Source: an uncultured Lachnospiraceae bacterium
GTDB lineage: Bacteria; Bacillota; Clostridia; Lachnospirales; Lachnospiraceae
Direction: 5' to 3'
Assembly (NCBI GenBank): GCA_949502235.1
Contig: CATBDC010000005.1
Location: 1 to 64,000 of the forward strand
Length of the DNA: 64,000 bases
Shown here: positions 1 through 64,000 of the stretch, one piece after another
Numbering within the stretch: position 1 is the stretch's first letter
How the letters are laid out: the number at the start of each line of letters is the position of its first letter
Notes under the pieces: model-generated
Seen by the model: the letters and a program-made list of their open reading frames with translations, nothing else
What the model was told of the DNA's origin: nothing
The model's database searches: none
Translations under genes and position numbers: made by a program

Positions 1-131
1 ACTGAAAAAATCTCCATCTGTGCTGCTGGAACATCATTTTCGATGCACAGGAAGGGCATCTTAAAACTTCCGTCCCTCGAACGATATTCCAACCGTACAG
101 GTAGAAATTTTTCTATCTGTACAGTTTTCAG
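1..131. repeat. MITE-like element B, 'empty' copy (truncated by window start)
   Basis: Sequence gatgcacaggaagggcatcttaaaacttccgtccctcgaacgatattccaaccgtacaggtagaaattt recurs as the reverse complement at 18870-19133 (with an insert) and partly at 19318-19362. Confidence 0.75.
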
Positions 132-925
132 TGAATGTGTCTTGCGCATATTGTAAGTACTGACCGGAGGGGTCCCCACAGCTTTGGGTGGTATTTCAAA
201 AGAAAGGCTTCTATCTCTTCCGGGGAGATTCCCTCATACCACTTCAGGCAGTTTACCCCTGACACACTGTCACCAATAACAGTCTTTCCTCCTGCAGCGG
301 CTCCTACGGCAATCTCTGTTCCATATGCGGCTGCCCCTATGCTGTATATTCCTATCGCGCAGCTCCCAAAGGCAACAATTCCGACTGCCAGCGCTCCCCA
401 GGCAAAGCCGCCTGCCGCGAGGGCGCCGATTGCAATAAGTCCTGCCGTCAGGGCGCCAAAGCTTACCACGCCGACAGAAAGCGCTCCAAAGGACAGGACA
501 CCGACCGCCACATTTCCCATGGCAATAATTCCTTTTGCAACTCCGTCCTTCCCGAGATTCCTGGAAAAACGGATGGATACTAATGGAATACCGCCTATTT
601 TTGTCTTGCTGGTAAACTGATATCCTCTGATATACCGTTCCAGATTGTCCACCTTTTCCTCAAGTCTTCGGGCGCTTTCTCCGGATGCCTCATATGCTTC
701 TTCCCTGTACCGTGAAATATCCTCTTTCATACTGTCCTTCACAAGATAATCTATACTGACGCCGAAGACCTCCGACAGTGCCAGAAGCTTTGAAAGCTCC
801 GGGACAGCAGATCCGGCTTCCCATTTACTTATCGCCTGCCTTGTAATTCCCAGTTTGTCTGCAAGCTGCTCCTGGGAAAGACCCGTTTTCTTCCTTTCAA
901 ACATAATCTTTTCTGCAAGATTCAT
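128..925 (-). CDS. XRE-family HTH regulator with C-terminal glycine-pentad repeat domain
   Basis: N-term MNLAEKIMFERKKTGLSQEQLADKLGITRQAISKWEAG is a classic HTH_3; C-term carries ~13 pentads of form xGxxx. Start taken at internal Met. Confidence 0.85.
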   Translation of the reverse strand: MNLAEKIMFERKKTGLSQEQLADKLGITRQAISKWEAGSAVPELSKLLALSEVFGVSIDYLVKDSMKEDISRYREEAYEASGESARRLEEKVDNLERYIRGYQFTSKTKIGGIPLVSIRFSRNLGKDGVAKGIIAMGNVAVGVLSFGALSVGVVSFGALTAGLIAIGALAAGGFAWGALAVGIVAFGSCAIGIYSIGAAAYGTEIAVGAAAGGKTVIGDSVSGVNCLKWYEGISPEEIEAFLLKYHPKLWGPLRSVLTICARHIH

Positions 926-1021
926 CTCTTTGCTACCTCCTTTATATATGCTCATCTCAAGTGTACTCTATTTCTACATTCGGCACAAGAAAACAACAGT
1001 AGGAAATGTGTCAACCATTGG

Positions 1022-1057
1022 TTGCCTGCCGTTACTGTGAACAGTAACGGCAGGCAA
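1022..1057. repeat. Perfect 36-bp palindrome containing the GTTACTGT/ACAGTAAC core
   Basis: TTGCCTGCCGTTACTGT-GA-ACAGTAACGGCAGGCAA, 17-bp arms. Confidence 0.9.
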
Positions 1058-1075
1058 AAATCTATTTAAAATTTA

Positions 1076-1104
1076 TTGACATATTTTTGTGTCATACGTA
1101 TAAT
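1076..1104 (+). promoter_or_regulatory. Consensus sigma-A promoter
   Basis: TTGACA-N17-TATAAT. Confidence 0.9.
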
Positions 1105-1110
1105 AATAGT

Positions 1111-1302
1111 ACAAGACAGGCAACAGTGTGTGTCTGTTAAAGTGTTGAAATAAGGGAGTGCGCCGGTATGCATTGTCTTATGGAGCTTTCAGGAGGGGTT
1201 GTGCAGTGAAACCTCAAACCGGCTTAAGCAGATTGTCCTGTGCGGGTTCATCTGCTGAAAGAAAATGCTCAAAAAGTCCCTGCCTGGCGGCGGGGACTTT
1301 TA
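1111..1302 (+). ncRNA. Putative structured leader RNA or independent small RNA upstream of the PBECR4 gene
   Basis: Starts after the consensus promoter; predicted stems ATAAG/CTTAT, CTTTCAG/CTGAAAG, AGCAGAT/ATCTGCT; ends in a GC-rich terminator-like hairpin. Confidence 0.5.
1272..1302 (+). terminator. Terminator-like hairpin
   Basis: AAAGTCCCtGCC-TGGC-GGCgGGGACTTTTAT. Confidence 0.65.
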
Positions 1303-1323
1303 TATTTAGAAAAGAGGACACAT

Positions 1324-1833
1324 ATGGATCTATTACAATTATGCGCACAAGAATTTTACCACCTGCTTTCTTATCAATATCATATCATTATTGGGCGCAA
1401 GGGGAAAATTATGGAATTCACTATTTCCTTTGACCAGGCAGATTTTCACCACCTTGCGGGATTGCATAAGCTGCGAGATAACCTTCGTCTTCAGACAGGT
1501 AAACGGTCTGATGTAATGAAGGAAATACTTGAGATTATTTTCAGATATAACGCCAGAGCAAATATTTTTTCTGTTATTCAGGCAGACTATCTCCTTCAAA
1601 ATGATTATGGAGAGACGCCGGTTTATTTATTTCTTTCACAGCGTTCTGACGGGGATACACAGGTATGCCGCACGCTTTTCCCTAAAATGGAAAAGGATTA
1701 TGCACAAGGACAGCCGCGGTATACTCTTCTCAAAAAAGAAAAGATGAATCTGAATACTGGGGAAATTATTTTGCAGTACGACCGACTGACTTCAAAAGCC
1801 GTTATTGGAGCACCCGTAGGGAGTGAACAGTAA
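1324..1833 (+). CDS. PBECR4-like (phage barnase/EndoU/ColicinE5/RelE-like nuclease 4) domain protein
   Basis: MDLLQLCAQEFYHLLSYQYHIIIGRKGKIMEFTISFDQADFHHLAGLHKLRD resembles PBECR4; C-term GSEQ* lies in a half copy of the GTTACTGT repeat. Confidence 0.6.
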   Translation: MDLLQLCAQEFYHLLSYQYHIIIGRKGKIMEFTISFDQADFHHLAGLHKLRDNLRLQTGKRSDVMKEILEIIFRYNARANIFSVIQADYLLQNDYGETPVYLFLSQRSDGDTQVCRTLFPKMEKDYAQGQPRYTLLKKEKMNLNTGEIILQYDRLTSKAVIGAPVGSEQ

Positions 1834-1851
1834 CACGAACACAATCGGAGG

Positions 1852-1878
1852 GATGAAAACTCTTGCTTTTCATCTTAT
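1852..1878 (+). terminator. Rho-independent terminator
   Basis: GATGAAAA-ctcttgc-TTTTCATC followed by TTATTTT. Confidence 0.6.
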
Positions 1879-2058
1879 TTTGTCTTATTATAATAGTGGC
1901 TGCAATTCAACACTACAACTGAATAATGGAAAAATAAAATAATAAAATAATAAAAATAAAATACTCCATTATACTCCCTTATATTTTTGCGGATCCACCC
2001 CATATATCCCGGATCCGTAGTTGAAGATGCGGCTAGCTTAACAGACTCTTTGGAAAAC

Positions 2059-2090
2059 GGGCATTCGTATGATATACGAGTGCCTTTTTT
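2059..2090 (+). terminator. Rho-independent terminator
   Basis: GGCATTCGTAT-GAT-ATACGAGTGCC-TTTTTT. Confidence 0.75.
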
Positions 2091-2103
2091 CCGCTGTTTA
2101 TGA

Positions 2104-2132
2104 TTGACAAATAAATTCTAACCTGTTATCCT
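2104..2132 (+). promoter_or_regulatory. Promoter of the ADH/ALDH operon
   Basis: TTGACA-N17-TATCCT. Confidence 0.6.
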
Positions 2133-2178
2133 CATTTTAGTTTGATTATAAAAATATTTGGAAAGGAAAGAAAATTCT

Positions 2179-3405
2179 ATGAATCCACTGAAAAAAATCT
2201 ACTGCCGGACTTTTCAGACGGCTCTCAAAATTGCACTGCCTTTTCTTCCGTACCGGAAGCCGAAAATTGTAGGAAGTGTAAATGCCCTTCCTGATATCCT
2301 GAAAACTAAAAAATGTACAAATGTTCTAATCATTACTGATGCCGGGGTACGGGGGCTTGGGCTTACAAAACGCCTGGAAAAGGCCTTATCTTTGAATAAT
2401 ATTAACTATACTATATATGATAAAACCGTTGCCAATCCAACTACCGCAAATGTAGAAGAGGCAGCAGAGCTATACACCTTGCAGGGCTGTAATGCAATAA
2501 TTGGATTCGGAGGCGGATCCAGTATGGATTGTGCAAAGGCGGCGGGTGTCCGGATTGCCAGGCCTAAAAAATCCCTGGCCAAAATGAAGGGAATCCTGAA
2601 AGTCGTAAAAAGGCTTCCTCTCCTTATCGCAGTTCCCACCACTGCCGGAACCGGCAGTGAAACTACGCTGGCGGCAGTTATTACAGATGCAGAGACGAGA
2701 CATAAATATGCGATTAATGATTTCCCGCTTATCCCCCGCTATGCAGTCCTGGATCCGAAGGTGACCTTAAGCCTGCCGCCCTTTATTACGGCATCAACAG
2801 GAATGGATGCACTCACCCATGCGGTGGAAGCATATATCGGAAACTCTACGACCTATGGCACCAGAAAGGATGCCCTTCTGGCTGTGAGATTAATTTTTGA
2901 AAATATTGACACCGCCTATGTGAAGGGAGATAATATTGATGCAAGAAGAAACATGCTTCACGCTTCCTTCTATGCGGGATGTGCGTTTACGAAGTCCTAT
3001 GTAGGCTATGTGCACGCTGTGGCACATTCTCTGGGCGGAGAATATAATGTACCCCATGGTCTTGCTAATGCAGTGCTTCTCCCCTTTGTACTTGAAGCAT
3101 ACGGTAAGACTGTCCATAAAAAGCTGCATCATCTGGCTGCTGCCGCGGGCATTGCCGAAGAGGACACGCCTCATGACATTGCCGCCCGGCGCTTTATTGA
3201 AGCAGTTAAGGATATGAAAAAACGTTTTGACATTCCTGACACCATAGAAGCAGTACGCCCGGAGGATATTGGGAAGCTGTCTGGCTATGCGGACAAGGAG
3301 GCAAATCCTCTCTATCCTGTTCCAGTGCTGATGGACGCGGCGGAGCTTCAGAAATTTTATTATCTTCTCATGGAAAAGGAGAGTACAGACAATGACAGAA
3401 GCTGA
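2179..3405 (+). CDS. Iron-containing alcohol dehydrogenase
   Basis: GGGSSMDCAKAAG, PTTAGTGSE, HAVAHSLGGEYNVPHGLANAVLLP motifs. Confidence 0.93.
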   Translation: MNPLKKIYCRTFQTALKIALPFLPYRKPKIVGSVNALPDILKTKKCTNVLIITDAGVRGLGLTKRLEKALSLNNINYTIYDKTVANPTTANVEEAAELYTLQGCNAIIGFGGGSSMDCAKAAGVRIARPKKSLAKMKGILKVVKRLPLLIAVPTTAGTGSETTLAAVITDAETRHKYAINDFPLIPRYAVLDPKVTLSLPPFITASTGMDALTHAVEAYIGNSTTYGTRKDALLAVRLIFENIDTAYVKGDNIDARRNMLHASFYAGCAFTKSYVGYVHAVAHSLGGEYNVPHGLANAVLLPFVLEAYGKTVHKKLHHLAAAAGIAEEDTPHDIAARRFIEAVKDMKKRFDIPDTIEAVRPEDIGKLSGYADKEANPLYPVPVLMDAAELQKFYYLLMEKESTDNDRS

Positions 3406-4771
3406 AATTAAAAGAATTGTAAAGGAACAGCGCAAGTTTTTCGCCGCAGGAGCAACACTCCCTATAGAAACCAGAATCCAGGCTCTTACAAGGCTTAAAG
3501 CCTGTATCCTGAAAAAGGAGGACGAAATCAATGAAGCAGTGAAAAAGGATCTGGGAAAGAGTCCTTTTGAAACCTACATGTGTGAAACAGGGCTTGTATT
3601 AAGTGAGCTCACCTATATGCTTAAGCATATCCATTCCATCGCAAAGGAAAGAAACGTACGCACACCCCTGGCACAGTTTCACTCCAGAAGCTATAAAAAA
3701 CCGTCTCCCTACGGAGTCACCTTGATTATGAGCCCCTGGAACTACCCCTTCCTGCTTACTATCGACCCTCTGATTGACGCTATTGCAGCCGGAAATACAG
3801 CAGTGGTAAAGCCCAGCGCCTATTCCCCTCACACAAGCAGGCTCATAAAGGAATTACTGGCCGAATGTTTTGAGGAAAAATACGTGGCAGTCATCATGGG
3901 CGGGCGCGCAGAAAATGCATGCCTGCTAAAGGAGCATTTTGATTATATATTTTTTACCGGAAGCCAGGCCGTGGGAAAAGAGGTTATGCGGTGCGCCTCT
4001 TTCCATCTCACCCCGGTGACATTAGAGCTGGGCGGAAAGAGCCCCTGTATTGTAGAAAAGAGTGCGGATCTTAAGCTGGCAGCCAGAAGAATTGTATTTG
4101 GCAAATATTTGAACTGCGGACAGACCTGCGTTGCCCCTGATTACATTTACTGCGACAGGAGCATTAAGGAACGGCTGTTAAAGGAAATCAAAAAGCAGAT
4201 ACAAAAGCAGTACGGAAGGGAACCCCTTACCCGTGAAAACTACGGGAAAATTATTAATGAAAAGCATTTTGACAGAATTCTTGGACTCATTGACACAGAT
4301 AAGGTTGTCTGCGGGGGAAATGCGGACAGGGGAAGGCTTCAGATTGAACCGACTGTTATGGATAATGTTACCTTTGCAGACGCCGTTATGCAGGAGGAGA
4401 TTTTCGGGCCCGTGATGCCCATCCTTACCTATGACACACTTGATGAGGCCGTCCGGAATGTAAACTCCATGCCCCGGCCCCTGGCCCTTTATGTTTTTAC
4501 AAAAGATAAGAAGGCTGCCGCACATATCACCTTACGCTGCGGCTTCGGGGGAGGCTGTATCAATGACACTGTTATTCACCTTGCCACAAGCGAGATGGGC
4601 TTCGGCGGCTTTGGTGAAAGCGGCATGGGCTCCTACCACGGAAAAAGCGGCTTTGATACCTTCACCCACTATAAAAGCATTGTAGATAAAAAAACATGGC
4701 TTGACCTTCCTATGCGGTATCAGCCCTATAAGAGGCTTTATGAAAAGCTTTTGCATATTTTCCTTAAATAA
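3392..4771 (+). CDS. Aldehyde dehydrogenase
   Basis: SPWNYPF, ELGGKSPCIV, NCGQTCVAPDY, EIFGPVMPI motifs; overlaps the ADH stop. Confidence 0.95.
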   Translation: MTEAEIKRIVKEQRKFFAAGATLPIETRIQALTRLKACILKKEDEINEAVKKDLGKSPFETYMCETGLVLSELTYMLKHIHSIAKERNVRTPLAQFHSRSYKKPSPYGVTLIMSPWNYPFLLTIDPLIDAIAAGNTAVVKPSAYSPHTSRLIKELLAECFEEKYVAVIMGGRAENACLLKEHFDYIFFTGSQAVGKEVMRCASFHLTPVTLELGGKSPCIVEKSADLKLAARRIVFGKYLNCGQTCVAPDYIYCDRSIKERLLKEIKKQIQKQYGREPLTRENYGKIINEKHFDRILGLIDTDKVVCGGNADRGRLQIEPTVMDNVTFADAVMQEEIFGPVMPILTYDTLDEAVRNVNSMPRPLALYVFTKDKKAAAHITLRCGFGGGCINDTVIHLATSEMGFGGFGESGMGSYHGKSGFDTFTHYKSIVDKKTWLDLPMRYQPYKRLYEKLLHIFLK

Positions 4772-4879
4772 TTTTTATTGTTACTACGATTCACGCAGGA
4801 AATCACTTCATTCACGCAATATCTATTGATTTGTATGCCTGGCTTTGTTACCATAAAGTACAAGAAAGGAAGTGAGCAT

Positions 4880-5335
4880 ATGATCATACGGGAAAGCTAC
4901 ATTACAATAGCCTGGCTTATACTCCTTATTGTTCTTCTGATTATTGAGATTATTACAGTAGGACTTACGAGTATCTGGGCTGCCGGAGGGGCGCTGGCGG
5001 CGCTGGTCTTAAATATTTTAGGAGTTCCGCTTATGTGGCAGGTTGTGGTGTTCTTTGCTGTAACCTTCGTACTTCTGTATTTTACAAGGCCCCTGGCGGT
5101 AAGATTCATGAACACCCACAGGGAAAAAACAAACTACGAGGGAATCATCGGCAAGACAATCCGCATTGCCGAGACAGTAGATAATCTAAGCCAGACCGGC
5201 ATGGCAGTAGTAAACGGACAGGAATGGACTGTCCGGGCGGAAAGGGAGGAGGATATCCTGGAGCCCGGTACACTGGCAAAGGTTGTCAACATTTCCGGCG
5301 TCAAACTAATAGTAAGAGAATATGAGGAGGAATAA
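4880..5335 (+). CDS. NfeD-family membrane protein
   Basis: TM segments followed by C-terminal OB-like domain; precedes an SPFH gene. Confidence 0.85.
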   Translation: MIIRESYITIAWLILLIVLLIIEIITVGLTSIWAAGGALAALVLNILGVPLMWQVVVFFAVTFVLLYFTRPLAVRFMNTHREKTNYEGIIGKTIRIAETVDNLSQTGMAVVNGQEWTVRAEREEDILEPGTLAKVVNISGVKLIVREYEEE

Positions 5336-5337
5336 AA

Positions 5338-6273
5338 ATGGGTAGTGGATTTGTTGGTTTATTAGTTGTAGTTATTGTTGTGGTAATTGCTTTAATGCTT
5401 TTAATCTCCTGTATTAAAATTGTTCCCCAGGCAAAAGCTATGGTTGTAGAGCGGCTGGGCGCATATCAGGCGACATGGAGCACGGGTCTTCACTTTAAAG
5501 TACCGATTATCGACCGGGTGGCAAGAAGGGTGGATCTTAAGGAACAGGTGGTGGATTTCGCGCCCCAGCCGGTTATTACGAAGGATAATGTTACTATGAG
5601 GATTGATACGGTTGTATTTTACCAGATTACAGACCCAAAGATGTTCTGCTATGGTGTTGCCAACCCGATTATGGCGATTGAAAATCTGACGGCAACAACA
5701 CTGCGTAATATTATCGGTGATCTGGAGCTTGACCAGACGCTGACATCAAGAGAAACCATTAACACAAAGATGCGCGCATCCCTGGATGTGGCAACTGACC
5801 CCTGGGGAATCAAGGTCAACCGTGTAGAGCTTAAAAATATTATCCCGCCGGCAGCCATCCAGGATGCAATGGAAAAGCAGATGAAGGCAGAGCGTGAACG
5901 CCGTGAGGCAATCCTACGCGCCGAAGGTGAAAAGAAATCTACCATTCTTGTTGCAGAGGGTAATAAGGAATCCGCTATTCTGGATGCAGAAGCGGAAAAG
6001 CAGGCGGCAATTTTACGCGCCGAGGCACAGAAGGAAGCGAAAATCCGTGAGGCTGAAGGTGAGGCTGAGGCGATTCTTAAGGTACAGCAGGCAACTGCAG
6101 ACGGTATCCGTTTCCTTAAGGAGGCAGGAGCAGATAAGTCAGTTCTTACGCTTAAGAGTCTGGAAGCCTTTGAAAAAGCGGCAGACGGCAAGGCAACAAA
6201 GATTATCATTCCTTCCGAGATTCAAAGCCTGGCAGGCCTTGTAAAAAGCGCAAAGGAAATTATCGAGGAATAG
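5338..6273 (+). CDS. SPFH/Band 7 (stomatin/QmcA-like) protein
   Basis: VVERLGAYQATWSTGLHFKVPIIDRVARRVDLKEQV; long Ala/Glu coiled coil. Confidence 0.93.
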   Translation: MGSGFVGLLVVVIVVVIALMLLISCIKIVPQAKAMVVERLGAYQATWSTGLHFKVPIIDRVARRVDLKEQVVDFAPQPVITKDNVTMRIDTVVFYQITDPKMFCYGVANPIMAIENLTATTLRNIIGDLELDQTLTSRETINTKMRASLDVATDPWGIKVNRVELKNIIPPAAIQDAMEKQMKAERERREAILRAEGEKKSTILVAEGNKESAILDAEAEKQAAILRAEAQKEAKIREAEGEAEAILKVQQATADGIRFLKEAGADKSVLTLKSLEAFEKAADGKATKIIIPSEIQSLAGLVKSAKEIIEE

Positions 6274-6277
6274 TCAG

Positions 6278-6408
6278 ATGTCAGGCACAGGTCTGCGCAT
6301 TTACTGCGCAAGACCGTAAGAAAGTGATTCAGGAGTGAGCAGATCCTATTCGCGAAGCGAATTTTAAATGGATTTGCGAAAGTTACTGTGAACGGAGTGA
6401 GCAGTAAC
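6278..6408 (+). repeat. Composite ~130-bp structured intergenic repeat, copy 1
   Basis: Shares GTAAGAAAGTGATTCAGGAGTGAGCARATCCTATTCGCGAAGCGAATTTTAAATGGATTTGCRAA..GTTACTGT with 48188-48321 and 60866-60996 (opposite strand). Confidence 0.92.
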
Positions 6409-6431
6409 ATAGTAAGGCAGGAGGCAGCGTT

Positions 6432-7154
6432 ATGACACATGTATTGATTCTGGAGGATGACAGAGCTTCAAGAGAGGCTCTCGAAAAAATTCTTCTGGAG
6501 TATTCGGACAGTATCTGTGTACACGCTGCCTCCTCTTATGATGAGGCAAAGGAATTATTAGATGCTCATATCCGCTATGCCTTGTTTCTTCTGGACGTGA
6601 ATCTGGGAGGAGAAAACCGGGAGGATATCGGAGGTATCCTTTTTGCAAGAGAGATTCGTGAAAAGTTCTGCTATACCTTTACGCCTATTGTCATGGTTAC
6701 AGCTGTCGGAGCGATGGAGATGCAGGCATACCGGGAACTTCACTGCTATCAGTATATCATGAAGCCCTTCCGGGGGGAGCAGGTAAAGGATGTAGTGAGA
6801 AAGGTTCTTGAAAAAGAAAAGCAGGAGGAACCCCCGTCTGTAACTGTAAAACGGGACGGCATCAACTATCAGGTAAAGTGTGCTGATATCCTGTATATAG
6901 AAGCCATACACAGGGGAATCTGCCTGCATTTAAAAAATGAGGACTGGAATATTCCCTATATCACGCTAAAGCAGATTATGACTAAGCTGCCAGAGGATAT
7001 GTTTATACAGTGTCACAGGATGTATGCCGTAAACCGGCGCGAGGTAGAATATTATGATACGGTAAACCGTATTGTGAAGCTTAAAGACTGTGGAGCCGCT
7101 GTAGAAATCGGGGTGACCTATAAATCAGAAATCGGGAGGCTTTTAAGTGGTTAA
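6432..7154 (+). CDS. LytTR-family response regulator
   Basis: REC domain (LILEDDRASREALEKIL, FLLDVNL) plus LytTR C-term (ILYIEAIHRGICLHL, FIQCHRMYAVNRREVEYY). Confidence 0.9.
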   Translation: MTHVLILEDDRASREALEKILLEYSDSICVHAASSYDEAKELLDAHIRYALFLLDVNLGGENREDIGGILFAREIREKFCYTFTPIVMVTAVGAMEMQAYRELHCYQYIMKPFRGEQVKDVVRKVLEKEKQEEPPSVTVKRDGINYQVKCADILYIEAIHRGICLHLKNEDWNIPYITLKQIMTKLPEDMFIQCHRMYAVNRREVEYYDTVNRIVKLKDCGAAVEIGVTYKSEIGRLLSG

Positions 7155-8001
7155 CTGGGCGAGAAAATTTTTATACCGAATCTTTTGCGTTATTGCAATG
7201 CTTGTATCTGTATATCTGATTGTAGATTTTCTTATAAGCGGCACCTTCGATTACCGCATATTTACTATGTTTCTCTTACTGTCGGTAGTTGAAATCTGGG
7301 GAATCATTGACTGGCGAAGGAATTATATTCTCATGCAGCAGAAGGAATCCGAGCTCAAGCTGTATCAGCATTATATCCAGCCTCTGGAGGAGCTGGTAAA
7401 GGACATACGCGCCAGGCAGCATGAATTTGACAACCATGTGAATGCGATCCTGAATATGCATCTTACCGTGGACAACTATGAGGAGCTGACAGCCCGCCAG
7501 TCTGCCTACATTACAGAGATCATCAGGGATGATGATACGAGGAGATTTCTCCCTCTGCTGCGAATCAGCGATAAAGTGCTGGCGGGCTTTCTTTACAGTA
7601 AAATCGTCCGCTCACCCTCTTACGTGAAAACAGAGGTTACCGTAAAAAGCCTGGAAATCATATCCGGAATCTCGGAGCATCACTTAATTGAGATTGTGGG
7701 GACTCTGGTGGATAATGCCTATGAGGCCTGTACAGAGGAGATGAACCATATATTTATGGAGCTGGATTCCTTAAATGACCGCCTGGTATTTCAAATCAAA
7801 AACCAGACGGCAGGTATAAAAATGGAGGAGCTTCAGAGATTTTTTGAAAAAGGCTACTCCACAAAGGAGAAGGGAGCCAGGAAACGCGGTCTGGGGCTTT
7901 ATAATGCAAAGCTTTTGGTGGGGCGTTACCACGGTGAAATCTGTGTAAGCATAGATAAAGCAGAGGATAAAAACTATATTTGTATGAAGGTGATTGTATA
8001 A
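7147..8001 (+). CDS. GHKL sensor histidine kinase
   Basis: RQHEFDNHVNAIL H-box; LVDNAYEA; KGARKRGLGLYNAKLL G-box; overlaps the response regulator. Confidence 0.88.
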   Translation: MVNWARKFLYRIFCVIAMLVSVYLIVDFLISGTFDYRIFTMFLLLSVVEIWGIIDWRRNYILMQQKESELKLYQHYIQPLEELVKDIRARQHEFDNHVNAILNMHLTVDNYEELTARQSAYITEIIRDDDTRRFLPLLRISDKVLAGFLYSKIVRSPSYVKTEVTVKSLEIISGISEHHLIEIVGTLVDNAYEACTEEMNHIFMELDSLNDRLVFQIKNQTAGIKMEELQRFFEKGYSTKEKGARKRGLGLYNAKLLVGRYHGEICVSIDKAEDKNYICMKVIV

Positions 8002-8002
8002 A

Positions 8003-8026
8003 GCAAAGGGAATAGCTTCCCTTTAA
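8003..8026. terminator. Bidirectional terminator between convergent genes
   Basis: AAAGGGAA-tagc-TTCCCTTT. Confidence 0.6.
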
Positions 8027-8526
8027 TATTTCCTAAGCTGATCCTCCGAATCATCGCTGGTTTTTTCAATTTCCTTTATCACCACATAGTATCCAGTGTC
8101 ATCGTTTGTTTTCACCAGTACGCGCTCGCCTGCTTTATGTCCGAGAAGCGCCCTGCCCATGGGAGACTCGATGCTGATAAGCCCCTGCATGGAATTTCCC
8201 CGCACACTTGTGACGAGGCGGTAGGTTTCTGTCTCGTCATCCTCTTCAAAATAAACCGTGACAGTATTGTTAATTCCGATTTCATCATCTCTGGACTTGT
8301 CAGATACAATCCGGGCATTTTTTAACATCCGCTCCAGATAACGAATTCTGCTTTCATTTCGGTTTTTATCCTGCTTGGCTGCCTTGTACTCGAAATTTTC
8401 ACTTAGATCACCCTGGGCTCTCGCCTCCTTTACGGCTTCAAGCTCCTTTTTACGGACTACCAGCTTCCGGTATTCGATTTCTTCCTTTATTTTCTGAACA
8501 TCACTTTTTGTCAACTGTTCACTCAT
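8023..8526 (-). CDS. GreA/GreB-family transcription elongation factor
   Basis: ARAQGDLSENFEYKAAKQDKNRNESRIRYLERMLKNARIV. Confidence 0.9.
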   Translation of the reverse strand: MSEQLTKSDVQKIKEEIEYRKLVVRKKELEAVKEARAQGDLSENFEYKAAKQDKNRNESRIRYLERMLKNARIVSDKSRDDEIGINNTVTVYFEEDDETETYRLVTSVRGNSMQGLISIESPMGRALLGHKAGERVLVKTNDDTGYYVVIKEIEKTSDDSEDQLRKY

Positions 8527-8545
8527 ATTGATGATTCCTTTCTTC

Positions 8546-9844
8546 TTATAATTTACTGCTGCCTGTCTGAATCATTACAACAAGCGTAAATGACAGCTCA
8601 TCATGGGTTATTTCTATGTATCCGTCATATTTCGCAATGATCTGCTTTACATTTTTCAGGCCGATTCCGTGAGAACCAGCATCCTTCTTGCTTGTAATAA
8701 AATTACCGTTTTCCTCCACAACCTCATTTACCTTTGCGTTTACCACCTTATAGCTGAAAAAGCCATTCTGGCATCTGGCCTTTACATTTAGAAACCGTTC
8801 GGAGGCCTGGGAAATCCTTTTGCAGGCTTCAATGGCGTTGTCAAGTGTATTCGAAAGGAGGCTGCATAAGTCAATATCCTCCATTTCCGGCGCCTCGGCA
8901 AAATCAATCTGAAATTCGCAAGAGATGCCGGCTGCTGCCGCCGCCTGCTCCTTGCTGCTTAATACTGCATTTACAATATCATTGGGGCAGTAAGCCCTTA
9001 CTGCCACGGCGAACTCCTGATTAAGTTCCTCAAGATAGTGATTTGCCTCGGAAGTCTTTTTATCTTTAATCAGCATCCCGATAATATTGAGATGATTTTT
9101 CATATCGTGGCGCAGCTTTCTTACAGTCTGCTGATTGTTCTCGATTTCTTCGTAGTAGGATTTCCGGTATGCAAGCATCTCAAGCTCCATATCTGCCCGG
9201 ACGGCCCGGGCCATATAGGTACACAGATAAAAGCAGGAGATACTGGTCATGAGACAGGTGGCACATAGCGGGTATGCAAGGTAAGACTGCTCTGTGGGGC
9301 AGATATAAATGACAGAAATAATTCCCGTAAATGAGGACAGGGAAACCAGGTCTGTTATGAACCACATTTTGGGCGTCAGTATGTGTACTGTATCGGAAAG
9401 CCAGTTTTTCAAACACCGGCATATGAGGTAGTAAACCGGAATCCTAAGAAACAGGGTAAAGGAATGTAAAAATGTTTCTGCATACGGGTTCATATTCCGG
9501 CCGAAAATATAGTCCCATACCAAAGAGCCCGCATCCTGGGTAATATAGGATGTGGCAGCAATAATGGGAAATAAAATGACAGATGCCGAAAGCTTCAGAT
9601 ACCATTTTCCCTTAAAAAATAAAAAGAAGACCGCCGAAAGAAGAATCAGGCACGCGGTAAGTCCCGTAAGCTCCTCAGGGTAGACAACTGCAGCCACTGC
9701 CTGCATCAGAACTAATATAATGAGAATATTAGCTGCCGGACGCGGCCGCCTTGGGACAAGAAAGCTCTTAAGCCCTGAGAGGATAAGGAAGGAACAGGCC
9801 GTATAAATGGAAGTATTAGCTGCCATTTCCAGTAAATTCAGCAT
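8546..9844 (-). CDS. AgrC-like GHKL sensor histidine kinase
   Basis: Multi-TM N-term; RKLRHDMKNHLNIIGML; LLSNTLDNAIEACK; GSHGIGLKNVKQI. Confidence 0.9.
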   Translation of the reverse strand: MLNLLEMAANTSIYTACSFLILSGLKSFLVPRRPRPAANILIILVLMQAVAAVVYPEELTGLTACLILLSAVFFLFFKGKWYLKLSASVILFPIIAATSYITQDAGSLVWDYIFGRNMNPYAETFLHSFTLFLRIPVYYLICRCLKNWLSDTVHILTPKMWFITDLVSLSSFTGIISVIYICPTEQSYLAYPLCATCLMTSISCFYLCTYMARAVRADMELEMLAYRKSYYEEIENNQQTVRKLRHDMKNHLNIIGMLIKDKKTSEANHYLEELNQEFAVAVRAYCPNDIVNAVLSSKEQAAAAAGISCEFQIDFAEAPEMEDIDLCSLLSNTLDNAIEACKRISQASERFLNVKARCQNGFFSYKVVNAKVNEVVEENGNFITSKKDAGSHGIGLKNVKQIIAKYDGYIEITHDELSFTLVVMIQTGSSKL

Positions 9845-9859
9845 AGTGCAAGCCTCCGC

Positions 9860-10555
9860 TTAATGTAACATATATTTCGCAAATGCGATAGAAAGGCTCT
9901 GCCTGCAGGAACGGCTTACGGGAAGGCATTCACCGCAGACAAGTACAGCATTTCCATCAATTTTTTCTACATATCTTATATTTACCAGGTATCTGCTGTG
10001 AACCCTGACAAAGGGTTCTCCAAGCGAAACCTCCATATCACTGAGCTTTCCGTAAAAGGTATGGACTTCCTCATCTGTCACCATATGAAGAAGACGCCTT
10101 TCACTGAAAATATACTGAACCCTGTTTAAGGGAACACGGATGCTGCCGGAACGCTGTTCCACGATATAGTATTTTTCAGAGGATATTTCAAGCTCTTCTA
10201 AGGCAGTATGTAAAACAGAAACAATTTTAGAAGGCTCATAGGGCTTCATGATATAATTTAAAGCCCGTACCTCATATCCCTGAAAGACAAAGTCAGGGTG
10301 CGAGGTTACAAAAATAAAAACACACTGCCGGTTCATGGCCCGCAGCCTTTTTGCTGTTTCCACTCCGTTAAGCGCTCCCATCTCAATATCCAGGAATACA
10401 ATATCGCAGCATCTGAAATTTTTTATCAATTCCTCTCCGCAGGAAAACTCTGTGATGCGGTAATCAATTCCCGACAGCTCAAGGCCGGTGCCAAGAATTT
10501 TCCGCAAATCATTCCGGTATATTTTTTCATCATCACAAATAGCCAGCTCCAGCAT
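9860..10555 (-). CDS. LytTR-family (AgrA-like) response regulator
   Basis: REC (LAICDDEKIYRNDL, DIVFLDIEM) plus LytTR (FVRVHSRYLVNIRYVEKI). Confidence 0.92.
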   Translation of the reverse strand: MLELAICDDEKIYRNDLRKILGTGLELSGIDYRITEFSCGEELIKNFRCCDIVFLDIEMGALNGVETAKRLRAMNRQCVFIFVTSHPDFVFQGYEVRALNYIMKPYEPSKIVSVLHTALEELEISSEKYYIVEQRSGSIRVPLNRVQYIFSERRLLHMVTDEEVHTFYGKLSDMEVSLGEPFVRVHSRYLVNIRYVEKIDGNAVLVCGECLPVSRSCRQSLSIAFAKYMLH

Positions 10556-10640
10556 TTTATTTTCAATCCTTTTCTATCATGCAGATTTAAGATACTCTAA
10601 TATTGTCTTTTTGTCAAGAAACATGGGGGTTGACTGCAAA

Positions 10641-10692
10641 ACTTTACAAAATTTAAACCAGACTTTACATTCCGGCGGATGGAATTTTACAC
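10641..10692 (+). promoter_or_regulatory. Candidate LytTR direct-repeat operator
   Basis: ACTTTACA at 10641 and 10662, ATTTTACA at 10684: spacing 21 and 22 bp, upstream of the ABC operon. Confidence 0.6.
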
Positions 10693-10742
10693 TGTATTTT
10701 TTTACAATCTATGTATCAAATGGAACAGGAGGAAAGAAAAAC

Positions 10743-11486
10743 ATGCTGAAGGTGAATCATTTATATAAAAGCTATGAGACAGGGGATAAGTCCTATGATG
10801 TGTTAAGGGACGTCTGTTTTGAGGTAAAGGAAGGAGAATTTGTTGCAGTCATGGGGCCTTCAGGCTCTGGAAAAACCACTCTTCTGAACTGTATTTCCTG
10901 CTTTATCCCTTATAACAAGGGAGAAATAACCTTGCGGGATGTGAGGCTGTCTTCTCTTGATGAAAAAGACATTGCAAAGGTCCGTAATGAAAAGCTCGGC
11001 TTTGTCTTTCAGGACTTCATGCTTTTAGACGGGCTTACAGTTCTGGAAAATGTATGCGTCCCAAAGGTTATCCGAAGGGAGGCTTACGGGCAGATGGAAA
11101 AAAAGGCGAAGGCCCTTATGAATATGTTCGGCATCTGGGATATTGCCGGCAAATACCCTCCTGAAATCTCCGGAGGACAGAAGCAGCGCACAGCAGTCGC
11201 AAGGGCGCTGATGAATGATCCCCTTTTAATTCTTGCCGATGAGCCTACCGGGAACCTGGACAGCCGGGCAAGTGAAGCGGTTATCGGAGCATTTCTGGAA
11301 GCGCAGAAAACGCTGAATACCACAACCTTTATGGTGACCCACGACAGCTTCTCGGCGAGCTGGTGCGACAGGGTAATTATTATGCGGGACGGGCGCGTAT
11401 ATACGGAGCTTATAAACAGGGGCAGCAGGAAAATATTTTTAGAAGAACTTCTGAATGTATTAAAGGTTTTGAATGGTGGTGAATAA
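10743..11486 (+). CDS. ABC transporter ATP-binding protein (Bce/Lol/MacB-type)
   Basis: GPSGSGKTTLLN, ISGGQKQRTAVARAL, LADEPTGNLDS. Confidence 0.95.
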   Translation: MLKVNHLYKSYETGDKSYDVLRDVCFEVKEGEFVAVMGPSGSGKTTLLNCISCFIPYNKGEITLRDVRLSSLDEKDIAKVRNEKLGFVFQDFMLLDGLTVLENVCVPKVIRREAYGQMEKKAKALMNMFGIWDIAGKYPPEISGGQKQRTAVARALMNDPLLILADEPTGNLDSRASEAVIGAFLEAQKTLNTTTFMVTHDSFSASWCDRVIIMRDGRVYTELINRGSRKIFLEELLNVLKVLNGGE

Positions 11487-13593
11487 GATGACATTAAGCG
11501 GATTATGGGAGAAATTACGGAAAAGGAATAAAAAGGATTACGGGCAGTTCAGATTCTGCGTTATATTTGCGGCGGCATTAATTTCGTCTTACCTGATGCT
11601 TATAAAAAGCCCTCTTATAGAGAATGCGCTGCCGGAAGGCGGAGACTCTGGCAAAATGGTATTTTTGATACTGGGAATTGCGGCGGCAGGGTGTGTTGTA
11701 TTTGTGTGGTATGCCGCTCACCTGTTTTTAAGATATAAAAGCCGGGAAATCGGAATTCTTCTGGCATTAGGAGCAGAAAGGGGCATGCTTAGGAAAGCGC
11801 TATGCGGAGAAATGATAAAAATGACGGCATGGTGCGCGGCAGAGGGGATCCTGGCCGGAGCAGCCGCTTCCTTTGTAATCGGGAAAATACTGGAGACTGC
11901 GACACGTAGATACCAGGCATCTTTCTTTGCATTTACTCTTTCAGGAATGGTTCTTTCGCTTCTTTTTGGCATTGTACTTGTGCTGTTAATTCTGGTCCTG
12001 ACAGCAAAGGCAATGAGGCGGACGAATATTATGGATGTAATCAATGAGCAGAGGAAGCAGGAGCCTTTCAGGAAAAATGTAACAAAAGGATATTTTATCT
12101 GCGGGGCAGCACTTGCTGCGGCAGGGATTTTCCTGGGGTACGGACTGAATCACATTGCAGTAAATGCATTCGGGATCTTTTTAGGGGGCTGGGTCAATAC
12201 ATTCTATCTGCTGGCTGTTATTGGACTTTATCAAATGATGGTATACTCTGTTTCCTGCCATCAGAAGGGAAGGAATCCGCAGAAATATTATAACAATCTG
12301 CTTTATTACGGAATGATGAAATTTCAAGGGGCGTCTGTTGTAAGAAATATGCTGGTTATTACCCTTCTGTTTATGGGAGGGCTGTATGCCTTATTTTACA
12401 TGCCCCTTATGATATCCGGCTCTGTTTCCATTGTTTATGAGGACGAATATTCTTACCGATTTCTTAACGATGCAGAGGAGCTTACAAAAATGGAGCTTGA
12501 GGAAATTGCAGAAGAAACAGGCACAAAGCTTTTAAATTACCGGGAAGGGGAGTTCATCCGTGTGACAGGAAGCGGCGTAGAAAGAGACGCTGACGACAGC
12601 GGCAGGTTTATAGAAAATTATTATGCGGACTATGCTGAATATGACTGTACCAGCGCTTCGCAGTACGAGAAAATGACAGGGATCAGGCTTGATATTCCGG
12701 AAGGGGGATATTATCTTATTCAGCTTCCTGACCAGGAAGAGACGACCTGGTTTAAGTTTGATGATATGGATCAGCTTTATGCGGCGGGGGAGGACATATA
12801 CCTTCCTATGAAATATCTTGGAAATACGGAGTATTCCTCACTTGTCATTACGCCGGACAACGGGCTGGATCACGGTAGCAGGTTTGTGGTAAACGACAGA
12901 GACTATGAGAGGCTTAAAGCTTCGCTTCCCCGTGAAAAGCTGGAAACACAGGTGCTTTTCAATACTGGGGACGGGGCAGGAGAGATTTCTTTTGCAAAAA
13001 AAGTCTTTAAAGAATTTGTCCTGCGGATGTCAGATGATATGAATGTGAAGGAATATTATAATCTGCTTGAGGAGGAAAGAAGAGGGGAAGCTAAAGAAAG
13101 TGTGATGAAAAGCGCTGTCGCAGACCCGGAGAATCCTCTGGCAGAGAGCGACTGGCAGTATCATCCACTTCTTGCCCCCTTAAGGGAACAGCAGAATGTG
13201 ATGGGAAATGCTATCCGCTACCTGTTGTTTATCTATGTGGCAATTATATGCCTTGCGGCAGCAGGTATTATCGGATATACGAGAAGCCAGAGCGTGGGCA
13301 TTACTAACAGGCAGTTTTTTGAAGATATGAAGAAACTGGGAGCAGATAGAGCATACAGGAAACAGATTTTGAAACAGCAGATTGGAAAAATCTATGTCCT
13401 TCCTGCAGCACTGGGGACGGGACTGATACTGGGGTACTCTGTTTTGATTCTTTATATGAATGACGGCGTGATAAAACCCTATGAAGTAACGGCAGCAGGT
13501 ATCCTGGTGGCTTTGAGCGCCTTAATTGGAGGAGTGCAGTATGTACTGTATAAGAAGTCCTTTAGAACTGTGGGGAGGATGCTGGGTCTGTAA
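11473..13593 (+). CDS. FtsX-like/BceB-like ABC permease
   Basis: RYKSREIGILLALGAERGML typical FtsX domain; large extracellular loop; overlaps the ATPase gene. Confidence 0.88.
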   Translation: MVVNKMTLSGLWEKLRKRNKKDYGQFRFCVIFAAALISSYLMLIKSPLIENALPEGGDSGKMVFLILGIAAAGCVVFVWYAAHLFLRYKSREIGILLALGAERGMLRKALCGEMIKMTAWCAAEGILAGAAASFVIGKILETATRRYQASFFAFTLSGMVLSLLFGIVLVLLILVLTAKAMRRTNIMDVINEQRKQEPFRKNVTKGYFICGAALAAAGIFLGYGLNHIAVNAFGIFLGGWVNTFYLLAVIGLYQMMVYSVSCHQKGRNPQKYYNNLLYYGMMKFQGASVVRNMLVITLLFMGGLYALFYMPLMISGSVSIVYEDEYSYRFLNDAEELTKMELEEIAEETGTKLLNYREGEFIRVTGSGVERDADDSGRFIENYYADYAEYDCTSASQYEKMTGIRLDIPEGGYYLIQLPDQEETTWFKFDDMDQLYAAGEDIYLPMKYLGNTEYSSLVITPDNGLDHGSRFVVNDRDYERLKASLPREKLETQVLFNTGDGAGEISFAKKVFKEFVLRMSDDMNVKEYYNLLEEERRGEAKESVMKSAVADPENPLAESDWQYHPLLAPLREQQNVMGNAIRYLLFIYVAIICLAAAGIIGYTRSQSVGITNRQFFEDMKKLGADRAYRKQILKQQIGKIYVLPAALGTGLILGYSVLILYMNDGVIKPYEVTAAGILVALSALIGGVQYVLYKKSFRTVGRMLGL

Positions 13594-13616
13594 AAATCTG
13601 TTGAAAAGTTTCCGCC

Positions 13617-13692
13617 TGTACACTCCAGTGAACTAACCGCTAACTACGACTAAGGAGTTTGGGAGAGCCTTCACTCCTTAGTCGTAGTTATT
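13617..13692 (+). repeat. Structured element C, partial copy 3
   Basis: cactccagtgaactaaccgctaactacgactaaggagtttgggagagccttcactccttagtcgtagtta; 18-bp perfect stem 13641-13690. Confidence 0.8.
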
Positions 13693-13989
13693 CCTTCTCC
13701 TAAGAAAAAATTAAGTTGTATTTTTATTACATCTGTGTTAAAGTGAATTCACAAAGTTCGTTCAGCGAATTTTAAAATCTATATATTTCCCTGGCGGGGA
13801 TATCAGTGGTGTGTTACATTGTCTGGAAATATCAATATTTCCCGGAACTATTATTTTTTACTCCTTATTTTTTATTGTTTGTTGTGAAAAAAAATTATAT
13901 AATGGAGACATAAGAGTGAATGAAAGAAAACAATTAAATACAGCAAACCAGAGCTTCTACTAAATAAAACGAGAGTAAGAGTAATAATC

Positions 13990-14016
13990 GTTACTGTGAA
14001 CAGAGTGGACAGTAAC
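13990..14016 (+). repeat. 27-bp palindromic repeat
   Basis: GTTACTGTGAACAGAGTGGACAGTAAC. Confidence 0.85.
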
Positions 14017-14080
14017 CAATAATCCACGTGGAAATACAGCCAAAGGGAAGTGAATCTTAAAGAAAGGAGAAGTGACTTGT

Positions 14081-14686
14081 ATGTTAGAACCAAAAGATCT
14101 GGAAATGATTGCGGAAATTGTTACGAAAGCCGTAGAGCCTGTTAAAAATGATGTTAATGGAATAAAAGAGGATATCACAGAAATAAAAGAGGATGTAACG
14201 GTTTTAAAAAAAGATGTAGCAGGTTTAAAAGAGGATGTAACGGTTTTAAAAGAAGACGTTGCAGAGTTAAAAGAGGATGTAACGGTCTTAAAGGAAGACG
14301 TTGCAGAGTTAAAAGAGGATGTAACGGTCTTAAAAGAAGATGTCGCAGAGTTAAAAGAGGATGTAACGGTCTTAAAAGAAGATGTCGCAGGTTTAAAAGC
14401 GGATAACAAGGTCTTAAAAGAAGATGGCGTAGGTCTAAAGGAAGATGTAGCAGCTCTAAAAGCGGATAACACAAGACTAAAAAGTGATATGACAGCCTTG
14501 AAGCTGACACTTGAAAACGATACAAATAAGGGTATTAATATTATTGCTGAAGGGCATCTTGATTTGACCCGAAAGCTTGACAAAGCATTGGAGATCGAGA
14601 ATGAAAAGGAAATGCTTAAGTTAAGGGTGAACCGCTTAGAGAGCGAAATGGAGAAGGTAAAAGTAAAGTTAGGAGAAATAGCTTAA
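14081..14686 (+). CDS. Heptad-repeat coiled-coil protein
   Basis: 17 consecutive heptads KEDVxxL/KADNxxL followed by EIENEKEMLKLRVNRLESEMEKVK. Confidence 0.85.
   Translation: MLEPKDLEMIAEIVTKAVEPVKNDVNGIKEDITEIKEDVTVLKKDVAGLKEDVTVLKEDVAELKEDVTVLKEDVAELKEDVTVLKEDVAELKEDVTVLKEDVAGLKADNKVLKEDGVGLKEDVAALKADNTRLKSDMTALKLTLENDTNKGINIIAEGHLDLTRKLDKALEIENEKEMLKLRVNRLESEMEKVKVKLGEIA
14144..14500 (+). repeat. 21/42-bp coding tandem repeat
   Basis: Repeating GAGGATGTAACGGTYTTAAAAGAAGAYGTYGCAGAGTTAAAA. Confidence 0.9.
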
Positions 14687-14700
14687 GAAGATGAAAGCGG

Positions 14701-14727
14701 GTTACTGTGAGCGGAGTGAACAGTAAC
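14701..14727 (+). repeat. 27-bp palindromic repeat
   Basis: GTTACTGTGAGCGGAGTGAACAGTAAC. Confidence 0.9.
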
Positions 14728-14752
14728 GAAGACGGGGACAGAGGAGCATAAG

Positions 14753-15217
14753 ATGCAAAAGAGTATGAGATGTGAAAATCAGGAGCAGGAAGATAAAGGA
14801 CGGGAGAGCAGGCTGTGTGAAAGCAAGATACAAGAGCTTATAGCTCTTGCGCTAGAGCAGAGAAGCTATGCATATGCACCTTATTCAAAATTTAAAGTAG
14901 GTGCGGCCCTGCTTGGCGAAAACGGACAGATCTACACAGGGTGCAATATTGAAAACGCTGCATACGGGCCTTCCAATTGTGCAGAGCGGACAGCTATTTT
15001 TAAGGCGGTAAGCGAGGGCGTGAGGGATTTCCTTGCAATCTGTGTTGTGGGTGGTTCCGAAGAGGGGATAAGAGACCTATGCCCGCCCTGCGGTGTGTGC
15101 AGGCAGGTGATGCTTGAGTTCTGTAATACGGATTTTCAGATCATTCTGGCAACAGACAGTAAAAACTATGAAATTCATACATTAGGGGAGCTGGTTCCAA
15201 TGGGATTTAAGCTGTAA
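14753..15217 (+). CDS. cdd: Cytidine deaminase
   Basis: YAPYSKFKVGAALLGENGQIYTGCNIENAAYGPSNCAERTAI, CPPCGVCRQVMLEF. Confidence 0.96.
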   Translation: MQKSMRCENQEQEDKGRESRLCESKIQELIALALEQRSYAYAPYSKFKVGAALLGENGQIYTGCNIENAAYGPSNCAERTAIFKAVSEGVRDFLAICVVGGSEEGIRDLCPPCGVCRQVMLEFCNTDFQIILATDSKNYEIHTLGELVPMGFKL

Positions 15218-15231
15218 AAAAGGTATGGAAG

Positions 15232-15259
15232 GTTACTGTGAACGGGAGTGAACAGTAAC
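15232..15259 (+). repeat. 27/28-bp palindromic repeat
   Basis: GTTACTGTGAACGGGAGTGAACAGTAAC. Confidence 0.9.
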
Positions 15260-15277
15260 TATGAAAGGAGAGGAAAG

Positions 15278-16060
15278 ATGGTAGATTATACAGAAGGAGC
15301 GGGAATCCAGTATCACATAGGATTAGGCAGGGGGGATGTGGGAAAGTACGTGATTCTTCCGGGGGATCCAAAAAGATGCAAGAAAATAGCGGCATATTTT
15401 GAGGATGCGAAGCTTATAGCAGACAGCCGGGAGTATGTTACGTACACGGGAATCCTTGAGGGGGAGAAGGTCAGCGTGACCAGCACGGGAATCGGAGGAC
15501 CTTCGGCATCTATTGCACTGGAGGAGCTGGTAAACTGTGGGGCAAATACATTTGTACGTGTGGGAACCTGCGGCGGGATGCAGAAAGATGTCTGCGGGGG
15601 CGATCTGGTGATTGCAACCGGCGCTGTCCGCATGGAAGGCACAAGCCGGGAGTATGCGCCCATCGAATATCCGGCAGTTGCAGATCTTGGAGTAACAAAT
15701 GCCCTAGCGGCCGCGGCGGAAAAGCTCCATACGATGTATCACACCGGCGTTGTGCAGTGCAAGGATTCTTTTTACGGACAGCATCAGCCGGAATGTCATC
15801 CGGTGGGTTATGAGCTCTTAGATAAATGGGATGCGTGGGTGCGCATGGGATGTATGGCGTCAGAAATGGAATCAGCGGCTTTGTTTATTACAGGAGCATA
15901 CAGAAGGGTGAGGGTTGGCTCGGTTCTTCTTGTAGTCGCAAACCAGGAGCGGGAGAAGCTGGGGCTTCCAAATGCACAGGTACATGATACGGACGGGGCA
16001 GTGCGGGTTGCCATAGAGGCTGTCCGGGAGCTGATCCTAAAAAAACGCAGGAGATATTAA
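15278..16060 (+). CDS. udp: Uridine phosphorylase-like nucleoside phosphorylase
   Basis: [48 protein letters not shown]. Confidence 0.9.
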
Positions 16061-16097
16061 CAAAATATATATAATTAGGAAAGTGAGGAACAAAAAA

Positions 16098-16496
16098 ATG
16101 AGAATTGCAGTAACCTATGAGGATGGAATGATTTTTCAGCATTTTGGACACACGGAGCAGTTTAAGCTCTATGATGTGGAGGACGGACAGATTACGGGCA
16201 CACAGATTGTGGATACGAATGGCCAGGGACATGGGGCTCTGTCCGGATTCCTTACGGGCCGGAAGGCAGAGATTTTAATATGCGGAGGAATCGGAGGAGG
16301 CGCCCAGGCAGCCCTTAAGGAGGCAGGGATAAAGCTTTTTGGCGGCGTGTCCGGAGAGGCTGACCAGGCAGTAAAGGATTTTCTTGCAGGCAGGCTGGCT
16401 TATGACGCAGATGTACAGTGCAGCCATCACGGGCATGATCATTCCTGCGGGGAGCACCACTGCGGGGAAGAAAAGCATGGGTGCAGCGGGAACTAA
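16098..16496 (+). CDS. NifX/NifB-like (dinitrogenase Fe-Mo cofactor domain) protein
   Basis: MRIAVTYEDGMIFQHFGHTEQFKLYDVEDG; His-rich C-term. Confidence 0.85.
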   Translation: MRIAVTYEDGMIFQHFGHTEQFKLYDVEDGQITGTQIVDTNGQGHGALSGFLTGRKAEILICGGIGGGAQAALKEAGIKLFGGVSGEADQAVKDFLAGRLAYDADVQCSHHGHDHSCGEHHCGEEKHGCSGN

Positions 16497-16535
16497 ATTA
16501 TACAGATAATGCTGTATTATCAGCAGGAGGAAAAC

Positions 16536-17702
16536 ATGTCAAAGAGAGTATTTCTAATTGTATTAGACAGTGTAGGTGCCGGAGAGGCACCCGATGCAGA
16601 TAGATTTGATGATGTGGGCTGCGACACTCTGGGCACCTGTGTAAGGAGCGGAAATCTCCATGTCCCAAATCTTGAAAAGCTGGGACTTTATCATCTGGAC
16701 GGCACCTCTTTCAGGAAGGAAGACAGCAAGCCGGAGGGCTGTTATGGAAAAATGACGGAGAGATCCGCAGGAAAGGATACAACGGTAGGACACTGGGAGA
16801 TTGCCGGTATGGTATCAGAACAGCCCATGCCCACCTATCCGGGCGGATTCCCAGCGGAGGTTATGGAAGCTTTTGAAAAGGCTGTGGGCCGGGGCACCTT
16901 ATGCAACAAGACTTACTCCGGGACAGAGGTCATTAAGGACTATGGAAAGGAGCATGTAGAGACAGGAAAGCTGATCGTCTATACCTCAGCGGACAGTGTA
17001 TTTCAGATTGCTGCCCATGAGGAGGTAGTGCCCCTTCAGGAGCTTTATGAAATCTGCCGGAAGGCACGCGGTATCCTTCAGGGAAAGTACGGGGTAGGAA
17101 GAGTAATTGCCCGTCCGTTTGTAGGTGAGTACCCGGATTATACACGTACGGTGAACCGCCATGATTTTTCTCTTGAGCCGCCGAGGGACACCATACTGGA
17201 TGCCCTGAAAAAGGAGGGGCTTGCGACAATCGGGGTAGGTAAAATTTACGATATATTTGCGGGAAAAGGAATTCAGGAGACCTATCCAAATGAAGGTAAT
17301 AAGAAAAATATGGAGAGGACCATAGAACTTCTGGATAAGGAATTTAAAGGACTGTGTTTTGTGAACCTGGTGGATTTTGACATGATTTACGGACACCGCA
17401 ACGATATTCCGGGTTATGTCCGTGCGCTAAACGAAGTGGATGTGCAGCTCGGAGAATTTATGGAGAAGATGGGGCCAGAGGATCTTCTGATCATTACTGC
17501 GGATCACGGCTGTGATCCGGGATTCAAAGGGACGGATCACAGCAGAGAATACACGCCGTGCCTGTGCTATGGAAAACAGCTTAAGAAGGGTGTAAATATG
17601 GGAATCCGCACAAGCTTTGCGGATATTGCCGCGACGATTGCAGAATATCTTGGTGCAGATTATAAGGGGGACGGAGAAAGTTTCTTTGCGCTTATCTCCT
17701 GA
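16536..17702 (+). CDS. deoB: Phosphopentomutase
   Basis: VFLIVLDSVGAGEAPDADRFDDVGCDTLGT; ITADHGCDPGFKGTDHSREYTPCL. Confidence 0.96.
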   Translation: MSKRVFLIVLDSVGAGEAPDADRFDDVGCDTLGTCVRSGNLHVPNLEKLGLYHLDGTSFRKEDSKPEGCYGKMTERSAGKDTTVGHWEIAGMVSEQPMPTYPGGFPAEVMEAFEKAVGRGTLCNKTYSGTEVIKDYGKEHVETGKLIVYTSADSVFQIAAHEEVVPLQELYEICRKARGILQGKYGVGRVIARPFVGEYPDYTRTVNRHDFSLEPPRDTILDALKKEGLATIGVGKIYDIFAGKGIQETYPNEGNKKNMERTIELLDKEFKGLCFVNLVDFDMIYGHRNDIPGYVRALNEVDVQLGEFMEKMGPEDLLIITADHGCDPGFKGTDHSREYTPCLCYGKQLKKGVNMGIRTSFADIAATIAEYLGADYKGDGESFFALIS

Positions 17703-18777
17703 CCCAGCCTGCTCTTGTTGTTTTTCCGTGCATATTCCAGAAAGCGCCGCATATATTTATCATTCTGCAGCCGGTATTGATTGCGTAATAGCGGCTGCAG
17801 CTTTCGGCTCTTAAAACCGCATCCCTCCAGCAGGTTCCCATATACAGGGTAAAGGCTAGAGAAGCTGTAAAGGAAAAAAGCCATCTGTCCCACAGGAGCC
17901 CAAAGATGAGTGTCAAAAGACATGTATAAGCAAAGGAAAAGAAAATGGCGTGCCCCTCTTTTAACCGGCTGTCCTGTTTATTTACCAGATAGCAGAAAAG
18001 TGCCGCGTATATAAGAAGCATGATAAAGAGCATACTTAAGTGCAGCCGGTCAGGCGTTTTAATGTTCACTCCGGAAGGCTCTAAAAGCATCTGGAAAAGG
18101 CGATATACGCTGGCGGTCAGAGGTGCCAGAATAAGTGCTGATATATGGAAGAAAAGGATGTGTAATTTTATGTCTGCCGTAAAATATACACCCATATAAC
18201 AAATACTTCCAATGACAGCGGCCGCAAAGATCAAGCCGATACATCCTGTTTCAGAAATATGCATAAGATAACTGCCGAATAATCCGGTGATGGCTATATT
18301 TATCAGATATCCCCATAAAAGCATGATAAGTATATTCTGGTTAAATTGTTTTTTGGTTAATTTCTCTTTTGTAGTGTCTTCATGCATGATTTTTTCGAGA
18401 CATGTTTTCCAGTTTCCGCTATTTACATCTATAAGTGATTCATTTACTTCCGAAAATGGAATATCATTTTGGAGAATTGTCTCACATATTTGCCTGACTT
18501 CCAGAAGACTTTGTTCTTCCTCCTGAAGTTTTTTCAGGCGTTTTTCCATGACGTCCTTAAAAAGGAGCTGTCCATTGTTTAATTGTCGGATTTCCAGAAT
18601 GGATATTCCAAGAAGCCGTAATGTTTTAATTCGTTCCAGACATTTTATGTCCTCGGGAGAATATTCACGGTAATTATTTTCTTCATTGCGATCAGGAGCC
18701 AGCAGACCCTCCTTCTCATAATAACGGATATTTGCTTTTGTGATACCCAGCAGATTTTCCACCTCTTTTATTTTCAT
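17692..18777 (-). CDS. MerR-family regulator with C-terminal membrane domain
   Basis: MKIKEVENLLGITKANIRYYEKEGLLAPDRNEENNYREYSPEDI; hydrophobic C-terminal half. Confidence 0.85.
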   Translation of the reverse strand: MKIKEVENLLGITKANIRYYEKEGLLAPDRNEENNYREYSPEDIKCLERIKTLRLLGISILEIRQLNNGQLLFKDVMEKRLKKLQEEEQSLLEVRQICETILQNDIPFSEVNESLIDVNSGNWKTCLEKIMHEDTTKEKLTKKQFNQNILIMLLWGYLINIAITGLFGSYLMHISETGCIGLIFAAAVIGSICYMGVYFTADIKLHILFFHISALILAPLTASVYRLFQMLLEPSGVNIKTPDRLHLSMLFIMLLIYAALFCYLVNKQDSRLKEGHAIFFSFAYTCLLTLIFGLLWDRWLFSFTASLAFTLYMGTCWRDAVLRAESCSRYYAINTGCRMINICGAFWNMHGKTTRAGWVRR

Positions 18778-18869
18778 CAGATTTACCTCCCTTTTCACAG
18801 CATTTTCCTGTGTTTTGTTATTATAATAATAAGGGGTGAAGTAGGTTGAATGTCAATAGATTAAAGAAA

Positions 18870-19133
18870 TTTTCTACCTGTACGGTTGGAATATCGTTCG
18901 GGGGACGGAAGTTTTCAGATACCCTTCCTAACGCAGACTGGGCAACACTCCGGTGAACTAACCGCTAACTACGGCTTAAGGAGTTCAGGAGAGCCTTCAC
19001 TCCTAAGTCTTCGTAAGCGGTGGATTTCACCTCCGTTAAGAGCGCCCCTGATGTCTGCTTATAGGAAGGGCATCTGAAAACTTCCTGTGCATCGAAAAGG
19101 ATGTTTCACCAGCACAGATGGAGATTTTTCCAG
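18870..19133. repeat. MITE-like element B, 'occupied' copy
   Basis: Reverse complement of the window-start element with element C inserted at 18930-19062; imperfect terminal inverted repeats. Confidence 0.8.
18930..19062 (+). ncRNA. Structured element C, copy 1 (candidate structured RNA or cruciform)
   Basis: Nested pairings GCAGAC/GTCTGC, GGGC/GCCC, GGTGA/TCACC, CCGCT..GGAGT/ACTCC..AGCGG with loop TCAGGAGAGCCTTC; homologous to 19160-19290 in inverse orientation. Confidence 0.6.
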
Positions 19134-19159
19134 TACACAGGCAGTTCGGGACAGTTCTT

Positions 19160-19290
19160 CCCCTAAGCAGGCGTTAAAAGGGCGTCCTTAGCGAAGGTGA
19201 GATCCACGATTTACGAAGACTTGGGAATGAAGGCTCTCCTGAATTCCTTAGTCGGAGTTAATCGTTAGCTCACCGGAGCGCTGCCCTGCC
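19160..19290 (-). ncRNA. Structured element C, copy 2
   Basis: Same nested pairings with changed bases (CAGGC/GCCTG, GGAAT/ATTCC, ACGATT/AATCGT); loop TCAGGAGAGCCTTC retained; flanked by CAGTTCGGGACAGTTCTTCCCC/GGGGAAGAACTGCCCCGAACTG. Confidence 0.6.
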
Positions 19291-19610
19291 TGTGTGGGGA
19301 AGAACTGCCCCGAACTGCCGTCCCTTGAATAATATTCCAACCGTACAGTTGGAAATTTTCATCTTGCCGAACCTGAAATTCTGTGATATTCTAAGGAAAG
19401 AATAAAAAGGAAAGGGATGAAAGGATGAAGAATATTTCTTGCTAATCAGAAATGTAACTGTACAGCTTACTTTTGCGGTGGTATTTATGGTATGATCTGC
19501 CGTTTGTTTGCTGTGCCGGCAGCAGGAAATTCTTTATCCGTATTCCATGTATAGAGTCAGTGCGTCTCTCTAAGAAATAGAATTGCAGCCAGGTTCTCAG
19601 GGAGTGATAC

Positions 19611-19685
19611 ATGCAGACCGCAGGAGAGGATTTTCCTGCGGTTTTTGGTGGCCCGGAAGGTTACTGTGAACGGAGTGAACAGTAA
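19611..19685 (+). CDS. Putative leader peptide (uORF) of the ABC-F gene: MQTAGEDFPAVFGGPEGYCERSEQ
   Basis: SD-like CAGGGAGTG 5 nt before ATG; codons run across the terminator hairpin and end in the 27-bp repeat. Confidence 0.5.
   Translation: MQTAGEDFPAVFGGPEGYCERSEQ
19617..19646 (+). terminator. Terminator/attenuator upstream of ABC-F
   Basis: ACCGCAGGA-gaggattt-TCCTGCGGTTTTT. Confidence 0.8.
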
Positions 19686-19686
19686 C
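19660..19686 (+). repeat. 27-bp palindromic repeat
   Basis: GTTACTGTGAACGGAGTGAACAGTAAC. Confidence 0.95.
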
Positions 19687-19721
19687 CCCGGCGGGCACAC
19701 GGTATTTCAGGAGGGATGCAT

Positions 19722-21203
19722 ATGTCATTGATAAATGTAATAGATCTAAGCTTTTCTTATGAAGGAAGCAGTGACGAAGTATTTTCGAATGTATCATTTC
19801 AGATAGACACGGACTGGAAGCTGGGATTTATCGGAAGAAACGGACGGGGAAAAACGACCTTTTTAAAGCTGCTTTTGGGAGAGTACCCATATCAGGGGAA
19901 AATATCCTCCCATGTTGAATTTGAATATTTTCCCTATGAGGCAGCGGATGAAAGCCGTATGACATGGGAGCTTGTGGAAGAAATCAACCCGCAGTGCGAG
20001 GAATGGCAGATTTTCCGGGAGCTGAATCTGCTTAAGACGGATGCAGGGGTTTTATACCGGCCCTTCTCTACCCTAAGCTTTGGGGAGAGGACAAAGGTGT
20101 TTCTTGCGGCGTTATTTCTTGGGGATAACAGGTTTCTTCTGATTGATGAGCCGACCAATCATCTGGACGCAGAAGGACGGCAGACCATAGCAGAATATCT
20201 GAACCGGAAAAAAGGATTTATTCTCGTTTCCCACGACCGGCAGCTTCTTGATTCCTGTGTGGATCATGTCTTGTCAGTTAATAGAAAAAATATTGAGGTC
20301 CAAAAGGGAAATTTCAGTACCTGGTATGCGAATAAAGAGGCAGAGGATAAGGGAGAGCTTTTGAAAAATGAAAAGCTTAGGGCAGAGATAAAACGTCTTG
20401 ATAAGGCGGCAAAAAGAACCTCTGTCTGGTCGGACCGTGTAGAGAAAAGTAAGAAAGGACAGAGAGCTGCGGGGTTAAGACCTGACAGGGGATTTATCGG
20501 ACATAAATCCGCAAAGATGATGAAGCGGGCAAAGGTGATTACGAATCGTCAGGTAAAGGCAGCAGAAGAGAAGTCAGGCCTTCTTAAAAATATTGATGAA
20601 TCGGAGGAGCTTAAGCTTTATCAGGAGGAATATCACGCAGATCGTCTTTTAGAGCTTAGAGATGTCAGCCTGTACTATGGAAGCAGGGAGGCTGTAAGCG
20701 GTGTGAGCCTGGAAATCTGCCGGGGAGACAGAGTATGCCTTTCCGGAAGAAACGGAAGCGGCAAATCCAGTATATTAAAGCTTCTTACAGGAGAGAATAT
20801 TGTCTTTACGGGGGAGTGCCGTATCGGAGCCGGGCTTAAGATATCCTATGTTCCCCAGGATGCATCGGGACTGAAGGGAAGCCTTGAAAACATGGCAGAG
20901 GACTATGGGCTTCCGGAAAGCCTTTTTAAGACAATTCTCCGGAAAATGGGCATGGAAAGGGCCCAGTTTGACAAAGATATCAGTGAATTCAGCGCCGGGC
21001 AGAAAAAGAAGGTCCTGCTGGCAAAAAGCCTGTGCGAGAAGGCACACCTGTATATCTGGGACGAACCTCTCAATTATATAGATGTGCTGTCCAGGATACA
21101 AATTGAGGAGGTACTGCTTTTATATAAGCCAACCATGATATTTGTGGAGCACGATGAGGTGTTTAAAAGGAAGGCTGCAACAAAGACAGTAGTTCTTGAG
21201 TAA
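19722..21203 (+). CDS. ABC-F ATPase (Lsa/Vga-like, ribosome-protection type)
   Basis: Two ABC domains (GRNGRGKTTFLKLL, LSGRNGSGKSSILKLL), no TM segments, LIDEPTNHLDAEGRQ, interdomain linker. Confidence 0.88.
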   Translation: MSLINVIDLSFSYEGSSDEVFSNVSFQIDTDWKLGFIGRNGRGKTTFLKLLLGEYPYQGKISSHVEFEYFPYEAADESRMTWELVEEINPQCEEWQIFRELNLLKTDAGVLYRPFSTLSFGERTKVFLAALFLGDNRFLLIDEPTNHLDAEGRQTIAEYLNRKKGFILVSHDRQLLDSCVDHVLSVNRKNIEVQKGNFSTWYANKEAEDKGELLKNEKLRAEIKRLDKAAKRTSVWSDRVEKSKKGQRAAGLRPDRGFIGHKSAKMMKRAKVITNRQVKAAEEKSGLLKNIDESEELKLYQEEYHADRLLELRDVSLYYGSREAVSGVSLEICRGDRVCLSGRNGSGKSSILKLLTGENIVFTGECRIGAGLKISYVPQDASGLKGSLENMAEDYGLPESLFKTILRKMGMERAQFDKDISEFSAGQKKKVLLAKSLCEKAHLYIWDEPLNYIDVLSRIQIEEVLLLYKPTMIFVEHDEVFKRKAATKTVVLE

Positions 21204-21285
21204 CTGTTCCCGGACAAAAACTTGTGTAAGACGCGTTTTTATGGTACGCTGTAAGCACAACAGGCGCGGAAGGGGGGACGCAGAA

Positions 21286-22636
21286 TTGAAGAAAAGCTTT
21301 AATGTGAATGGACTTTGCTATCCTGAAGAAAATTATATGGTAAATTTGGACGAACGTGTAAAAAAAATAAAGAAGCTTGTAGACGGCCAGAAGTATTTTG
21401 TGATCAACCGTGCCAGACAATATGGGAAGACAACAACCCTATGGGTATTGAAACAATACTTAAAAGAGGAATATATTGTCTTTTTTATGAGCTTCCAGAG
21501 GATGAGTTCAGCGGTTTTCCAGGATGAGCATACCTTTTCCGGAGAATTTGCAAAGACGCTCCTCCGTATGATCCGCAATAAGAAACAGGGAATCCGCGGA
21601 CTGGCTGAGGCGGAGGTCCGGGCGCTGGAGCAGGCAGCCAGGGATGGTAAAATGAACCTTGCCGATTTGTTTTACCTGCTAAGCAATCTATGTGAAACCG
21701 CCCAAAAGCCTGTTGTATTATGCATTGATGAAGTAGACAGCGCTTCGAATAACCAGGTGTTTCTGGATTTTCTCGGCATTCTTAGGGATTATTATCTGGA
21801 CAGGAAACAGGCGGCTGTTTTCTGGTCAGTCATATTGGCGGGCGTGTATGATATCAAAAATTTAAAGCAGAAAATCCGTCCCGATGAAGTGAGGCGATAT
21901 AACAGTCCCTGGAATATCGCGGCTGATTTTGATATTGATATGAGTTTTTCAGCTGCAGATATTGCCGGTATGCTGACAGATTATGAGAAGGACCATCAGA
22001 CAGGAATGCATGTGGAAAGAGTAGCGGGGGCACTCTATGAATATACCTCCGGCTATCCCTATCTGGTGTCAAGGCTCTGTATGCTGATGGATGAACAGGT
22101 CATGGGAAGGGATGAATTCGAAACAGCACAGTGCACATGGTCAGAAGCAGGAGTTACGGAGGCTGTAAAAATTCTGTTAAATGAATCTGACACGCTGTTT
22201 GATGATATGAGGAAGCATATCGCAGATTATCCGGAATTGAAAAAGATGCTGTATGCAATTTTATTTCATGGACAGAGTTTTACGTATAATCCAGATAACT
22301 TTGTGATGGATATCGGAAAAATGTTTGGATTTCTGAGAGAGGACCAGGGACAGGCCGTGATTGCGAACCGGATTTTTGAAACGAGGATTTATAATCTTTT
22401 TCTGTCAGAGGACTTGCTGGATGACAAATCTTATAGGGCGGCAGAATGTTGTAGAAATGAAGATCTGGAGAGGGGAAGAATATAATCGAAGGGGTGAAGA
22501 ACAGCTTTTTGATTATCTGGACTATTATCATTTGGACAGAGGTTATTTACTGAGCTTTAATTTTAACAACAGGAAGCAGGCCGGTGTAAAAGAAATCCGG
22601 TATAAGGGGAAGACGATCTTAGAGGTAGTGGTATAG
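21286..22636 (+). pseudogene. AAA-like ATPase with PD-(D/E)XK-like C-terminus: internally deleted and frameshifted
   Basis: N-part INRARQYGKTTTLWVL ends at 22485; C-part VVEMKIWRGEEYNRRGEEQLFDYLDYYHLDRGYLLSFNFN continues in another frame; the usual spacer between them is missing. Confidence 0.75.
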
Positions 22637-22639
22637 TAT

Positions 22640-23965
22640 ATGGAACAGATGACTTTATTTGACAACCGTAAGGAAACAGCGCCCCTGGCCAGCCGTATCC
22701 GTCCGGAGACGCTTGAAGAGTTTGCGGGCCAGGAGCATCTTCTGGGACAGGGGAAAATGCTCCGTCAGCTGATTGAAAAGGATCAGATATCCTCTATGAT
22801 ATTCTGGGGGCCGCCGGGGGTGGGGAAAACGACTCTTGCCAGCATCATTGCCGGGCGCACAAAGGCTGATTTTATTAATTTCAGCGCGGTGACCAGCGGG
22901 ATTAAAGAGATAAAAGAGGTTATGGGGCAGGCCGAAAACAGCCGGAAAATGGGAATCCGCACAGTGCTTTTTGTGGATGAGATACATCGGTTTAACAAAG
23001 CCCAGCAGGATGCATTTCTTCCTTTTGTAGAAAAGGGGAGTATTATTTTGATTGGTGCGACAACAGAGAATCCTTCCTTTGAGGTAAATGCCGCCCTTCT
23101 TTCCAGATGCCGTGTGTTTGTGCTAAAGGCGCTGGAGAATAAGGACATTGTAAAGCTCCTGCGGGGCGCCCTTAAAAATCCCTTAGGCTTTGGCGACCAG
23201 AATGTGCAGATAACAGACAGGCAGATTGAGGCAGTTGCGGCATTTGCAAACGGGGATGCCAGGACGGCTCTTAATACGCTGGAGATGGCGGTTTTAAACG
23301 GTACTGTCAGTGCTAAGGGGCTTCTTGTCACTAACGAAGGGCTTGAACAGTGTATCAGCAGGAAATCCCTGCTTTATGACAAAAACGGCGAGGAGCACTA
23401 TAATCTTATATCTGCTCTCCATAAATCTATGAGAAACAGCGATGTGGACGCGGCGATTTACTGGATGTGCCGTATGCTTGAGGGAGGAGAAAATCCTCTG
23501 TATATCGCAAGAAGGCTCATCCGTTTTGCAAGCGAGGATATCGGTATGGCAGACAGCCATGCGCTGCAGGTGGCTGTGGCTGCATACCAGGCCTGTCATT
23601 TCCTGGGGATGCCGGAATGTGACGTGCATCTGACCCACGCGGTAACCTACCTTTCTATGGCTCCAAAGTCCAATGCCTTATATATAGCATGCGAAGAGTG
23701 TAAGCGGGATGTAAAGGAGCGGCGGGCGGAACCGGTGCCTCTTGTACTTCGCAATGCCCCTACAGGGCTTATGAAGGAGCTGAATTACGGGAAAGGGTAT
23801 GAATATGCCCATGATACAGAGGAAAAGCTTACTCATATGCAGTGTATGCCGGATTCCCTGAAAGACATGCATTATTACCGTCCGGGTGTGCAGGGTGAGG
23901 AGAGGAAGGTAAAGGAAAGGCTGGAAACGATTAGGGAGTGGCAGAATGGAGAAAAACACATTTGA
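22640..23965 (+). CDS. rarA: Replication-associated recombination protein A (RarA/MgsA)
   Basis: LASRIRPETLEEFAGQEHLLG, FWGPPGVGKTTLA, FVDEIHRFNKAQQDAFLP. Confidence 0.95.
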   Translation: MEQMTLFDNRKETAPLASRIRPETLEEFAGQEHLLGQGKMLRQLIEKDQISSMIFWGPPGVGKTTLASIIAGRTKADFINFSAVTSGIKEIKEVMGQAENSRKMGIRTVLFVDEIHRFNKAQQDAFLPFVEKGSIILIGATTENPSFEVNAALLSRCRVFVLKALENKDIVKLLRGALKNPLGFGDQNVQITDRQIEAVAAFANGDARTALNTLEMAVLNGTVSAKGLLVTNEGLEQCISRKSLLYDKNGEEHYNLISALHKSMRNSDVDAAIYWMCRMLEGGENPLYIARRLIRFASEDIGMADSHALQVAVAAYQACHFLGMPECDVHLTHAVTYLSMAPKSNALYIACEECKRDVKERRAEPVPLVLRNAPTGLMKELNYGKGYEYAHDTEEKLTHMQCMPDSLKDMHYYRPGVQGEERKVKERLETIREWQNGEKHI

Positions 23966-24263
23966 GATTATATATGATATTATCCGTCAGATCCCCGAAG
24001 GAAAAGCAGCGTCCTACGGACAGGTTGCGGAGCTTGCGGGGAACAGGCGCTTAGCAAGGGTGGTGGGTTACGCCCTCCATGCGATCCCGGAGGGCAGCGA
24101 TATTCCCTGGCACCGGGTGGTGAAAAAGGACGGAGAAGTGTTTGGCGGGGCAAAAAGCCCCGGAGGCAGGCTTCAGACGAAGCTTTTAAAAGGAGAAGGA
24201 GTAGGATTTAAAAACGGCCATGTGGATATGGAGAAATATCAATGGGAAAAACGGCGTTTCTGA
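23946..24263 (+). CDS. Alkyltransferase-like protein (MGMT-fold, no active-site Cys)
   Basis: IPEGKAASYGQVAELAG..PWHRVV (PCHR to PWHR). Confidence 0.9.
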   Translation: MEKNTFEIIYDIIRQIPEGKAASYGQVAELAGNRRLARVVGYALHAIPEGSDIPWHRVVKKDGEVFGGAKSPGGRLQTKLLKGEGVGFKNGHVDMEKYQWEKRRF

Positions 24264-24318
24264 ATAGTAACAATAGAATCGTTTATAATTTATGTTAATC
24301 ATAAGGGAGAAATAAAAA

Positions 24319-25362
24319 ATGGCAAAAGCAGTAAGGCTCTCCGATATAGGAGAACAGTTAGGCGTCAGTGCGGTGACAGTTTCAAAGGCTCTTTCCGGCC
24401 AGAAGGGCGTAAGTGATGACTTGCGGCAGAGAATTATTGAGCTGGCGGATGAGCTTGGCTACACAAAAACAAAGAGCGGGGTGGAGGAAAAGAAAAGCTA
24501 TACCCTTGGGCTTGTGGTTGCAGAGCGTTATCTGAAGGAGGGGCAGTCCTTTTACTGGAATTTATACCAGGAGGTTCTACAGAAAGCAATTGCGCGGAAC
24601 TGTTTTCTGATTCTGGAGGTTATTACGTATGAGGCTGAAAGGGAGCCGGAGCTTCCAAAGGTTCTTTCTGAACAGAAAATAGACGGTATTATTATCATGG
24701 GCACATTTAAGGCGGAATACGTAAGTTTTCTTGCAGAGAATATAAAGATTCCGTCATTAAGTCTTGACACCCTTGGAATTATGGATACTCATGATTCGGT
24801 TGTCTCCAACAATCTGATGGGCGGCTACCGGATGACCAATTATCTGTTTGAAATGGGGCACAGCAGAATCGGTTTTGTGGGAACCAGGCTTGCCACAGAC
24901 AGTATTGACGACCGGTATCTCGGATATTTAAAGTCGCTTATGGCTCATGGCGTAAGACAGAAGGAGGAGTGGATTATCGAGGACAGAGACAGGGAAATGG
25001 GGCGCATTGACCCGGGCAAAAAGTTCTGCCTTCCGGAGGAGATGCCCACAGCGTTTTTCTGTAACTGCGATGTAGCCGCAGATATATTGATTCACAAGCT
25101 GAACGCAGCCGGATATATGGTTCCGGAGGATATATCAGTGGCAGGATTTGACAATTATTTAATCAGCCAGTCTGGGAAACCGGGAATTACCACATATGAG
25201 ATACATATAGACGAGATGGCAGAGCGGGCTGTGCATATATTGGTACATAAGCTAAAAAACATGAATTACTCAACAGGGGTGTTCCTCCTTCCGGGAACAT
25301 TTATTGAGAGAGACAGTGTAAGAAGGATTGGATCTGCAGTTCCATTTATTTCTGCAAAGTAA
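24319..25362 (+). CDS. LacI-family transcriptional regulator
   Basis: VRLSDIGEQLGVSAVTVSKALSGQKGVSDDLRQRI plus periplasmic-binding-like domain. Confidence 0.92.
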   Translation: MAKAVRLSDIGEQLGVSAVTVSKALSGQKGVSDDLRQRIIELADELGYTKTKSGVEEKKSYTLGLVVAERYLKEGQSFYWNLYQEVLQKAIARNCFLILEVITYEAEREPELPKVLSEQKIDGIIIMGTFKAEYVSFLAENIKIPSLSLDTLGIMDTHDSVVSNNLMGGYRMTNYLFEMGHSRIGFVGTRLATDSIDDRYLGYLKSLMAHGVRQKEEWIIEDRDREMGRIDPGKKFCLPEEMPTAFFCNCDVAADILIHKLNAAGYMVPEDISVAGFDNYLISQSGKPGITTYEIHIDEMAERAVHILVHKLKNMNYSTGVFLLPGTFIERDSVRRIGSAVPFISAK

Positions 25363-25373
25363 CTATCTGGATG

Positions 25374-25449
25374 GGGACAGGGAGAAACGAGTCTGGGACG
25401 GGGTATTTTTCTAGAAATACCCCGTCCCAGACCCGTTTCTCCCTGTCCC
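25374..25449. repeat. Very long inverted repeat (terminator-like)
   Basis: GGGACAGGGAGAAACGaGTCTGGGACGGGGTATTT-ttctag-AAATACCCCGTCCCAGACcCGTTTCTCCCTGTCCC; ~35-bp stem, one mismatch. Confidence 0.95.
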
Positions 25450-25533
25450 TTTATGTGTAAAGTAAAAATAAGTTTGAATTGTAGAAAAATAGATTGACTT
25501 TCTGGTTGGCTTGCGATTAATATATCATATATA

Positions 25534-25551
25534 AAGATTAAAATTAATCTT
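25534..25551. promoter_or_regulatory. AT-only palindromic operator candidate
   Basis: AAGATTAAaaTTAATCTT upstream of GH36. Confidence 0.45.
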
Positions 25552-25590
25552 ATAAATAAACTAAATTAAGCTCAAAACGGAGGGCGGAAC

Positions 25591-27785
25591 ATGGGAATTT
25601 TATTTCACGGACAGAAGAAATGTTCAAACTGGACACGACGCATACTACATATTTGATCGGGATTTCGGATGAGGGTTATGTGGGGCATGCTTATTATGGG
25701 AGAAGGCTTAAGGGCTTTGGAGGGAAATACCGGCTCAGGATGGAGGAGCCGCCTTTTACTCCTTCGGTGAATAAGCGGGAGAAGAATTCTTTTCTGGACT
25801 GCTTCCCAATGGAATATTCTACCGGAGGAGTGGGAGATTACAGAGAGAGCTGCCTTAATGTGAGAAATGAGAGTGGAAGCATGGGGAGCGAGCTTTTGTA
25901 TGAGAGCCATGAGGTGAGTGAAGGAAAGCCGGCGCTTCCCGGACTTCCGGCCTCCTTTGGAGAAAGAGGGGATGTGGAGACTCTGGAGATTGTCTTAAGG
26001 GATACGGCGCTGGAGCTTAAGGTAATCCTTTCTTATTCAGTATTTGAGAGGGAGGATGTGATTACGAGAAATGTAAGGATAGAAAATGAGGGGACAGGGA
26101 GTCTAAGACTGGAAAAGATGTTAAGCGCCTGCCTTGACATGGACAACAGGGATTTTGAGATGCTGACTCTATGCGGCTCCTGGGCCAGAGAGCGCTATAT
26201 TCAAAGAAACAGGATTTGTCCGGGGAAGCAGCTTGTCTCTTCCACAAAAGGAGAGTCCAGCCACCAGGAGCATCCCTTCCTGGCGCTGGTGACGCCAGAG
26301 GCTGCCCAGGAGACGGGAGAGGTCTATGCCATGCATTTTGTATATTCAGGAAATTTTATGGCTCAGGCGGAGGTAACCTAGTTTGACAGAGTGCGGATGG
26401 TCATGGGGATCTATCCGGAGGATTTCTGCTGGAATCTGACATCTGGGGAGACGTTCCAGGCGCCGGAGGTGGTTATGACCTACTCGGACTGCGGGCTTGG
26501 GAAAATGACCCGCTCCTTCCATGATTTCTACAGGGAGCATCTCATAAGGAGCCCGTATAAATATAAAAAAAGACCGGTTCTTATCAACAACTGGGAGGCA
26601 ACCTATTTCGAATTTGACACAGAAAAGCTGATTAGCATCGCAAAGGAGGCAAAGAAAAACGGCATTGAAATGCTGGTCATGGATGATGGGTGGTTCGGAA
26701 AACGAAACTGGGATGACAGCTCCTTAGGCGACTGGACGGTGAACGAAGAAAAGATTAAAGGAGGGCTTCCTAAGCTTGTACGGCAGGTGAGGGAGCTTGG
26801 CATGGAATTTGGCATCTGGTTTGAGCCGGAGATGATTTCAGAGGATTCAGACCTTTACAGAAGCCATCCGGACTGGGCGCTTCAGATAGAGGGAAGAGAG
26901 CCGGGGCAAAGCCGCGCCCAGTATGTGCTGGATCTTTCCAGAAAGGAGGTGCGGGACTATGCCTATGAATGTGTAGCAAGGATTTTAAGGAGCGCGCCCA
27001 TTACCTATGTGAAATGGGATATGAACCGGCAGCTTTCTGATATGGGGAGCGCCTGCCTGCCAAAGGAGGCACAAGGGGAGCTGTTCCACCGATATGTGCT
27101 TGGGCTGTATGAGATGCAGGAGCGTCTTGTGACGGAATTTCCGGAGCTTCTTCTTGAAAACTGCTCTGGCGGCGGTGCGAGGTTTGACCCGGGAATGTTA
27201 TATTACAGTCCCCAGATCTGGTGCTCGGATGACACGGATGCCATTGAACGTCTGCGGATTCAGGAGGGAACGGCTCTGATTTATCCTCTGTCAGCCATGG
27301 GCGCCCATGTGAGCGACTGCCCGAATCACATTGTAGAAAGAACAACGCCCTTTGAGACAAGAGGTAATGTAGCGCTTGCCGGCACCTTTGGCTATGAGCT
27401 GGATATTACAAGGATCCGTGAAGAAGACAAAAGGCAGATTCCGGGGCAGATTCAGCTATATCATAAGTACAGCAGCCTTATGCTGACGGGAGACTACTAC
27501 CGGATCTCCTCCTGGACGGACAGAAAGCCTCTTGACTGCTGGGAGGCGGCGGCAAAAGACGGCTCCCATGCCCTTGTGACCTGTGTGCAGGTTCTGGGCC
27601 GCCCTAATGTAAAGAGTACCCTTATAAAGGTCAGGGGACTAAAGGCAGACGCTCTCTACCGGCTGGAGGGAACGGAAGAGGCATATACAGGGGAGGAGCT
27701 TATGGAGTGCGGCTTCCTTATAAGAGATTTAAACGGAGATTTTAAGAGCAGGCTGTATCATTTTGTATGTGAAGAGATGGCATAA
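25591..27785 (+). pseudogene. GH36 alpha-galactosidase interrupted by a 1-nt frameshift near codon 10 and an in-frame TAG at 26379-26381
   Basis: 25591 MGILFHGQKK then frame change to MFKLDTTHTTY; ...SGNFMAQAEVT-TAG-FDRVRMVMGIYPEDFCW in the same frame; YVKWDMNR and SDDTDA present. Confidence 0.85.
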
Positions 27786-27800
27786 AAGGGAGAATAGGAT

Positions 27801-28817
27801 ATGGGGAAGGTCAGGCTTAAGGATATCGGAGATGCGCTGGGAGTAAGTCAGGTTACGGTTCATAATGCCCTTTCAGGGCATAAGGGTGTAAGCCCGCAGC
27901 TTCGTATGAAAATTGCGGAGAAGGCAGAGGAGATGGGCTATGTGCCTGTCTCCTCTGCAAAGAAAAAGGAGGAGCAAAGCGGGGAGTTTTGGAAGGCAGG
28001 GGTGCTGATTGCGGAGAACTATCTGGCCCAGTATTCTACCTATTACTGGAAAATGTATCAGGAGCTGTCTCTTGCCGCCACGGAGAAAAGATGCTATACG
28101 ACCATAGAGGTTTTGAAAAAGGATGCGGAAAAGAATACTCTGGCGCTTCCGCAGATCGTAAAAAGCGGAAGCGTCCAGGGGCTTATTATTATAGGGGAAA
28201 TCGATAAAAGATATATAAAGAACCTGCGTCAAAAGGTTTCCATGCCGGTAATTTTTTTAGATTTTTATGATAATGAAATTGCAAGGGATGCAGTGATTGG
28301 GGATAATTTTTATGGAATGTATCAGATGACAGAGCTCCTTTTTGCGCAGGGATTTGAAAAAATAGGATTTATAGGCTCTATTTATGCCACAAGCAGTATT
28401 ATGGACAGATACTGCGGCTTTATGAAGGCAGTGATGGAGCATAAGGTGGGTGTTCCGAAGGAATGGCTGATTGAAGACAGAGACGAGGTAGGACAGGTGG
28501 GCTTTGAGCTTCCGAGATGCCTTCCGGAGGCTTTTGTATGCAACAGCGACCTGGTGGCAGGGATGACTGTATTAAAGCTTCGGGAAAGAGGGGTGCGGGT
28601 GCCGGAGGACGTCTCTGTTGTGGGCTTTGATAATTATCTCTATCCTGAATATGGGGATATGAAGCTTACTACTTACGAGGTAAATACAAAGGCAATGACA
28701 AAGGTGGCTCTGGAGAAGCTGTTAAAGCAGCTTCGGAACCCGCAGATAGGTAGAAGCCTGGAGGTTGTATCAGGACATGTTGTATGGAAAAAGAGTGTGA
28801 AGATGAGATTAACTTAA
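27801..28817 (+). CDS. LacI-family transcriptional regulator
   Basis: VRLKDIGDALGVSQVTVHNALSGHKGVSPQLRMKI; paralogue-like to 24319-25362. Confidence 0.92.
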   Translation: MGKVRLKDIGDALGVSQVTVHNALSGHKGVSPQLRMKIAEKAEEMGYVPVSSAKKKEEQSGEFWKAGVLIAENYLAQYSTYYWKMYQELSLAATEKRCYTTIEVLKKDAEKNTLALPQIVKSGSVQGLIIIGEIDKRYIKNLRQKVSMPVIFLDFYDNEIARDAVIGDNFYGMYQMTELLFAQGFEKIGFIGSIYATSSIMDRYCGFMKAVMEHKVGVPKEWLIEDRDEVGQVGFELPRCLPEAFVCNSDLVAGMTVLKLRERGVRVPEDVSVVGFDNYLYPEYGDMKLTTYEVNTKAMTKVALEKLLKQLRNPQIGRSLEVVSGHVVWKKSVKMRLT

Positions 28818-28827
28818 TTTTAGACAA

Positions 28828-28847
28828 GATTAATTTTAAAATTAATC
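28828..28847. promoter_or_regulatory. Perfect AT-rich palindrome, operator candidate
   Basis: GATTAATTTTAAAATTAATC upstream of the sugar ABC operon. Confidence 0.5.
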
Positions 28848-29017
28848 TATATTTAATATTAAAATGTACAAAATAGATAAAAAATAAGTTGAAAAAATAA
28901 TTTAAACAGACGAAAATGTGCAAGACTATAATTTGCAATTGAAAAATTAAGAAAAAAGTAATAAAATAAAATTAACTTAAAAATAGTTAAAAAATATTAA
29001 ATGGAGGTAAGAAAACA

Positions 29018-30373
29018 ATGAAAAGGAAGTTACTTAGTCTTGCACTTGCACTGACCATGACCGTATCACTGGCGGCGTGCGGAGGAAATGGAGGCGGAGG
29101 AGAAGCCGTAGACGCAGAGATCCCGTCCATTGACAAAATCAACGGAGATGATTATAAGGATTTAAAGGCAGACATCAAAATCCTTACAGATCGTACGGAT
29201 CTTGTAGATACGGTGTATCAAGGATACGCAGATCAGTTTCATGAGAAATATCCCAACATTACAGTTACCTATGAGGCCATCACTGATTACGCGGAATCCG
29301 TAACACTTCGTTTGACAAACGGGGACTGGGGCGATATCTGCTTTATTCCTGCTACAGTTGAAAAAAGTGAGATGGAAACCTATTTTACACCTATGGGCGA
29401 CTATGAGACGCTGAATGAAAAGTACAATTTTGTGACAGAAAAGACCTATAATAATACGGTCTATGGTATTGCTAACGGCGGTACGGCCGGAGGCGTAGCT
29501 TACAACAAGAAGGTGTGGAAGGAGGCAGGAATTACAGAGCTTCCCACAACGCCGGACGAGTTTCTGGCAGATTTAAAGCTGATTAAGGAAAAGACAGATG
29601 CAGTTCCCCTTTATACGAATTTCTCGGCAGGCTGGACAATGGGAGCGTGGAATGATTATGTAGGTATTGCTTCTAATGCAGACGCTGATTACAAGAATAA
29701 CAAGCTTTTGCACCAGAAGGATCCCTTTACAAAGAATGATGAGATGAGCGGCCCTTACGCAGTATTCTATACCTTATATGAAGCAGTAGCGCAGAAGCTG
29801 GTTGAAGAGGATCCGGCATCCAGTGACTGGGAATCCTCCAAGGGTATGATCAATAAGGGAGAGATTGCTACTATGGTTCTTGGTTCCTGGTGTGTACAGC
29901 AGTTTAAGGAAGCAGGGGACAATCCGGATGATATTGGGTACTTCCCCTTCCCTATTACAGTGAATGGAAAACGGGCTGCAGCTTCAGGCGGAAACTATTC
30001 CTATGGGATTAATAATAAGGCCAGTGAGGATAACCAGATTGCTGCTATGCTGTATGTAAAATGGATTCTTGAGGAATCTACCATGTTTACAGATGAGGGG
30101 AGTATTCCGGCCCTTAAGGGAGAGCCTCTTCCGGATTCACTGGCAGAATTTGAAGGCGTAGAGCTTCTTTCCGACAATCCGCCGCTTGAGGGCGAAGAAA
30201 GCCTTTATGATGACATCCGCAACACAGCTGAGGTATTAAGCGGCGACTATCCGGTATGTGAGGTTCTTGAGGCAGCGCTTTACGACAGCAAGAAGCTGGA
30301 CGACCTGATGGACGAGTGGAACCAGAAATGGACAAGCGCGCAGGAAAGCTTTGGAGTAGAGGTTACAGAGTAA
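29018..30373 (+). CDS. Carbohydrate ABC transporter substrate-binding lipoprotein
   Basis: Lipobox SLAACG; extracellular solute-binding protein family 1 organisation. Confidence 0.93.
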   Translation: MKRKLLSLALALTMTVSLAACGGNGGGGEAVDAEIPSIDKINGDDYKDLKADIKILTDRTDLVDTVYQGYADQFHEKYPNITVTYEAITDYAESVTLRLTNGDWGDICFIPATVEKSEMETYFTPMGDYETLNEKYNFVTEKTYNNTVYGIANGGTAGGVAYNKKVWKEAGITELPTTPDEFLADLKLIKEKTDAVPLYTNFSAGWTMGAWNDYVGIASNADADYKNNKLLHQKDPFTKNDEMSGPYAVFYTLYEAVAQKLVEEDPASSDWESSKGMINKGEIATMVLGSWCVQQFKEAGDNPDDIGYFPFPITVNGKRAAASGGNYSYGINNKASEDNQIAAMLYVKWILEESTMFTDEGSIPALKGEPLPDSLAEFEGVELLSDNPPLEGEESLYDDIRNTAEVLSGDYPVCEVLEAALYDSKKLDDLMDEWNQKWTSAQESFGVEVTE

Positions 30374-30385
30374 AAGGAGAGAAGC

Positions 30386-31375
30386 ATGGAAAAACAATCT
30401 TTTAAAAAATGGATCTGTACCAGAAAGGTGCAGCGCAGGCTGGTAATCTTTACATTTATGTTTGTACCGCTCCTGCTGCTTCTGTTATTTACGTATATTC
30501 CTTTTGTTAAGATGATACAGTTCAGCTTTTATAATATGAAATATATAGGAGCAAGAACCTTTGTAGGGCTCAAGAATTATGCTGAGGTATTTCAGAGGAA
30601 AGAAATTTTCGGTTCCCTGTTTAACAGCCTTTACTATATGGCCGGCGGAGTTGTGCAGCTTGCCCTTGCTCTTTTCTTTGCAACCATGATGGTATTCAAG
30701 GTAAAGGGAGAGTCTGTTTTCAAGGGGGCAATGTTCTTCCCCTATCTGATCTGCGGTATTGCAGTTGGTTTTATTTTCAAATTCTTCTATGCAAGAGGAG
30801 CCGTGCTGGACACGATTCTTCAGGGACTTGGAATGAATATCGATAATATACCCCTGTGGCTGCAGGATCAGAGTATTAATAACATTTCCCTTGCCGCTAC
30901 GTCAGTGTGGAGGTATACGGGGCAGAATGTAATCTTATTTCTGGGAGCCATGATGTCTGTCGATACGGATTTATATGAAGCGGCTTCCCTGGACGGGGCA
31001 AACAGATGGCAGCAGTTCCGGTATATTATACTGCCAAGCATCAAGTCCATCATTGTACTGAATATTATCCTTTGTGTCAGCGGCTGCTTAAGTGCATTTG
31101 AGCCTCCGTATGTTATCACAAACGGTACGATGGGCACAGGTACATATTTCGTAATTATGAACCGCATCGCCCACGAGAACCAGAAGGTAGGTACTGCAAG
31201 CGCCATGGCGATTGTCCTGTTAGTCCTGATCATTATCTGTACAATTGGACAGAAGCTGTTCTTTAAATACGCATTTGACGATGGTACCAGCGATGAATCA
31301 AAGGCGGCAGTGAGAAAGAGAAAGAAAGCGGAAAAAGAGCGTAAGGCATTGCAGGCGAAGGGAGGCGTAAGATAA
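30386..31375 (+). CDS. Sugar ABC transporter permease
   Basis: EAASLDGANRWQQFRYIILPSIKS EAA motif. Confidence 0.95.
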   Translation: MEKQSFKKWICTRKVQRRLVIFTFMFVPLLLLLLFTYIPFVKMIQFSFYNMKYIGARTFVGLKNYAEVFQRKEIFGSLFNSLYYMAGGVVQLALALFFATMMVFKVKGESVFKGAMFFPYLICGIAVGFIFKFFYARGAVLDTILQGLGMNIDNIPLWLQDQSINNISLAATSVWRYTGQNVILFLGAMMSVDTDLYEAASLDGANRWQQFRYIILPSIKSIIVLNIILCVSGCLSAFEPPYVITNGTMGTGTYFVIMNRIAHENQKVGTASAMAIVLLVLIIICTIGQKLFFKYAFDDGTSDESKAAVRKRKKAEKERKALQAKGGVR

Positions 31376-32221
31376 ATGAGAATGAAAAGAAATGTTTCTT
31401 CATTTGTATTTGCCATAGTAAAATATGTATTATTGATTCTGGCATCCATTGTGTCCCTGGCTCCGGTTGTTGTCTGCGTTCTTACGTCCTTTAAGACAAA
31501 TGAGGAGTATGCTTCCACAACGGTCCTTGAGTTTCCGTCATCCTTCGGATATTTCGAAAATTTTAAGATAGCTATTGAGAAAGCAAATATGTTAAGGTGC
31601 TTCGGCAATACGGCCCTTGTACTGCTTGTGGTGCTTACGGTGTCTGTATTTACGGGTTCGATGCTGGCATATGTTATCAACCGCTTTACCTTCCCGGGAA
31701 GAGGAATGATTGAAAATCTGTTCCTGTTTGCTTCCCTGCTTCCAGGTATTGCGATGCAGGTAACCATTTATCAGATTATGTATTCACTGGGACTTATCAA
31801 TCACCTGTACGGATACATGATCGTGCTGATGGGTACGGATATTATTTCTATCTATATCTTCCTGCAGTTTTTTGAAAATCTTCCGGTGTCACTGGACGAG
31901 TCGGCGATTATGGACGGATGCACGTATTTTGGCGTATTCTTCAAGATCCTGTTCCCGCTCCTTAAGCCGGCGATCATGACCTCACTGGTGCTAAAGGGTG
32001 TAAGTGTATATAATGAGTATTATTCCTCAAATCTGTATCTGCAGCGTCCGGAATTAAAGACCATTTCTACGGCTCTTTATACATTTACAGGCCCTTACGG
32101 AAATCAGTACAACTATATATGTGCCGGCGTATTGATTACCATAATTCCGATCCTGGTATTCTTCCTTGTATTCCAGAAGCAGGTATACAGCGGAATGGCT
32201 AACGGGGCAGTTAAAGGTTAA
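31376..32221 (+). CDS. Carbohydrate ABC transporter permease
   Basis: LDESAIMDGCTYFGVFFKILFPLLKPAI. Confidence 0.95.
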   Translation: MRMKRNVSSFVFAIVKYVLLILASIVSLAPVVVCVLTSFKTNEEYASTTVLEFPSSFGYFENFKIAIEKANMLRCFGNTALVLLVVLTVSVFTGSMLAYVINRFTFPGRGMIENLFLFASLLPGIAMQVTIYQIMYSLGLINHLYGYMIVLMGTDIISIYIFLQFFENLPVSLDESAIMDGCTYFGVFFKILFPLLKPAIMTSLVLKGVSVYNEYYSSNLYLQRPELKTISTALYTFTGPYGNQYNYICAGVLITIIPILVFFLVFQKQVYSGMANGAVKG

Positions 32222-32247
32222 TATTTATGAGTTTTAAGGAGAATGTA

Positions 32248-33270
32248 ATGAGCAATGTGAAAATAATAGCTCCTGCAGTGCCGAATGTGCCGTGGCAGGA
32301 AGCACCTGAACATTTTAACGGAGCGCCTGTATGGCGCTTCCGTAATAATCCGGTTATCGGAAGAAATCCTGCGAAAGAGGTGGCACGGATTTTTAACAGT
32401 GCGGTGATACCTTACGGGGAAGGATTCATAGGAGTGTTCCGCGGCGAGCAGACAAACGGGGTTCCATATATTTATTTTGGAAGAAGCTGTGACGGAATAA
32501 GCTGGCAGTTCGATGAGAAGAAGATCCAGTTTATAGATGAAGAGGGGAAGTCCTTTATGCCGGTATATGCCTATGACCCCAGACTTGTGAAGGTGGAGGA
32601 TATTTACTATCTGATCTGGTGCCAGGACTTTTACGGAGCAGCTATCGGGATGGCAAAAACAACGGATTTCCAGGTGTTTACAAGAATAGAGAATCCGTTC
32701 CTTCCCTTTAACCGGAACGCGGTACTGTTTCCCAGGAAGATAGGCGGTAATTTTATGATGCTGTCAAGACCCAGCGATAGCGGACATACGCCCTTTGGAG
32801 ATATTTTCATATCGGAGAGCCCGGATCTTGTGTACTGGGGAAAGCACCGCCATGTAATGGGAAAGAGCCCGGAATGGTGGGAGTCCTTAAAAATCGGCGG
32901 CGGTGCGGCTCCTATTGAAACAACGGAAGGGTGGCTCCTTTTTTACCACGGCGTATGTGGAACCTGCAATGGCTATGTATACAGTATCGGCGGCGCGATT
33001 CTGGACATAGATAATCCTTCGGCCGTGAAATACCGCTGCGAGAATTTTCTGCTGACTCCGGAGGAATGGTACGAGGAGCGGGGATTTGTTCCGAATGTCA
33101 CATTCCCGTGCGCGACCCTTCATGACAGTGAAAGCGGCAGAATCGCCATTTATTACGGGGCGGCTGATTCCTATGTAGGCTTAGCGTTTACAACGGTGAC
33201 AGATATTGTGGATTACATCAAGGAACACAGCGTTATAAGAGAGGCTGATAAAGAAATCGGTAAAAGGTAA
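32248..33270 (+). CDS. GH130 beta-mannoside phosphorylase (GH130_2-like)
   Basis: FNSAVIPYGEGFIGVFRGEQ, DPRLVKVEDIYYLIWC, IYYGAADSYVGLAFT. Confidence 0.85.
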   Translation: MSNVKIIAPAVPNVPWQEAPEHFNGAPVWRFRNNPVIGRNPAKEVARIFNSAVIPYGEGFIGVFRGEQTNGVPYIYFGRSCDGISWQFDEKKIQFIDEEGKSFMPVYAYDPRLVKVEDIYYLIWCQDFYGAAIGMAKTTDFQVFTRIENPFLPFNRNAVLFPRKIGGNFMMLSRPSDSGHTPFGDIFISESPDLVYWGKHRHVMGKSPEWWESLKIGGGAAPIETTEGWLLFYHGVCGTCNGYVYSIGGAILDIDNPSAVKYRCENFLLTPEEWYEERGFVPNVTFPCATLHDSESGRIAIYYGAADSYVGLAFTTVTDIVDYIKEHSVIREADKEIGKR

Positions 33271-33275
33271 GAAAT

Positions 33276-34457
33276 ATGGAAGGTTTTGTAAGAGAAATCA
33301 GGCGCCATCTGGAGGAAGGACTCATTCCCTTCTGGGAAGGACTTCGGGATGATAAATACGGAGGCTGGTACGGCTATGTGGATTATAACCTGCGGGTAGA
33401 CAGGACATATGAAAAGGGCTGCATTTTAAACAGCCGTATTTTATGGGGTTTTTCCAATGCGTACATGCTTCTGGGAAAAGAAGGGCTTAAGGAGGAAGCG
33501 TCCCATGCATACTGCTTTCTTAGGGAGCACTGTCTGGATAAGGAGTATGGCGGGGTGTTCTGGTCCGTGGCTTTTGACGGATGTAGGAAGGATGACACAA
33601 AGCATACCTACAATCAGGCCTTTGCCGTCTATGCATTAGCTGCTTATTATGATGCAGTTAAGGATGAGGAGGCTCTTGCCCTTGCCCTTGAGCTTATGAA
33701 TTTGATAGAGGAGAAATGTACGGATTCCTCTGGGTATTATATGGAAGCTTTTACGAGAGATTTCAGACCGGCAGACAATGAGAAGCTGTCGGAAAACGGC
33801 GTGATGGCAGAAAGAACAATGAATACGCTTCTCCATGTATTTGAAGCCTACACAGAGCTTTACCGGGTAAGTAAAAATAAACGCGCGGCAGAAAAGCTTA
33901 GGTTTATGATGGATACCATGCTTGAAAAGGTATACAATAAAGACCTTGGCAGGCAGGAGGTGTTCTTTGACAGGGAATGGAATTCCCTGATTGACCTCTA
34001 TTCCTATGGCCATGACATTGAGGCTGCGTGGCTTCTCGACCGGGGTCTTGAGGTTCTTGGAGACAGGGAATATAAGGAGAGGCTGTCCCCTGTCACAAAG
34101 GAGCTTACAAAAAATATTTACGAGCGCGCTTTTTACAGAGGAGCGCTTATGAATGAAGCAGAAAACGGCGTCAAGGATAAAACAAGAGTATGGTGGGTGC
34201 AGGCAGAAGGCATTGTAGGCTTTATCAATGGATATCAAAAGAACTTCCAGAATACGGCATACCTGGAAGCAGCAAAGGCGCTCTGGGAATATATTTCCTC
34301 TTATCTGGCGGACAGCCGGAAGGGCTCGGAATGGTTCTGGGCGGCAGATGAGGATAATATTCCCCTTCATAAGCCCATTGTGGAGCCGTGGAAATGCCCG
34401 TATCATAACGGGCGCATGTGTATGGAAGTGATCAGGAGGCTTGGATATGATACATAG
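33276..34457 (+). CDS. AGE-family epimerase (cellobiose 2-epimerase-like)
   Basis: [61 protein letters not shown]. Confidence 0.88.
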
Positions 34458-35613
34458 CAGGTATTACGAGGAACTTAAAAAATATGAGGAGCTTATCCAA
34501 AGAGAGAACAAAAAGAGCAGATTTTACAACGGGCTTTTTGACCGCTGCGAATATCCGGTATTGACGAGAGAGCATATTCCGCTCCATTGGAGATACGATC
34601 TTGACGAGGAATCCAATCCATACTTTATGGAGCGTCTCGGCGTAAATGCAGTGATGAATTCCGGTGCAATAAAGCTTGGCGGGAAATACTGCCTGGCGGT
34701 CCGTGTAGAAGGGAATGACAGAAAATCCTTTTTTGCCATCGCGGAAAGTGAAAGTCCCACCTCCGGCTTCCGGTTTTGGGATTATCCGGTTGTCCTCCCG
34801 GACACCTGCCCGGAGGAGACGAATGTCTATGACATGCGCCTCACAAAGCATGAGGACGGCTATATTTACGGAGTATTCTGCTCCGAGAGCAAGGATAAAA
34901 ATGACCCGGATCTTTCAGCTGCAGAAGCATCGGCCGGAATTGTAAGGACAAAGGATTTAAAGAGCTGGGAGCGTCTCCCCAATCTTCGGACCCTGCGCTC
35001 GCCCCAGCAGAGAAATGTGGTGCTGCACCCGGAATTTGTAGAGGGAAAATACGCGTTCTACACCCGCCCCATGGATGGTTTTATCGAAACAGGAAGCGGC
35101 GGGATCGGCTTCGGTCTCTGTGAGGATATTACCAGGGCAGTCATTGATGAAGAGCTTATTATAAGCAGGCGCGTTTACCATACCCTGACAGAGGCAAAAA
35201 ACGGCGCGGGCGCAGTTCCTATAAAAGGGAAAAAATGCTGGATCCACATTGCCCACGGCGTGCGCAATACGGCGGCGGGCCTTCGGTATGTGTTATATCT
35301 GTTCGGCACGGACTTAGAAAATCCGTCTAAGGTAATTGCAGAGCCGTCAGGGGTATTCTTATCGCCTCTTGGAAAAGAGCGGATTGGAGATGTTTCTAAT
35401 GTAGTGTTCACAAATGGAGCCATAGCAGAGGAAGACGGTGCTGTATATATTTACTATGCTTCCAGCGATACACGGATGCATGTGGCAGAGACAACAGTGG
35501 ATAAGCTTGAGGATTACCTGTTCCACACGCCGAAGGACGCGCTCCGCTCAGCGGACTGTGTAAAGCAGAGATGTGAATTAATCGATAAAAATATGAAATT
35601 GCTAAAGCTATGA
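34447..35613 (+). CDS. GH130 phosphorylase (4-O-beta-mannosyl-glucose phosphorylase-like)
   Basis: [49 protein letters not shown]. Confidence 0.85.
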
Positions 35614-36194
35614 GAAAATGGATTAGGGATATCAGGGAAAAAACAAAGGATATGAACAGAGAGCAGGCCATAGAGTATGTCTGTAACTATTACTGGTATC
35701 ATATTTTGATTGGATGTATTCTTCTGGGGCTTGTCTTGCTTTTGATTTATCACATCGGATGGGGTAAGACAGAAAAGGAGTTCTCCTGTGTCATTGTGAA
35801 CCAGGAGATAGATTTTAAACGGGACAGTATGCTTTCGGAAGCCTTTAGTGAGTATGCCGGGCTGGATGAAAGGAAAATATCCATAGACTCTGATTACCAG
35901 ATTTCTTATACTGGTAAGGAACTGGAAGGCATCAACGAAAGCTCTTATGAGAAATTTTTCTTTAACTGGTCCGCAGGGGAAATTGATGCCATGATTATGC
36001 CGGAGAGCTTTTATGAATACTGTCTTTTGCAGAACGGTGAATTTGCAGAGGAAAGGTTTTGCCTTAAGGATACGCGGCTTAAGGATATCCTGAGGGATGA
36101 AAGTGAGGATCCGGTTCTTATAGTTTTTCCAAAGCAGGCGAAGCACAAGGATAATTGCGGTCTTTTCATAGAATATATCAAAAATAGCAGATAA
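35610..36194 (+). CDS. Hypothetical single-TM protein
   Basis: ORF in operon; [24 protein letters not shown]. Confidence 0.75.
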
Positions 36195-36206
36195 GGGGGA
36201 GGATGT

Positions 36207-36821
36207 GTGATGATGAAAAAGCTGAATATTGATAATCCGTTTTTTAATTTCATGGGAAGGCTGGCAGATATTGTTCTTCTGAATCTTTTATTTCTTGTCT
36301 GCTCTCTTCCTGTAATCACCATAGGGGCTTCCCTGGCGGCTCTTTACCAGTCCTGTGACGATATGGCAGAGGGTGAGTTTATATCTGCTTTCCGGAACTT
36401 TTTCGGCACATTCCGAAAGCAGTTTAAGAAGAGTATAAGAATATGGCTTGTGTTCTTAGCGACAGGATGTCTTTTGATCTTTGATATTCTTTTTCTGGGA
36501 GGAACAGGAGGGAGAAATGTCTGGAGCGTGGTTGGCATCGGTGTAGGCTGTCTGTTTGTATTATGGGAAATGATATTCTGCTATATTTTTCCTGTTGTCC
36601 TGAAAAAAGGCGGCGGTGTTATGGAAATGTCAAAGGAGAGCATGCTTCTTGCGGTGCGGAATTTTCCGTATACAATTATCATGGCGCTTCTTAATATGAT
36701 TCCTCTGCTTTCTTTTATACTGGGCGGAAGGATATTAATATCAGCAATCCCCATATATCTTTTATTTGGCTTTGGACTTACGGCATATATTAACACTGGT
36801 TTTTTGAGGAGATGCGTATGA
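36207..36821 (+). CDS. DUF624/YesL-family membrane protein
   Basis: NPFFNFMGRLADIVLLNLLFLVCSLPVITIGASLAALY. Confidence 0.85.
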   Translation: MMMKKLNIDNPFFNFMGRLADIVLLNLLFLVCSLPVITIGASLAALYQSCDDMAEGEFISAFRNFFGTFRKQFKKSIRIWLVFLATGCLLIFDILFLGGTGGRNVWSVVGIGVGCLFVLWEMIFCYIFPVVLKKGGGVMEMSKESMLLAVRNFPYTIIMALLNMIPLLSFILGGRILISAIPIYLLFGFGLTAYINTGFLRRCV

Positions 36822-38554
36822 TTATTTCATTAGATGATAAAAGACTTGCATATGAATTCTGGAGCAGGGATCCTTATTTTGATGAGGAGACACATGAGGA
36901 ATTAAGGAAAATCGCAGAGGATGAAAAGGAGATTAACGACCGGTTTTATAAGGATCTGGAATTTGGCACCGGAGGACTTAGGGGTATTCTGGGAGCCGGG
37001 ACAAACCGTATGAATCTATATACGGTAAGAAAAGCCACACAGGGGCTCGCAAATTATATTATAAAAGAGGGAGCTTCGGATAAAGGGATTGCCATTGCCT
37101 ATGATTCCCGGAAGAAATCGGAAGAATTTGCCCGGGAAACGGCTCTTTGTATGGCAGCAAATGGAATCAGGGCCTATATATTTCCGTCCCTTAGACCGAC
37201 TCCGATGCTGTCATTTGCCCTTAGAGAGCTTGGATGCACGGCGGGTGTTGTGATTACGGCAAGCCATAACCCTGCGGAATATAACGGCTATAAGGTATAC
37301 TGGGAGGACGGTGCGCAGATTACGGCGCCGAGGGATAAGGAGATTATCTCGGAGGTGAATGCAATTACGGACTATACTTACGTAAAGACCATGAGCCAAA
37401 AGGAGGCAGAGGAAAAAGGACTGTACCAGGTCATCGGGCCGGATATGGATGATAAATATACAGAGGCATTAAAGAGTCTGGTGCTCTTTCCGGAGGTTAT
37501 AAAGAGACAGGCTGAAAATATAACAATCGTCTATACGCCTCTTCATGGGACAGGCAATCTTCCCGTAAGAAGAATTCTTAAGGAGCTGGGGTTTGAAAAG
37601 GTATATGTGGTAGAGGAGCAGGAAAAGCCGGACGGAAACTTCCCCACGGTAAGCTATCCCAATCCCGAGGATAAAAATGCATTTGCCCTGGCCCTTAAGC
37701 TTGCAAAAAAGGTGGACGCAGACCTTGTGCTTGCAACGGATCCGGACGCGGACCGGCTTGGAATCTATGCGAAGGATGGGGACGGGGAATATAAGAGCTT
37801 CAGCGGGAATATGTCCGGTATGCTGATTATGGAGTATCTGCTGTCCGGGAGAAAGAGGCTTGGAAGGCTTCCGGAAAACGGCGCAGTAGTTACTACAATC
37901 GTTTCCGGGAAAATGTCCAGGAAAATTGCGGATGCATACGGCGTGAAGCTGATTGAGACTCTGACCGGCTTTAAATACATCGGAGAACAGATTAAGTTTT
38001 TTGAACAGGACGGCTCTTATGAATTTCTCTTCGGCTACGAGGAGAGCTACGGATGCCTGGAGGGAACCCACGCAAGGGACAAGGATGCGGTAGTGGCGGT
38101 TATGGCTCTCTGTGAGGCGGCGGCTTACTATAAGGATCAGGGAATTTCCCTCTGTGAGCAGATGGAAAAGCTGTTTCAGACATACGGGTATTACAAAGAG
38201 GAGCTGTGCACTGTAACCCTAAAGGGACAGGAAGGCACAGCTAAAATTCAGGCAGTTATGGAAAGTATCCGCAGCAATATACCGCATACAATAGGTGAAA
38301 GAAGGGTACATGCCTTCCGGGATTACGCAGAAGGAGTTGTGAGAAATCTGGAGAATGGTTCGGTAACAGAGACACTGCTTCCGAAATCAAATGTCCTTTA
38401 CTTTGAGCTTGACAGGGATGCCTGGTGCTGTGCCCGGCCTTCCGGGACAGAGCCGAAGATCAAATTCTATGCAGGTGTGAGAGGACAGGACGAGGCAGAC
38501 GCCGGGAAGCAGCTTAAGGAGCTTATGCAGGCGGTAACCAGATTTGCAGACTAA
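36812..38554 (+). CDS. Phospho-sugar mutase (phosphogluco/phosphomannomutase)
   Basis: TASHNPAEYNGYKVYWEDGAQI, DPDADRLGIY, RPSGTEPKIKFY. Confidence 0.95.
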   Translation: MRMIISLDDKRLAYEFWSRDPYFDEETHEELRKIAEDEKEINDRFYKDLEFGTGGLRGILGAGTNRMNLYTVRKATQGLANYIIKEGASDKGIAIAYDSRKKSEEFARETALCMAANGIRAYIFPSLRPTPMLSFALRELGCTAGVVITASHNPAEYNGYKVYWEDGAQITAPRDKEIISEVNAITDYTYVKTMSQKEAEEKGLYQVIGPDMDDKYTEALKSLVLFPEVIKRQAENITIVYTPLHGTGNLPVRRILKELGFEKVYVVEEQEKPDGNFPTVSYPNPEDKNAFALALKLAKKVDADLVLATDPDADRLGIYAKDGDGEYKSFSGNMSGMLIMEYLLSGRKRLGRLPENGAVVTTIVSGKMSRKIADAYGVKLIETLTGFKYIGEQIKFFEQDGSYEFLFGYEESYGCLEGTHARDKDAVVAVMALCEAAAYYKDQGISLCEQMEKLFQTYGYYKEELCTVTLKGQEGTAKIQAVMESIRSNIPHTIGERRVHAFRDYAEGVVRNLENGSVTETLLPKSNVLYFELDRDAWCCARPSGTEPKIKFYAGVRGQDEADAGKQLKELMQAVTRFAD

Positions 38555-38574
38555 ACGGGAGGGATGGTGAGAAT

Positions 38575-40427
38575 ATGTCGTTATTAAAACTGACACCCAG
38601 TTACAAGGATTACCTCTGGGGCGGACATCGTCTCGTGGAGGAATACAATAAACAATATGAGGGCAGTGTTCTGGCGGAGAGCTGGGAACTTTCCTGCCAT
38701 CCGGACGGCCCTTCAGGGATCCTGAACGGAGCTTACGCAGGCAGAACCCTTGCGGAGTATATTGACGGGGAGGGAAAAGAGGTTCTCGGAACCCACTGCC
38801 GGAGATTTCGGGATTTCCCGATTCTGATAAAATTTATTGACGCAAAGGATAACCTGTCCATACAGGTACATCCTGGCAACCGCTACGCCCTGAAAAATGA
38901 GGGGCAGTACGGCAAGACTGAAATGTGGTATGTCATGGACGCGGGGAAGGAGGCATACCTGTACTACGGGTTTGAGAAGGAAATCAGCAGGGAGGAATTT
39001 GAAAAACGGATCAGGGAGGATACGCTTTTAGAGGTGCTCAATGCCGTTCCGGTCCAGAAGGGGGATGTGCTTTTTATTGAGTCGGCACCATCCACGCTAT
39101 CGGAAAGGATATTCTCATTGCGGAGATCCAGCAGAATTCCAATGTGACCTACCGTGTATATGATTACGGTAGAGTGGGAAAGGACGGCAAAAAACGGGAT
39201 CTGCATATTGAAAAGGCGCTGGCGGTAACCAACCGGGTGCCCATTATCAGGGATAAGAGCAGCTATCCCCATGTGGCGGACTGTGACTATTTTACAGTAG
39301 ATAAGCTGAACCTGGACGGGAAGGTTATGAAGCGCATGGAGGGCTCTGTTTCAGAGGAATCCTTTGCCAGCATCCTGATTCTTGAAGGGAAAGGAGAGAT
39401 TATCTGCGGGGAGGAAACACTTTCCTTTCAGAAGGGGGACAGCTTCTTTATAAGCGCCGGAAGCGGAAGCTATCAGATAGAAGGAGTGTGCGATGCCCTG
39501 GTTACAACTATCCGTGAAAAGGCAGCGCCTGTCCGTATAGGGATAGATATAGGAAGCAGGGAGACGGGGATCGGGCTTGTGGATATCCATGACAAGCTTC
39601 TGGCGTCCCGGGTTCTTCCTGTGGATGTATCACATTCACCCGAAAAGATGATAGAGGAAATTGCCAAGGCAGCCCTTCTTTTGCTGGAACGTCAGGGAAT
39701 CGCCATAGATCAGTGCGTGGGCGCCGGAATCGGAGTGCCGGGAACCATTGACCGGAAGGCGGGGGGTGTCCGCTATTCCAACAATATCCGTTGGGAGCAG
39801 GTGAGGCTTAAGGAGGAATTCGGGAAATATCTTCCTGTCCCTATAAATATTGCCAACAACGCAGATTGCGCGGCCTTAGGCGAAGCGGCGGCAGGCGCAG
39901 GTAAGGAATGTCAGGATATTGTCATGCTGACTATCGGCGCGGGCGTGGGCGGCGGAGTCATACTGGACGGAGAAATCTATCAGGGAAAAGGCGTGGGCGG
40001 CAGTGAACTGGGCCATATGGTTATTGTGGAGGACGGAAAAGAGTGCACCTGCGGGCGTAAAGGCTGTCTGGAAGCATATGTTTCTGTCAATGCTCTGGCA
40101 AAAGAGGCGGAGGCTGTGTCAGGAAAGATGCTTTCGCCGGAAGAAATCTTTTGCAGGGCATCCGAAGGCGACATGGCACTTAAAGAAGTGGCGGAGGACT
40201 ATGTGAGGAAGCTTGGAACCGGTATGGTGAATATTGTCAATATCTTCCGGCCCCAGATTGTGATTATAGGCGGAAGCATGGCCGGGCAGGGAGAGAGGCT
40301 TCTTTCGCCCTTAAGGGAAAGGGTGCTAAAAGACTGCTTCGGCGGAAGTAACGCAGAGCTCCCGGAGATTCAGATGGCAGCTCTTGGAAAAGAAGCCGGG
40401 ATAATTGGGGCGGCTTCGCTGATGTGA
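38575..40427 (+). pseudogene. ManA (mannose-6-phosphate isomerase)-ROK kinase fusion with a 1-nt frameshift at ~39085
   Basis: 38575-39147 and 39144-40427 join if one G is restored: FIES-G-TIHAIGKDILIAEIQQNSNVTYRVYDYGR; ROK part RIGIDIGSRETGIGLVD, CTCGRKGCLEAYVS. Confidence 0.85.
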
Positions 40428-40532
40428 ATAAGAAATTAGCTCTTTTAATATAAAAATTTTTATCCTTGACAAAACTGTCCTATGCCCTTAAAATATGGTT
40501 CATAAAAAGAAATGAGTTTTTCGACCGTACAG

Positions 40533-41057
40533 CTATTGCTCAAGCGGCTTGCTCGTTTCTTTTTTTGTCCTTAAAATATCATAGAGGTACAGTTTCCCGT
40601 CTTTTGCATGGCGAACCAGTATCCTTGACTTAAAGACATTGTATCTGGCCAGTTCGCCCGCATCACCATACACTGGGATTGCAAAACGTGTGTCATACCT
40701 GTACCAGCCGAATTTTGCATCCGTGTTATGTTTCTGTGCATAGTTGTTCGCAAATGTTTTATTTGTGGCAATTTCAATCATCTCTTTGATAATACCGGAA
40801 GAATTTGCCTTTGCGTACATATTTGCACCCCGCAGTTCCTTTGTGTCTTTGGAGTGTGCAAACTCGTCCGGAAAATCCGTGCCTATGTATACCATGTCTG
40901 ATGTTTCTGTAATCTCCGAACACTGGCCGATATATTCTTTCAGGCAGTCCTCAACAATGTCCCAGTTCACGCTTCTTCTCCCCTTGAAACGTAAGTCATT
41001 GATGATCACAATGCTCTTGCCGTCAGCGTCCCTTATAATATCAACTTTCTTATTCAT
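40533..41057 (-). CDS. Hypothetical protein; C-term resembles phage/ICE polyvalent-protein nuclease-like domains
   Basis: WYRYDTRFAIPVYGDAGELARYNVFKSRILVRHAKDGKLYLYDILRTKKETSKPL. Confidence 0.55.
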   Translation of the reverse strand: MNKKVDIIRDADGKSIVIINDLRFKGRRSVNWDIVEDCLKEYIGQCSEITETSDMVYIGTDFPDEFAHSKDTKELRGANMYAKANSSGIIKEMIEIATNKTFANNYAQKHNTDAKFGWYRYDTRFAIPVYGDAGELARYNVFKSRILVRHAKDGKLYLYDILRTKKETSKPLEQ

Positions 41058-41416
41058 ATGTAAGTACTCCTTATCAGATTCATTTTATTCCCGCGAAGCA
41101 GCGAGCAAGTAGCCATGTTTGTATGGATATTTGACTGCAAAGTTTAGCAGCTGCGTTGTATCACTTCAATTTGTATTACTTAAAAAGGGGTTATAATTGA
41201 TTGTAATTGTATCACTGGTTTTTCAAAGAATATCGGTGCTTTTTGTTATTATATATTTTTTTGCGAAAAAATCAATTGACAAAGTATACAAAGACTTCTT
41301 CTTTTTTACCGATTCAAAATTAAAGCCTTATTTTTAGGGCTATACGTGTTATAGGATTTACTGCTCCTGACGATATTTAAATATATAGGAATAATGTGCA
41401 AAGGAAAGTGGATATT

Positions 41417-42907
41417 ATGACAATTGCAAAGAGAATAGCAGCCCTGCCAGAGGCAGTTAACATTGCAAAGCCGTTTCAGGCGGAGCTTACCCAGGAAAAA
41501 TCAGGCGTTCGTCCCGCTGCCAGCCGGGAGACAAAGAATATTACTGAGATATCGAGGCTTAGCACCTCCTTATATGCTGCCGATGATTCGGATTACTCCA
41601 GGGCAGACGCGGTAAATAAGCAGTGGAGAAAAATGAATACTGTCAATATTCTGGATGTTTTAGACGGTACGGCAGATACGTCCAACAGAACCCTTAAGCT
41701 TTCAGATCTTGAAAAGCGTCTGCAGGAGAGCGGTTTAGATGAGGTGGATGACACAGATTTAAGTATGCTGAAGTTTGAGTTTTCAGGACTAAGGTTTGAA
41801 GCAGACGCGCCTTACCCTTCTGTCCGTGAAAATACCTTCCGTAAAAATGTAGAATATCTTGCTTCAAGGTATGCGGCAATGGAGGAGCGGATTAAAAATA
41901 CATATACTGGAAAGGAGCAGAAGCAATGGCTTGATAAGCTGGATGCACTGTATCAGGACACGCTTAAGCGCACGGCAGGGGAATATGCAGAGCTTGTGGG
42001 CGGCATCCTTAAGGAGTATGGAGTTTCGGGAGAGAAGGAGAAGCTTTTTGCTTCCTTTCAATCCGGAGTGGAGGAGCTGACAGACAGATACAGACAGTTC
42101 CTGAAGGAGAATGAGGGCTTTACAGGTCTTGAAGGTACAGTGGATGAGTGGCTTTTACAGGATGACGAGTATATTGCGGCAAGGCTTAGAGAACAGAATC
42201 TTACAGCTGCGGATTCCGGCAGGAGCGCAGAGTATACACTGAGAGATTTGGAAGTTCTCGGACAATATGCGTCAGGGCTTTCGGCTATGGCGGCAAAAGC
42301 AGATACCTATGAGATGAATGAGGAGCGGATGGGCCTGGAGCTTGCCATGCTGGCAATGAAGACAGATGAATTAAAGAAAAATGGCGGGGTCAGCACATCA
42401 ATGGGCGCTGTTCTTAAGGAAACCCTTCATGGATATATCAATTCCTTTATAAATCAGTTTGAGCGTAAGCTAAGCGAGAAAAGGGCACATGCTCTTATAT
42501 CCTCTGATATACAGGGTAATGCGGTACTTGATCAGAAAAGTATATGGAATGTGTACAATAGGACAATGGAAAGCTGGCGGACTTCAGGAGATGCTCTTAA
42601 AGCACTGGCTTCCGGTGCGCAGTACGGCAGAGCACAGTATGCACAGAAGATGAGCCGGCCAGGAACAAAGGATATCTATCGGTATAAAAACGGCAGCGGA
42701 TACTGGAACCAATTTTTTGAGGATACTGCAATAAAAAGGAATGGTTATCAGAAGGACGGAACAACATATGGGAAATATGTGATGAACTGGCTTAATTTTA
42801 CGGACAGCCTGAAGGAAGGGAAGAATGTACGGCTGAATATGGAGCTTGGTTCTGTGGATTCCTGTTTGGAGGGATGGCCGGGGAGGTTGGTGGATGTAGA
42901 GGTGTAG
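41417..42907 (+). CDS. Hypothetical protein, helical, no recognised domain
   Basis: Long ORF with SD-like AAAGGAAAGTGG. Confidence 0.7.
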   Translation: MTIAKRIAALPEAVNIAKPFQAELTQEKSGVRPAASRETKNITEISRLSTSLYAADDSDYSRADAVNKQWRKMNTVNILDVLDGTADTSNRTLKLSDLEKRLQESGLDEVDDTDLSMLKFEFSGLRFEADAPYPSVRENTFRKNVEYLASRYAAMEERIKNTYTGKEQKQWLDKLDALYQDTLKRTAGEYAELVGGILKEYGVSGEKEKLFASFQSGVEELTDRYRQFLKENEGFTGLEGTVDEWLLQDDEYIAARLREQNLTAADSGRSAEYTLRDLEVLGQYASGLSAMAAKADTYEMNEERMGLELAMLAMKTDELKKNGGVSTSMGAVLKETLHGYINSFINQFERKLSEKRAHALISSDIQGNAVLDQKSIWNVYNRTMESWRTSGDALKALASGAQYGRAQYAQKMSRPGTKDIYRYKNGSGYWNQFFEDTAIKRNGYQKDGTTYGKYVMNWLNFTDSLKEGKNVRLNMELGSVDSCLEGWPGRLVDVEV

Positions 42908-42937
42908 GGGACAGTGTAATTTTACACTGTCCCCTAC
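42904..42937. terminator. Perfect palindrome between convergent genes
   Basis: GTAGGGGACAGTGTAA-tt-TTACACTGTCCCCTAC. Confidence 0.85.
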
Positions 42938-42952
42938 CTAACTCACCTTATC

Positions 42953-43597
42953 TTACAACCTATGGATCCCGCTCTGTATCTCCTCTGCCCATTTCTGCAG
43001 GTTATAGGTATTTCCACTGAAAAGCTTCAGGATAACGCCGCTTGGGGTGCTGTCGCTGGCAAACGCATTTGCCTCGTCTGTGTCAACATGCATTGCCAGG
43101 GCAAATTTAGGGCTGACACGTACAACTACATCTGCAAATATGAGAGAACGTTCATAGCTTTCTGTAATGACAAAAACATCATCATTATCCTTTACATTTA
43201 ACTGCATAGCCTGCACAGGGGTCATATGGATATGACGTTTTGCCACAATAACCCCGTGGTCAATCTCAAGGGTGCCATTAGGCCCTGTAAGGGTGCAGCC
43301 AGGCGTACCTTCAGTGTCTCCGGACTGCCGTATCATTCCCGGGATGCCAAGCTTTCTGGAATCTGTCATGGAGATCTCAAGCTGCGTTTCGGGACGAAAG
43401 GGTCCGAGGATGGCAACATTTTCAAATGTACCCTTCGGCCCCGTTACTGTGATCCGCTCTTCGCAGACATATTGTCCCGGCTGGCTTAATTCTGCTTTAT
43501 AGGTAAGGGCGCGGCCCTCTCCGAATAAGATTTCAAAATCCTTCTGGCACATATGTATATGACGTGCACTCGTTTCAATAGGAATTGCAAGTCCCAT
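42953..43597 (-). CDS. pduL: Phosphate propanoyltransferase (PduL)
   Basis: IPIETSARHIHMCQKDFEILFG, VIVAKRHIHMTPVQAMQLNVKDND. Confidence 0.92.
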   Translation of the reverse strand: MGLAIPIETSARHIHMCQKDFEILFGEGRALTYKAELSQPGQYVCEERITVTGPKGTFENVAILGPFRPETQLEISMTDSRKLGIPGMIRQSGDTEGTPGCTLTGPNGTLEIDHGVIVAKRHIHMTPVQAMQLNVKDNDDVFVITESYERSLIFADVVVRVSPKFALAMHVDTDEANAFASDSTPSGVILKLFSGNTYNLQKWAEEIQSGIHRL

Positions 43598-43740
43598 GTT
43601 TCATACCACCTTTTATTATAATCACCTGAATAGTTTATCATATTTTTCGGGAATTTTATACTTTTATTTTTGGAAAAAATAGCTTATAATCTAAGAAAAG
43701 AGATACAGAAGAGTATATCTGATGATAAGGAGGACATGAC

Positions 43741-43950
43741 ATGAGACAGATATGGGAAGATATGAAAGATTTTTTTACAAGAGACTGGACTGTGACGGAG
43801 AAGGTGCTGGTGATTCTCTGCTGCATACTTTTTGGTATGATAAAGGGCTTTTTCCTTGCGCCGATTAAGAAGGGAATCAACTGTGGCAACAACAATGGGA
43901 ATACTTATAACAACCGGGATGATGAATACTGGGTAAATGACGAAGAGTAA
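43741..43950 (+). CDS. Small single-TM hypothetical protein
   Basis: SD AAGGAGG upstream; VLVILCCILFGMIKGFFLAPIKKGI. Confidence 0.7.
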   Translation: MRQIWEDMKDFFTRDWTVTEKVLVILCCILFGMIKGFFLAPIKKGINCGNNNGNTYNNRDDEYWVNDEE

Positions 43951-43958
43951 TAAGCACG

Positions 43959-43987
43959 TTGACAAATCAAGGCTTTATCATTATAAT
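43959..43987 (+). promoter_or_regulatory. Consensus promoter of glnA
   Basis: TTGACA-N17-TATAAT. Confidence 0.85.
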
Positions 43988-44002
43988 TTAATCAAATGAG
44001 AC

Positions 44003-44039
44003 AAGGGCGTTTTCATCCGTGTATGAGAACGCCCTTTTT
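44003..44039 (+). terminator. Attenuator-like terminator in the glnA leader
   Basis: AAGGGCGTTTTCAT-CCGTGT-ATGAGAACGCCCTTTTT. Confidence 0.85.
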
Positions 44040-44075
44040 GAGGACGAGTTCCCAAAATAAGGAGGTAATATATAA

Positions 44076-45407
44076 ATGAACCATTACACCCGCCAGGACA
44101 TCATCCGTTTAGTAGAAGAGGAGGACGTGGGCTTCATCCGCCTGCAGTTCACCGACATTTTCGGAACCTTTAAAAATGTGGCTGTCACGCCCGCCCAGCT
44201 TAACAAGGCGTTAAATAACCAGTGTATGTTCGATGGCTCTGCTATCGAAGGCTTTGCGCGGATTGAGGATTCAGATATGTATCTGTACCCTGATCTTAAT
44301 ACCTTTGAAATCTTTCCCTGGAGACCTCAGCAGGGGAAGGTGGCCCGTCTAATCTGCGATATTTTTAAAGCAGATCGAAATCCTTTTGAAAGCGATCCAA
44401 GATATGTTCTTAAAAAGGTTATCAAAGAGGCGGCGGATATGGGCTATACCTTTGATGTGGGGCCGGAGTGTGAATTTTTCCTGTTTCACACAGATGACGA
44501 TGGACTTCCCACAACGATTTCCCATGAGCAGGCAGGCTATTTTGATTTAGGTCCCCTTGATCTGGGGGAAAATGCCAGACGAGATATGGTGCTTACCCTT
44601 GAGGATATGGGTTTTGTTATTGAGTCCTCCCATCATGAAATCGCACCGGCGCAGCATGAGATTGATCTGCGGTATGATGAGGCCCTTGTGGCGGCCGACA
44701 ATATTATGACCTTTAGGATGGTGGCAAAAACCATTGCAAAACGCCACGGGCTCCATGCGACCTTCATGCCCAAGCCTAAGTACGGTGTCAGCGGTTCGGG
44801 CATGCACATCAATATGTCCCTGAATAAAGACGGGGAAAATATATTTGTTGATCCTTCAGATGAGAGGGGCTTAAGTAAGGAAGCCTATTATTTTATCGGC
44901 GGGATTTTAAAGCATATAAAGGCAATTACCTTTATCACAAATCCTCTTGTAAATTCATACAAAAGGCTGGTTCCGGGATATGAGGCTCCGGTTTACATTG
45001 CGTGGTCGGCAAAAAACAGGACTCCGCTTATCCGTATTCCTTCCCTAAACGGCCAGTCGGCCCGGGTTGAGCTTAGAAGTCCGGATCCTTCCACGAATCC
45101 ATATCTTGCGCTGGCAGTATGTCTTGCGGCAGGCCTTGAAGGGATCAAAAACAGAATTGACCCTCCGGACAGTGTGGATTTAAATATTTTTGAGATGACA
45201 GAGGAGGAACGGGAAAAAGCAGGTATTGAGCGGCTTCCGGGAAGCCTTCTTGAGGCGGCAAGAGAATTTGAAAAGGATAGGTTCATACAGCAGGTGCTGG
45301 GGGCGGATTTATCAAAAAAATATATACGGGCTAAGACGATGGAATATGCGGATTACCGCGGCCAGGTTACAGACTGGGAGCTTTCAAAATATCTGCATGT
45401 GATTTAG
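44076..45407 (+). CDS. glnA: Glutamine synthetase type I
   Basis: FTDIFGTFKNVAV, MFDGSAIEGFARIEDSDMYLYPD, GSGMHINMSL, NPYLALAV. Confidence 0.97.
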   Translation: MNHYTRQDIIRLVEEEDVGFIRLQFTDIFGTFKNVAVTPAQLNKALNNQCMFDGSAIEGFARIEDSDMYLYPDLNTFEIFPWRPQQGKVARLICDIFKADRNPFESDPRYVLKKVIKEAADMGYTFDVGPECEFFLFHTDDDGLPTTISHEQAGYFDLGPLDLGENARRDMVLTLEDMGFVIESSHHEIAPAQHEIDLRYDEALVAADNIMTFRMVAKTIAKRHGLHATFMPKPKYGVSGSGMHINMSLNKDGENIFVDPSDERGLSKEAYYFIGGILKHIKAITFITNPLVNSYKRLVPGYEAPVYIAWSAKNRTPLIRIPSLNGQSARVELRSPDPSTNPYLALAVCLAAGLEGIKNRIDPPDSVDLNIFEMTEEEREKAGIERLPGSLLEAAREFEKDRFIQQVLGADLSKKYIRAKTMEYADYRGQVTDWELSKYLHVI

Positions 45408-45438
45408 ACTTTTAAGGAAAGGGACAGGAGGTGTCAGG

Positions 45439-46005
45439 GTGACAGGTATTATCGTAGTATTTCCGAACAAGGATAATGCAGTGGGAATCCGTAACCTTCT
45501 GGTGCGGTACGGTCTGACAGTCACCGGAGTGTGCACCTCAGGAGCACAGGCGGTAAATCTTGCGGATGCATTAGAGGAAGGAATTGTAATCTGCGGCTAT
45601 AAGCTTAAGGATATGATGTATACACAGCTTCGGGAATATCTTCCGGACAGCTTCGGCCTCCTCCTGGTAGCCTCTAAAAATAAGTGGGACGGAAGCCTGC
45701 CGGAGGGAACCGTAGGGCTCCCCATGCCCATAAAGGCGCAGGATCTGATGGAAACGCTTCATATGATGCTGGAAAATATGGAGAGACGCAGGAAGAAGAG
45801 ACGCGAAGAGAAGAAAAGAAGAAACCCCAGGCAGCAGAAAATCATAGCAGATGCGAAGTCCCTTCTGATGGAAAGAAACCATATGAGCGAAGAGGAGGCT
45901 CACAGATATCTGCAGAAGAACAGCATGGACAGCGGCAGAAATATGGCAGAGACTGCTGAAATGATACTGACATATTGCGGCTATTGTGAACGGAGTGAAC
46001 AGTAA
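45439..46005 (+). CDS. ANTAR-domain response regulator
   Basis: REC-like N-term, C-term QKIIADAKSLLMERNHMSEEEAHRYLQKNSMDSGRNMAETAEMI; tail YCERSEQ* encoded by a 27-bp repeat. Confidence 0.88.
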   Translation: MTGIIVVFPNKDNAVGIRNLLVRYGLTVTGVCTSGAQAVNLADALEEGIVICGYKLKDMMYTQLREYLPDSFGLLLVASKNKWDGSLPEGTVGLPMPIKAQDLMETLHMMLENMERRRKKRREEKKRRNPRQQKIIADAKSLLMERNHMSEEEAHRYLQKNSMDSGRNMAETAEMILTYCGYCERSEQ

Positions 46006-46006
46006 C
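45980..46006 (+). repeat. 27-bp palindromic repeat overlapping the ANTAR gene stop
   Basis: GCTATTGTGAACGGAGTGAACAGTAAC. Confidence 0.9.
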
Positions 46007-46040
46007 ATTGACAATGATAGAAAGGTAACAGTGAATACAG

Positions 46041-46892
46041 ATGAAATTTACAAAAATGCACGGATTGGGAAATGATTATGTTTATGTAAACTGTCTGGAG
46101 GAAAAAATAGAAAACCCTCCGGCAGCGGCGAGATTTGTAAGTGACAGGCATTTTGGCATCGGCTCGGACGGGCTGATTATGATAAATCCGTCTGACAAGG
46201 CGGATTTTGAGATGGAGATGTACAATGCAGACGGGTCAAGGAGTGAAATGTGCGGCAATGGAATCCGCTGTGTGGCAAAATATGTCTATGACTACGGGCT
46301 TACAGATAAGACAAGTATTTCCGTAGAGACGCTGGGGGGAATCAAATACCTTGAGCTGACGGTAAAAGAGGGGAATGTCCGGCTTGTGAAGGTAGATATG
46401 GGAAAGCCGGAGCTTACGGCAGAAAGGATTCCTGTTGAGACGGCCCGCCCGCTTGACAGAGTCATTGATGAACCCATTGATGTGAATGGAGAGACCTACC
46501 ATATAACAGGCGTTTCCATGGGAAATCCCCATGCGGTTGTCTTTGTGGAGGATGTGGAGGAACTGGAAATAGAAAAAATAGGGCCCTGGTTTGAAAACCA
46601 CAAAAGATTCCCCCGGAGAATTAATACGGAGTTTGTCGAGGTGCTTGACAGGAATACCGTAAAGATGCGGGTGTGGGAGCGGGGGGCAGGCGAGACAATG
46701 GCCTGCGGCACCGGTGCCTGCGCCGTGACGGCAGCCTGTATTTTAAACAGCCTGACAGAAAATCAGGTGATAGTGAGGCTGAAAGGAGGAGATCTTCAGA
46801 TAGAGTGGGACAGACAAAGGGATCGAATCTATATGACAGGGCCTGCGGTAACTGTATTTGACGGAGAGATAGATTTACCGGACGTGGACTAA
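46041..46892 (+). CDS. dapF: Diaminopimelate epimerase
   Basis: [44 protein letters not shown]. Confidence 0.97.
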
Positions 46893-46971
46893 GCGGGCTG
46901 TCTGTGAAGGAGTCGGACGTCCGCAGGTACAGGTTGTTGTTTTGCATAAATAAAAGACAGGAGAGAGAAAA

Positions 46972-48186
46972 ATGTTTAAAGTAAATGAGGATTATTTAAA
47001 ATTACCGGGAAGCTATCTGTTTTCTACGATTGGGAAAAAAGTTGCGGCTTTTCAGGCGGCGAATCCGGAAAAGAGTATTATACGGCTTGGAATCGGCGAT
47101 GTGACGCAGCCTCTGGCTCCGGCAATCATTAAGAGCCTGCACGGCGCGGTGGAGGAAATGGCCCATGCGGAAACCTTCCGCGGATATGCGCCGGATTTGG
47201 GCTATGAATTTTTAAGAAGCGCCATGGCAAAAAATGATTATCAGGATAAAGGCTGCGATATCCGGGCAGACGAGATTTTCATCTCCGATGGGGCTAAGGG
47301 AGATTCCGGAAATATTCAGGAAATCTTTGCAAGGGACAATAAAATCGCGGTCTGTGATCCGGTCTATCCGGTTTATGTAGATACAAATGTCATGGCAGGC
47401 CGTACGGGAGTCTATGACGTAGATACAGAAACCTGGAGTGACGTTATCTATATGCCCTGCACAAAGGAGACGGATTTTGCGCCGGAGCTTCCAAAAAGGA
47501 CGCCGGACATTATTTACCTGTGTTTCCCCAATAATCCCACAGGCTCTGCGATTACAAAGGCACAGCTTCAGGAATGGGTAGATTACGCCAATAAAAACGG
47601 AGCGGTCATTATCTATGACGCCGCTTATGAGGCATATATTTCTGAAGAGGATATTCCCCATACTATTTATGAATGTGAGGGGGCAAGAACATGCGCTGTC
47701 GAGCTTCGGAGCTTTTCGAAAAATGCCGGGTTTACCGGGGTGCGCCTTGGAGCTGCAGTGATTCCAAAGGATATAAAGGCAGGAGACGTGACACTTCATT
47801 CACTGTGGGCGAGGCGCCATGGAACCAAGTATAACGGAGCGCCTTATATTGTGCAGCGGGCGGGCCAGGCAGTTTATTCCGAGGCGGGAAAGAAGCAGCT
47901 AAAGGAGCAGATTGCCTATTATATGAGAAATGCCAAGGTTATCTATGAGGGATTAAAGGATGCGGGATACAATGTATCCGGAGGCGTCAACGCGCCGTAT
48001 ATCTGGCTGGAGACGCCGAAGGGGATGACCTCCTGGGAGTTCTTTGACTATCTGCTTGAGAAAGCAAATGTTGTGGGAACGCCCGGCTCTGGGTTCGGGC
48101 CGAACGGAGAGGGATACTTCCGGCTGACGGCGTTCGGCTCCTATGAAAATACGGCGGCGGCTATCGAGAGGATCAAAAGGATATAG
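46972..48186 (+). CDS. dapL: LL-diaminopimelate aminotransferase
   Basis: RLGIGDVTQPLAPAII, SDGAKGDSGNIQEIF, LCFPNNPTGSA, SFSKNAGFTGVRLG. Confidence 0.95.
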   Translation: MFKVNEDYLKLPGSYLFSTIGKKVAAFQAANPEKSIIRLGIGDVTQPLAPAIIKSLHGAVEEMAHAETFRGYAPDLGYEFLRSAMAKNDYQDKGCDIRADEIFISDGAKGDSGNIQEIFARDNKIAVCDPVYPVYVDTNVMAGRTGVYDVDTETWSDVIYMPCTKETDFAPELPKRTPDIIYLCFPNNPTGSAITKAQLQEWVDYANKNGAVIIYDAAYEAYISEEDIPHTIYECEGARTCAVELRSFSKNAGFTGVRLGAAVIPKDIKAGDVTLHSLWARRHGTKYNGAPYIVQRAGQAVYSEAGKKQLKEQIAYYMRNAKVIYEGLKDAGYNVSGGVNAPYIWLETPKGMTSWEFFDYLLEKANVVGTPGSGFGPNGEGYFRLTAFGSYENTAAAIERIKRI

Positions 48187-48187
48187 C

Positions 48188-48321
48188 GCTTACTGTTCAC
48201 TCCGTTCACAGTAACCTTCGCAAATCCATTTAAAATTCGCTTCGCGAATGGGATTTGCTCACACCTGAATCACTTTCTTACGTACTTTGCAGTGAATGCA
48301 AAGTACTGTGTGAACAGTAAC
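48188..48321 (-). repeat. Composite structured repeat, copy 2
   Basis: Same organisation as 6278-6408, but variable stem is GTACTTTGCA/TGCAAAGTAC. Confidence 0.92.
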
Positions 48322-48322
48322 C

Positions 48323-49456
48323 TCAAATCTCATCATTTAAAAACGCATGTATATAGGTCAGGGCTGCGCCAATGGAGATATTATGCCGGGGCATTTTGCT
48401 TAGCATAAGGAAATCTGGTGCCTCGGTAAAAGGCGTCAGCTCTGCGATTTTTTCATAAAGGAATGAAAGATCCTCTTCACACAGATAGGGAGCCAGGTGT
48501 CCTCCCAGTATAAAATCTGTGTCATAAATCAGATGGAGAAGATTAATTGCCCTGGCCAGATTTGTAAGAAAAACCTTCCAGCGCTCTGAAAAAGAAGGCT
48601 CGTTTTTACGGACTTTTTCAAAAAAGCTGTCCAGGCTTTCCCCCTCCTTAAGGAGCACATGCAAAGAGCAGAGGGTTTCCAGGCAGCCATGTCTGCCGCA
48701 GTAGCAGAGTGCCCCCCCTCTTGGTTCTACTTGGATATGTTCTATGGTAGAGCTATGGCCGTGCTTTCCCACCAGAATCCTTCCTTTGGAGATGATGGCT
48801 GCTCCCAGATGCTTGCTTAAAGAGATATAAAAGGCATCCGTAAGTCCCGGCGACACCCATATTTCAGAAAAAGCCGCACAGTACGCATCGTGGATGAAGG
48901 TACAGGGATAGGGAAGATAGCGGGTAAATTCTTCGATAGAAAGCCCTGTGCAGTCTAAAATCCTGCCGTACAGCATGCTTCTGGCATCCGGTGAGACAAG
49001 GCCCTGCATGGCAAACCCAAGACCAAGGAGCTGTTCATCAGTGATACCAAGAGTACTTTTAAATTCAAGTATTTTGTCACAGACGGTTTTAAAATAAGAT
49101 TCTTTATATTCATAGATGATATCGCATATCGTGCGTCCCAGGCTTTTGCCATACAGATCTACCGCAACTATTTTTGCTTCTTTTTTTACAATCTCCACAC
49201 CGATACTGACACGATAATCAGCAACAATAGAATAAGCAGAGGCTTTTCTTCCCACAAATTCTGTATTGATAAGCCCGCTTTTTGCAATTAGGCCCTCCTT
49301 TTCCATGGATGCCAGGTTGGTTGTGACAGTCGGCCGGCTTAGACGCAGATCGTAGGAAATATCCTGTTGGGAGACACTTTTATTTTTATAAATATAATGA
49401 TATATCAGACTGCGGTTATTTTGCTTAATCTGATTAGGTGTTATACTCTTTTCCAT
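48323..49456 (-). CDS. ROK-family transcriptional regulator
   Basis: N-terminal wHTH (QQDISYDLRLSRPTVTTNLASMEKEGLI) plus ROK domain (CYCGRHGCLETLCS). Confidence 0.92.
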   Translation of the reverse strand: MEKSITPNQIKQNNRSLIYHYIYKNKSVSQQDISYDLRLSRPTVTTNLASMEKEGLIAKSGLINTEFVGRKASAYSIVADYRVSIGVEIVKKEAKIVAVDLYGKSLGRTICDIIYEYKESYFKTVCDKILEFKSTLGITDEQLLGLGFAMQGLVSPDARSMLYGRILDCTGLSIEEFTRYLPYPCTFIHDAYCAAFSEIWVSPGLTDAFYISLSKHLGAAIISKGRILVGKHGHSSTIEHIQVEPRGGALCYCGRHGCLETLCSLHVLLKEGESLDSFFEKVRKNEPSFSERWKVFLTNLARAINLLHLIYDTDFILGGHLAPYLCEEDLSFLYEKIAELTPFTEAPDFLMLSKMPRHNISIGAALTYIHAFLNDEI

Positions 49457-49472
49457 ACATGTATTCCTTAAT

Positions 49473-49493
49473 TGGTAAAATGGTTTATCAAAA
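49473..49493. promoter_or_regulatory. ROK operator candidate site 1
   Basis: TGGTAAAATGGTTTATCAAAA 5' of the ROK gene. Confidence 0.6.
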
Positions 49494-49636
49494 TAGTATT
49501 ATAACATGAATGTTGTAAAAACAAAAGAAGAATGATACAATAAACCAAAAAAATTAAGAGGTAAAAGAGAGGAAGTGTTTTGATGAAAACAAAAGCGTTT
49601 AAGGCCGGTAGAACTGCTCCTTTCTTCCTGTCCCCG

Positions 49637-49673
49637 ACAAAAAACCAGCTGTATTTATCAGCTGGTTTTTTGT
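49637..49673. terminator. Strong terminator hairpin
   Basis: ACAAAAAACCAGCTG-tatttat-CAGCTGGTTTTTTGT, 15-bp perfect stem. Confidence 0.85.
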
Positions 49674-49869
49674 GTGTTTTATACAAAAGTGAGCCGGGAA
49701 TTTTGATAATACTGACGAATAGAAGACTCCAGGACAAATGTACATTGACAAAATATAGAAATTGATATATGATAAGAAACATAATAAAAGTATTTAATTA
49801 AGTGTTAAAAAAAGAAATAATGTGCACTTTGTATAAATTTAGATAAAAAAACTTGTGAATTATTACATG

Positions 49870-49898
49870 TTGACTTATTTTCTCAAATATAATATTAT
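49870..49898 (+). promoter_or_regulatory. Promoter of the SDR/kinase/ABC operon
   Basis: TTGACT-N17-TATTAT. Confidence 0.6.
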
Positions 49899-49908
49899 GC
49901 AATTACAA

Positions 49909-49929
49909 TTTGATAAATCATTTTACAAA
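49909..49929. promoter_or_regulatory. ROK operator candidate site 2
   Basis: TTTGATAAATCATTTTACAAA; reverse complement matches site 1. Confidence 0.6.
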
Positions 49930-49955
49930 ATAAAATTTATAAAAAGGAGAGCATT

Positions 49956-50732
49956 ATGGGAATTATTGAAAAAATGAAATTGGACGGGAAAAAAGGTTTT
50001 GTAACAGGAGCTGCAAGAGGAATCGGTAAAAGTACGGCTACCGCATTTGCTGAAGCAGGAGCGGATGTGGCGATTGTGGATCTGGACTTCGAGGAGGCAA
50101 AAAAGACTGCCGCAGAGCTGGCAGAAAAAACAGGCAGAAAGGTCATTGCCATTAAGACAGACTGCACGGATCCAGAGCAGGTAGATGCTATGGTTATTCA
50201 GGTAGTCAGCGAGCTCGGGGGACTTAATTTTTGCCACAATAATGCAGGAATCTGCATCAACGCTCCGGCAGAGGAGATGACCTATGCACAGTGGAGCAAG
50301 GTAATTAATATCAATCTGAATGGAATCTTCCTGACTGACATTGCGGCAGGAAAGTACATGCTGGAGCATGGCGGCGGTTCTATCATTAATACAGCTTCCA
50401 TGTCAGCACATATTGTCAACGTACCGCAGCCGCAGTGCGCTTACAACGCTTCGAAAGCAGGCGTTATCCAGCTGACAAAATCCCTTGCCATTGAGTGGGC
50501 AAAAAGAGGGGTGCGCGTGAACAGCATAAGCCCGGGATATATCGGAACAGAGCTGACTCTCAACTCTCCCACACTCATACCTCTCATTGAAAAATGGAAT
50601 GAGATGGCTCCTCTCGGGAGAATGGGAAAGCCAGAGGAACTGGAGGCAATCTGCGTATACCTGGCAGGAGACACGAGTTCATTCACAACAGGAGCTGATT
50701 TCATCATAGACGGAGCATTTACCTGCTTCTAA
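49956..50732 (+). CDS. SDR-family oxidoreductase
   Basis: GFVTGAARGIGKSTA, NNAG, YNASKAGV, SPGYIGTEL. Confidence 0.93.
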   Translation: MGIIEKMKLDGKKGFVTGAARGIGKSTATAFAEAGADVAIVDLDFEEAKKTAAELAEKTGRKVIAIKTDCTDPEQVDAMVIQVVSELGGLNFCHNNAGICINAPAEEMTYAQWSKVININLNGIFLTDIAAGKYMLEHGGGSIINTASMSAHIVNVPQPQCAYNASKAGVIQLTKSLAIEWAKRGVRVNSISPGYIGTELTLNSPTLIPLIEKWNEMAPLGRMGKPEELEAICVYLAGDTSSFTTGADFIIDGAFTCF

Positions 50733-50809
50733 GGAAAGATACACAGTCGAAATGCGCAGAAGGTTACTACAAATTTGAAGTAAACAACAGGCCGGAAAGT
50801 GAGGAAAAC

Positions 50810-52405
50810 ATGGAGAAAAGAGAAGCAATCATAAGCGGTAAGACGGCTCTTGGAATCGAGCTGGGCTCCACCAGAATCAAAGCGGTACTCATTGATTTCA
50901 GGGGGCAGGTTCTTGCAGTAGGGATTCATGACTGGGAGAATTCTTTCATTGATAATATCTGGACCTACAGTCTGGAAGATATACATACAGGGGTGAAGAG
51001 CTGCTACAGTTCTTTGAGAAATGCCGTAAAGGAGAAATATGGCGTTGTCCTGGAAACCGTGGGAGCCATGGGCGTAAGCGCCATGATGCATGGTTATATG
51101 GCGTTGGATAAGGACGGAAACCAGATTGCACCGTTCCAGACATGGAGAAATACAAATACCCAGCAGGCGGCGGATGAGCTGACGGAGCTGTTTGATTTTA
51201 ACATACCGCTCCGCTGGAGCGTGGCTCATCTGTATCAGAGGATTCTGGATAAAGAGGAGCATGTAAAGGATCTGGATTATGTAGGTACCTTAAGCGCTTA
51301 TATCCACTGGAAGCTGACAGGAGAGAAGGTAATCGGTGTCGGCGATGCGTCAGGAATGTTTCCAATTGATTCCGATATTTGCGGCTATGATGCATCCATG
51401 GTTGATAAATTTGATAAACTCATAGAGCCCTACGGGTATTCATGGAAGATAAGGGATATCTTCCCGAAGGTTCTTGCAGCCGGAGAAAATGCCGGTGTGC
51501 TGACAGAGGAGGGAGCCGCGTTTCTGGGCGCATCAGGCAGCCTGAAAGCAGGAATTCCTCTCTGTCCGCCGGAAGGAGATGCAGGCACCGGCATGACGGC
51601 AACTAATTCAGTTGCTCCCCGTACGGGAAATGTTTCCGCAGGTACGAGTACATTTGCCATGATTGTACTGGAGAAACAGCTCAGTAAAGTGTACCGGGAA
51701 ATCGATATGGTTACGACTCCAACCGGATTTCCATGTGCCATGTCCCATGCAAATAACGGAACCTCAGATTTAAATGCATGGGTAGGCATATTTGGAGAAT
51801 TTGCGGGGCTGATGGGAATAAAGGCAGATACAGGGGAGCTGTTTGGGAAGCTTTATACCGAGTCTCTAAAGGGAGATGCGGACTGTGGAGGCCTTCTGGC
51901 CTACGGCTATTATTCCGGGGAAAATATTACCATGCTGAATGAAGGGCGGCTTGCATTTTTACGTACTGCCGAGAGCAGATTTAACCTTGCAAACTTCATG
52001 AGGGTCCACCTGTATACGTCCCTTGGCGCAGTGAAGCTGGGGCTGGATATTCTGATGGAGGATGAGAAGGTCAAGGTGGAGCGTATCATGGGCCACGGCG
52101 GGTTTTTCAAGACAAAAGGAGTAGGGCAGAGATACCTGGCGGCGGCAGTTAACGCTCCGGTTACTGTGATGGATACGGCAAGCGAAGGCGGTGCATGGGG
52201 AATTGCGCTGCTGGCAGCATATCTGGCAGATAAAAGACCAGGGGAAAGACTGGAGGATTATCTCAACAACAGGATTTTTAAGGAACTGTCCGGAGAAACG
52301 ATAATGCCTGACGAAAAAGACACAGAAGGTTTTGGGCTCTTTATGGAACGTTATAAAGCAGGACTTGAAATTGAAAAATCTGCAATTGATGTTATGGGCT
52401 GGTAG
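50810..52405 (+). CDS. FGGY-family carbohydrate kinase
   Basis: GIELGSTRIKAVLIDFRGQVLA, GVSAMMHGYMALDKDGN, GGFFKTKGVGQ. Confidence 0.9.
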   Translation: MEKREAIISGKTALGIELGSTRIKAVLIDFRGQVLAVGIHDWENSFIDNIWTYSLEDIHTGVKSCYSSLRNAVKEKYGVVLETVGAMGVSAMMHGYMALDKDGNQIAPFQTWRNTNTQQAADELTELFDFNIPLRWSVAHLYQRILDKEEHVKDLDYVGTLSAYIHWKLTGEKVIGVGDASGMFPIDSDICGYDASMVDKFDKLIEPYGYSWKIRDIFPKVLAAGENAGVLTEEGAAFLGASGSLKAGIPLCPPEGDAGTGMTATNSVAPRTGNVSAGTSTFAMIVLEKQLSKVYREIDMVTTPTGFPCAMSHANNGTSDLNAWVGIFGEFAGLMGIKADTGELFGKLYTESLKGDADCGGLLAYGYYSGENITMLNEGRLAFLRTAESRFNLANFMRVHLYTSLGAVKLGLDILMEDEKVKVERIMGHGGFFKTKGVGQRYLAAAVNAPVTVMDTASEGGAWGIALLAAYLADKRPGERLEDYLNNRIFKELSGETIMPDEKDTEGFGLFMERYKAGLEIEKSAIDVMGW

Positions 52406-52410
52406 ATGCT

Positions 52411-53055
52411 ATGAAGTGTAAGGGCGCTATTTTTGATATGGACGGGGTACTTTTTGATACGGAGAAGCTCTATCAGGATATATGGCAGGAGATAGCAAAA
52501 GAACATAAGGTAGAGCTGGACAGCGGATTTGTAAAAGAAATATCCGGAACCAGCGGGAGAAAGATGCTTCAGGTGATCGAAAGGTACTACCAGGTCTCTG
52601 ACGGGAACCCTATTGTAGATGCATGTATGAGCCGGATGAGAAATAAACTCTCCGAGAGTGTTCCGGTTAAAGAGGGCGTGTTTGATATCCTGCGGTTTTT
52701 AAAGGAAAAGGGCGTTCGGACGGCGGTTGCCAGCAGTACTGACCGTCAGCGGATAGAACAAAACCTGCGGATGTCAGGAATCCGGGATTATTTTATGGAA
52801 ATTGTCAGCGGGCAGGAGGTTAAAAACGGAAAGCCGGCGCCGGATATTTATCTGTGTGCGGCCGAAAGGATTGGCTGCCGCGCGGAAGAATGCTTTGCAT
52901 TTGAAGACAGTGAAAATGGGGTGCGTTCAGCGTATGCCGCGGGGTGTGTCACGATCATGATACCGGATCTGATAGAACCGGAGGACGGGATCCGTTGTTT
53001 CAGGATATGTGGGAATTTAAAGGAAGTACAAAAAGAAATAAAAAATATGGTATAA
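52411..53055 (+). CDS. HAD-superfamily phosphatase (beta-phosphoglucomutase-like)
   Basis: GAIFDMDGVLFDTEKLY, VASSTDRQRIEQNL, FEDSENGVRSAYAAG. Confidence 0.93.
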   Translation: MKCKGAIFDMDGVLFDTEKLYQDIWQEIAKEHKVELDSGFVKEISGTSGRKMLQVIERYYQVSDGNPIVDACMSRMRNKLSESVPVKEGVFDILRFLKEKGVRTAVASSTDRQRIEQNLRMSGIRDYFMEIVSGQEVKNGKPAPDIYLCAAERIGCRAEECFAFEDSENGVRSAYAAGCVTIMIPDLIEPEDGIRCFRICGNLKEVQKEIKNMV

Positions 53056-53070
53056 AAGGAGGAAAATCTA

Positions 53071-54057
53071 ATGAAGAAAAGGATGTTAGCAGTGATTTTA
53101 AGTATTATGATGGTCGCTGCTATGCTGGCCGGGTGTAATGCCGGCAGCCGCTCTGGAGGGGAGGATTCCCACAAGGTGGGGATCACGATTCAAAATTTGT
53201 CCAACGCCTACTGGGCAGGAGTTATGGGCAAGCTTGGCGGGCTGCTTGATGAGAAGGGCTGGGATTACACCATTGTTGACTGCAAGGATAATTCCGGTAC
53301 CCAGATAAGCCAGATTGAAAATTTTATGATATCAGGGTGTGACCTGATCATGGTCCATGCTTCTGATGCAGTAGCCGTTGAGGGGGTCTGTAAGGAAGCC
53401 ATGGAGAGGGGAATTAAGGTTATGTGCTGGGATGACCCTATGGAGAATACTACAGCCAACTGGGTTCTGGACAACAAGGTGCTGGGAGAAGAAATCGGAA
53501 AAACGGCGGCAGAATTTATCAATGAGCACTTTACCCCGGAGAATAAGGCCCAGGTTACGGTCATCGGATATCCTTCCACAAAGGTGTTAAAGGACAGGGC
53601 GGACGGTATAAAAGAAGGCCTTGAGGCAAACTGCGAGGACAATTATGAGATCATTGCAGAGGTGGATGGACTGGAGGCTCCGGAGGCGCAGACGAATGTA
53701 GAATCTGTCATGTCGGCACACCCGGATGCGAACGTGTTCGTAGGGGTCTGCGCAGGTGCTATGATCGGCTCTAATGAGGCGCTTCTGGCGGAATTCGGAA
53801 GAGGAAATATCCCGGATTACTATGGCATTATTACTACTGACGTGACACAGCAGCAGTTAGACTCCCTGAAGGCTGACGGCGAGGCAGTCCGGGCGATTGT
53901 AGGATTTGAGGGTTCCAACCTGGATACGGCAAAGGCCTGTGTCGAAATGTTCGAACGGATCCTGTCAGGGGAGGATTTTAAGTCAGACAGGAATGTCATA
54001 CGTGAGATTGGACCGATTACCCGTGACAATATAGATGAAATTTTAGAAGGGATGTAA
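53071..54057 (+). CDS. Sugar ABC transporter substrate-binding lipoprotein (RbsB-like)
   Basis: Lipobox AMLAGC; VGITIQNLSNAYWAGVM. Confidence 0.92.
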   Translation: MKKRMLAVILSIMMVAAMLAGCNAGSRSGGEDSHKVGITIQNLSNAYWAGVMGKLGGLLDEKGWDYTIVDCKDNSGTQISQIENFMISGCDLIMVHASDAVAVEGVCKEAMERGIKVMCWDDPMENTTANWVLDNKVLGEEIGKTAAEFINEHFTPENKAQVTVIGYPSTKVLKDRADGIKEGLEANCEDNYEIIAEVDGLEAPEAQTNVESVMSAHPDANVFVGVCAGAMIGSNEALLAEFGRGNIPDYYGIITTDVTQQQLDSLKADGEAVRAIVGFEGSNLDTAKACVEMFERILSGEDFKSDRNVIREIGPITRDNIDEILEGM

Positions 54058-54065
54058 GAGCCGGT

Positions 54066-55568
54066 ATGAGTGAAGAATATGTATTACAGTTACAGCATAT
54101 AAGAAAAGAATACCCAGGTGTTGTTGCGCTTAAGGATGTAACGCTGGAATTAAAGGCAGGCGAGATCCTTGCGCTCATCGGAGAGAACGGGGCGGGGAAA
54201 TCTACATTGATTAAGTGCTGTTCCGGAGCAGTAATCCCGACCTCTGGAAAGATTATTGTAAATGGCAAAGAATTTGACAGCATGACGCCCCAGCTTGCGT
54301 CAGAGAATGGGATCGCGATTATTTATCAGGAATTTAATAATGTAAAGGAATTATCAGCGGCAGAGAACCTGTTCCTGGGACACCCAATCAGGAAAGGTAT
54401 CCTGATTGATAAAAAGGCCATGGAAGAGGAAGCAGCAAAGGCCTTTGAGCAGTTACATATCAAGATTGATCCAAAAACCTTAATGAAGGATCTGACTGTA
54501 GGCTATCAGCAGATGGTAGAGATTGCAAAGGCAATCCAGCAAAACGCCAGAATATTAATTATGGATGAGCCTTCCGCGCCTCTGACCAGCGCGGAGGTAG
54601 AGAGCATGTTCGCAGTTGTAGAGCTTCTAAGGAAGCAGGGGGTTTCCATTATCTATATCTCTCACAGACTGGAGGAGATCTACAGGCTTTCAGACCGGAT
54701 CGTTGTTATCCGTGACGGAGAATATGTGACGACACTGATTACGAAGGACAGCCAGGTAGAGGAGCTGATTCAGCTGATGGTAGGGCGTGAGCTTACCGAG
54801 ACTTATCCGCCCAGAGGAAACTGCATTGATAAGAATGAGGTAATACTGGAGCTTAAAGGACTGACGGGAAATGGCGATAAGAATATAAACCTGAAGCTCC
54901 ATAAGGGAGAGATTCTGGGCCTTGGCGGACTTGTAGGCGCCGGGCGGACAGAGCTGGCGGAGATGATTTTCGGGGCTGTGCCAAAGAAGTCTGGCCAGAT
55001 GTTCTATAAGGGAAAGGAAATTAATCCCCAGAGTCCCAGGGAAGCCATTGATCTTGGCATTGCCCTGGTTCCGGAGGACAGGAAGCGCCATGGGGCTATG
55101 CTTGGCATATCTATTAAGAATAATATTAATATGCCGATTTATGAGAGGGATTCCCATTTCAGCGTGATAGATGAAAAGCTGGAGATGAGCACAGCAGAAA
55201 AATACCAGAAAAATATGGTCATCAAAACGCCGAGCCTTCACCAGCTGATTCGGAATCTAAGCGGCGGAAACCAGCAGAAGGTTATCCTCGGAAGGTGGAT
55301 GGCAGCCCAGTCGGAGCTTATCATCTTTGACGAGCCCACCAGGGGAATCGATATAGGCGCGAAGTATGAAATATATAAATTAATGAATGATCTGGTAGAA
55401 AAGGAAGGAAAGTCAATCCTTATGATTTCTTCAGAGATGGAAGAGCTGATGGGTATGTCTGACAGAATTCTTGTACTGGCAGAAGGCGAAATGACAGGGG
55501 AATTGTCAAAGGAAGAATTCAGCCAGGAAACCATTATGACATATGCATCCGCAGCGGCGAAAGAGTAG
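54066..55568 (+). CDS. Sugar ABC transporter ATP-binding protein (RbsA/MglA-like)
   Basis: Tandem ABC domains; IGENGAGKSTLIK, LSGGNQQKVILGRWM, FDEPTRGIDIGAK. Confidence 0.95.
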   Translation: MSEEYVLQLQHIRKEYPGVVALKDVTLELKAGEILALIGENGAGKSTLIKCCSGAVIPTSGKIIVNGKEFDSMTPQLASENGIAIIYQEFNNVKELSAAENLFLGHPIRKGILIDKKAMEEEAAKAFEQLHIKIDPKTLMKDLTVGYQQMVEIAKAIQQNARILIMDEPSAPLTSAEVESMFAVVELLRKQGVSIIYISHRLEEIYRLSDRIVVIRDGEYVTTLITKDSQVEELIQLMVGRELTETYPPRGNCIDKNEVILELKGLTGNGDKNINLKLHKGEILGLGGLVGAGRTELAEMIFGAVPKKSGQMFYKGKEINPQSPREAIDLGIALVPEDRKRHGAMLGISIKNNINMPIYERDSHFSVIDEKLEMSTAEKYQKNMVIKTPSLHQLIRNLSGGNQQKVILGRWMAAQSELIIFDEPTRGIDIGAKYEIYKLMNDLVEKEGKSILMISSEMEELMGMSDRILVLAEGEMTGELSKEEFSQETIMTYASAAAKE

Positions 55569-55581
55569 GAGGAGTGGAAAG

Positions 55582-56532
55582 ATGAAAGAAAATAAAGTTA
55601 TAAATTTTATTAAAGGCCAGGCAATCTGGGTTGTAGTTATCGTTCTTGTTTTAGCATTTACAATTGCAAATCCAAGATTTATTTATCCTGCCAACCTGTT
55701 AATTATGTTAAGACAGGTAGCTGTATGGGGGATTGCGTCCGTTGGTATGACATTTGTAATTCTGTTAGGCGACATTGACTTGTCTACGGGTTCAATTATA
55801 ACATTTGTAAATGTAATGTGTTCCTATTTGATGGTAAATATGGGAGTTCCTATGGGGCTTGCAATAATCATTGCCCTGGCAGCATCTACAGCCATTGGAC
55901 TTTTAAATGGCTTTATGGTATCCACAATCGGCATCCCGGCACTCATTGCTACCTTTGCCACACAGACTGCATTTTCAGGAATTGCCCTGATTCTTTGTAA
56001 CGGGCAGCCTATTAATGGATTTACAGAAACCTTTAAGGTATTCGGACAGGGCAAAATAGGACCTGTGCCTGTGCCGGTAATCATCATGGCTCTTTGCTTC
56101 GCATTGGGAGCGTTTATTCTGGATAAAACCTATTTTGGACGTTATTTCTATGCTGTAGGCGGCAACATTGAGGCGGCAAGGCTTTCCGGTATCCGTACTG
56201 GAAGGGTAAAATATCTGGTATTTGCGTTGTCCGGCTTCTTTGCGGGACTTGCAGGACTGGTGCTCCTGTCACGTACCAACTCTGGTATGGGCAATGCCGG
56301 ACTTGGATATGAGTTTAAGGTTATCACCTGCGTGGTTCTGGGCGGTGTATCCGTATCCGGCGGATACGGAAGAATCTCCGGAGTAGTGGCAGGAACATTT
56401 ATTATCGGTGCACTGCAGAATGGTATGGTACTCATGAACCTTAATACATGGATTCAGGATATTGTACTTGGAATCGTACTTGTGCTTGCCGTAGGCTTTG
56501 ACTGCTACCAGAAGAAAAAACGGGCAAACTAG
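55582..56532 (+). CDS. Sugar ABC transporter permease (RbsC-like)
   Basis: GMTFVILLGDIDLSTGSI, YAVGGNIEAARLSGI. Confidence 0.95.
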   Translation: MKENKVINFIKGQAIWVVVIVLVLAFTIANPRFIYPANLLIMLRQVAVWGIASVGMTFVILLGDIDLSTGSIITFVNVMCSYLMVNMGVPMGLAIIIALAASTAIGLLNGFMVSTIGIPALIATFATQTAFSGIALILCNGQPINGFTETFKVFGQGKIGPVPVPVIIMALCFALGAFILDKTYFGRYFYAVGGNIEAARLSGIRTGRVKYLVFALSGFFAGLAGLVLLSRTNSGMGNAGLGYEFKVITCVVLGGVSVSGGYGRISGVVAGTFIIGALQNGMVLMNLNTWIQDIVLGIVLVLAVGFDCYQKKKRAN

Positions 56533-56628
56533 TGCTTTGGCAGATAAAATATGATAGAATATTCTACAGCGTAAAAGTGCGGAATCGTTACATGTAAAAA
56601 GGGTAAATAAGAATTAGGAGACAAAATA

Positions 56629-58239
56629 ATGGAACTGACATGGAGTGGTATAGAAAAGAAAGAGGAGTGGGAAAAAGCAGGTATCATGCTTCCAGGGTAT
56701 GATACAAAGGCCGTCACGCAGGAAACAAAAGAAGCGCCCGAATGGGTACATTTTGGAATCGGTAATATTTTCCGCATTTTTCTGGGAGGGATTGCAGACA
56801 CTCTGCTGGAACAAAAGGAGATGGACAAAGGGATCACCTGTGTGGAAACATTTGACACAGACGTGGTGGACCAGATTTATGCCCCATATGATAACCTGGT
56901 TTTAAGTGTGATTCTTCATGGAGACGGAAGACAGGATAGAAAGGTGCTTGGCTCACTTACGGAGGCTTTGAAAGCGCAGCATGAGGATCAGACGGCATGG
57001 GAGAGATTAAAAGAGATTTTTCGCGCCGAAAGCCTTCAGATGGTTTCTTTTACTATTACAGAAAAAGGATACGCCCTGAAAAATGCAGACGATACATTTT
57101 TCCCCTTTGTGGAGAAGGATATTGAAAACGGGCCTGAAAAAGCAGCCTGCGCTATGGCGGTTGTGGCGGCTATGCTTTTAGAGCGTTATAAGAACGGCGG
57201 GGCGCCCCTTGCCCTGGTATCTATGGACAATTGTTCCAGGAACGGAGAGAAATTAAGAGAATCGGTTCTTATGATGGCGGATGAGTGGAAGAAGCGTGGA
57301 TTTGTAGATGATGATTTTATTTCTTATATAAGTGATGAGACGAGAATCTCCTTCCCGTGGACCATGATCGACAAGATTACTCCAAGGCCGGCGGAAAAGA
57401 TTGCAGAGGAGCTTGAGGCGGCAGGAGTGAAGAATATGCAGCCTGTGACCACTTCAAAAAGAACCTATATTGCTCCCTTTGTCAACGCAGAGGCTCCCCA
57501 GTATCTGGTGATTGAGGATAATTTTCCAAATGGCCGCCCGCCCCTTGAAAAGGCAGGGGTCTATATGACGGACAGGGAGACAGTAAACAAGTCTGAGAGA
57601 ATGAAGGTGACCGTGTGCCTGAATCCTATTCATACAGCCCTCGGCCCTTATGGATGCCTGCTGGGATATAATCTGTTTTCAGATGAGATGAAGGATCCGG
57701 ATATGCTGAAGCTTGCAGAAACCGTAGGCTATGGGGAAGGCATGGAGGTAGTTCCGGATCCGGGAATTATCTCTCCCAAAGCATTTTTGGATGAGTGTAT
57801 CAAGGAAAGATTCCCGAATCCGTATCTCGGCGATACCTGCCTGCGTCTCTGCACGGACGCTTCCCAGGGGCTGGGCGTGCGTTTTGGAGTGACAGTAAAG
57901 TCTTACGTGGAAAAATACGGGGATGCGAAGAAATTAACAGGAATCCCGTTAGCCATTGCCGGATGGCTCCGCTATCTGCTGGGCGTGGATGATAAGGGTG
58001 CCTCCTATGAGCTGGCTCCGGATCCTATGGCAGAGGAAATGCAGAAGCAGCTTTCCACCATTGTGATAGGAGAGCCGTCAAGCCTCACAGAGCAGCTAAA
58101 ATGGATCCTTTCCAATGAAAATGTATTTTTCATCAACCTTTATGAGGCCGGAATCGGTACTTTGATTGAAGAGATTTTCAGGGAAGAAATCAAGGGCTTC
58201 GGGGCAGTGAGAGAAACGGTTCAGAAATATCTTGGGTAA
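56629..58239 (+). CDS. Mannitol dehydrogenase-family protein (MtlD/UxuB)
   Basis: HFGIGNIFRIFLGGIAD, VCLNPIHTALGPYGCLLGY. Confidence 0.9.
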   Translation: MELTWSGIEKKEEWEKAGIMLPGYDTKAVTQETKEAPEWVHFGIGNIFRIFLGGIADTLLEQKEMDKGITCVETFDTDVVDQIYAPYDNLVLSVILHGDGRQDRKVLGSLTEALKAQHEDQTAWERLKEIFRAESLQMVSFTITEKGYALKNADDTFFPFVEKDIENGPEKAACAMAVVAAMLLERYKNGGAPLALVSMDNCSRNGEKLRESVLMMADEWKKRGFVDDDFISYISDETRISFPWTMIDKITPRPAEKIAEELEAAGVKNMQPVTTSKRTYIAPFVNAEAPQYLVIEDNFPNGRPPLEKAGVYMTDRETVNKSERMKVTVCLNPIHTALGPYGCLLGYNLFSDEMKDPDMLKLAETVGYGEGMEVVPDPGIISPKAFLDECIKERFPNPYLGDTCLRLCTDASQGLGVRFGVTVKSYVEKYGDAKKLTGIPLAIAGWLRYLLGVDDKGASYELAPDPMAEEMQKQLSTIVIGEPSSLTEQLKWILSNENVFFINLYEAGIGTLIEEIFREEIKGFGAVRETVQKYLG

Positions 58240-58271
58240 GCGCAAAATGTGTATTGAATAGAAATAAGCGA

Positions 58272-58300
58272 AAGGGGGCTGTCTCTTCAGCCCCTGATTT
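58272..58300. terminator. Terminator
   Basis: GGGGCTG-tctctt-CAGCCCC then TGATTTT. Confidence 0.7.
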
Positions 58301-58779
58301 TAGATAGGATCAATTTTAATATCAGGATTATATTTTTTTATTTCATCAAAAAATCCCTTCTTATCAACTAAAGCTATCATGACTTCAGATTTGCCTTTGC
58401 ATTTTATTTCAATTCTGTCGAGGGATGCGGCCAAAGAAGACGTAGGATTATGTGTTGTTAAAAGCGCGGTAATATCATTATATGGAATTTGTTTTTTCAT
58501 CAGACCAAATACAATGAGCAGTGATTCGCTTTGCAGCTCTGCAAAATTATGAAATACAATGGGAATACAGAATATTTCTACAGCAGCAAATGACAGTAAG
58601 GTAATTATCAATGCAGTGATATTCGGGTCGGTAAATGCACTGACAATGAGCATGGGTAAAAGCAGCGCGGCTGTGCCTAAAATTATCCCATAGAACCACC
58701 AGGCCACCTTTCCCTTAAACTTCACAGGATTCGCTCTGTCCTTTTCCCGATATTTAAAATCATTTCTATCATGTTTCAT
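58300..58779 (-). CDS. PH-like (bPH_4 type) domain membrane protein
   Basis: GLMKKQIPYNDITALLTTHNPTSSLAASLDRIEIKC. Confidence 0.7.
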   Translation of the reverse strand: MKHDRNDFKYREKDRANPVKFKGKVAWWFYGIILGTAALLLPMLIVSAFTDPNITALIITLLSFAAVEIFCIPIVFHNFAELQSESLLIVFGLMKKQIPYNDITALLTTHNPTSSLAASLDRIEIKCKGKSEVMIALVDKKGFFDEIKKYNPDIKIDPI

Positions 58780-59291
58780 TAAACTGTCCTTTCTGTGATG
58801 CCGGATATAGATTTCAAGTAATCATCAGTTTCCTTTCGTGTCCTGAAAATAACAATATCCTTCTCTTCCTGGTATTTTTTCAGAAGTTCATATATCTGCG
58901 GCAATTGTTTCCGGGGAAAATCAATAATCCATTGCCTGAACTCTTCATCAAATTCAGATTCAATCCAGGGCAGATCCTCCCGTTTTTTTCCGATACGGGA
59001 TTTTGCGCCTGAAAGGCAGACATCCAACGGAAAATCTAACAAAAAGACCGTATCACATTCTTTTAGCCGTACTTCAAGGGTGCGCTGGTAATTCCCGTCA
59101 ATAATCCATGCATCCTTTCGGATGATTTCATGAAGCTTTGCGTCAAAGGCTTCTCTGGAAATATTAGTTCCATCCGGTTTATGCCATATCATATCCAGAT
59201 AATACACAGGAATCCCTGTCTCACTGCTTAATTTTCGTGCAAATGTACTTTTTCCGGAGCCGGGGCTTCCGATAATGATTATTTTTTGCAT
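58779..59291 (-). CDS. P-loop adenylate kinase/topology-modulation-like NTPase
   Basis: IIIGSPGSGKSTFARKLSSETGIPVYYLDMIWHKPDG. Confidence 0.88.
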   Translation of the reverse strand: MQKIIIIGSPGSGKSTFARKLSSETGIPVYYLDMIWHKPDGTNISREAFDAKLHEIIRKDAWIIDGNYQRTLEVRLKECDTVFLLDFPLDVCLSGAKSRIGKKREDLPWIESEFDEEFRQWIIDFPRKQLPQIYELLKKYQEEKDIVIFRTRKETDDYLKSISGITERTV

Positions 59292-59462
59292 GCTATCTCC
59301 TTTAACTCTAATAGTATACTACAAAATATAAGCTTTTTGTCAATGACCTTTTGGAGGTATTTGTTGACATTTCTATTGCATAGTATATAATAGACTCATA
59401 AGAAACTAACTTATGAGTCTATTTTTTGTGAGACAGGAAACTATATTCTGAAGGAGACATTC

Positions 59463-60857
59463 ATGTTTTATTGCCGTGAGGAAGAATTGCGAATCATGAA
59501 CCGGCGGTATGATAAAGGCCGGTTTGAATGTATTATTATATATGGAAGAAGGCGTGTGGGCAAAACGGCCTTGATTAATGAATTCTGTAAGGGAAAGAAG
59601 ACCATATATTTTTCCGCACTTAACGCATCGTCACAGGAGAATCTGGAAGAGTTGTCCAAGGCCGTTTATCTCTGTAAGGCTCCGGAAGGATTTCATGCCC
59701 CGGTCTATGGAAGCTATGCGGATGTACTGGATGTCATTACTGAGATGGCAAAAAAAGAGAGGCTTATATTTGTGATTGATGAATACCCTTATCTCGCAAA
59801 AGCTGAAAAGAGTATTTCCTCCCGTCTGCAGCATATGATTGATCATGTGTGGCAGAATACAGGGATGTATCTGATCCTGTGCGGTTCATCTATGAGCTTT
59901 ATGGAATATCAGGTGCTTGGGTATGAGAGCCCCTTATATGGAAGGCGTACTGCCCAGTTTAAAATACAGGCGCTGACCTACAGGGAAATTACGGCCTTTT
60001 ATCCGGAACTGGCTCCAGAGGATCAGGCGCTTTTATATGGCGTGACGGGAGGGATCCCCCATTATATGAATAAACTGGAGGCGGAAAGCGGTCTGGATGA
60101 AGCATTGATTGAAAATCTTTTTCAGCCCTCCGGATATTTGTTCGAAGAGCCGGAAAATCTTCTGAAGCAGGAGCTTAGGGAGCCGGCGATCTATAATTCT
60201 GTGATTTCCGCAATTGCAGGAGGGGCGTCCCGTGCCAATGAGATTTCAACAAAGGTAGGACTTGAGTCTGGCATCTGTGCAAAATATCTGCGTGTCCTGC
60301 TGGAATTAGGGATTCTAAAAAAAGAAACACCGGTTACAGAAAAGCCGGGAAAGAAAACAATTTACGTAATTGATGATAATTTTTTCCGCTTTTGGTACAG
60401 ATTTGTACAAAGAAATATGTCTGCCATAAATGCAGGGCGTATCCGGCAGATTTATGAGCCTGCAATTAAGAGATTTTATTCTGATTATATGGGGCTGGTT
60501 TTTGAAAAGATGTGCCGGGAGTATCTGCTTAGATATGCTAGGGAGCTGCCGATTCTGCTAAGTGACGTAGGACAGTGGTGGGGGACGGACAGAAGGACGA
60601 GAACGGAGATACAGATTGATATTGTGGGAACACCTGCGGAGGGCGGGGGTTATCTGATTGGATCCTGCAAATATAAAAATGAAAGGATTGGTACGGATGA
60701 ACTTGACTTGCTTCGGCGGTATGCAGAGGTCTTCCGGAAGGATGGAAAATTTTATTATTACATTTTTTCCAAGGGAGGCTTTACACAGCCGCTTATAGAC
60801 CTTTCTAAGCAAGGGGAGGTTACACTTTTAACATTAGAAGATATCTATCAGGCATAA
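59463..60857 (+). CDS. Archaeal-type ATPase (PF01637) with DUF234-like C-term
   Basis: IIIYGRRRVGKTALINEF, ILCGSSMSFME, CKYKNERIGTDELDLL. Confidence 0.9.
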   Translation: MFYCREEELRIMNRRYDKGRFECIIIYGRRRVGKTALINEFCKGKKTIYFSALNASSQENLEELSKAVYLCKAPEGFHAPVYGSYADVLDVITEMAKKERLIFVIDEYPYLAKAEKSISSRLQHMIDHVWQNTGMYLILCGSSMSFMEYQVLGYESPLYGRRTAQFKIQALTYREITAFYPELAPEDQALLYGVTGGIPHYMNKLEAESGLDEALIENLFQPSGYLFEEPENLLKQELREPAIYNSVISAIAGGASRANEISTKVGLESGICAKYLRVLLELGILKKETPVTEKPGKKTIYVIDDNFFRFWYRFVQRNMSAINAGRIRQIYEPAIKRFYSDYMGLVFEKMCREYLLRYARELPILLSDVGQWWGTDRRTRTEIQIDIVGTPAEGGGYLIGSCKYKNERIGTDELDLLRRYAEVFRKDGKFYYYIFSKGGFTQPLIDLSKQGEVTLLTLEDIYQA

Positions 60858-60865
60858 AAGGAGAA

Positions 60866-60996
60866 GTTACTGTTCATTCCATTCACAGTAACCTTTGCAA
60901 ATCCATTTAAAATTCGCTTCGCGAATAGGATTTGCTCACTCCTGAATCACTTTCTTACAGTCTGCGCAGTAAATGCGCAGACCTGTGAACAATAAC
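60866..60996 (-). repeat. Composite structured repeat, copy 3
   Basis: GTTACTGTTCATTCCATTCACAGTAACC..AAATCCATTTAAAATTCGCTTCGCGAAT..GTCTGCGCAgtaaaTGCGCAGAC..TGTGAACAATAAC. Confidence 0.92.
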
Positions 60997-61011
60997 AAGG
61001 AGAATACCAAC

Positions 61012-62373
61012 ATGCAGCTGCGCCATGAAATTCCGGCTCCTTTCTGGACTTTGTTCCGCTCGGTGAACCGGGACGCCTATATAGAAGCATTGCTTACAAT
61101 TAATGAAGAATACCAGTACAGCAACTATTTCCTGACAAGGGAGATGTGCATCCAGGTACTGGCTGATCTGAATATAAAAAAACAGATTGAGTTAAAGCGG
61201 GAGGAGAATGAGACAGATTTTGACATGCTGGAAACCCCTTCGTCGCGTATGCTAAGGCTGCTTCTTAAGATGGGATGGCTGAAAGCAGTGGAGGATTATA
61301 ATACCCTTGTGACAAATATTGTCATTCCTGATTATGCCGCAATTTTTATTGATGCCTTTGAGAAGCTAAGTTTAGAGGATGTGGAGGAGACGGAAATCTA
61401 TATTCAGAATGTCTACGCCACACTTTTTTCATTTAAAAACGATCCGAGAGTGAATCTTGGGATGCTTCGCACGGCTCTTGTGAATACAAGGAAGCTTAAT
61501 AAGGCGCTGCAGGATATGCTTCATAACATGGACAAGTTTTTCGGAAGGCTTCTTGCCCAAAAGACCTACGGAGAGCTTTTAAAAGAGCATCTGGAAGGGT
61601 ATGTGGAAGAGATTGTAAGAAAAAAATACCATATCCTTAAGACATCAGATAATTTTTACATTTATAAAACAGATATAAAAAAGGTCTTGCGTGAAATGCG
61701 AGAGGATGAGGAATGGATTTATATGGTCCGGGAACGCTCCCGGATGATGGGGGATACGAAGGAGGACGTGCTGGAGCTTCTGGATTTGATTGAAAGAGGC
61801 TTTGACGATATTGAGCACCGTATTTCCAATATGGATAAAGAGCATACGAAGTATGTCCGCGCAACGGTAACAAGAATGAATTATCTCTTAAGCGGCGAGA
61901 CGGATACAAAGGGACTTGTTGTAAAACTTCTGAATCAGATCTCGAAAAGTGAGGACAAGGAGGACAAGATACGGGCAGTAGGTGCAAGGATGAATCTGTC
62001 TTATCTTGAAATTCTGTCTGAGAAATCCCTCTATAAACGGAGGAAAGGGAGAAAGGATTTCATCAGCCAGATGGCAGAGGACGAGACGGAAGCAGATTTA
62101 AACCGGGAGGACGTCTTAAGGCTTAACCGGATACAGAGCCGCTTTGGCAGGAAACAGATTGAGGAATTTATCGAGAGCCATATGGAGGGAGAGGTGATGG
62201 ATGCCTCTAAGCTTTCCCTTGACGGAGCGGAAGATTTTGAAAAGCTGATTCTTGCCTATGATTACAGCACAAAGACGAGAAGCAAATATACCGTGATTTC
62301 AGAGGAGGCGGAGATGGTGGAGAGGAATGGATACCGTTATCCGGCGCTTAAGTTTGTAAGGAGGACGTTATGA
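61012..62373 (+). CDS. jetA: Wadjet system protein JetA (DUF5716-like)
   Basis: Operon context with DUF4194-like and SMC-like genes; IPAPFWTLFRSVNRDAYIEALLTINEEYQYSNYFLTREMCIQVL. Confidence 0.85.
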   Translation: MQLRHEIPAPFWTLFRSVNRDAYIEALLTINEEYQYSNYFLTREMCIQVLADLNIKKQIELKREENETDFDMLETPSSRMLRLLLKMGWLKAVEDYNTLVTNIVIPDYAAIFIDAFEKLSLEDVEETEIYIQNVYATLFSFKNDPRVNLGMLRTALVNTRKLNKALQDMLHNMDKFFGRLLAQKTYGELLKEHLEGYVEEIVRKKYHILKTSDNFYIYKTDIKKVLREMREDEEWIYMVRERSRMMGDTKEDVLELLDLIERGFDDIEHRISNMDKEHTKYVRATVTRMNYLLSGETDTKGLVVKLLNQISKSEDKEDKIRAVGARMNLSYLEILSEKSLYKRRKGRKDFISQMAEDETEADLNREDVLRLNRIQSRFGRKQIEEFIESHMEGEVMDASKLSLDGAEDFEKLILAYDYSTKTRSKYTVISEEAEMVERNGYRYPALKFVRRTL

Positions 62374-63014
62374 ACGGATATTATAAGGAGCTTACCCAGG
62401 AGGAGCAGGAGGCTCTGGCCGGTGTGATTCAGCTTCTGTACCGCCAGACCTTTCTTCTGGAGCGGAAATACGAGAAACGCTCCGGACGGTTTCAATATAC
62501 GAAGGAATACCGCGTGTGCAGCAGGCACATGGAGTTTTTAAAGGAATACTTTGCGGTAGCAGGAATTATCTTAAAGGAAAATGTCCATATGGGAGTCATC
62601 TACATACAGGGAGAGACGCTGTGGGGAGAGAAGCTTCCAAGGCTTGCCACCATTTACCTGCTGATATTAAAGCTTATTTATGATGAGCAGATGGCCCAGG
62701 CGTCAACAAGTGTGCAGGTGGTAACTACGCTGGGGGCCATAAGCGGCAAGGCGGGAGACTTCCGCGTGTTGTCCGGGATTCCCTCACCCACGGAATTAAG
62801 GCGTACCATCTCGCTTCTTAGAAAATATCAAATCGTTGAGCCTTTGGACGTGCTGGAAGAATTGGGGGAGCATACGAGGCTTGTCATTTACCCCACTGTC
62901 CATGCAGTACTTTTGGGAGATGATATTAAGAAACTGTTGGAAACATTCAGCGAGGAGGAAGACATTGGAGAAGAAGCAGGCCTTCCGGGCACTTTCGAAG
63001 ATATGCCTGAATAA
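62370..63014 (+). CDS. jetB: Wadjet system protein JetB (DUF4194)
   Basis: LYRQTFLLERKYEKRSGRFQYTKEYRVCSRHMEFLKEYFAVAGI; overlaps jetA stop. Confidence 0.85.
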   Translation: MNGYYKELTQEEQEALAGVIQLLYRQTFLLERKYEKRSGRFQYTKEYRVCSRHMEFLKEYFAVAGIILKENVHMGVIYIQGETLWGEKLPRLATIYLLILKLIYDEQMAQASTSVQVVTTLGAISGKAGDFRVLSGIPSPTELRRTISLLRKYQIVEPLDVLEELGEHTRLVIYPTVHAVLLGDDIKKLLETFSEEEDIGEEAGLPGTFEDMPE

Positions 63015-64000
63015 CTGGCACTATATAGATAAGAAGATACTTACATTAAATGAAGGGATTAATTTTTTTACGGGACATTCAGGGAGCGGAAAGTCCACGG
63101 TGATTGATGCCATGCAGATCGTCCTGTATGCAAATACAGACGGGAGGGGGTTCTTTAATAAAGCGGCAGCAGATGACTCGGACCGCACCTTGATGGAATA
63201 TTTAAGAGGCATGGTAAATATCAGTGAAAACAATGAGTCCCAGTACTTAAGGAATCAGAACTTTTCCAGTACGATTGTGCTGGAGTTTCAGAATACGGTT
63301 ACAATGGAACGGCAGTGCGTGGGCGTTGTGTTTGATGTGGATACGGCGGCGGGTGAGATCAGCCGGTTGTTTTTCTGGCATATGGGAGGACTTTTAGAAA
63401 ACGGATACCGCACAGGAAAGCGATGCCTTACGACTATAGAGGTAAGAGAATATCTGCAGAGGAATTTTACTGCGGAGAGATTTTACTGCGGCCCCAGTAA
63501 TGAGAGGTTTAGAAGGCAGCTGTATGATGTATATCTGGGTGGCCTTGACGGGGAGAAATTTCCCCGTCTGTTTAAGCGGGCCATTCCCTTCCGCATGAAT
63601 ATTAAGCTGGAGGATTTTGTGAGGGAATATATCTGCATGGAGCAGGATATCCATATTGAGGACCTGCAGGAAAGTGTGATGCAGTATGGCCGGATGCAGA
63701 GCAAGATCGAAGAAACCCTTGCGGAGATTGAGCGGCTTAAGGAAATCCGGGAGACATATGAGGAGTACCGGGAGGCTAAGAAAAGCAAAGAGGCCTGTGA
63801 TTACCAGATCAAGCGTCTGGAGATGCTGCAGTCAGAGGCAAAAAGCCTGGAGCTTAAGGATAAGATTACTGAACGAGATGAGGCTGTTAAGCAGCAGGAG
63901 GCAGTACTTCACAAGCTTACAGGAGAGCGTGATATTCTGCAGAAGGAATATGAGGAGCTTCTTGTCCGCATCGCAAACAGCGGATATTCCGGCATGGAGC
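62965..64000 (+). CDS. jetC: Wadjet system protein JetC (SMC/MukB-like ATPase), 5' part only; TTG start
   Basis: SD GAGGAAGACA-TTG; frame reads LEKKQAFRALSKICLNNWHYIDKKILTLNEGINFFTGHSGSGKSTVIDAMQIVLYANTDGRGFFNKA; open to window end. Confidence 0.88.
   Translation, partial: MEKKQAFRALSKICLNNWHYIDKKILTLNEGINFFTGHSGSGKSTVIDAMQIVLYANTDGRGFFNKAAADDSDRTLMEYLRGMVNISENNESQYLRNQNFSSTIVLEFQNTVTMERQCVGVVFDVDTAAGEISRLFFWHMGGLLENGYRTGKRCLTTIEVREYLQRNFTAERFYCGPSNERFRRQLYDVYLGGLDGEKFPRLFKRAIPFRMNIKLEDFVREYICMEQDIHIEDLQESVMQYGRMQSKIEETLAEIERLKEIRETYEEYREAKKSKEACDYQIKRLEMLQSEAKSLELKDKITERDEAVKQQEAVLHKLTGERDILQKEYEELLVRIANSGYSGME

What the first reader, a model, noticed from the sequence alone, without database searches (positions are those of the whole stretch)
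18930..19290. Multi-stem structured element (C) in two inverted copies with compensatory base changes and a conserved apical loop
On a common strand both copies fold the same way: GCAGAC/GTCTGC (copy 1) or CAGGC/GCCTG (copy 2), GGGC/GCCC, GGTGA/TCACC around the central arm, then a long hairpin whose base is CCGCT../..AGCGG in copy 1 and ACGATT/AATCGT in copy 2, with neck GGAGT/ACTCC versus GGAAT/ATTCC. The loop TCAGGAGAGCCTTC is identical in both. The flanking outer arms are unrelated between copies (TTTTCAGATACCCTTCCT/AGGAAGGGCATCTGAAAA versus CAGTTCGGGACAGTTCTTCCCC/GGGGAAGAACTGCCCCGAACTG), yet each pairs with itself. Pairing kept while sequence changes is the signature of a selected RNA or single-strand-DNA structure. 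I cannot assign it to a known class by reading.
Basis: partly seen in the sequence, partly recalled or inferred. Interest (0 to 1): 0.85.

Follow-up and report, generated by a model that had tools for sequence, protein, structure and literature searches.

The report
Structured hairpin repeat inside mobile element
The window holds a short mobile DNA element made of two facing copies of a large, previously unlisted hairpin motif that is scattered in dozens of copies through many gut Lachnospiraceae genomes, often right after the ends of genes, and whose stems stay perfectly matched although their sequence differs at every site.

Summary
Both copies fit one structure, and 42 diverse relatives give overwhelming covariation (28 of 33 pairs changed on both sides). 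Rfam has no match. In the window the two copies are the halves of a 478-bp palindromic MITE-like element (18875-19352) with inverted ends and an 8-bp direct repeat. It has at least 7 near-full-length sister copies and 54 core matches in its own genome.

The core also stands alone in about 9% of Lachnospiraceae-family genomes (27-50 copies in fully scanned ones) and was seen nowhere else. Each solitary unit has its own unrelated stem arms, usually 33-37 bp and nearly mismatch-free. G·T and A·C mismatches are equally rare, so base-by-base RNA pairing is probably not what keeps the stem. One unit rewritten as a perfect palindrome with an inverted spacer points to DNA template switching. Units sit preferentially just behind the stop codon of the gene on their own strand (62 versus 10 on the mirror side), and neighbours face each other (47 versus 0 back-to-back).

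Best reading: a REP-like 3'-end hairpin family, kept paired by template switching and captured by a MITE in this genus. Its function is inferred, not shown.

The parts
18867..18874 (.). left copy of the 8-bp direct repeat AAATTTTC (probable target-site duplication)
   Evidence: similar 8-bp repeats AAACTTTT and AAAGTTTT flank copies L015 and L053
18875..18908 (+). left terminal inverted repeat (TACCTGTACGGTTGGAATATCGTTCGGGGGACGG)
18903..18906 (+). GGAC, conserved 5' boundary of unit 1
   Evidence: boundary profile of 95 units anchored on GGAC; sequence
18907..18939 (+). unit 1, left arm (33 nt)
   Evidence: arm-length distribution
18940..19047 (+). unit 1, conserved core (copy 1)
19048..19085 (+). 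unit 1, right arm including the conserved TGAT-type bulge
19086..19096 (+). unit 1, 3' boundary motif TGTGCATCGAA (family consensus TG....TTGG)
19130..19139 (-). unit 2, 3' boundary motif TGTGTACTGG on the minus strand
19142..19179 (-). unit 2, 3' arm
19180..19286 (-). unit 2, conserved core (copy 2, inverted)
19287..19319 (-). unit 2, 5' arm; GTCC (GGAC on the minus strand) follows at 19320-19323
19318..19352 (-). right terminal inverted repeat
19353..19360 (.). right copy of the 8-bp direct repeat AAATTTTC
13615..13716 (+). degenerate solitary core, 22 nt behind the stop codon (13593) of a sense-strand ABC-permease-like gene
49..107 (-). terminal-repeat fragment of the same MITE family without a core

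Best explanation
The core is the tip of a family of about 190-nt extragenic hairpin units (5' GGAC, a unique arm of usually 33-37 bp, a conserved 107-nt core with fixed internal loops, the complementary arm, 3' TG....TTGG) dispersed through Lachnospiraceae chromosomes. SHOWN: the anatomy, copy number, covariation, lack of wobble bias, facing orientation of neighbours, preference for the position just behind the stop codon of the sense-strand gene, exchange of tips between loci, and, in the window's genus, capture of two units in a TIR/TSD-flanked MITE that spread. INFERRED: the arms stay paired mainly because replication template switching recopies one arm from the other; the internal loops survive because something binds or uses them; solitary units act at mRNA 3' ends as REP-like hairpins (termination or 3'-end protection); and the MITE copies spread through an unidentified transposase acting in trans.
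For: MITE: inverted ends, 8-bp direct repeat, 7 other near-full-length copies at 88-91% identity, 54 core matches in the own genome, no ORF of 80 aa or more inside. Family: R1 hits in 35 of 397 family genomes and, in a phylum-wide sample of 399, only in 2 genomes of the own family; 27-50 copies in four fully scanned genomes. Structure. Arms: 125 loci, median 33 WC pairs, lengths mostly 33-37, G·T 46 vs A·C 55; core G·U 42 vs A·C 168 (40 vs 71 without one conserved A·C pair) among 5464 WC cells. Template switch: unit in L154 (G152) is a perfect palindrome with inverted spacer, while the related unit L208 721-831 (G443) keeps loops and bulges. Tip exchange at matching loci L189/L206, L191/L207, L163/L214, L186/L216. 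3' position: 62 sense stop codons within 100 nt of the core start versus 10 on the mirror side. Orientation of neighbours within 3.5 kb: 47 facing, 0 back-to-back, 4 tandem. Template switching as a way to create and maintain hairpins is described in PMC8794818.
Against: No expression data. 3' boundaries lack the U-tract of an intrinsic terminator, and the terminator comparison was weak (0/57 between stop and unit, 7/57 after it, controls 25/114). Co-directional neighbours were nearly strand-balanced in the first, smaller count (21 vs 19) and only mildly unbalanced in the larger one (58 vs 44). The window's own MITE sits between divergently transcribed genes, not at a gene end. No transposase for the MITE was found. 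Gene calls were heuristic ORFs and the loci come from rather few genomes, some of them orthologous.
Confidence: 0.5

Rival explanations
1. Purely mobile DNA: the unit is the substrate of an unidentified transposase that acts on the hairpin as single-stranded or cruciform DNA. It inserts next to gene ends by preference and has no host function; conserved loops are enzyme-recognition features.
For: Very high copy numbers, restriction to one family, no wobble bias, fixed outer boundaries GGAC and TG....TTGG, strict facing orientation of neighbours. A long RAYT-like Y1 ORF occurs in 10 of 19 carriers against 2 of 15 non-carriers.
Against: No core lies beside any of the RAYT-like genes fetched (one IS200-type locus, L236, happens to hold a core). 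All 10 G152 loci tested still match flanks in G443, and no clean empty site was seen. Arms differ completely between copies whose cores are 75-85% alike, which simple copying does not give.
Confidence: 0.27
2. Independent structured non-coding RNA: each unit is an RNA gene or cis-regulator whose paired arms are kept by selection on RNA folding.
For: Strong covariation and conserved internal-loop nucleotides; sense-strand bias at gene 3' ends.
Against: G·U is no commoner than A·C in arms or core, although an RNA tolerates G·U; arms are far longer and more perfect than RNA selection needs; no Rfam match.
Confidence: 0.13
3. Spacer-like memory or guide: the fixed-length unique arms are acquired sequences that target foreign or host DNA.
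For: Arms are unique, mostly 33-37 bp, between fixed motifs.
Against: 31 arms gave no match in 50,697 phage records; matching loci in G152 and G443 and in G002 and G003 keep the same arms; units are dispersed, not arrayed.
Confidence: 0.03

Closest known systems
REP / BIME extragenic palindromes of enterobacteria and pseudomonads
   Same: Dispersed, extragenic, multi-copy palindromes, often at 3' ends of genes, frequently as facing inverted pairs; a RAYT-like gene is present in half of the carriers checked.
   Different: Unit of about 190 nt instead of 20-40 nt, with a large core of several conserved internal loops and locus-unique arms; no RAYT gene flanked by units found; different sequence.
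MITEs (non-autonomous insertion-sequence derivatives)
   Same: Window element: inverted ends, 8-bp direct repeat, no ORF of 80 aa or more, many near-identical copies.
   Different: Its interior is two units of an older structured repeat that also exists alone, without these ends, in other genera; no parental element found.
Structured RNA families of Rfam
   Same: Conserved secondary structure with compensatory changes.
   Different: No Rfam 15 family matches; almost no G·U pairs; very long unique perfect arms.
Integron attC sites
   Same: Imperfect hairpins where structure rather than sequence is kept.
   Different: In attC, from general knowledge, the ends are conserved and the tip variable; here the core is conserved and the outer arms vary; dispersed, not arrayed.

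Membership tests
MITE | terminal inverted repeats | tested here: met
   18875-18908 and 19318-19352; many TIR hits in the genome
MITE | target-site duplication | tested here: met
   AAATTTTC on both sides in the window; AAACTTTT and AAAGTTTT in two other copies, unclear in the rest
MITE | no coding capacity, multiple near-identical copies | tested here: met
   no ORF of 80 aa or more inside; 7 other near-full-length copies at 88-91% identity
MITE | a parental transposase element with the same ends | tested here: inconclusive
   two TIR pairs 1.6-2.0 kb apart carry no transposase; the list of TIR places was cut off
REP/BIME with RAYT | short 20-40 nt palindrome with GTAG/GGAG foot | tested here: not met
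   unit is about 190 nt, boundary GGAC
REP/BIME with RAYT | RAYT gene flanked by the repeats | tested here: not met
   no core within about 2 kb of the RAYT-like genes fetched
REP/BIME with RAYT | extragenic, 3'-end-biased, inverted pairs | tested here: met
Known Rfam RNA | match above the curated score | tested here: not met
Functional RNA structure | covariation with tolerated G·U pairs | tested here: inconclusive
   covariation met, G·U excess not met
Intrinsic terminator | GC-rich hairpin followed by a U-tract | tested here: not met
   3' boundary consensus TG....TTGG
Integron attC site | conserved outer ends with variable central part | tested here: not met
   the reverse pattern: conserved core, locus-unique outer arms

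The most novel reading that the evidence does not exclude
A new class of hairpin mobile elements: an unidentified enzyme recognises the looped core as single-stranded or cruciform DNA, and the unique fixed-length arms are made anew at each insertion by copying a short stretch of DNA into an inverted repeat.
Probability: 0.13. Interest if true: 0.85.

Novelty: new variant of a known kind. Interest (0 to 1): 0.6.

Why it matters
It is a large, apparently undescribed repeat family (27-50 copies in each of four fully scanned genomes, about 9% of sampled Lachnospiraceae-family genomes) that includes a cultured species, Blautia schinkii. It is a natural test bed for the claim that DNA template switching, not RNA selection, can produce textbook 'compensatory' covariation: G·U and A·C intermediates are equally rare, and one unit was caught rewritten as a perfect palindrome. 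If the units set mRNA ends, they would be part of gene-end architecture in major gut bacteria.

Tried and rejected
Rfam at gathering and relaxed thresholds: only chance human lncRNA hits over the element. Search for an autonomous transposon between TIRs 1.6-2.0 kb apart: ordinary genes inside. Interiors of widely spaced unit pairs (1-3 kb): ordinary host genes such as methionine aminopeptidase and glycosidases, no transposase. RAYT hypothesis: a Y1_Tnp search found long RAYT-like ORFs near proS/glyS in 10/19 carriers versus 2/15 non-carriers, but no units beside them. Spacer hypothesis: 31 arms against phages, no match. Plasmids and phages carry no relative. Empty-site search in G443 for ten G152 loci: no clean empty site; two loci had lost the tip by 83-87 nt deletions. 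The window's site in the sister genome G005 matches only from the element's right end, because the neighbouring MerR-type gene is also absent. The first arm alignment was too lenient and was replaced by a stricter one. Literature searches found no description of the family; that library lacks most subscription papers.

Full report
OBSERVATION. Both copies fold far better than shuffled sequence. A covariance model of the motif finds them at 18940-19047 (+) and 19180-19286 (-), with a degenerate third copy at 13615-13716. The model was built from 42 diverse cores taken from several genera: 33 pairs, 28 of them with changes on both sides, 96.8% of cells paired against 30-46% when the partner is slid, and 229 double-changed cells against 61.5 in shuffles. 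Rfam 15 has no family for it, either in the window or in 14 loci mostly from other genera.

WHAT IT IS IN THE WINDOW. The two cores are halves of a 478-bp element, 18875-19352. Its ends are inverted repeats (TACCTGTACGGTTGGAATAT...) and it is flanked by the 8-bp direct repeat AAATTTTC (18867-18874 and 19353-19360). Two further copies show AAACTTTT and AAAGTTTT as direct repeats; in the rest the repeat is unclear. Seven other near-full-length copies at 88-91% identity and 54 core matches occur in the same genome. No ORF of 80 aa or more lies inside. This is a MITE-like element. No parental transposase was found.

THE FAMILY OUTSIDE THE MITE. In other genera, and at solitary sites of the window's own genus, the core stands without these ends. 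35 of 397 sampled genomes of the family carry it. A phylum-wide sample of 399 gave only two carriers, both of the own family. Four genomes scanned fully hold 27, 34, 40 and 50 matches. A pattern scan of GTDB representatives returned only records labelled Lachnospiraceae, member genera or unresolved Clostridia/Eubacteriales, including the cultured Blautia schinkii DSM 10518.

ANATOMY OF A UNIT. A typical unit reads GGAC, arm, core, complementary arm, TG....TTGG. The core carries fixed internal loops: CUNCG/CUNCG twice, CUAAG/CUAAG, CUA/GGAU, UAAC/GUAA (by inspection). The apical hairpin varies in length, to more than 60 nt in some genera. The arms are unrelated between most loci of the same genome, yet usually 33-37 bp long and nearly mismatch-free (95 units; 125 loci, median 33 Watson-Crick pairs). 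A few are much longer (L095: 130 pairs).

RNA OR DNA. If RNA folding kept the pairs, G·U should be tolerated and A·C not. In the arms G·T/T·G cells number 46 and A·C/C·A cells 55. In the core they are 42 and 168, or 40 and 71 without one pair that is a conserved A·C, against 5464 Watson-Crick cells. Wobble is thus under 1% and not favoured, and pair types change (for example C-G, T-A, A-T, G-C at one position) without G·U intermediates. DNA replication template switching, which copies one arm from the other, predicts this, and it has been proposed as a source of RNA hairpins (PMC8794818). One unit shows it directly: in L154 (genome G152) the unit has become a perfect palindrome whose spacer is the inverted form of GCTAACTTC, while the related unit in G443 (L208, 721-831) keeps all loops and bulges. 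At matching loci of G152 and G443 the arms are kept but the tip is exchanged as a block on both sides (L189/L206, L191/L207, L163/L214, L186/L216), as ectopic gene conversion would do. Two other loci lost the tip by 83-87 nt deletions. That the internal loops persist despite such perfecting events implies that they are used by something; this is inference.

POSITION AND ORIENTATION. Of 176 loci with gene calls, the gene on the unit's 5' side runs in the same direction in 108. Its stop codon lies within 100 nt of the core start in 62, typically leaving 10-40 nt between stop codon and GGAC; on the mirror side only 10 genes end within 100 nt. Divergent gene pairs are avoided (17). Neighbouring units within 3.5 kb face each other in 47 of 51 cases and are never back-to-back; about 15 of these are copies of the window's MITE and a few loci are counted twice, so independent cases are fewer. 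Between convergent genes this follows if each gene carries its own unit behind its stop codon; it does not by itself explain pairs spaced over whole genes. The window's third copy follows the rule (stop 13593, core start 13615, same strand); the window's MITE does not, lying between divergently transcribed genes. No intrinsic terminator was recognised between stop codon and unit in 57 cases, and 7 of 57 had one after the unit, against 25 of 114 control gene ends; this comparison is weak.

BEST EXPLANATION. The units work like REP/BIME sequences: dispersed hairpins at gene 3' ends, probably acting on mRNA ends. They are not members of that family (unit size, boundary and RAYT linkage tested and not met). 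Their pairing is maintained largely at DNA level. In the window's genus two units were captured between transposon ends and the resulting MITE spread. The MITE anatomy and the family are shown; 3'-end function, the binding partner and the transposase are inferred.

LIMITS. Genes are heuristic ORFs. Loci come from few genomes and include orthologous copies. Copy counts are truncated at nine scored candidates per genome. No transcript data were available, and the literature library is incomplete.

Noticed in passing
window 1140-1273 (+): drum RNA (RF02958), 86.8 bits, the only Rfam match in the window.
   Followed up: no
window 6382, 13990, 14701, 19660, 45980 (+); 48189, 60866 (-): A second, unrelated 27-bp palindromic repeat GTTACTGTGAACGGAGTGAACAGTAAC, seven copies with at most 3 mismatches in 64 kb (none expected by chance); also seen beside units elsewhere (L012, L032).
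   Followed up: partly
L242 1892-2329 and L240, L243, L245-L254: A long RAYT-like Y1 transposase gene, often beside prolyl- or glycyl-tRNA synthetase genes, in 10 of 19 unit-carrying genomes against 2 of 15 others; apparently truncated (145 aa) in the window's own genome.
   Followed up: partly
L095, L092, L091, L073 (genome G031): Units with inverted-repeat arms of 73-130 bp instead of about 35, and tandemly repeated arm segments (L092, L043).
   Followed up: no
L186 versus L108 and L216: The left flank of a G152 unit matches one G443 locus and the right flank another, so a genome rearrangement has a breakpoint at the unit.
   Followed up: no
L225 739-1719: Three units in direct tandem followed by one inverted unit, with partly shared arms, as if by recent local duplication.
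   Followed up: no
window 17692-18798 (-): MerR-type regulator gene fused to a membrane-like domain next to the element; gene and element are both absent at the matching place in sister genome G005.
   Followed up: partly

Follow-up and report, generated by a model that had tools for sequence, protein, structure and literature searches.

Expression of the ABC-F gene at 19722-21203 in a 64,000-nt stretch of DNA from an uncultured Lachnospiraceae bacterium (contig CATBDC010000005.1, referred to as the window) raises the question of which upstream element, if any, controls it. The first-pass annotation had pointed to a terminator in front of the gene and to a short open reading frame (ORF) starting at 19611 and overlapping it, on which an antibiotic-stalled ribosome was thought to permit read-through. 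All genes, ORFs and leader elements described here for this locus lie on the plus strand.

The ABC-F gene and its upstream region

A resistance-type ABC-F gene is indeed present downstream of the terminator, with an in-frame ATG at 19716 in addition to the one at 19722. Its product scored 468 bits with the general ribosomal-protection model NF000355, passing the cut-off of 380, and 711 bits over the full length of the Lsa model NF000167, just below the cut-off of 750. According to these profile scores, it is an Lsa-type protein, predicted to protect the ribosome and to mediate antibiotic resistance. In a homology search, the nearest named records were from Lachnospiraceae and Dorea.

Transcription would begin near 19399, downstream of a probable promoter (TTGCCG-17 nt-TATTCT, 19364-19392) recognized in the nucleotide sequence. 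A consensus promoter scan did not list this promoter. The arrangement TTGC..-17-TATTCT is also present in L091, a member of the same genus, and consensus promoters occupy the corresponding place in the relatives L003, L005 and L017. Next to the promoter, with its right end 2-3 nt 5' of the -35 element, lies an imperfect MITE-like palindrome of about 495 bp (18866-19361), with about 72% similarity between its two strands. The genome contains many copies of it, complete or partial and mostly of 84-93% identity, and the palindrome was not seen upstream of the corresponding promoter in L090. In a distant part of the window, at 1140-1273, we found a drum RNA (Rfam RF02958, 86.8 bits).

The intrinsic terminator (19615-19646) consists of a hairpin at 19615-19644 and a U-run extending to 19646, and the segment 19608-19650 has a predicted folding energy of -20.6 kcal/mol and a stem of 13 bp. 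Its 3' arm, starting at 19631 and referred to below as element C, is conserved in homologues together with the U-run. Between terminator and gene lies a dispersed palindromic repeat (GAAGGTTACTGTGAACGGAGTGAACAGTAACC, 19656-19687, no strand assigned), which has more than 40 copies across the genome, as the earlier suspicion of a repeat at this position had it; within the window, further copies lie at 15227-15259 and 48190-48219. The repeat is absent from the corresponding place in L090, L091, L001 and L002.

A conserved six-codon uORF upstream of the terminator

Comparison of upstream regions revealed a conserved putative leader peptide, MKNISC, encoded at 19425-19445 (window sequence ATGAAGAATATTTCTTGCTAA, stop codon included in the coordinates), about 190 nt upstream of the ORF at 19611. 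The interval 19611-19722, previously taken as the regulatory unit, misses this conserved leader, which starts near 19399. The Shine-Dalgarno sequence of the uORF, AAAGGGA (19411-19417), aligns with a conserved GGAG in 39 leaders. In homologues, the uORF mostly precedes the gene by about 200-300 nt and encodes peptides such as MKNTSC, MINFSC, MIILSC, MYNFSC and MKMFSC, some of them one codon longer (SCR, SCK). Codons 2-4 vary widely, UCU-UGC is kept, and the cysteine codon is codon 6 in 63 of the 71 homologous leaders. In the aligned sequences, the Shine-Dalgarno sequence, AUG and stop codon are conserved across many families.

The end of the uORF coincides with element A (UUCUUGC, 19436-19442), the last base of which is at +18 from the uORF AUG in 63/71 leaders. 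A is complementary to element B (GCAGGAAAU, 19522-19530; core GCA[AG]GAA, in the window GCAGGAA), the first base of which lies 65-121 nt 3' of the uORF start among homologues. B is also complementary to the terminator 3' arm C (CUUUC[CU]UGC). It would pair with A, the 5' strand of a predicted anti-antiterminator, in the uninduced state and with C in the induced state. Between A and B lies a hairpin, P1 (GUACAGC/GCUGUGC, 19455-19515), in which six of the seven pairs are changed on both sides across 39 leaders. A second, candidate hairpin, P2 (CAUGUAU/AUACAUG, 19546-19613), was proposed from sequence and coordinates; its 3' strand includes the ATG at 19611, and P2-like pairing was noticed by eye in some relatives. 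MYRVSASL (19546-19572), considered as an alternative uORF, was dropped; it lies within P2 and has no Shine-Dalgarno sequence at the proper distance.

Conservation and covariation of the A/B/C triad

A triad of A, B and C was found upstream of 49 of 104 homologues, whose upstream regions had been gathered without use of the covariance model described below; about half of the homologues have no recognizable triad. All 2080 dinucleotide shuffles remained below the triad threshold (best score 40.5 versus 49). This shuffle control and the alignment A1 were built on an earlier set with 45/104 triads, which does not materially affect the null distribution.

RNAalifold, applied to 39 leaders, recovered the A:B helix, with covariation, and P1 without being prompted. 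The fraction of paired cells was 93% in the real data, compared with 88% in shuffles and 37-60% in slid controls, and double changes occurred in 42 cells versus 11 in shuffles. At B4-C6, we counted 42 A-U, 23 G-C, 6 G-U and no A-C pairs, although these are not independent events, given the relatedness of the sequences and the preference for complementarity that is built into the triad detector. Anti-antiterminator, antiterminator and terminator were found to be mutually exclusive, based on covariation, folding and the sharing of B by A:B and B:C.

A proposed ribosome-controlled attenuator

We observed the elements themselves, their conservation and covariation, and their specificity for one type of gene (see below). 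The arrangement upstream of the ABC-F gene is very probably a ribosome-controlled transcription attenuator of the vmlR type, with the uORF at 19425-19445 as its sensor, in which a ribosome stalled on the six codons probably prevents early transcription termination. Thus, the kind of control that had been suggested, antibiotic-dependent attenuation by a uORF and a terminator, is well supported, but the wrong ORF had been named.

Without drug, ribosomes would complete MKNISC and depart. A would then pair with B, and the terminator would act before the ABC-F gene, because B, held by A, would be unable to disturb it. A drug acting at the peptidyl-transferase center would arrest the ribosome on the uORF start codon or close to it. 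We infer the identity of this drug from the protein family: for an Lsa-type protein, it would most likely be a lincosamide, a pleuromutilin or streptogramin A. In toeprints of vmlR, a ribosome at the start codon covers the RNA to about +16 (PMC9226507). Since A extends from +12 to +18, a ribosome at the presumed stall position would mask most of it. B, thereby freed, would pair with C, the terminator would be weakened, and the presumed read-through would allow transcription of the gene. The same attenuation logic is experimentally supported for vmlR of Bacillus subtilis (PMC9226507). The variable codons 2-4 and the kept UCU-UGC fit stalling close to the start codon in which the peptide sequence would matter little. 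Such stalling with little peptide requirement has been discussed for PLSA drugs, although the uORF sequence of vmlR nonetheless matters for induction (PMC10201436).

In order to compare the folding of free and ribosome-occupied leaders, we blocked the uORF in silico. In free leaders, B:C pairing was 0 in all 71 cases, whereas with the uORF occupied it exceeded 0.5 in 34/71; a mock block gave 0. For the free window leader, A:B pairing was 0.98 and terminator formation 0.997. Blocking the uORF lowered the terminator to 0.81-0.84 and raised B:C to 0.05-0.15, varying with the transcript ends used, and in other members of the genus, B:C pairing upon occupancy was 0-19%. The calculations thus predict a ribosome-occupancy switch for the family, which is weak at equilibrium in the window. 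Because equilibrium favors the terminator in this genus, kinetic (co-transcriptional) folding, pausing or further factors must be assumed there.

Alternative explanations

Control could instead be mainly translational, with the Shine-Dalgarno sequence of the ABC-F gene sequestered by the upstream segment GUGCGUCUCUCU (19560-19571). We regard this as unlikely. The predicted 12-bp helix of this segment with the Shine-Dalgarno sequence and start codon was equaled in 2 of 300 shuffles and a similar helix in L091 in 4 of 300, and both vmlR and cplR possess such a second, translational layer (PMC9226507, PMC10201436). However, the helix did not exceed chance in L090, L001 and L002. Sequestration by 19560-19571 is at most an added layer.

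The ORF at 19611 (MQTAGEDFPAVFGGPEGYCERSEQ, 19611-19685, 24 codons) deserves closer inspection, since it had been read as the leader peptide, with a ribosome stalled at its start masking the terminator 5' arm and thereby allowing read-through. The ATG, an SD-like CAGGGAG in front of it and the overlap with the terminator are present as described, and the 5' arm indeed corresponds to codons 2-5. The ATG also occurs in L090 and L091, and an in silico block of 19597-19627 abolishes the terminator. Conservation, however, speaks against a leader peptide. When an ATG preceded by a Shine-Dalgarno sequence and followed by at least 8 open codons was required at this place, 4 of the 71 homologous leaders contained such an ORF, compared with 3.0% of random positions, and three of the four belong to the genus of the window. 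In L001 and L002, the ATG is directly followed by TGA. In L090 and L091, this frame stays open as far as the ABC-F gene and enters it, which implies that the stop in the window is derived from the repeat. The second half of the ORF, with its last residues and stop, lies within the dispersed repeat at 19656-19687. The shared residues, TAG-x-[DE]-FPAVF, follow from translating the conserved terminator in that frame. The ATG is moreover part of the 3' strand of predicted hairpin P2, and loading at 19611 would come too late, with a gap of about 10 nt between the footprint clearing RNA polymerase and the end of the hairpin at 19644. Stalling on this ORF is therefore a very improbable explanation of control, and the ORF is most likely a chance neighbor of the terminator, not a regulatory uORF or sensor.

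It is just as improbable that the terminator operates without ribosome sensing, with constitutive partial read-through and with the conserved upstream element serving simply as an RNA structure or as a binding site for a protein. The small equilibrium shift in the window itself would be in line with this explanation, but it leaves unexplained the conservation of uORF start, Shine-Dalgarno sequence, codon-6 cysteine and stop across many families. The footprint of a ribosome, on the other hand, accounts for the strict spacing between AUG and A.

Least credible of all is an amino-acid sensing attenuator, in which ribosomes would stall at the Ser-Cys codons that form the conserved peptide end upon cysteine or serine shortage, given that the downstream gene encodes a ribosome-protection ABC-F protein unrelated to amino-acid metabolism, that variants (YC, FC) preserve pairing rather than serine, and that RNA pairing explains the conservation of UCU-UGC, the strand that pairs with B.

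Distribution and gene specificity of the leader

A covariance model of the leader, R1, matched the window at 19411-19535 (72.3 bits, E = 6e-13); the second-best match in the whole source genome had an E-value of 2.5. Across the order, R1 matches were found in 42 of 295 genomes, and all 29 loci that were inspected adjoin an Lsa-type ABC-F gene. Across the phylum, 24 of 398 genomes gave matches, of which 22 also hold an Lsa-type gene. In the other two (L162, L167), the leader is directly followed by the initial codons of an Lsa-type gene that is truncated. These leaders (L162, 1501-1790; L167, 1501-1815) are intact attenuator leaders, and the truncated genes behind them are remnants of lost resistance genes.

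R1 also matched upstream of the plasmid gene lsa(E) of Enterococcus faecium (NZ_CP040905, locus L155; 88.4 bits), where the uORF encodes MYNFSC followed by a stop codon. By sequence comparison, the predicted leader RNA is thus conserved across many Bacillota and found also before the mobile lsa(E). The lsa(E) attenuator leader (L155, 1124-1238) belongs to the same leader family as that of the window and differs from it in having about 160 additional nt between terminator and gene, which may be a second regulatory region.

No R1 match was found before the staphylococcal plasmid gene lsa(B) (L156) or the Lsa gene of a Priestia plasmid (L157). The leader shared by these two is a different one: its uORF (..VTH..LRISR.. 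/ ..LCISR..) is longer, and it contains a CCGACTTTGTAT motif. The Lsa-type genes of L098 and L106 have other very short uORFs (MIHR and MRI, respectively, each followed by a stop) without M-x-x-x-S-C.

Relation to known attenuators

The principle of uORF-dependent attenuation is established, with vmlR (MIN), cplR (MRI), VmlR2 (MK[L/Q]), the predicted lsaA uORF (MAGN), tiaA and are5sc as examples. One closely similar system is vmlR of B. subtilis (PMC9226507), which likewise combines a uORF in the anti-antiterminator, an antiterminator, an intrinsic terminator, a start-codon-proximal stall and an ABC-F target. It differs in its MIN tripeptide and its hairpins, whereas here six codons contain UCU-UGC as a pairing strand and the gene belongs to the Lsa subfamily. 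Clostridioides difficile cplR (uORF MRI), induced by lincosamides and pleuromutilins, is also a clostridial ABC-F gene with uORF and terminator; unlike here, its terminator also hides the Shine-Dalgarno sequence of the gene, translational attenuation alone represses, and uORF and gene family are different (PMC10201436). For lsaA of Enterococcus faecalis, another Lsa family ABC-F gene, a short upstream uORF (MAGN) was predicted by uORF4u, but it is limited to close relatives (80% identity), and no M-x-x-x-S-C motif was reported (PMC10201436).

A search of 19360-19760 against Rfam returned no family at gathering or relaxed thresholds, the best chance matches being far below cut-off. In the literature searched, namely open-access main texts, M-x-x-x-S-C peptides gave only chance letter matches, and there is no mention of Lsa in the main text of the uORF4u paper. 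Thus, the attenuation principle is known, but the M-x-x-x-S-C leader itself, with its broad and clean distribution, appears in neither Rfam nor the literature searched. On balance, we favor the interpretation that it represents an undescribed phylum-wide leader family that is strictly associated with Lsa-type ABC-F genes and has moved with lsa(E) onto Enterococcus plasmids, which would make lsa(E) drug-inducible by attenuation.

The locus illustrates that a uORF chosen by eye beside a terminator can mislead. For the Lsa branch, the comparison defines a specific, testable leader family, which includes gut Lachnospiraceae and the plasmid-borne lsa(E). It offers a possible account of how Lsa-type genes may remain unexpressed in cells not exposed to a lincosamide, pleuromutilin or streptogramin A. 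Silent or inducible resistance of this kind would become recognizable in genomes.
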